Positions 1 through 12,823 of a DNA stretch of 12,823 nucleotides are shown in pieces (positions within the stretch are counted from its first letter, which is position 1; each line of letters begins with the position of its first letter). Below the pieces are notes generated by a model. The model made no database searches and was not told where the DNA came from. It saw only the letters and a list, made by a program, of their open reading frames with translations. Location: positions 1-12,823 of the forward strand of contig JAGWNR010000006.1 of NCBI GenBank assembly GCA_028871265.1, written 5' to 3'. Origin of the DNA: Patescibacteria group bacterium (GTDB lineage: Bacteria; Patescibacteriota; Minisyncoccia; Phycocordibacterales; PALSA-1337). Made by a program: the position numbers and the translations under genes.

Positions 1-420
1 TAGATCGATGTATCTCTGTATGAGTTTATTGTTCCACCGGCCTTGGTTATGACCAGAAGTAGCCCAATCTTGAATCAGCAGTGTCTCAAAAATCTCAGAG
101 ATGGTCAGATCGTCCTCGTAATTCTGAATCAAATCTGAAACTAATTTGGATATAAATCTTATAACTGCTGATCTCTCATTGGCATATTTTTTGTCCCAAC
201 AGGCAGACAGGATCCTGTAGTATCGCTCGAATAGTTCCGTCGGATTCTTGGAAGCCGAGAGTTTTTCAAGCATTTCAGGCGCTTGTTTTTCAAAAACACT
301 GACGAGATACTTGTTGGCTTTGTAAGGATCATTGTGCCCGTAGGTGACGTCATTTCCCCAACATGTGGCATACTCGTTACATATGTCTTTAATGGTTTCA
401 GCATAATCTATCATTTTCAT
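1..420 (-). CDS. Hypothetical protein, C-terminus cut by window edge
   Basis: An open frame of 140 codons runs from an ATG at 420 to the left edge with no stop, so the gene is partial. A Shine-Dalgarno-like AAAGGA lies about six bases before the ATG. The protein begins MKMIDYAETIKDICNEYA and is rich in aromatic, acidic and lysine residues. It looks soluble and mostly helical, with no signal peptide or membrane segment. Two Trp-containing stretches (CWGNDVTYGHNDPYKAN at 20-36, and QDWATSGHNQGRWNN at 117-131) look like conserved core parts. I do not recognise the family. It is the third gene of the ribozyme-punctuated cluster and its message would begin at the cut of the hammerhead at 456-511. 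The open frame, the ribosome binding site and the position support a real gene. Confidence 0.75.
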   Translation of the reverse strand, partial: MKMIDYAETIKDICNEYATCWGNDVTYGHNDPYKANKYLVSVFEKQAPEMLEKLSASKNPTELFERYYRILSACWDKKYANERSAVIRFISKLVSDLIQNYEDDLTISEIFETLLIQDWATSGHNQGRWNNKLIQRYIDL

Positions 421-455
421 AATATTCCTTTTGTTATTTGGTTTTCAACGAGCTT

Positions 456-511
456 CTCTGTTTCGTCCTTATGGACTCGTCAGGCAGGGGCTTTCGTACC
501 CTGCGACAGAG
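456..511 (-). ncRNA. Hammerhead ribozyme 1, open at stem III
   Basis: Read on the minus strand, every hammerhead element is present in order. The stem III 5' strand is CUCUGU. The cleavage site is GUC, cut after the complement of base 505. Stem I is GCAGGG/CCCUGC, capped by the nine-base loop UACGAAAGC. The core is CUGACGA, with stem II GUCC/GGAC closed by AUAA. Then follow GAAA and the stem III 3' strand (ACAGAG with its first A from GAAA). The only difference from the textbook core is C at position 7, where any base is tolerated. Cutting would leave the downstream gene with an 84-base 5' leader that starts with folded stem I and a 5'-OH. Confidence 0.93.
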
Positions 512-559
512 CCTGCATCGATCTGGATGCAGGTCGTGAGTTTTCGCAAGACTCACAAC
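512..559 (-). other. Two hairpins at the predicted 3' end of the 131-aa gene's message
   Basis: Between the stop at 570 and hammerhead 1, the minus-strand RNA can form two strong hairpins. One has arms GUUGUGAGU and ACUCACGAC (533-559, nine pairs with one U-G, nine-base loop). The other has arms CCUGCAUC and GAUGCAGG (512-533, eight pairs, six-base loop). They share one base. The second abuts stem III of the ribozyme. After self-cleavage they would cap the 3' end of the upstream message, much as a terminator hairpin does. No U-tract follows, so they are probably not terminators. Confidence 0.6.
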
Positions 560-569
560 TTGCCATTGT

Positions 570-965
570 TCATCGAAGACCTGGGAACATCGCCGGATTC
601 ATCGGATACCAGTTGCGACCTATCCCGCCTTCGTCGGATCCACTGCTTGGTTTTGGTGTAAAGTCAAGACCATCCTCCGCAAGTTCGTCCGCGATTTCCT
701 GTTCGCTTGCCTCGCAGACGATCGCGAATGTGTCGTTCATGTCGTCGAGCGTCCCTTTGTAGGCAACCTTGAGCACCGGTGGCTCGAACCATGTTACTCG
801 CTCGCGTTGCACGATTGTCCCACCTCCTAGCGCCTTGCCCCTGCGGAACACCGCGCAAGTGCTTCCTGTCACTCGCAGTGTCCATTCGTCGGGCACTGGT
901 ATGTCGAGCCCTGTTTTCTTGATAGAGTTCCCAAGCGCGTATCCGATGATTTTGTAGGTTTTCAT
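570..965 (-). CDS. Hypothetical protein, 131 aa
   Basis: A complete frame starts with ATG at 965, preceded by AAAGGA about seven bases upstream, and ends with TGA. The product starts MKTYKIIGYALGNS. It has a middle part rich in beta-branched residues, then an acidic helix (about residues 86-97, ASEQEIADELAE), and a Gly/Pro/Ser-rich tail ending GRNWYPMNPAMFPGLR. There is no signal peptide or membrane segment. I do not recognise the family; size and composition would fit a small phage or plasmid protein, but nothing in the sequence proves that. It lies between hammerheads 2 and 1, and its message after both cuts would run from base 1057 to base 505 of the minus strand. The canonical ribosome binding site contrasts with most other genes in this window. 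Confidence 0.72.
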   Translation of the reverse strand: MKTYKIIGYALGNSIKKTGLDIPVPDEWTLRVTGSTCAVFRRGKALGGGTIVQRERVTWFEPPVLKVAYKGTLDDMNDTFAIVCEASEQEIADELAEDGLDFTPKPSSGSDEGGIGRNWYPMNPAMFPGLR

Positions 966-1009
966 TTGTGGTCCTTTCGTTTTGGTTGTTTGTTGTTGTA
1001 AAGAACTGC
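966..1009 (-). promoter_or_regulatory. Unstructured A/C-rich leader with ribosome binding site
   Basis: Between ribozyme 2 and the ATG at 965 the message is a run of CAA-like triplets (ACAACAACAAACAACC) followed by CGAAAGGACCACAA. It has few bases able to pair, and it places AAAGGA at normal spacing. A similar A-rich linker with AAAAGGA lies between ribozyme 1 and its gene (421-455). The pattern suggests a folded ribozyme at the 5' end followed by an open ribosome landing site. Confidence 0.5.
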
Positions 1010-1063
1010 TCTGTTTCGTCCTTTGGGACTCATCAGCCGAGGGCTTTCGTACCTCGGGACAGA
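1010..1063 (-). ncRNA. Hammerhead ribozyme 2, open at stem III
   Basis: On the minus strand the order is: stem III 5' strand UCUGU, cleavage after GUC (complement of base 1058), stem I CCGAGG/CCUCGG with loop UACGAAAGC, and core CUGAUGA. Then come stem II GUCC/GGAC closed by CAAA, GAAA, and the stem III 3' strand (ACAGA counted with the last A of GAAA). The core, stem II and inner stem III match the classic satellite-RNA hammerhead, but stem I and both loops differ. The stem I loop is identical to that of ribozyme 1, although the stem itself differs. The cut lies 16 bases after the stop of the HIT gene and 92 bases before the start of the 131-aa gene. Confidence 0.95.
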
Positions 1064-1073
1064 CTTGTGGTTT

Positions 1074-1514
1074 TCAAGGTGTTTTCATCGCAGTTGCCGA
1101 TCGCGCGAGTATGTTGACTTTGTCCTGTGGCTCACTCTCCCTCATCACCATCGTTTGCTCCTTCAGGATGAGTAGGTGGAGGTGGTAGTGTCCGGGTATC
1201 AGCTTGTTTTTGTGCGCGTTCTCTAGGATCATGTCATACTCTTTGTGGATATCCTCTTTCACTTTTTTGAGCTCCTCAATCTCTTCTGCCGTCAGCTCCG
1301 GCTCCTTGGAGTGATGTTTCGGCGTCACCATGTGGGTTGTCTCGGCCACCTCGTCGTAGGGGAACTGGTTTTCGACTATCTTCCAGTGTTTGTATTCTCT
1401 GATCGGCTTTGATTCGCAGAGGTAGCATTTTGGCAGTTTTACCGACCGAACAAACTCGAGGTATCTAGCATGCGATTCAGGTTTTCTCAGTGATTTGAAG
1501 ATTTCTATTTTCAT
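1074..1514 (-). CDS. HIT-family (histidine triad) protein, 146 aa
   Basis: The protein carries the histidine triad H-Y-H-L-H-L-L at residues 109-115, which fits the family pattern HxHxHxx where x is hydrophobic. HIT proteins are nucleotide hydrolases or transferases that use the middle histidine to form a nucleotidyl intermediate. Further signs are CYLC at 30-33, a possible half of a zinc site, and the usual middle block WKIVENQFPYD followed by HMVTPKHH (residues 44-68). A helix, LTAEEIEELKKVKEDI, leads to the triad. The length is normal for the family. The exact substrate cannot be read from sequence; members act on AMP-lysine adducts, dinucleoside polyphosphates, cap remnants or adenylated nucleic-acid ends. 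The ATG at 1514 has no Shine-Dalgarno; an A-rich stretch links it to ribozyme 3. TGA is the stop. Confidence 0.88.
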   Translation of the reverse strand: MKIEIFKSLRKPESHARYLEFVRSVKLPKCYLCESKPIREYKHWKIVENQFPYDEVAETTHMVTPKHHSKEPELTAEEIEELKKVKEDIHKEYDMILENAHKNKLIPGHYHLHLLILKEQTMVMRESEPQDKVNILARSATAMKTP

Positions 1515-1530
1515 TTTGTTTTTATTTTTT

Positions 1531-1581
1531 ACCCTTTCGCCCTTTTGGGCTCATCAGCTCCGGCTCGCACCGGAGGAGGGT
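1531..1581 (-). ncRNA. Hammerhead ribozyme 3, open at stem III
   Basis: On the minus strand: stem III 5' strand ACCCU, cleavage after CUC (complement of base 1576), stem I CUCCGG/CCGGAG with loop UGCGAG, and core CUGAUGA. Then stem II GCCC/GGGC closed by AAAA, GAAA, and stem III 3' strand AGGGU counted from the last A of GAAA. All three stems differ in sequence from ribozymes 1 and 2 yet pair fully, and stem II changes U-A to C-G at one pair. CUC is an allowed cleavage triplet. The cut would give the HIT gene a 61-base leader. The ribozyme lies six bases after the folded region at 1588-1844. Confidence 0.92.
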
Positions 1582-1733
1582 GATCGTGGAGCGATTTCGT
1601 AGGTCCTTGCCAGTATCTACTTGTCTATTTGACAGAAGGATTCGGATTCCTACTACTCTCGCTCCTCACGCCATGATCTTTGGCGTACCGCGCTATTGCG
1701 GTATGGTTTTTCTGCAGCCGTGATCGAGGAGCG
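1580..1733. repeat. Imperfect 14-base direct repeat (1580-1593 and 1720-1733)
   Basis: GTGATCGTGGAGCG at 1580-1593 and GTGATCGAGGAGCG at 1720-1733 differ at one base. Each copy can pair with the same segment around 1659-1667, which creates the two competing folds of the RNA described for this region. The left copy runs into the first bases of hammerhead 3. A second short repeat, ATGATCTTT, occurs at 1673-1681 and 1845-1853. Confidence 0.7.
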
Positions 1734-1844
1734 CTCTCAAGGTGTAGCATGTTGCGCTATCCACCTTGACTGAGAGACCTTTGGGAATTTTCCTCTCGAC
1801 CTTTGGCCCCGGCTTTGGGCTCTTTCGGGTTCACCAACAACCCG
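1588..1844 (-). ncRNA. Folded non-coding RNA region upstream of ribozyme 3, with alternative pairings
   Basis: No convincing gene lies in 1515-2115; this part is dense in self-complementary segments. In minus-strand order there are: a perfect six-pair hairpin at 1826-1844; a hairpin of CAAGGTG/CACCTTG plus TAGC/GCTA and CTCT/AGAG arms at 1734-1776; and a six-pair hairpin at 1686-1703 next to a five-pair hairpin at 1669-1685. These last two are enclosed by an eight-pair stem, 1660-1667 with 1726-1733. The segment 1659-1665 can instead pair fully with 1588-1594, enclosing smaller nested stems (1599-1603/1649-1653, 1605-1608/1636-1639, 1622-1625/1631-1634). I do not recognise a known RNA family. 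Confidence 0.6.
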
Positions 1845-1961
1845 ATGATCTTTTATTTTATTGTTTGTTTTCTGGAGAAAGCATACATTAATGTCATTGA
1901 CACTGCTTGGATTTCATTGTGTATTTGTAAGAGAAAAGGTAGATTTTGCTTGAAAACCTAT

Positions 1962-1990
1962 ATTTTAAGCCGTACTACTGCTTTATTTAA
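1962..1990 (-). promoter_or_regulatory. Weak promoter candidate for the ribozyme cluster
   Basis: On the minus strand TTAAAT (1985-1990) and TAAAAT (1962-1967) are spaced by 17 bases. The -10 is a fair match and the -35 a poor one. It is the best-placed candidate I could find for the leftward cluster and would put the RNA start near 1955, about 110 bases before the first hairpin. The palindrome at 1990-2010 touches its upstream edge. The cluster might equally be transcribed from elsewhere. Confidence 0.25.
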
Positions 1991-2010
1991 ATGTAACTAA
2001 TTGTTACATT
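1990..2010. promoter_or_regulatory. Palindromic operator candidate
   Basis: A perfect inverted repeat has eight-base arms AATGTAAC and GTTACATT around the five bases TAATT. It lies in the gap between the leftward ribozyme cluster and the rightward TrmB-type gene, about 45 bases upstream of the latter's -35. Two-fold symmetry, AT-rich sequence and position fit a dimeric repressor site, most simply for the neighbouring TrmB-like protein. Confidence 0.55.
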
Positions 2011-2054
2011 ATTAGTGTTTCAATTTGAATTATCCACACAATCGCCCATAAAAC

Positions 2055-2083
2055 TTGCTTTTCAAGGCAATATGGTGTATAAT
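2055..2083 (+). promoter_or_regulatory. Promoter of the TrmB-type gene
   Basis: TTGCTT (2055-2060) and a consensus TATAAT (2078-2083) are separated by 17 bases. Transcription would start near 2090, giving a leader of about 26 bases with no Shine-Dalgarno sequence. Confidence 0.65.
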
Positions 2084-2087
2084 TGCA

Positions 2088-2102
2088 GTAATTAAAAATT
2101 AC
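2088..2102. promoter_or_regulatory. Second palindrome, over the predicted transcription start
   Basis: Arms GTAATT and AATTAC flank AAA. The site covers the predicted +1 of the TrmB-type gene, where a bound protein would block initiation. It shares the GTAA half-site pattern with the larger palindrome at 1990-2010, which suggests autoregulation. Confidence 0.45.
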
Positions 2103-2115
2103 ACTTATTAAAAAT

Positions 2116-2844
2116 ATGAACACCAAACAGATACTTGAAAGAATTGGCCTTACAAAGCACGAAAGCGCCATATATCTGGCTCTTTTGGAGCTTGGGCCGT
2201 CTCATATAGCTAAAATATCTGAAAAAACCTCGATTCATAGGCCTCTGGTCTACAAGGCCATTCCTTCTCTGCTTGAAAAAAAACTGATCACGCAGACCCG
2301 CAGAGCCAAGCGTACTATATATATGGCCGAGCCACCGAACAGGCTAGAGACGATGTTTGACGACCTGCGTATTGATTTTTTTGAGGCGCTGCCCGACCTT
2401 GAGGATCAATATTCAGCGAATGATCAAAAGCCCAGAGTGCGTTTTTTGCAAGGGAAGGACGGCACCAAAAGGGTTTTCGATGACATTGTCCGCAGTCTGA
2501 AAAAAGGTGACGTCTTTTATCGCATCAGTTCAAATGCGGACGGTCAAGAAAAAAAAGATAAATATGTGCCGCGGAATTATCGCAAGATGCGCGACGAGAA
2601 GAAACTCGAGCGACAAGTCATCACTAACAGCCAGACGGCCAAGCACAAAATTGCCAAGCTCGACAGATTTGTAAAGGTTATGCCAGACGATCTCGGTCCT
2701 TTCGATCACAACGTAACCGAGGTTATCTATGGAGACAAAGTAGCCTTCATCGACTACGGCTCAGAAACCGCCATGATCATCGAAAGCAAGAAAATAGCTG
2801 AGTTTCAAAAACATGTCTTTAAAATGTTTTATAAGAAATTGTAA
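2116..2844 (+). CDS. TrmB-family transcriptional regulator
   Basis: The 242-aa protein has the TrmB-family layout. An N-terminal winged helix-turn-helix spans about residues 1-75, with the typical opening LERIGLTKHESAIYLALLELG, recognition-helix region SIHRPLVYKAIPSLLEKKLI, and a wing rich in Arg/Lys. A C-terminal effector domain (about 105-242) follows, starting VRFLQGKDGTKRVFDDIV. Such proteins are common in archaea and in CPR bacteria, where they sense sugars or unknown ligands. Here the ligand cannot be inferred. It stands alone between its own promoter and a terminator-like hairpin, with two palindromes just upstream, so it probably controls itself and possibly the divergent ribozyme cluster. 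No Shine-Dalgarno precedes the ATG; the leader is A-rich. Confidence 0.85.
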   Translation: MNTKQILERIGLTKHESAIYLALLELGPSHIAKISEKTSIHRPLVYKAIPSLLEKKLITQTRRAKRTIYMAEPPNRLETMFDDLRIDFFEALPDLEDQYSANDQKPRVRFLQGKDGTKRVFDDIVRSLKKGDVFYRISSNADGQEKKDKYVPRNYRKMRDEKKLERQVITNSQTAKHKIAKLDRFVKVMPDDLGPFDHNVTEVIYGDKVAFIDYGSETAMIIESKKIAEFQKHVFKMFYKKL

Positions 2845-2850
2845 GCATTG

Positions 2851-2880
2851 ATTGGAAAATTTTTTCCCAATTGTCTTTTT
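2851..2880 (+). terminator. Probable terminator after the TrmB-type gene
   Basis: Seven bases after the stop, ATTGGAAAA and TTTTCCCAAT can pair with one bulged C, followed by TGTCTTTTTA. The stem is AT-rich and of moderate strength. The same bases overlap the -35 box of the next gene. Confidence 0.5.
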
Positions 2881-2899
2881 ATTCCTGCCACACTATAAT
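2871..2899 (+). promoter_or_regulatory. Promoter of the MNT-HEPN fusion gene
   Basis: TTGTCT (2871-2876) and a consensus TATAAT (2894-2899) are 17 bases apart. The start would fall near 2906, which leaves a leader of about 115 bases, long for this genome. Confidence 0.55.
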
Positions 2900-2916
2900 T
2901 GTGATACATACAGCGT

Positions 2917-3015
2917 GTTGACTTGTGATAATCCGAAATGGGAATTGTCAGCTACTCTAAAGACAGCCTAACGCATTTCCGGAGAGATGCAGTGAAGCGA
3001 AATTTATGATAGGCT
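2917..3015 (+). promoter_or_regulatory. Folded leader that can mask the translation start
   Basis: The leader of the fusion gene can form GTTGAC/GTCAGC (2917-2922 with 2947-2952). It can also form a seven-pair hairpin GCATTTC/GAGATGC with a CGGA loop (2973-2990), and a long-range pairing of AGCCTA (2965-2970) with TAGGCT (3010-3015). The last would close around the hairpin and bury the only AGG upstream of the ATG at 3022. This suggests translational control, perhaps by the gene product or a small ligand. No known riboswitch class is recognised. Confidence 0.4.
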
Positions 3016-3021
3016 TCAATC

Positions 3022-3870
3022 ATGAACAAAGCTGAATTGATCAAAAAACTCGGCGAATATTTCAAAAAACGCGATGATGTAGCCTTTGTTTATCTTTTTG
3101 GTTCAGTCGCAAAGGACAAAGCTCATTCAGAATCTGATGTAGATATCGGTATATATTTTAAACCTAGCACTCGTGCCCTGGAATATGAGACAACAAAGCA
3201 TTATCCTGACGAAAATAAAATTGGAATAGATTTGGAAAGCTTGATTGGTCGACAAACTGATATGGTGGTTTTGAATCGGGCACCGTCGACTTTGTTTTCC
3301 GCAGTTTTGGTGGAAGGTATCAAAGTCTATTCATCTGATGACGGGCTGGTTTCTAGACTTTCAAGCGCAGTCAATGATTTGTCAGAAGACTTTAGAAAAT
3401 TTGTTTTTGATTTCATCAAAATAAAAGAGCGATCAAACTCATTATCGCCGAACGACAAAGTTCGCCTTGGCCGTCTGATTGATTTTGTGCGTGATCAAAT
3501 GCCGGATTTCAAAAAATTTGCCACAGTAGATCAAAAGCAATATGAAAGAAACATAGACATCAAAAGAAATATTGAAAGATGGGCTGAGACAATGGCTACA
3601 GCATCAGTTGATATTAGTAAAATTTTAATTGCATCTAGAAAAAGACCTATTCCTCAGACCTACAAAACTATTTTGGCGGATTTGGCTTTTTTGGATGGTT
3701 TTGATGAAACGGTTGCTCATAAAATCGCCGCTTTTTCCGACCTGAGAAATTTACTTGCTCATGAATATCTGGATCTAAGATTTGTCCTATTGGATAAATT
3801 CGTCAAGGAAGGCGAACCTCTTTATGCTTATCTTATAAATTATGCCAAAGGTCTAATGGAAAAAGAATAG
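3022..3870 (+). CDS. Single-chain MntA-HepT-like protein: nucleotidyltransferase fused to HEPN (DUF86)
   Basis: The 282-aa protein joins two modules that are normally separate toxin-antitoxin genes. The N-terminal minimal nucleotidyltransferase (about 1-105) has the GSx10DxD signature (G27, S28, D39, D41) and a third acidic residue, D80, in TDMVVL. The C-terminal part (about 170-282) is a HEPN/DUF86 domain with RNLLAHEY, the Rx4HxY motif (R242, H247, Y249). In the two-gene MntA/HepT system, HepT is an RNase toxin and MntA silences it by adding AMP units to the tyrosine of this motif. All named key residues are present, so both modules look intact. A helical linker lies at about 110-170. Fusion implies modification in cis. 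It stands alone between its own promoter and the ribosomal operon. Confidence 0.85.
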   Translation: MNKAELIKKLGEYFKKRDDVAFVYLFGSVAKDKAHSESDVDIGIYFKPSTRALEYETTKHYPDENKIGIDLESLIGRQTDMVVLNRAPSTLFSAVLVEGIKVYSSDDGLVSRLSSAVNDLSEDFRKFVFDFIKIKERSNSLSPNDKVRLGRLIDFVRDQMPDFKKFATVDQKQYERNIDIKRNIERWAETMATASVDISKILIASRKRPIPQTYKTILADLAFLDGFDETVAHKIAAFSDLRNLLAHEYLDLRFVLLDKFVKEGEPLYAYLINYAKGLMEKE

Positions 3871-3889
3871 AGTCATACCCTCTTTTTTC

Positions 3890-3918
3890 TTGACTCCAAA
3901 CCCCGTCTCTGATAAGAT
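3890..3918 (+). promoter_or_regulatory. Promoter of the ribosomal protein operon
   Basis: TTGACT (3890-3895) and TAAGAT (3913-3918) are 17 bases apart, with a TGA extension just before the -10. The start would be near 3925. The leader then opens with a small hairpin, GCTC-TCCG-GGGC (3929-3940), followed by TTGTTTTTTAT, and has no Shine-Dalgarno before the ATG at 3957. Confidence 0.7.
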
Positions 3919-3956
3919 GCCTAGCACGCTCTCCGGGGCTTGTTTTTTATCTAACT

Positions 3957-4310
3957 ATGGCACGATCACTCAAAAAAGGTATATTTGTCGAGGAAAAACT
4001 CCTGGCCAAAATCGCCGGCAAAAAGCCCGCTTCCACGGGTTCTATAAAGACGTGGTATCGTCGTTCGGCCATTTCACCGGAAATGGTCGGCTTTACATTT
4101 GGCGTGCACAATGGTCGATCCCATATAGACGTTTTAATCACCGAGGATATGGTTGGACACCGCCTCGGTGAATTTTCGCCTACCAAAAAATTCCTTCGCC
4201 ATGGTGGCAAGATGCAGAAAGAAATCGAACTCAAGGCCAAAGAGGCCGAAGTCAATGCCGCCAAAGCCGCCAAGGAAGCCACGACAGCTAAAACAGCCGA
4301 CAAAAAATAA
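3957..4310 (+). CDS. rpsS: 30S ribosomal protein S19
   Basis: The first 90 or so residues are standard S19: [16 protein letters not shown], then [19 protein letters not shown] and the C-terminal [14 protein letters not shown]19 sits in the head of the small subunit near the A site, with S13. The usual length is about 92 residues; this one has 117, owing to a charged Ala/Lys/Glu tail of about 25 residues ([18 protein letters not shown]) that is probably a flexible or helical, rRNA-contacting extension. It is the first gene of the operon. In most bacteria rplB precedes it; here a toxin-antitoxin-like gene does. Confidence 0.97.
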
Positions 4311-4316
4311 TCATTC

Positions 4317-4664
4317 ATGATCACCGCATCCCTCAACAATCACAGAATTTCTCCTCGCAAGGTCCGTGTCGCCGCCAACCTTGTCCGTGGCAAGAGCGCC
4401 GAACAGGCTTTGCTCATCCTTAGCAACTTGTCGAAAAAGGCGGCGGACCCAATAGCCGATTTGGTCCGATCAGCGGTGGCAAATGCAAAAAATAATTTTC
4501 AAATGGATACCGCCGGATTGGTAATAAAAGAGCTCCGTGTCGATGGCGGTCAAGTTTTAAAACGTTCTCGTCCGCGCTCCCACGGCATGGCAACTAGAAT
4601 CCTGAAAAGAACCAGCCATATCAAGGTTGTATTAGCGCCAGCGCCCGAAAAAAAGCAAAAATAA
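4317..4664 (+). CDS. rplV: 50S ribosomal protein L22
   Basis: A full-length 115-aa L22. It has the opening ISPRKVRVAANLVRGKSAEQAL, the central helix LVRSAVANAKNNF, and the beta-hairpin region LKRSRPRSHGMATRILKRTSHIKVVL whose tip lines the peptide exit tunnel. The tip is where macrolide-resistance changes arise; nothing unusual is visible. The gene starts six bases after rpsS without a Shine-Dalgarno, so translation is probably coupled. Confidence 0.97.
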   Translation: MITASLNNHRISPRKVRVAANLVRGKSAEQALLILSNLSKKAADPIADLVRSAVANAKNNFQMDTAGLVIKELRVDGGQVLKRSRPRSHGMATRILKRTSHIKVVLAPAPEKKQK

Positions 4665-4665
4665 C

Positions 4666-5346
4666 ATGTCACATTCTGTACACCCATATTCACACCGCCT
4701 AGGCGTCATCCGCGATTGGAAGAGTCGCTGGTTTAGCGAAAACAAAGGCTATCGCAACGCTCTAAAGGCGGATTTAGTTTTGCGCGAATTTCTCCAGGAA
4801 GATCTCCGTTATTTTTATGTTTCAAATATTCAAATTGAACGTAATCAGAAATCCATTCGAATCATCATTCGAACTTCTCGTCCAGGCATGATCATCGGCC
4901 GCCAGGGAGAGGGAATGACCGCCCTTCGCAATAAAATTCTGGATCTTTTCCGCCGCAACAAAATTGATTTGGCCGGTCAGGAATTAAAAATAGACATAGA
5001 AGAGGTCCGCAGTCCGGAATCAGATGCCGCTATTGCCGCGCTCATGATTGCCGAAGGCTTGGAAAAGCGCTTGCCTTTCCGCCGCGTTTTGAAACAGTCT
5101 CTGGAAAAAATCACCGCCAATCGCGACGTCCAGGGTGCTCGTATTCGTCTCTCCGGTCGTCTAGGCGGTACCGACATCGCCCGTTCCGAAGAGCTGAAAA
5201 AAGGTCGAATTCCTCTGCAAACTCTCCGCGCTGACATTGATTTCGCCCGCGATCGCGCCAGGATGAGCTATGGCGGCATCGGCATAAAGGTCTGGATATA
5301 CAAAGGCGATATATTTAACAATAAAAAGCCAGCGGCAAAAATCTAA
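4666..5346 (+). CDS. rpsC: 30S ribosomal protein S3
   Basis: The 226-aa protein has the expected two-domain layout. An N-terminal KH domain carries the GxxG-type loop IIGRQGEG (about 76-83). The C-terminal S3 domain carries RRVLKQSLEKITANRDVQGARIRLSGRLGGTDIARSE in pieces around residues 139-175. S3 forms part of the mRNA entry channel. The opening SHSVHPYSHRLGVIRDWKSRWF corresponds to the usual KVHPIGFRLGI start. Only one base separates it from rplV, so the two are very likely co-translated. Confidence 0.97.
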   Translation: MSHSVHPYSHRLGVIRDWKSRWFSENKGYRNALKADLVLREFLQEDLRYFYVSNIQIERNQKSIRIIIRTSRPGMIIGRQGEGMTALRNKILDLFRRNKIDLAGQELKIDIEEVRSPESDAAIAALMIAEGLEKRLPFRRVLKQSLEKITANRDVQGARIRLSGRLGGTDIARSEELKKGRIPLQTLRADIDFARDRARMSYGGIGIKVWIYKGDIFNNKKPAAKI

Positions 5347-5358
5347 CATTTTACTACC

Positions 5359-5790
5359 ATGCTATTTCCCAAAAAAGTAAAATATCGCAAGTGGCATACC
5401 AAACGCATCAACCCTAAAAAGGCTGCCACCAGAATGGAAACCCGCGGCGTGGCTTTGGCTTTTGGTTCATATGGTCTAAAAGCCACTAAATACGGTCGCA
5501 TCACCTCCAACGAAATCGAGGCCGCCCGCAAAGTCATGAGCCGCTACGCCACCAAAGCCGGCAAGGTCTGGGTTCGTATTTTTCCCGATCGACCGTACAC
5601 TCAAAAGCCGCCAGAGGTCAAATTAGGTAAAGGTAAAGGCGAACCAGTCGGTTTTGTCGCTGAAATCCGTCCCGGCCGTATCCTCTTTGAAATCGACGGC
5701 GTCGGTGACCGAGAATCCGTCGAAGCTCTGCGCAAAGCCGGTACCAAAGTCTCCGTCAAAACGCGCATTGTCAGCCGCGAGCTTGCATAA
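5359..5790 (+). CDS. rplP: 50S ribosomal protein L16
   Basis: A 143-aa L16 with the typical MLFPKKVKYRKWH start and the central GRITSNEIEAARKVMSRY and VWVRIFPDRPYTQKPPE. The KGKGEPVGFVAEIRPGRILFEIDGV block, which contacts tRNA near the peptidyl-transferase centre, is also present. The N-terminal glycine/arginine-rich loop is shorter in glycines than in E. coli. The gene begins 12 bases after rpsC with no Shine-Dalgarno. Confidence 0.96.
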   Translation: MLFPKKVKYRKWHTKRINPKKAATRMETRGVALAFGSYGLKATKYGRITSNEIEAARKVMSRYATKAGKVWVRIFPDRPYTQKPPEVKLGKGKGEPVGFVAEIRPGRILFEIDGVGDRESVEALRKAGTKVSVKTRIVSRELA

Positions 5791-5819
5791 TTTGCGGAAA
5801 TGCGTAGTATAGATAATCC

Positions 5820-6002
5820 ATGAACGACTATAAAAATAAAACCCCAGCCGACCTAGCCAACTTAGTCGCCGAAAAGCGTTCGGCTCTACGCACATTTCGT
5901 TATGGTTCCACCGGCGGCAAAACCAAAAATGTCAAGGAGGGCCGTACTCTACGCACAGAAATCGCTCGCATCATGACCGCCGCACGTGCAAATTCAAAAT
6001 AA
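5820..6002 (+). CDS. rpmC: 50S ribosomal protein L29
   Basis: A 60-aa L29, recognised by its position and by the helical-hairpin pattern: KTPADLANLVAEKRSALRTFRY, then a turn, then VKEGRTLRTEIARIMTAAR. L29 sits by the exit tunnel and helps bind trigger factor and SRP. The match is weaker than for its neighbours, as is usual for L29, but gene order makes the call firm. The 29-base gap before it is one of the largest inside the operon. Confidence 0.92.
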   Translation: MNDYKNKTPADLANLVAEKRSALRTFRYGSTGGKTKNVKEGRTLRTEIARIMTAARANSK

Positions 6003-6005
6003 TCC

Positions 6006-6281
6006 ATGGCAACAACACCCGCACAAAAAAATACAGTGTCAAAAGCTCCGGCCATCGTGAGGCGCGCTCAATTTTCCGGCATTGTCGTTTCGACAAAAAT
6101 GAAAGACACCGTCGTTGTCGCCGTAGAGCGATACATGAAACATCAGAAATATCACAAATTCATTCAGCGCACCACCCGTATCAAGGCTCATGATGCCGGC
6201 AACACCAAAAAGGTCGGTGATCGGGTCACCATCGAATCTTGCCGCCCATTGTCGCGCGACAAAGCTTTCAAAGTCATTTAA
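6006..6281 (+). CDS. rpsQ: 30S ribosomal protein S17
   Basis: The OB-fold S17 core runs from about residue 20 ([20 protein letters not shown]) through [24 protein letters not shown] to [22 protein letters not shown]17 is a primary 16S rRNA binder in the lower body of the small subunit. At 91 residues it is slightly longer than usual because of a flexible N-terminal tail ([13 protein letters not shown]). It begins three bases after rpmC. Confidence 0.96.
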
Positions 6282-6290
6282 TAAATCACC

Positions 6291-6662
6291 ATGATCCAAC
6301 CTCGCTCAATCGTAAAAATCACTGACAATTGCGGCGCCAAAATCGGTCGCATTTTCAAGGTTCTCGGCTCATCCAAAAAACGCTATGCCGAAATCGGCGA
6401 TTTGGTCGTCCTCTCTGTCCAAAAGGCCGAACCTCGTAAAACGGTGAAGAAAAAAGACGTCCTCCAGGCCGTCGTCGTCCGCCAGACCAAACCTTTCCGT
6501 CGCGCCGACGGTTCATATATCCGTTTTGATGAAAATGCCGTCATTATCATCGAAAAGGGCAAGAAAGAGCCCATTGCTGGCCGCGTCTTCGGCCCTATCC
6601 CTCGCGAAATCCAGGAGCGCGGTTTCCAGACCATTGCTTCAAAGGCTCCCGAAATCGTATAG
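6291..6662 (+). CDS. rplN: 50S ribosomal protein L14
   Basis: A full-length 123-aa L14 with the characteristic start MIQPRSIVKITDNCGAKIG. It also has VVVRQTKPFRRADGSYIRFDENAVII and the end block RVFGPIPREIQERGFQTIASKAPEIV. L14 lies at the intersubunit face beside L19 and is the docking site of the silencing factor RsfS. Length and motifs are standard. Confidence 0.97.
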   Translation: MIQPRSIVKITDNCGAKIGRIFKVLGSSKKRYAEIGDLVVLSVQKAEPRKTVKKKDVLQAVVVRQTKPFRRADGSYIRFDENAVIIIEKGKKEPIAGRVFGPIPREIQERGFQTIASKAPEIV

Positions 6663-6702
6663 GCTTTCGACTTTATAAACTTTTGACTTTCGACTAATTA
6701 CC

Positions 6703-6936
6703 ATGAACATAAAAAAAGGCGACACAGTAAAAATACTCTCTGGCGATGACCGCGGTAAAACCGGCAAAGTTGTCGCGGCTTTTCCGCGCGACGGCAAAAT
6801 CCTGGTCGACGGCATCAACATGATGAAAAAACATGAACGTGCTCGCAAAGAAGGCCAAAAGGGTCAAGTCGTCGAACGCGCCATGCCGATTCATGTGTCG
6901 AATGCGGCAAATGCCTCTGAATCTAAAAAGAAATAA
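6703..6936 (+). CDS. rplX: 50S ribosomal protein L24, short form
   Basis: The KOW domain is clear: MNIKKGDTVKILSGDDRGKTGKV, then ILVDGINMMKKHERARKEGQKG and the AMPIHVSNA strand. L24 starts 50S assembly by binding the 5' end of 23S rRNA. At 77 residues it lacks the C-terminal zinc-ribbon-like stretch of about 25 residues found in many bacteria and ends in a short Lys/Ser tail. The 40 bases before it hold a doubled CTTTCGACT (6664-6672, 6687-6695). Confidence 0.95.
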   Translation: MNIKKGDTVKILSGDDRGKTGKVVAAFPRDGKILVDGINMMKKHERARKEGQKGQVVERAMPIHVSNAANASESKKK

Positions 6937-6941
6937 TAATC

Positions 6942-7493
6942 ATGAAAAAAGAAAATTTTGTCACAATGAAAGAAAAAGCAGGGCACGCCTTCAAAAACCT
7001 GAAGGAAACTTTGCATATTAAAAATCCCATGCAGGCGCCGCGTCTCCAGAAAATCATCGTCAACGTCGGTTTCGGTTCGGTCAAGGATAAAGCCAAAATC
7101 ACCCTCATTGCTGATCGTCTGGCTAAAATCACCGGTCAAAAACCCGCCACCCGTGTTGCAAAAAAATCCATTGCCACCTACAAAACCCGCGTCGGCGATC
7201 CACTGGCCTACCAGATCACTCTCCGCGGTGCTCGCATGTATGATTTCCTCGATCGTTTGGTCCACATCGCTCTGCCCAGAACCAAGGACTTCCGCGGCCT
7301 TTCCCGCACCGTCGACTCTATGGGCAATTACAGCATCGGTATCAAAGAGCACACCATTTTCCCGGAAACGGCTGACGAAGATTTGAAAGACGTCTTTGGC
7401 CTATCCATCACTTTTGTCACTACTTCAAAAGATAAAAACCATACTCTGGCCTTCCTCGAATATATGGGCCTGCCACTCAAAAAAACCGCCTAG
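6942..7493 (+). CDS. rplE: 50S ribosomal protein L5
   Basis: A complete 183-aa L5 with PRLQKIIVNVGFG, KITGQKPATRVAKKSIATYK, and LRGARMYDFLDRLVHIALPR. The DFRGLSRTVDSMGNYSIGIKEH block, which binds 5S rRNA, is also present. L5 sits in the central protuberance with 5S rRNA and touches P-site tRNA. It is the last gene of the operon: repeats and a strong terminator follow at once, where rpsN and rpsH usually continue. Confidence 0.97.
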   Translation: MKKENFVTMKEKAGHAFKNLKETLHIKNPMQAPRLQKIIVNVGFGSVKDKAKITLIADRLAKITGQKPATRVAKKSIATYKTRVGDPLAYQITLRGARMYDFLDRLVHIALPRTKDFRGLSRTVDSMGNYSIGIKEHTIFPETADEDLKDVFGLSITFVTTSKDKNHTLAFLEYMGLPLKKTA

Positions 7494-7528
7494 GCCCTAA
7501 GTCGGACATATGCCCTAAGTCGGACATA
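7494..7528. repeat. Tandem duplicate of a 17-base element after rplE
   Basis: GCCCTAAGTCGGACATA occurs at 7494-7510 and again at 7512-7528, one base apart and without mismatch. Each copy contains the small palindrome GTCGGAC. The pair fills the space between the stop of rplE and its terminator. A related palindrome with the GTCCGAC form of the core lies at 12525-12537. Confidence 0.75.
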
Positions 7529-7530
7529 GT

Positions 7531-7557
7531 AAAAAGCGCTTTACCAGGCGCTTTTTT
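7531..7557 (+). terminator. Rho-independent terminator of the ribosomal operon
   Basis: AAAAAGCGC (7531-7539) and GCGCTTTTT pair over nine bases around an eight-base loop, and the 3' arm is a run of six T. It is a classic strong terminator. Confidence 0.9.
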
Positions 7558-7588
7558 CGTACCCGCCAGGTCAGAGATAGCCACACCC

Positions 7589-7617
7589 TTGCAAAATTAC
7601 TCTATATATGGTAAAAT
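7589..7617 (+). promoter_or_regulatory. Promoter of the 441-aa secreted protein gene
   Basis: TTGCAA (7589-7594) and TAAAAT (7612-7617) are 17 bases apart. The leader of about 105 bases contains an inverted repeat TTGAC/GTCAA (7644-7660). It also holds two small hairpins (7672-7686 and 7685-7698, GCCGC-CATA-GCGGC) that overlap by two bases. A Shine-Dalgarno AAAGGAAAG precedes the ATG at 7729. Confidence 0.7.
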
Positions 7618-7728
7618 AATAGGTAAAGTAAAGTGAGAGTTCTTTGACAATTGTAGTCAACGAAAAAACTCGCACAAAATCTGTGCCGCCATAGCGGCTT
7701 AACCCCAAAAATGAAAGGAAAGTAGTCT

Positions 7729-9054
7729 ATGAAAAGTCTCGCAATCATCACGGCCGCGGTCGTCTTCAGTGTCTCTATCTCGCTCCAAGCGCGCAAGACG
7801 GTGGTGCTCGAAGAGCCCCCACTGCCGCCGACTTTGACCAATAACTCTGTCAAACATACGGTTTCGTCCGCGGCAGTGTCCGCTGGTCAATCATCTGTCA
7901 CTTCGGCGACTGTGCCGGTTTCTACCGGCTCCAGTTTGCCGCCGGTCGGCTCCTCAGTTTCTGTGGCGCCCCCGGTCGTTAATTGGATTACGCAAACTAT
8001 TCCGCCGACGATGGTTCCGGCAGTCATGCCGGCCAATCGGCAGGACCGCATGAAGCTCCTGCATTCGATTATCGCGGCGCAGACTCCTACCGTGCAAACG
8101 GCCGGAGTGCAACCTTTGGTCATTGTTCCGCCACCTGCTACGTTTCCGCCAATCGGAACGTTTAATATTGTGGCACAGTCTGAAGTCAGACAGGTCTTTT
8201 CAATTACGGTTACTGGACTCGCATATAAAACCAACGGAGTGCAATATTTCTATGGATATAGCACTTATTATGTTGGTTTAATTCCCTTGACCAGCAAGTA
8301 TCAATTGGATCATCAAATATTGCCTGTTGGGATATCAAACGTCATAAATATGATTTGCACGAATACAGACCCTATGATTGACAAATCACGAGGGGTTCAA
8401 ATATCGGCAGGTTGTACTGAATCAACTGGAAGCAGTGAAAGTCAACCAAGTCTGACGTATGATAATTCATTCTTGCTAGTATCGAATAATGATGGAACAT
8501 ATTCCGTTCCAGACTTGTCATCTGTCTCGACTGTTCTCAATGATACATTGCCGTTCAATATCTCTGGATTGCAATGGGCACGATCAGAAATCAGCTACTC
8601 GTGGGATCCGGTAGATCCTTTTGAAGTTGATGACGTTCTGTATGATCCAACCACTGACCCGATCGGATCAGACGGTTTTCTCTACTTGAGCTCAGGATAC
8701 ATTACCAATTCATCCAGTGCCTCCGGTGCATTCGCCATGAAGATTAGCCTGTATGTTTCTGGGGTAACGAATGCCTTCCAGATCTACAACGGTGATGGTA
8801 ATCCGGTAGCGCCAACGCCGATGAATCTGGTTATGGGCAAGAGTGGCACCAATGCGGTTGTTACGGTAAATGGTGGAGATTCTGGTAGGGGATACGTTCT
8901 GCAATGGTCTAGCGATCTGCAACACTGGACGAATTCCACCCCCTATTTCTTTTCGCCGGTTCCGTATTCAGCGTCACCGCAATTTTACATGCCGCTTACT
9001 ACGGCACCACAGATGTTCTTTCGAACAATGGCGACTAACATGCCGCCGCAGTGA
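7729..9054 (+). CDS. Secreted protein of unknown function, 441 aa
   Basis: An N-terminal signal peptide is clear: MKSLAIITAAVVFSVSISLQA followed by RK. After it comes a Pro/Ser/Thr/Val-rich linker to about residue 140, then a beta-rich region with many Tyr, Asn and Ser. The last 90 or so residues contain GRGYVLQWSSDLQHWTNST and end QMFFRTMATNMPPQ. That end resembles the small beta domain at the C-terminus of many Verrucomicrobia and Planctomycetes exported proteins (pattern VLQxSTDLxxWT ... QxFYR); I state this from memory of those proteins. There is no LPXTG or membrane anchor. It has its own promoter, a Shine-Dalgarno sequence and a terminator, so it is a single-gene unit. Function is unknown. 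Confidence 0.8.
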   Translation: MKSLAIITAAVVFSVSISLQARKTVVLEEPPLPPTLTNNSVKHTVSSAAVSAGQSSVTSATVPVSTGSSLPPVGSSVSVAPPVVNWITQTIPPTMVPAVMPANRQDRMKLLHSIIAAQTPTVQTAGVQPLVIVPPPATFPPIGTFNIVAQSEVRQVFSITVTGLAYKTNGVQYFYGYSTYYVGLIPLTSKYQLDHQILPVGISNVINMICTNTDPMIDKSRGVQISAGCTESTGSSESQPSLTYDNSFLLVSNNDGTYSVPDLSSVSTVLNDTLPFNISGLQWARSEISYSWDPVDPFEVDDVLYDPTTDPIGSDGFLYLSSGYITNSSSASGAFAMKISLYVSGVTNAFQIYNGDGNPVAPTPMNLVMGKSGTNAVVTVNGGDSGRGYVLQWSSDLQHWTNSTPYFFSPVPYSASPQFYMPLTTAPQMFFRTMATNMPPQ

Positions 9055-9061
9055 TAATCAC

Positions 9062-9096
9062 AAAAGGCTCTCAACAAGATTTGTTGTGAGCCTTTT
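9062..9096. terminator. Bidirectional terminator between the two convergent genes
   Basis: AAAAGGCTC and GAGCCTTTT, then CAACAA and TTGTTG, form a stem of 15 pairs with one T-T mismatch and a three-base GAT loop. T-runs on both sides let it serve the gene ending at 9054 and the one ending at 9112 on the other strand. Confidence 0.9.
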
Positions 9097-9111
9097 ACTT
9101 TTTATATGTTC

Positions 9112-10662
9112 CTAATTTTCGTGGATAGTCGAACCAGAAACATCTATTTCAACTGGGTTACTGTAATCGTAAGTTGTATTGGTTGCTTGGGCGACATTGC
9201 CAAACAACTGTTCAAACCAAGCCAGTGCAGGATTGGATGATGATTTTATGGCAGTACTATTTTTAAGTGCGCATTTTAGATGGAGTTTGTATATACCATT
9301 TTGTAGACCTGTGAGCGTCGGTGCCGAATTTATATTATCTGGTGTAAGTACTGTGTTTAACCACGAAGTCAAATCCATTGGCGCAACAGATATTTGATTG
9401 AGAACGCAAGTATTGTAAACACTTGAACTCCAATTATAATCCAACGTTATATTTCCATTCGTTCTTACGTGGTATGTTAACGTGGTACTCGTGCTGTTTG
9501 GCTGAGTTGTATTATGTTGCCATAGGGTAGGGATACCTGAGTTATTATTACCACCTGTTCCATTTACTGTTATTGATCCACATGATTGTGGTACAGATGT
9601 ATTTGTTCCGTCAGAAACGGTTACTGTGGGAAGATTTGGTACCCCATTTGCTGTCGCTGATGAGTAAGTGAAACTATGTGTAGAGTTGTTGTTAGAAACT
9701 GTGTGTCCCAGTCCATCATTCCAAGTATAAGTGAAAGCACCACTGTATCCTGATTCTGACGCAGTCGCGTTAGCAATCGTGAATTGGTTGGTATTGATAG
9801 TTGTCGGATTTGCACTACAGGTCACTGTGAAATTTCCTCCTCCACAAGTACCATTACAGCTTGCAAAATCAGCGTGTATTGTATGGTCTGCTGTGACGTT
9901 CGAGAAAGTGTATGTATATGTATTAGGATATGCTGTTGCCGGCAGTGATGCTATGGCTACAGAATCAGTCGCAACAGAACTTAACTCATACCCCGATGAA
10001 GGAGAAATAGTGAAAGTTTGACTTCCACCCGACGGGATAGTTACGGCTCCCGATGGAGCGATTGTACCGCCGGTGCCGGCAGAAGCTGTAATGGTGTAGT
10101 TGGTCACCGGATTACCTCCACAACTCGGGCAAATGACATTGGTAAATTGCAACCAGCCGACGACGTCAGCACCCCAGGCATAGCCCAAAAATTGGCCGGT
10201 TGACGGTACATAGGTGACACCATGGGCACCACTAGCATCACCGCTGGCATGATTTGCGCCAGCAAGCTCTATCCACCCATCCCAGCCATCAGTGCGTCCG
10301 ACAGCCGTTACTGCGCGAGCCCAGCCGGAGACTATGCCGGTGGTCAGGTCAACAGTGGCATCGCTGGTGGTTTGACCATTTACTGTTTGTCCAGAGAGTC
10401 CACCAAACTGAATCCAGCCAATATTATTTGACCAAGCGTAGCCAGTGAGAGTACCGACAATATCGCCATTTGCGGCGGTTGAAGTAGAAATCTGTACGCT
10501 GTATGGTCCGCCACCAGCCCCGCTGTCGCCAGAATTAAATGAAACCCAGCCGATATTTGACGACCACGCCCAGCCGGATAGAGGTGCTGCAGCTTGGGCG
10601 GCGCTGGCTACAGATAACATGGCGGCAGAGATGACAAAAGCAAACAATATTTTTTTGAGCAT
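9112..10662 (-). CDS. Exported surface protein with GWAWSxNIGW repeats, InlB-like and PKD-like parts
   Basis: I place the start at ATG 10662 (516 aa) because a good signal peptide follows at once: MLKKILFAFVISAAMLSVASAAQA. An upstream TTG at 10689 in frame would add nine residues ahead of it. Four tryptophan-rich units follow: GWAWSSNIGWVSFN (about 30-43), GYAWSNNIGWIQFGG (74-88), a diverged GWARAVTA...GWDGWIEL (113-133), and GYAWGADVVGWLQF (160-173). Next is a stretch like divergent InlB B-repeats (about 188-265, TITASAGTGGTIAPSG ... NVTADHTIHADF) and a PKD-like beta-sandwich (about 270-365). An unassigned beta-rich C-terminus ends the protein. It is probably a cell-surface or secreted adhesin-like protein. 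The tryptophan repeats are a feature I know from CPR genomes. No anchor is visible. Confidence 0.85.
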   Translation of the reverse strand: MLKKILFAFVISAAMLSVASAAQAAAPLSGWAWSSNIGWVSFNSGDSGAGGGPYSVQISTSTAANGDIVGTLTGYAWSNNIGWIQFGGLSGQTVNGQTTSDATVDLTTGIVSGWARAVTAVGRTDGWDGWIELAGANHASGDASGAHGVTYVPSTGQFLGYAWGADVVGWLQFTNVICPSCGGNPVTNYTITASAGTGGTIAPSGAVTIPSGGSQTFTISPSSGYELSSVATDSVAIASLPATAYPNTYTYTFSNVTADHTIHADFASCNGTCGGGNFTVTCSANPTTINTNQFTIANATASESGYSGAFTYTWNDGLGHTVSNNNSTHSFTYSSATANGVPNLPTVTVSDGTNTSVPQSCGSITVNGTGGNNNSGIPTLWQHNTTQPNSTSTTLTYHVRTNGNITLDYNWSSSVYNTCVLNQISVAPMDLTSWLNTVLTPDNINSAPTLTGLQNGIYKLHLKCALKNSTAIKSSSNPALAWFEQLFGNVAQATNTTYDYSNPVEIDVSGSTIHEN

Positions 10663-10706
10663 GCTGGTTGTAAAATTAATAAAATGCAAAGCTTTTCTAT
10701 GCCTTT

Positions 10707-10735
10707 ATTGTATCAAATAACCTCCTTTCTGTCGG
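10707..10735 (-). promoter_or_regulatory. Promoter of the surface-protein gene
   Basis: On the minus strand CCGACA (10730-10735) and TACAAT (10707-10712) are 17 bases apart, with TGA directly before the -10. The spacer holds a perfect AAAGGAGG that cannot serve the gene, as it lies upstream of the predicted start near 10700. Confidence 0.65.
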
Positions 10736-10788
10736 AAGTCAGTTATCAACAGGGAAGGTTGAAGAGGCAGTCATTCATCAAGGTCAAA

Positions 10789-11451
10789 CTACGCAGAAAT
10801 CACCTGATCTTTCAAATCTTTAGCTGCTTGGATAAAGAAATCTTGCCATTTCTTTTCGTCTAGTTTTATGAGCATCCTTGGATAATCCTTCAGTTCCGCT
10901 ACTTTTAAATATTGACTTCCCAACTGTATTGGATCCAGATAATTGTCAAACTTGGCCTGAGCTTTCTCGGACAGGTCGTTCAAATTCCAATCTTTCTCTT
11001 TTTGTAATATGCAATAAAGGTCTATAAAATCTCGTGACCGTGGTTTTTGGTATATGGTGAATATTTTATTTACGGCAATATCCAGCAAGCTGTCTAGCTC
11101 TATATTGTCTTGCTTTGCCCCTTTTTCTATTCTGGTAAATGGAAAATAGGTGAATTCGGTCTTGATTTTTTCATCAGCTAAATCTAGAAAGAACAGGCTT
11201 CGGTTGAAACTTTGGGTATATTCTACTTTTTTTACACCGGTTGTTTTGGATATTTTTTTCAAGATAATCGAAATATCCTGCGGATCAAACTCATTTTCCG
11301 AAAAGAAATCCAGATCTTCAGACAGTCTGTGATGGAGATAAAATTCCGCCAATGCTGTGCCACCGCCAAAATAAAAGCTGTTCGTTATGGTTTTTTCCTT
11401 ACCCAAAACAGTCAATATTTTCTTTTGATTATCGCTTAATATTTTTGACAT
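10789..11451 (-). CDS. AbiEii-family nucleotidyltransferase, possible toxin
   Basis: The 220-aa protein has the family's catalytic block FGGGTALAEFYLHHRLSEDLDFF (in pieces at residues 28-50): the GGGTAL loop and the DLD acid pair (D46, D48). It also has the later motif with K129 and RSRDFIDLYCIL (R138, R140, D141, D144). AbiEii-type proteins transfer nucleotides; studied ones act as toxins of abortive-infection or toxin-antitoxin pairs, some by adding nucleotides to tRNA. It starts six bases after the stop of the 62-aa gene, without a Shine-Dalgarno, so translation is probably coupled to it. The canonical AbiEi antitoxin, a larger winged-helix protein, is absent. Confidence 0.85.
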   Translation of the reverse strand: MSKILSDNQKKILTVLGKEKTITNSFYFGGGTALAEFYLHHRLSEDLDFFSENEFDPQDISIILKKISKTTGVKKVEYTQSFNRSLFFLDLADEKIKTEFTYFPFTRIEKGAKQDNIELDSLLDIAVNKIFTIYQKPRSRDFIDLYCILQKEKDWNLNDLSEKAQAKFDNYLDPIQLGSQYLKVAELKDYPRMLIKLDEKKWQDFFIQAAKDLKDQVISA

Positions 11452-11457
11452 ATCATA

Positions 11458-11646
11458 TTAAATGAACATTGCTAAAAATTTTCTCTTGGCAGGATCAATC
11501 GAAATTTTGTTCCAGAATTTGCGCAGGTCTGAAAGCTTTAGTGTTGTCCCATCAAGGCCAAAGTTGATCAGCTGCTCCAGCTTCCATATCAGGAATGAAT
11601 CAGCGTCTTTTTCCAGTTCTTTTGTGTTTGTAGACCAGTTTTTCAT
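11458..11646 (-). CDS. Small protein paired with the AbiEii-type gene, possible antitoxin
   Basis: A 62-aa protein (MKNWSTNTKELEKDADSFLIWKLEQLINFGLDG, then LKLSDLRKFWNKISIDPAKRKFLAMFI) is encoded directly upstream of the nucleotidyltransferase, six bases away on the same strand. It is mostly helical, with alternating acidic and basic patches and conserved-looking Trp residues (W4, W21, W45). Order and spacing fit an antitoxin or accessory subunit. I recall similar short proteins beside AbiEii genes in CPR genomes but cannot name a family. The extended -10 box lies six bases before the ATG, so the message is probably leaderless. Confidence 0.7.
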   Translation of the reverse strand: MKNWSTNTKELEKDADSFLIWKLEQLINFGLDGTTLKLSDLRKFWNKISIDPAKRKFLAMFI

Positions 11647-11652
11647 AGTATG

Positions 11653-11661
11653 ATTGTAACA
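11653..11661 (-). promoter_or_regulatory. Extended -10 promoter, leaderless, of the AbiEii pair
   Basis: On the minus strand TGTTACAAT (TGn plus TACAAT) ends six bases before the ATG at 11646, so RNA should start at or next to the A of the start codon. No good -35 box is seen, as is typical when the TGn element is present. Confidence 0.65.
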
Positions 11662-11689
11662 TGAAAAGCATTATTTTTCCAGGATAATT

Positions 11690-11698
11690 TGCTAATAT
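11690..11698 (+). promoter_or_regulatory. Extended -10 promoter, leaderless, of the winged-helix gene
   Basis: TGCTAATAT (TGn plus TAATAT) ends six bases before the ATG at 11705. Together with the minus-strand box at 11653-11661 it forms a compact divergent promoter pair in a 58-base gap, with both transcripts predicted to begin at the start codon. Confidence 0.6.
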
Positions 11699-11704
11699 AT
11701 ACCC

Positions 11705-12520
11705 ATGAACCCAGATGACAACGCTCCAGTAAATCAACCCACCGACCCTGCTCCTACAAACTCTGTCCAACCGTCGCCAGAAGTTTCTGCTTCGACCGAA
11801 GCCGCCATTTCCTATCAGACTCCCGCCGCTCCCACTCCAGACACGACTCCGACCCAAATTTCAAGCGAGCCCGAGCCTTCTGCTCCTTCCGACACAGACA
11901 CATCTCCAGTTCAGATTCCAAATGAACCAGAGCCTTCGGCATCAATTTCAAATGAACCCGAGCCCTCTGTCACTTCAAATCCCGATCAAATAAATTCCAA
12001 TCAATCGCCAATCGATTCAACGTCAGAGCCGGTTTCCACCGGACCTTTGGAAAATTCTGCACCAATCCAACAGCCTGCGTCACCTCCATCTTTGTCTACA
12101 CCAGCATCACCGCCTGTCACGACCATACCACAAATACCACCAGCCGATCCTGTTCCTTCTACACCGCAAATTCCGGTACAGCCAGACGCCACTTTACCGA
12201 CCTCTCCGACATCTCCAGCTTCAGCACCGCAAACTCCGGCACCAGAAACTTCGACTTTTGACGAGGCCGCTTTCGTCAAATCCTATCTCGACCGCATTCG
12301 GCCGGCCTCTCTGGCTTCGCGTATGGCTCATCGCGAACGCCGGCTTGCCCAGGTCATGTCGTTTCTAGCCGAACACGGTTCATTCGAGCGCCATGATATC
12401 GTGCGCATTCTCCATGTCAGTGCCAGCACTGCAGAGGATTATTGCCACGAACTAATGCATCGCGGTCTCATTCGCCGCTTGGGCGACAACAACGCCACCA
12501 GGTATGAGAGAGTAGGATAG
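11705..12520 (+). CDS. Pro/Ser/Thr-rich protein with C-terminal winged helix
   Basis: Residues 1 to about 184 are a low-complexity, disordered stretch rich in Pro, Ser, Thr and Glu. It includes three copies of (S/N)EPEPS(A/V) at about 54-60, 73-79 and 83-89, and Pro-rich TPQIPVQP-type repeats. Residues 185-271 form a basic, folded domain. The pattern VMSFLAEHGSFERHDIVRIL, HVSASTAEDYCHELMHRGLI and RRLGDNNATRYERV reads as helix, recognition helix and wing of a winged helix-turn-helix. There is no signal peptide or membrane segment, so it is probably a cytoplasmic DNA-binding protein with a long flexible arm. I do not recognise a named family. The start is fixed by the extended -10 box six bases upstream. 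Confidence 0.8.
   Translation: MNPDDNAPVNQPTDPAPTNSVQPSPEVSASTEAAISYQTPAAPTPDTTPTQISSEPEPSAPSDTDTSPVQIPNEPEPSASISNEPEPSVTSNPDQINSNQSPIDSTSEPVSTGPLENSAPIQQPASPPSLSTPASPPVTTIPQIPPADPVPSTPQIPVQPDATLPTSPTSPASAPQTPAPETSTFDEAAFVKSYLDRIRPASLASRMAHRERRLAQVMSFLAEHGSFERHDIVRILHVSASTAEDYCHELMHRGLIRRLGDNNATRYERVG
11864..11971 (+). repeat. Degenerate coding repeat (EPEPS units)
   Basis: Three short units encoding (S/N)EPEPS(A/V) lie within the disordered part of the winged-helix gene. The DNA of the second and third units is more alike (both AATGAACC-GAGCC-like) than the first, which suggests local duplication. Confidence 0.55.
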
Positions 12521-12524
12521 AGTA

Positions 12525-12537
12525 CAGGTCCGACCTG
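12525..12537. repeat. Intergenic palindrome CAGGTC-C-GACCTG
   Basis: A perfect 13-base inverted repeat lies five bases after the stop of the winged-helix gene. Its centre GTCCGAC is the counterpart of GTCGGAC in the duplicated element after rplE, and a lone CCAGGTC half occurs at 7566-7572. It may be a member of a dispersed small intergenic repeat family. Confidence 0.5.
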
Positions 12538-12557
12538 GCAAAACCTAGCAAAATTTG

Positions 12558-12566
12558 TGTTATACT
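12558..12566 (+). promoter_or_regulatory. Extended -10 promoter of the acyltransferase gene
   Basis: TGTTATACT (TGn plus TATACT) ends 12 bases before the ATG at 12579, giving a leader of about six bases. No Shine-Dalgarno sequence fits in it. Confidence 0.6.
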
Positions 12567-12578
12567 AATTTCAATCTA

Positions 12579-12823
12579 ATGAAACTATATTTTCTGTCGC
12601 CGCTCATTTTGCAAAAGATCATTTGGATACCGACAAACATTATTCTGCGCTTTTTTTGTCACCTGCAGGTTCGCGGTTTGGAAAATTTGAAGGGTATTGG
12701 CCGAAACGCTATTTTTGCCTCAAATCACGCTAGCGAACTCGATCCATTTTTTATTCCTGCCTCGTTACCATTTTTTTCGCGTTTTTCACCCATATTTTAT
12801 GCCTCGCGCGAAAAAGCCTTTTA
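12579..12823 (+). CDS. plsC: 1-acyl-sn-glycerol-3-phosphate acyltransferase (PlsC family), cut by right edge
   Basis: An ATG at 12579 opens a frame of 81 codons that runs to the window edge without a stop. The product has a hydrophobic N-terminus (MKLYFLSPLILQKIIWIPTN) that may be a membrane-associating helix. The text VRGLENLKGIGRNAIFASNH leads into NHASELDP at residues 49-56, the HX4D catalytic motif (H50, D55) of glycerolipid acyltransferases. Then follows FFSRFSPIFYASREKAF, matching the usual stretch before motif II. PlsC-type enzymes add the second acyl chain in phosphatidic-acid synthesis at the inner membrane face. Later motifs lie outside the window, so substrate choice is not decided. 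Confidence 0.88.
   Translation, partial: MKLYFLSPLILQKIIWIPTNIILRFFCHLQVRGLENLKGIGRNAIFASNHASELDPFFIPASLPFFSRFSPIFYASREKAF

Follow-up and report, generated by a model that had tools for sequence, protein, structure and literature searches.

The window, the whole 12,823-nucleotide stretch of DNA from a Patescibacteria group bacterium analysed here, contains three type III hammerhead ribozymes (HHRs) on the strand of a small gene array that diverges from a TrmB-family regulator gene. Our preferred reading, to which we give a probability of about 0.55, is a TrmB-linked operon whose RNA would cut itself between genes, with a boxA element reloading Nus factors after each cut. It starts from ribozyme structures, their covariation, their co-directional intergenic position, abutting stems, a boxA-like motif, the TrmB gene and the presence of NusB in relatives, and it would further involve cleavage in cells, Nus binding, reloading, end protection and control by TrmB.

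Architecture and conservation of the three hammerheads

All three HHRs lie on the minus strand: HH1 at 456..511 (predicted cut 505/504, triplet GUC), HH2 at 1009..1064 (1058/1057, GUC) and HH3 at 1530..1582 (1576/1575, CUC). A descriptor recognised in each of them the exact core (CUGANGA, stem II, GAAA) together with an NUH triplet and full stems I and III, and these three exact-core matches in the window compare with none in 50 mononucleotide shuffles of it; the stem II loop measures 4 nt in all three. The preliminary description had reported three complete hammerheads with intact core, predicted cleavage at bases 505, 1058 and 1576, and a compensated stem II change in the third; all of this proved correct, the change being U-A to C-G. 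By architecture, HH1, HH2 and HH3 are confirmed as type III hammerheads, for which self-cleavage is predicted.

Against the Rfam model RF00008, HH1 scores 46.7 bits (E 8.8e-8) and HH2 42.3 bits (E 1.6e-6), while HH3 gives a partial match only (13.5 bits, E 2.6). All three thus stay under the gathering score of 48.5 bits, so that, taken formally, this is the outcome (covariance scores below threshold) that the preliminary description had named as speaking against it; the same score is reached by 1 of 100 relatives, RF00008 matches of any kind being present in 27 of them. A fairer test than RF00008, and one that all three HHRs pass, is model R2, which derives from 45 HHRs of other genomes and includes none from that of the window: run with filters off on 22,476 bases, it gives 62.3 bits for HH3, 57.6 for HH2 and 57.5 for HH1, with the next best match at 8.7 bits.

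Folded alone, HH1 and HH3 adopt the hammerhead, whereas the minimum-energy fold of HH2 leaves stem III open and is not a hammerhead, its z-score being only -1.5; when flanks are included, HH1 is still a hammerhead, and HH2 and HH3 become less clear. In an alignment of 58 of the 59 distinct HHRs, 94.0% of cells are paired and 235 cells show double changes, compared with 67.5 in column shuffles and 17-31 when partners are slid. The observation was repeated in 45 other HHRs (those 51-54 nt long among the 56 independent ones of the order), with 189 double-change cells versus 57.3.

Gene context in the window and in relatives

The array comprises three minus-strand genes: gene 1 (1..420), truncated by the contig end, gene 2 (570..965, 131 aa) and gene 3 (1074..1514, 146 aa), none of which matched a family in Pfam or NCBIfam. 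The suggestion that a hammerhead precedes each gene of the cluster stands inasmuch as each of the three has one, although only two of the HHRs are clearly intergenic. Gene 3 is, judging from its motifs and predicted fold, a histidine-triad (HIT)-like protein with a HIT fold and a histidine triad. Its CxxC, PxxH and HxH motifs are invariant, and within its HYHLH stretch the HxH is invariant in 12 relatives and the third histidine nearly so. The best of five models of its fold has a mean pLDDT of 81.7 (53-59 in the others), and the PDB entries that it matches best are HIT proteins (E 4e-4; TM with respect to the query about 0.4-0.5), while the sequence search of the PDB gave a best E of 0.074, which is not meaningful. 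Homologues of gene 3 occur beside HHRs in a further 5 genomes.

HH3 and the TrmB gene are separated by a 533-nt region (1583..2115, minus) that presumably holds promoter and leader, may include a short or decayed remnant of a coding sequence, and shows no Rfam match above chance. The TrmB-family gene itself (2116..2844) lies on the plus strand, divergent from the array, and its product matches PF01978 with 48.3 bits (E 8.9e-13; curated cut-off 25.6). A ribosomal protein operon at 3957-7493 beside the array indicates that the latter is chromosomal. A prophage origin of the locus was rejected on account of this adjoining operon and of the TrmB and gene 3 proteins, both absent from 50,697 phage records. 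Elsewhere in the window, Rfam reports an RNAI match at 7459-7560 that is under its cut-off.

In relatives, model R1 found matches in 88 of 397 genomes of this Patescibacteria order, with up to 13 per genome, and in 46 of 379 genomes of the phylum. Among 116 HHRs, and using our own gene caller, the downstream gene is co-directional with the HHR in 106/113 cases and the upstream gene in 97/107, at median distances of 72 and 77 nt, respectively; within multi-HHR arrays, only 45 of the 75 called gaps contain an HHR. Of 32 HHR clusters, 26 have a TrmB-family gene no more than 3.2 kb upstream, with 0.55 expected. A search with the composite pattern of stem-loop, hammerhead and boxA retrieved 47 stretches of genome contigs, 42 of them confirmed as HHR, and none in viral contigs; TrmB lies upstream in 6 of the 15 loci added in this way that have more than 2.5 kb available, fewer than the 26/32 above, and no HHR is present in the piece examined for either of two close TrmB relatives. 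The window array is probably a TrmB-controlled operon of small genes, the control being putative.

Gene content next to the HHRs varies greatly (124 proteins fall into 101 clusters). The Pfam search took 124 of the 127 flanking genes, with the best 25 of 32 families considered, and PHROG matches of the same 124 genes include no head or tail genes. Among wider neighbours, of which 116 of 219 were compared, the best 25 of 95 families include some phage-family matches of integrase, portal and protease type; a phage or prophage setting may apply to some relatives.

The abutting stem and the boxA-like motif

An 8-bp hairpin (512..533, minus) touches the 5' side of HH1 and would close the gene 2 message on its 3' side once cut; it is the only strong one in the window, the stems abutting HH2 and HH3 having 4 bp only. 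Across three sets, and leaving out HHRs with less than 50 nt of upstream sequence, an abutting 5' stem is present in 35/59, 38/55 and 11/24 HHRs, against shuffle means of 1.9, 1.8 and 0.9, and it is also common in the phage HHRs fetched (36/59). H-type pseudoknots 5' of the HHR give a weak signal (5/59 and 5/55; shuffle means 1.1 and 0.5, maxima 4 and 3).

On the other side, HH2 is directly followed by the boxA-like site GTTCTTTACAAC (995..1006, minus), with a PWM score of 16.2 close to the family median of 16.8. The site directly 3' of HH1, GCTCGTTGAAAAC (441..453, minus), is degenerate and weak (8.0), and the PWM scan gave no site downstream of HH3, where the best score is -5.9, so that the only good boxA in the window is that of HH2. 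In the set where it was first seen, the boxA-like HTCTTT falls within 20 nt 3' of the HHR in 30/59 cases. The independent order set, purged of training-genome loci and of HHRs that duplicate training ones, gives 37/56, with 0/56 and 2/56 in the next two windows (all 3' windows begin 2 nt inside stem III). Outside the order the motif is rare (4/24 HHRs of the phylum), as it is in phage HHRs (2/60). It begins 0-4 nt past stem III in 62/70 cases, and it precedes 18 of the 46 genes that have an HHR no more than 100 nt upstream, compared with 15 of 305 other genes of the same loci, an enrichment of about eightfold. The counts on boxA, the 5' stem, motif position and consensus fit concern exact-core descriptor HHRs whose stem I loop does not exceed 14 nt; the boxA and stem counts cover HHRs among the matches listed and in chosen regions, a sample that favours arrays.

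The boxA consensus given in passages of PMC5725501, GYTCTTTAANA, is found in its strict form in 7 of 115 HHR leaders, rising to 27 for the relaxed GWTCTTTRANA and to 68 for G[ACT]TCTTT. A CTTTGA core is common to HHR leaders and to the rrn leaders of relatives, for which the near-complete 16S genes, 11 in 15 genomes with a match, were used: CTTTGA[CAT]A, a motif picked after viewing these leaders, counts 9 in sense and 0 in antisense over the 11 (shuffle mean 0.39, maximum 3), while the boxA PWM on the same leaders gives a shuffle p above 0.05 in 9/11. NusB is encoded in 20 of 21 genomes, the exception being the window's own, 90% complete, where neither NusB nor 16S gave a match. The Rho RNA-binding domain PF07497 was found in 0/21 genomes versus 9/14 controls; an action of boxA through Rho, as described in E. 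coli, is therefore hardly likely here, and an anti-Rho action was rejected. Folding indicates that the boxA of the HH2 leader can pair with the ribosome site. A role of boxA as anti-Shine-Dalgarno sequence was discarded, since the longest complement over 35 leaders is 4.94 versus 4.92 in shuffles.

A self-cutting operon, its alternatives and known systems

In the mechanism that we propose, a polycistronic RNA of small genes would be cut between genes by type III hammerheads, many junctions of the family being seemingly composite, in the order gene, stem-loop, hammerhead, boxA and next gene. The upstream message would then end in a 3' stem-loop bearing a 2',3'-cyclic phosphate, while the downstream one would carry a 5'-OH and begin in the folded ribozyme remnant. 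Lying right after the cut, boxA would capture NusB/NusE on the nascent transcript and re-equip the polymerase with Nus factors, such reloading being called for because the cut severs the RNA tether to any earlier boxA. In these ultra-small bacteria, the composite junction suggests how a long message might be divided into messages for single genes while its production does not stall. A more specific version, in which a cut-and-reload junction of TrmB-linked operons, with stem-loop, hammerhead and boxA in tandem, operates without detectable Rho, frees stem-capped single-gene messages by co-transcriptional cuts and lets the fresh nascent end at once recruit a new Nus complex that keeps the polymerase moving, is put forward tentatively, as a possibility that may well not hold.

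The boxA-like motif might instead be a separate regulatory site, for instance one for suhB-like Nus translation repression, unlinked to the cut, with the HHRs cutting RNA as they do in prophage arrays. The near-absence of boxA from phage HHRs would agree with such a separation, as would the 15 genes that carry the motif without an HHR close upstream, yet its placement immediately past stem III and its enrichment ahead of HHR genes point to a tie between both elements, and we deem the separation rather unlikely. Lower still is the chance that the HHRs have no role in expression and are relics or hitch-hikers which phages or recombination spread within exchanged gene cassettes. The recurrence of GAGGAAGCAGA 5' of 6 HHRs in 5 genomes, the similar arrays in phage contigs, the variable gene content and the integrase- and portal-like matches among wider neighbours are what such an origin would leave behind; strong covariation, strict orientation relative to genes, flanking genes without head or tail matches, and the absence of TrmB and gene 3 proteins from phage records argue against it and make it improbable. 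As for conditional switches, with cutting controlled by a ligand or protein, the stem II loop of at least 12 nt in 31 of 115 HHRs might accommodate such control, but 84 of them, including all three of the window, have a loop of 4 nt and no riboswitch family was found by Rfam in the window, so that we regard this as very improbable.

Passages of a 2017 review (PMC6155905) call the role of bacterial hammerheads an open question. Under the self-cutting operon that we favour, a recurrent stem-loop/hammerhead/boxA junction tied to one regulator type would offer a testable role outside phages, namely serial operon self-processing coupled to transcription processivity. The junction further gives a hint of a Nus role in the absence of Rho, and such junctions would be natural parts for ribozyme insulators.

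Synthetic biology uses ribozyme insulators, in which a self-cleaving RNA placed before a gene trims off the leader upstream. An RNA of self-cleaving type likewise precedes the gene here, although the arrays are natural and serial and come with a 5' stem and boxA. The boxB-boxA of rrn leaders and the lambda nut sites serve Nus antitermination. As in the present junctions, boxA there has a structured RNA close by and stands where a transcribed unit begins; here the folded element is a ribozyme motif, the site is found repeatedly within protein-gene operons and none of 21 genomes gave a Rho match. For E. coli, passages of PMC5725501 describe a boxA ahead of a protein gene acting through translation repression followed by Rho termination; they resemble our case in this position of boxA and name no ribozyme, whereas a ribozyme motif is present here. 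Closest are the prophage arrays of Perreault 2011 (PMC3088659), in passages of which HHRs beside single genes or short blocks of genes already come with the same idea of single-gene messages, so that the novelty that the preliminary description had seen in a hammerhead for each gene does not stand; three of those tandem arrangements were cleaved in vitro, the one from Agrobacterium also in E. coli. Several close HHRs beside single genes are found both there and in the arrays of the window and its relatives, and the phage HHRs fetched here have the abutting 5' stem in common with the family and differ from it in boxA. In contrast to what is described for the prophage arrays, a ribosomal protein operon adjoins the array of the window, its small genes are uncharacterised, TrmB lies upstream and a boxA-like site follows directly 3'. 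What is new here, and absent from the preliminary description, is the setting: an abutting 5' stem, a boxA-like motif, an upstream TrmB gene and a spread in Patescibacteria.

Hammerhead ribozymes in the window and in related genomes

The window constitutes the entire contig C108 of an assembly of 654,659 bases in 123 contigs. Its initial 1.6 kb carries on the minus strand three small genes, each preceded by a complete type III hammerhead ribozyme (HHR): HH3 (1530-1582) lies ahead of gene 3 (1074-1514), HH2 (1009-1064) ahead of gene 2 (570-965), and HH1 (456-511) ahead of gene 1 (1-420, truncated by the contig end). The exact-core descriptor detected these three HHRs and none in 50 mononucleotide shuffles, bearing out the preliminary description on this point, and R2, a covariance model whose 45 training HHRs come from the order but from other genomes, scored HH1, HH2 and HH3 at 57.5, 57.6 and 62.3 bits (runner-up 8.7 bits, 22,476 bases scanned). 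The expectation that covariance models would recognize them stood for R2 and not for Rfam RF00008, whose scores (46.7, 42.3 and 13.5 bits, respectively) fell below the cut-off of 48.5. As structures, the three HHRs are real and well supported. A fourth HHR of the same genome (C7:1178-1239) precedes another gene.

RF00008 at an E-value of 1e-3 matched 27 of 100 relatives and 0 of 14 control genomes, and R1, another model built from HHRs, matched 88 of 397 order genomes and 46 of 379 phylum genomes under strict filters by which weak matches are lost; a single genome (G068) holds 13 HHRs. Since the descriptor required an exact core, core conservation is not independent evidence, but covariation is. 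Maintenance of pairing under sequence change, earlier claimed from the window copies, extends to the family: stems of 58 HHRs showed 235 double-change cells, versus 67.5 in column shuffles, which preserve columns but not relatedness, and 17-31 in slid-partner controls, which preserve relatedness, while a second set of 45 HHRs gave 189 versus 57.3 in shuffles.

Flanking genes and the divergent regulator

According to our own codon-score gene caller, applied to 116 HHRs (3 without a downstream and 9 without an upstream call), a same-strand gene lies downstream of 106/113 (median distance 72 nt) and upstream of 97/107 (77 nt). Across 27 multi-HHR runs, 45 of 75 called gaps contain an HHR, the remaining gaps being without one. 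Genes flanking the HHRs are small, with a median length of 133 aa, and little known, the commonest Pfam family for 124 of their proteins, among the 25 of 32 families listed, being Response_reg (5/124). PHROG searches with these proteins gave no head or tail protein and one Rz-like spanin match (E 0.00054). Among the matches listed for 116 wider neighbours (25 of 95 families) were head maturation protease (2), under which Clp proteases also fall, portal protein (2, E 1.9e-6) and two integrase families (1 each), and therefore the HHRs of some relatives may adjoin mobile elements.

Relatives of gene 3 (47-53% identity) adjoin HHRs in five other genomes, and only 7 proteins of this type, gene 3 itself included, were found in a large protein set; no Pfam or NCBIfam family fits. 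Its best predicted fold (pLDDT 81.7, other four models 53-59) resembles that of histidine-triad proteins, with a best E-value of 4e-4 and a TM of 0.4-0.5 to the query, and its sequence contains an HxHxH motif; the modelled product is therefore HIT-like.

The window array lies next to genes for the ribosomal proteins S19 to L5. Past the L5 gene, at 7459-7560 (+), a hairpin with a T run accompanies repeats of CCCTAAGTCGGACAT; this is probably a terminator rather than RNAI (24.9 bits, cut-off 47). Elsewhere, a single ORF at 3022-3870 (+) matches nucleotidyltransferase and HepT-like domains, resembling a fused MNT-HepT toxin-antitoxin pair, and 10789-11451 (-) encodes an AbiEii-type nucleotidyltransferase.

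Divergent from the array lies a TrmB-family regulator gene (2116-2844, +), whose relatives (72-80% identity) adjoin HHR arrays in G032, G045, G074 and G068; the fetched pieces around two further relatives, G003:C32 (81%) and G084:C6 (74%), contained no HHR. In 20 genomes picked for having HHRs (92 TrmB genes, about 17 Mb from rounded sizes), a TrmB gene was found within 3.2 kb upstream of 26/32 HHR clusters, 20 of them divergent, versus 0.55 expected, and downstream of 2/32; three of the six clusters without one have less than 800 nt of contig upstream.

Elements abutting the ribozymes

Stems abutting the HHR on its 5' side (3' arm ending at most 4 nt before it, score at least 8) were found in 35/59 HHRs of one set and 38/55 of another (1.9 and 1.8 in dinucleotide shuffles), 11/24 of a phylum sample (0.9) and 36/59 on phage contigs (2.0), so that this feature seems common to phage and Patescibacteria HHRs. 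HH1 has an 8-bp abutting stem (512-533); HH2 and HH3 have 4-bp stems only. Four IMG/VR viral contigs (L089, L103, L105, L137) carry three HHRs apiece, and an ATG lies within 60 nt 3' of 52/59 viral HHRs. Upstream of HHRs (L159, L039, L040, L044, L187) two sequences recur: GAGGAAGCAGA precedes 6 HHRs from 5 genomes, and TGAAACTGAAA precedes 6 from 3 genomes. They may be conserved elements of gene ends or 3' UTRs.

On reading the leaders, a GTTCTTTGAAA-like sequence, reminiscent of boxA (the NusB/NusE site), was seen directly 3' of HHRs. The motif was then tested on 56 HHRs of the order that had been retrieved by a model covering only the HHR: HTCTTT lies within 20 nt 3' of 37 of them, against 0 and 2 in the two windows beyond and 2, 1 and 1 in windows upstream; the phylum sample gave 4/24 and phage contigs 2/60. 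The motif begins 0-4 nt past a 6-bp stem III in 62/70, G[ACT]TCTTT accompanies 68/115 HHRs versus 0/60 viral ones, and a close variant occurs at least once per genome in 42/57 genomes. The motif precedes 18/46 genes that have an HHR at most 100 nt upstream, versus 15/305 other genes of those loci. In the window it is good 3' of HH2, degenerate 3' of HH1 and absent 3' of HH3. In the HH2 leader (971-1006, -), the boxA-like motif could base-pair with the ribosome site of gene 2, a pairing that is not general in the family.

A composite junction pattern matched 47 stretches in genome_contigs (84,980 species) and none in viral_contigs. The descriptor confirmed the HHR in 42 (not in L249, L273, L278, L283 and L286), titled Patescibacteria, groups within the Patescibacteria (Taylor-, Nomura-, Kaiser-, Zambryski-, Wolfe-, Lloydbacteria and others) or unnamed bacteria; the exceptions, both of them short contigs, are L246 and L274, which were assigned to Phycisphaerales and Spartobacteria bins. 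A TrmB gene lies upstream in 6/15 loci first brought in by this pattern.

Among rrn leaders of 11 relatives, CTTTGA[CAT]A, chosen after a PWM scan that lacked significance in 9/11, occurs in 9 (antisense 0, shuffle mean 0.39). NusB was found in 20/21 genomes, the exception being the window's own. GYTCTTTAANA, the published gamma-proteobacterial boxA consensus (PMC5725501), fits strictly in 7/115 HHR leaders.

Putative roles and comparison with known arrays

In the simplest view, TrmB would control an operon whose RNA would cut itself at each HHR, upstream messages then ending in the abutting stem and downstream ones beginning with a 5'-OH and a folded remnant. Nus factors would travel on the polymerase via RNA bound at boxA, and each cut would sever that RNA; therefore, a new boxA after each cut is proposed, and we infer that it would serve reloading. 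An E. coli-type boxA role against Rho fits badly, because searches for the RNA-binding domain of Rho detected it in 0/21 order genomes and in 9/14 controls. The main alternative to reloading is a suhB-like effect of boxA on translation.

Literature searches that took in few subscription papers and no bioRxiv preprints found no report of HHRs in Patescibacteria or the candidate phyla radiation, or of natural HHR-boxA junctions. The preliminary description knew of no cluster with one HHR per gene; Perreault 2011 (PMC3088659) reports prophage HHRs that flank single genes, as here, with three tandem arrangements cleaving in vitro, one of which also cleaves in E. coli. The array idea itself is therefore already known, and what is new is its Patescibacteria setting, phage-contig HHRs differing from those of the order in the boxA-like motif (2/60 against 37/56).
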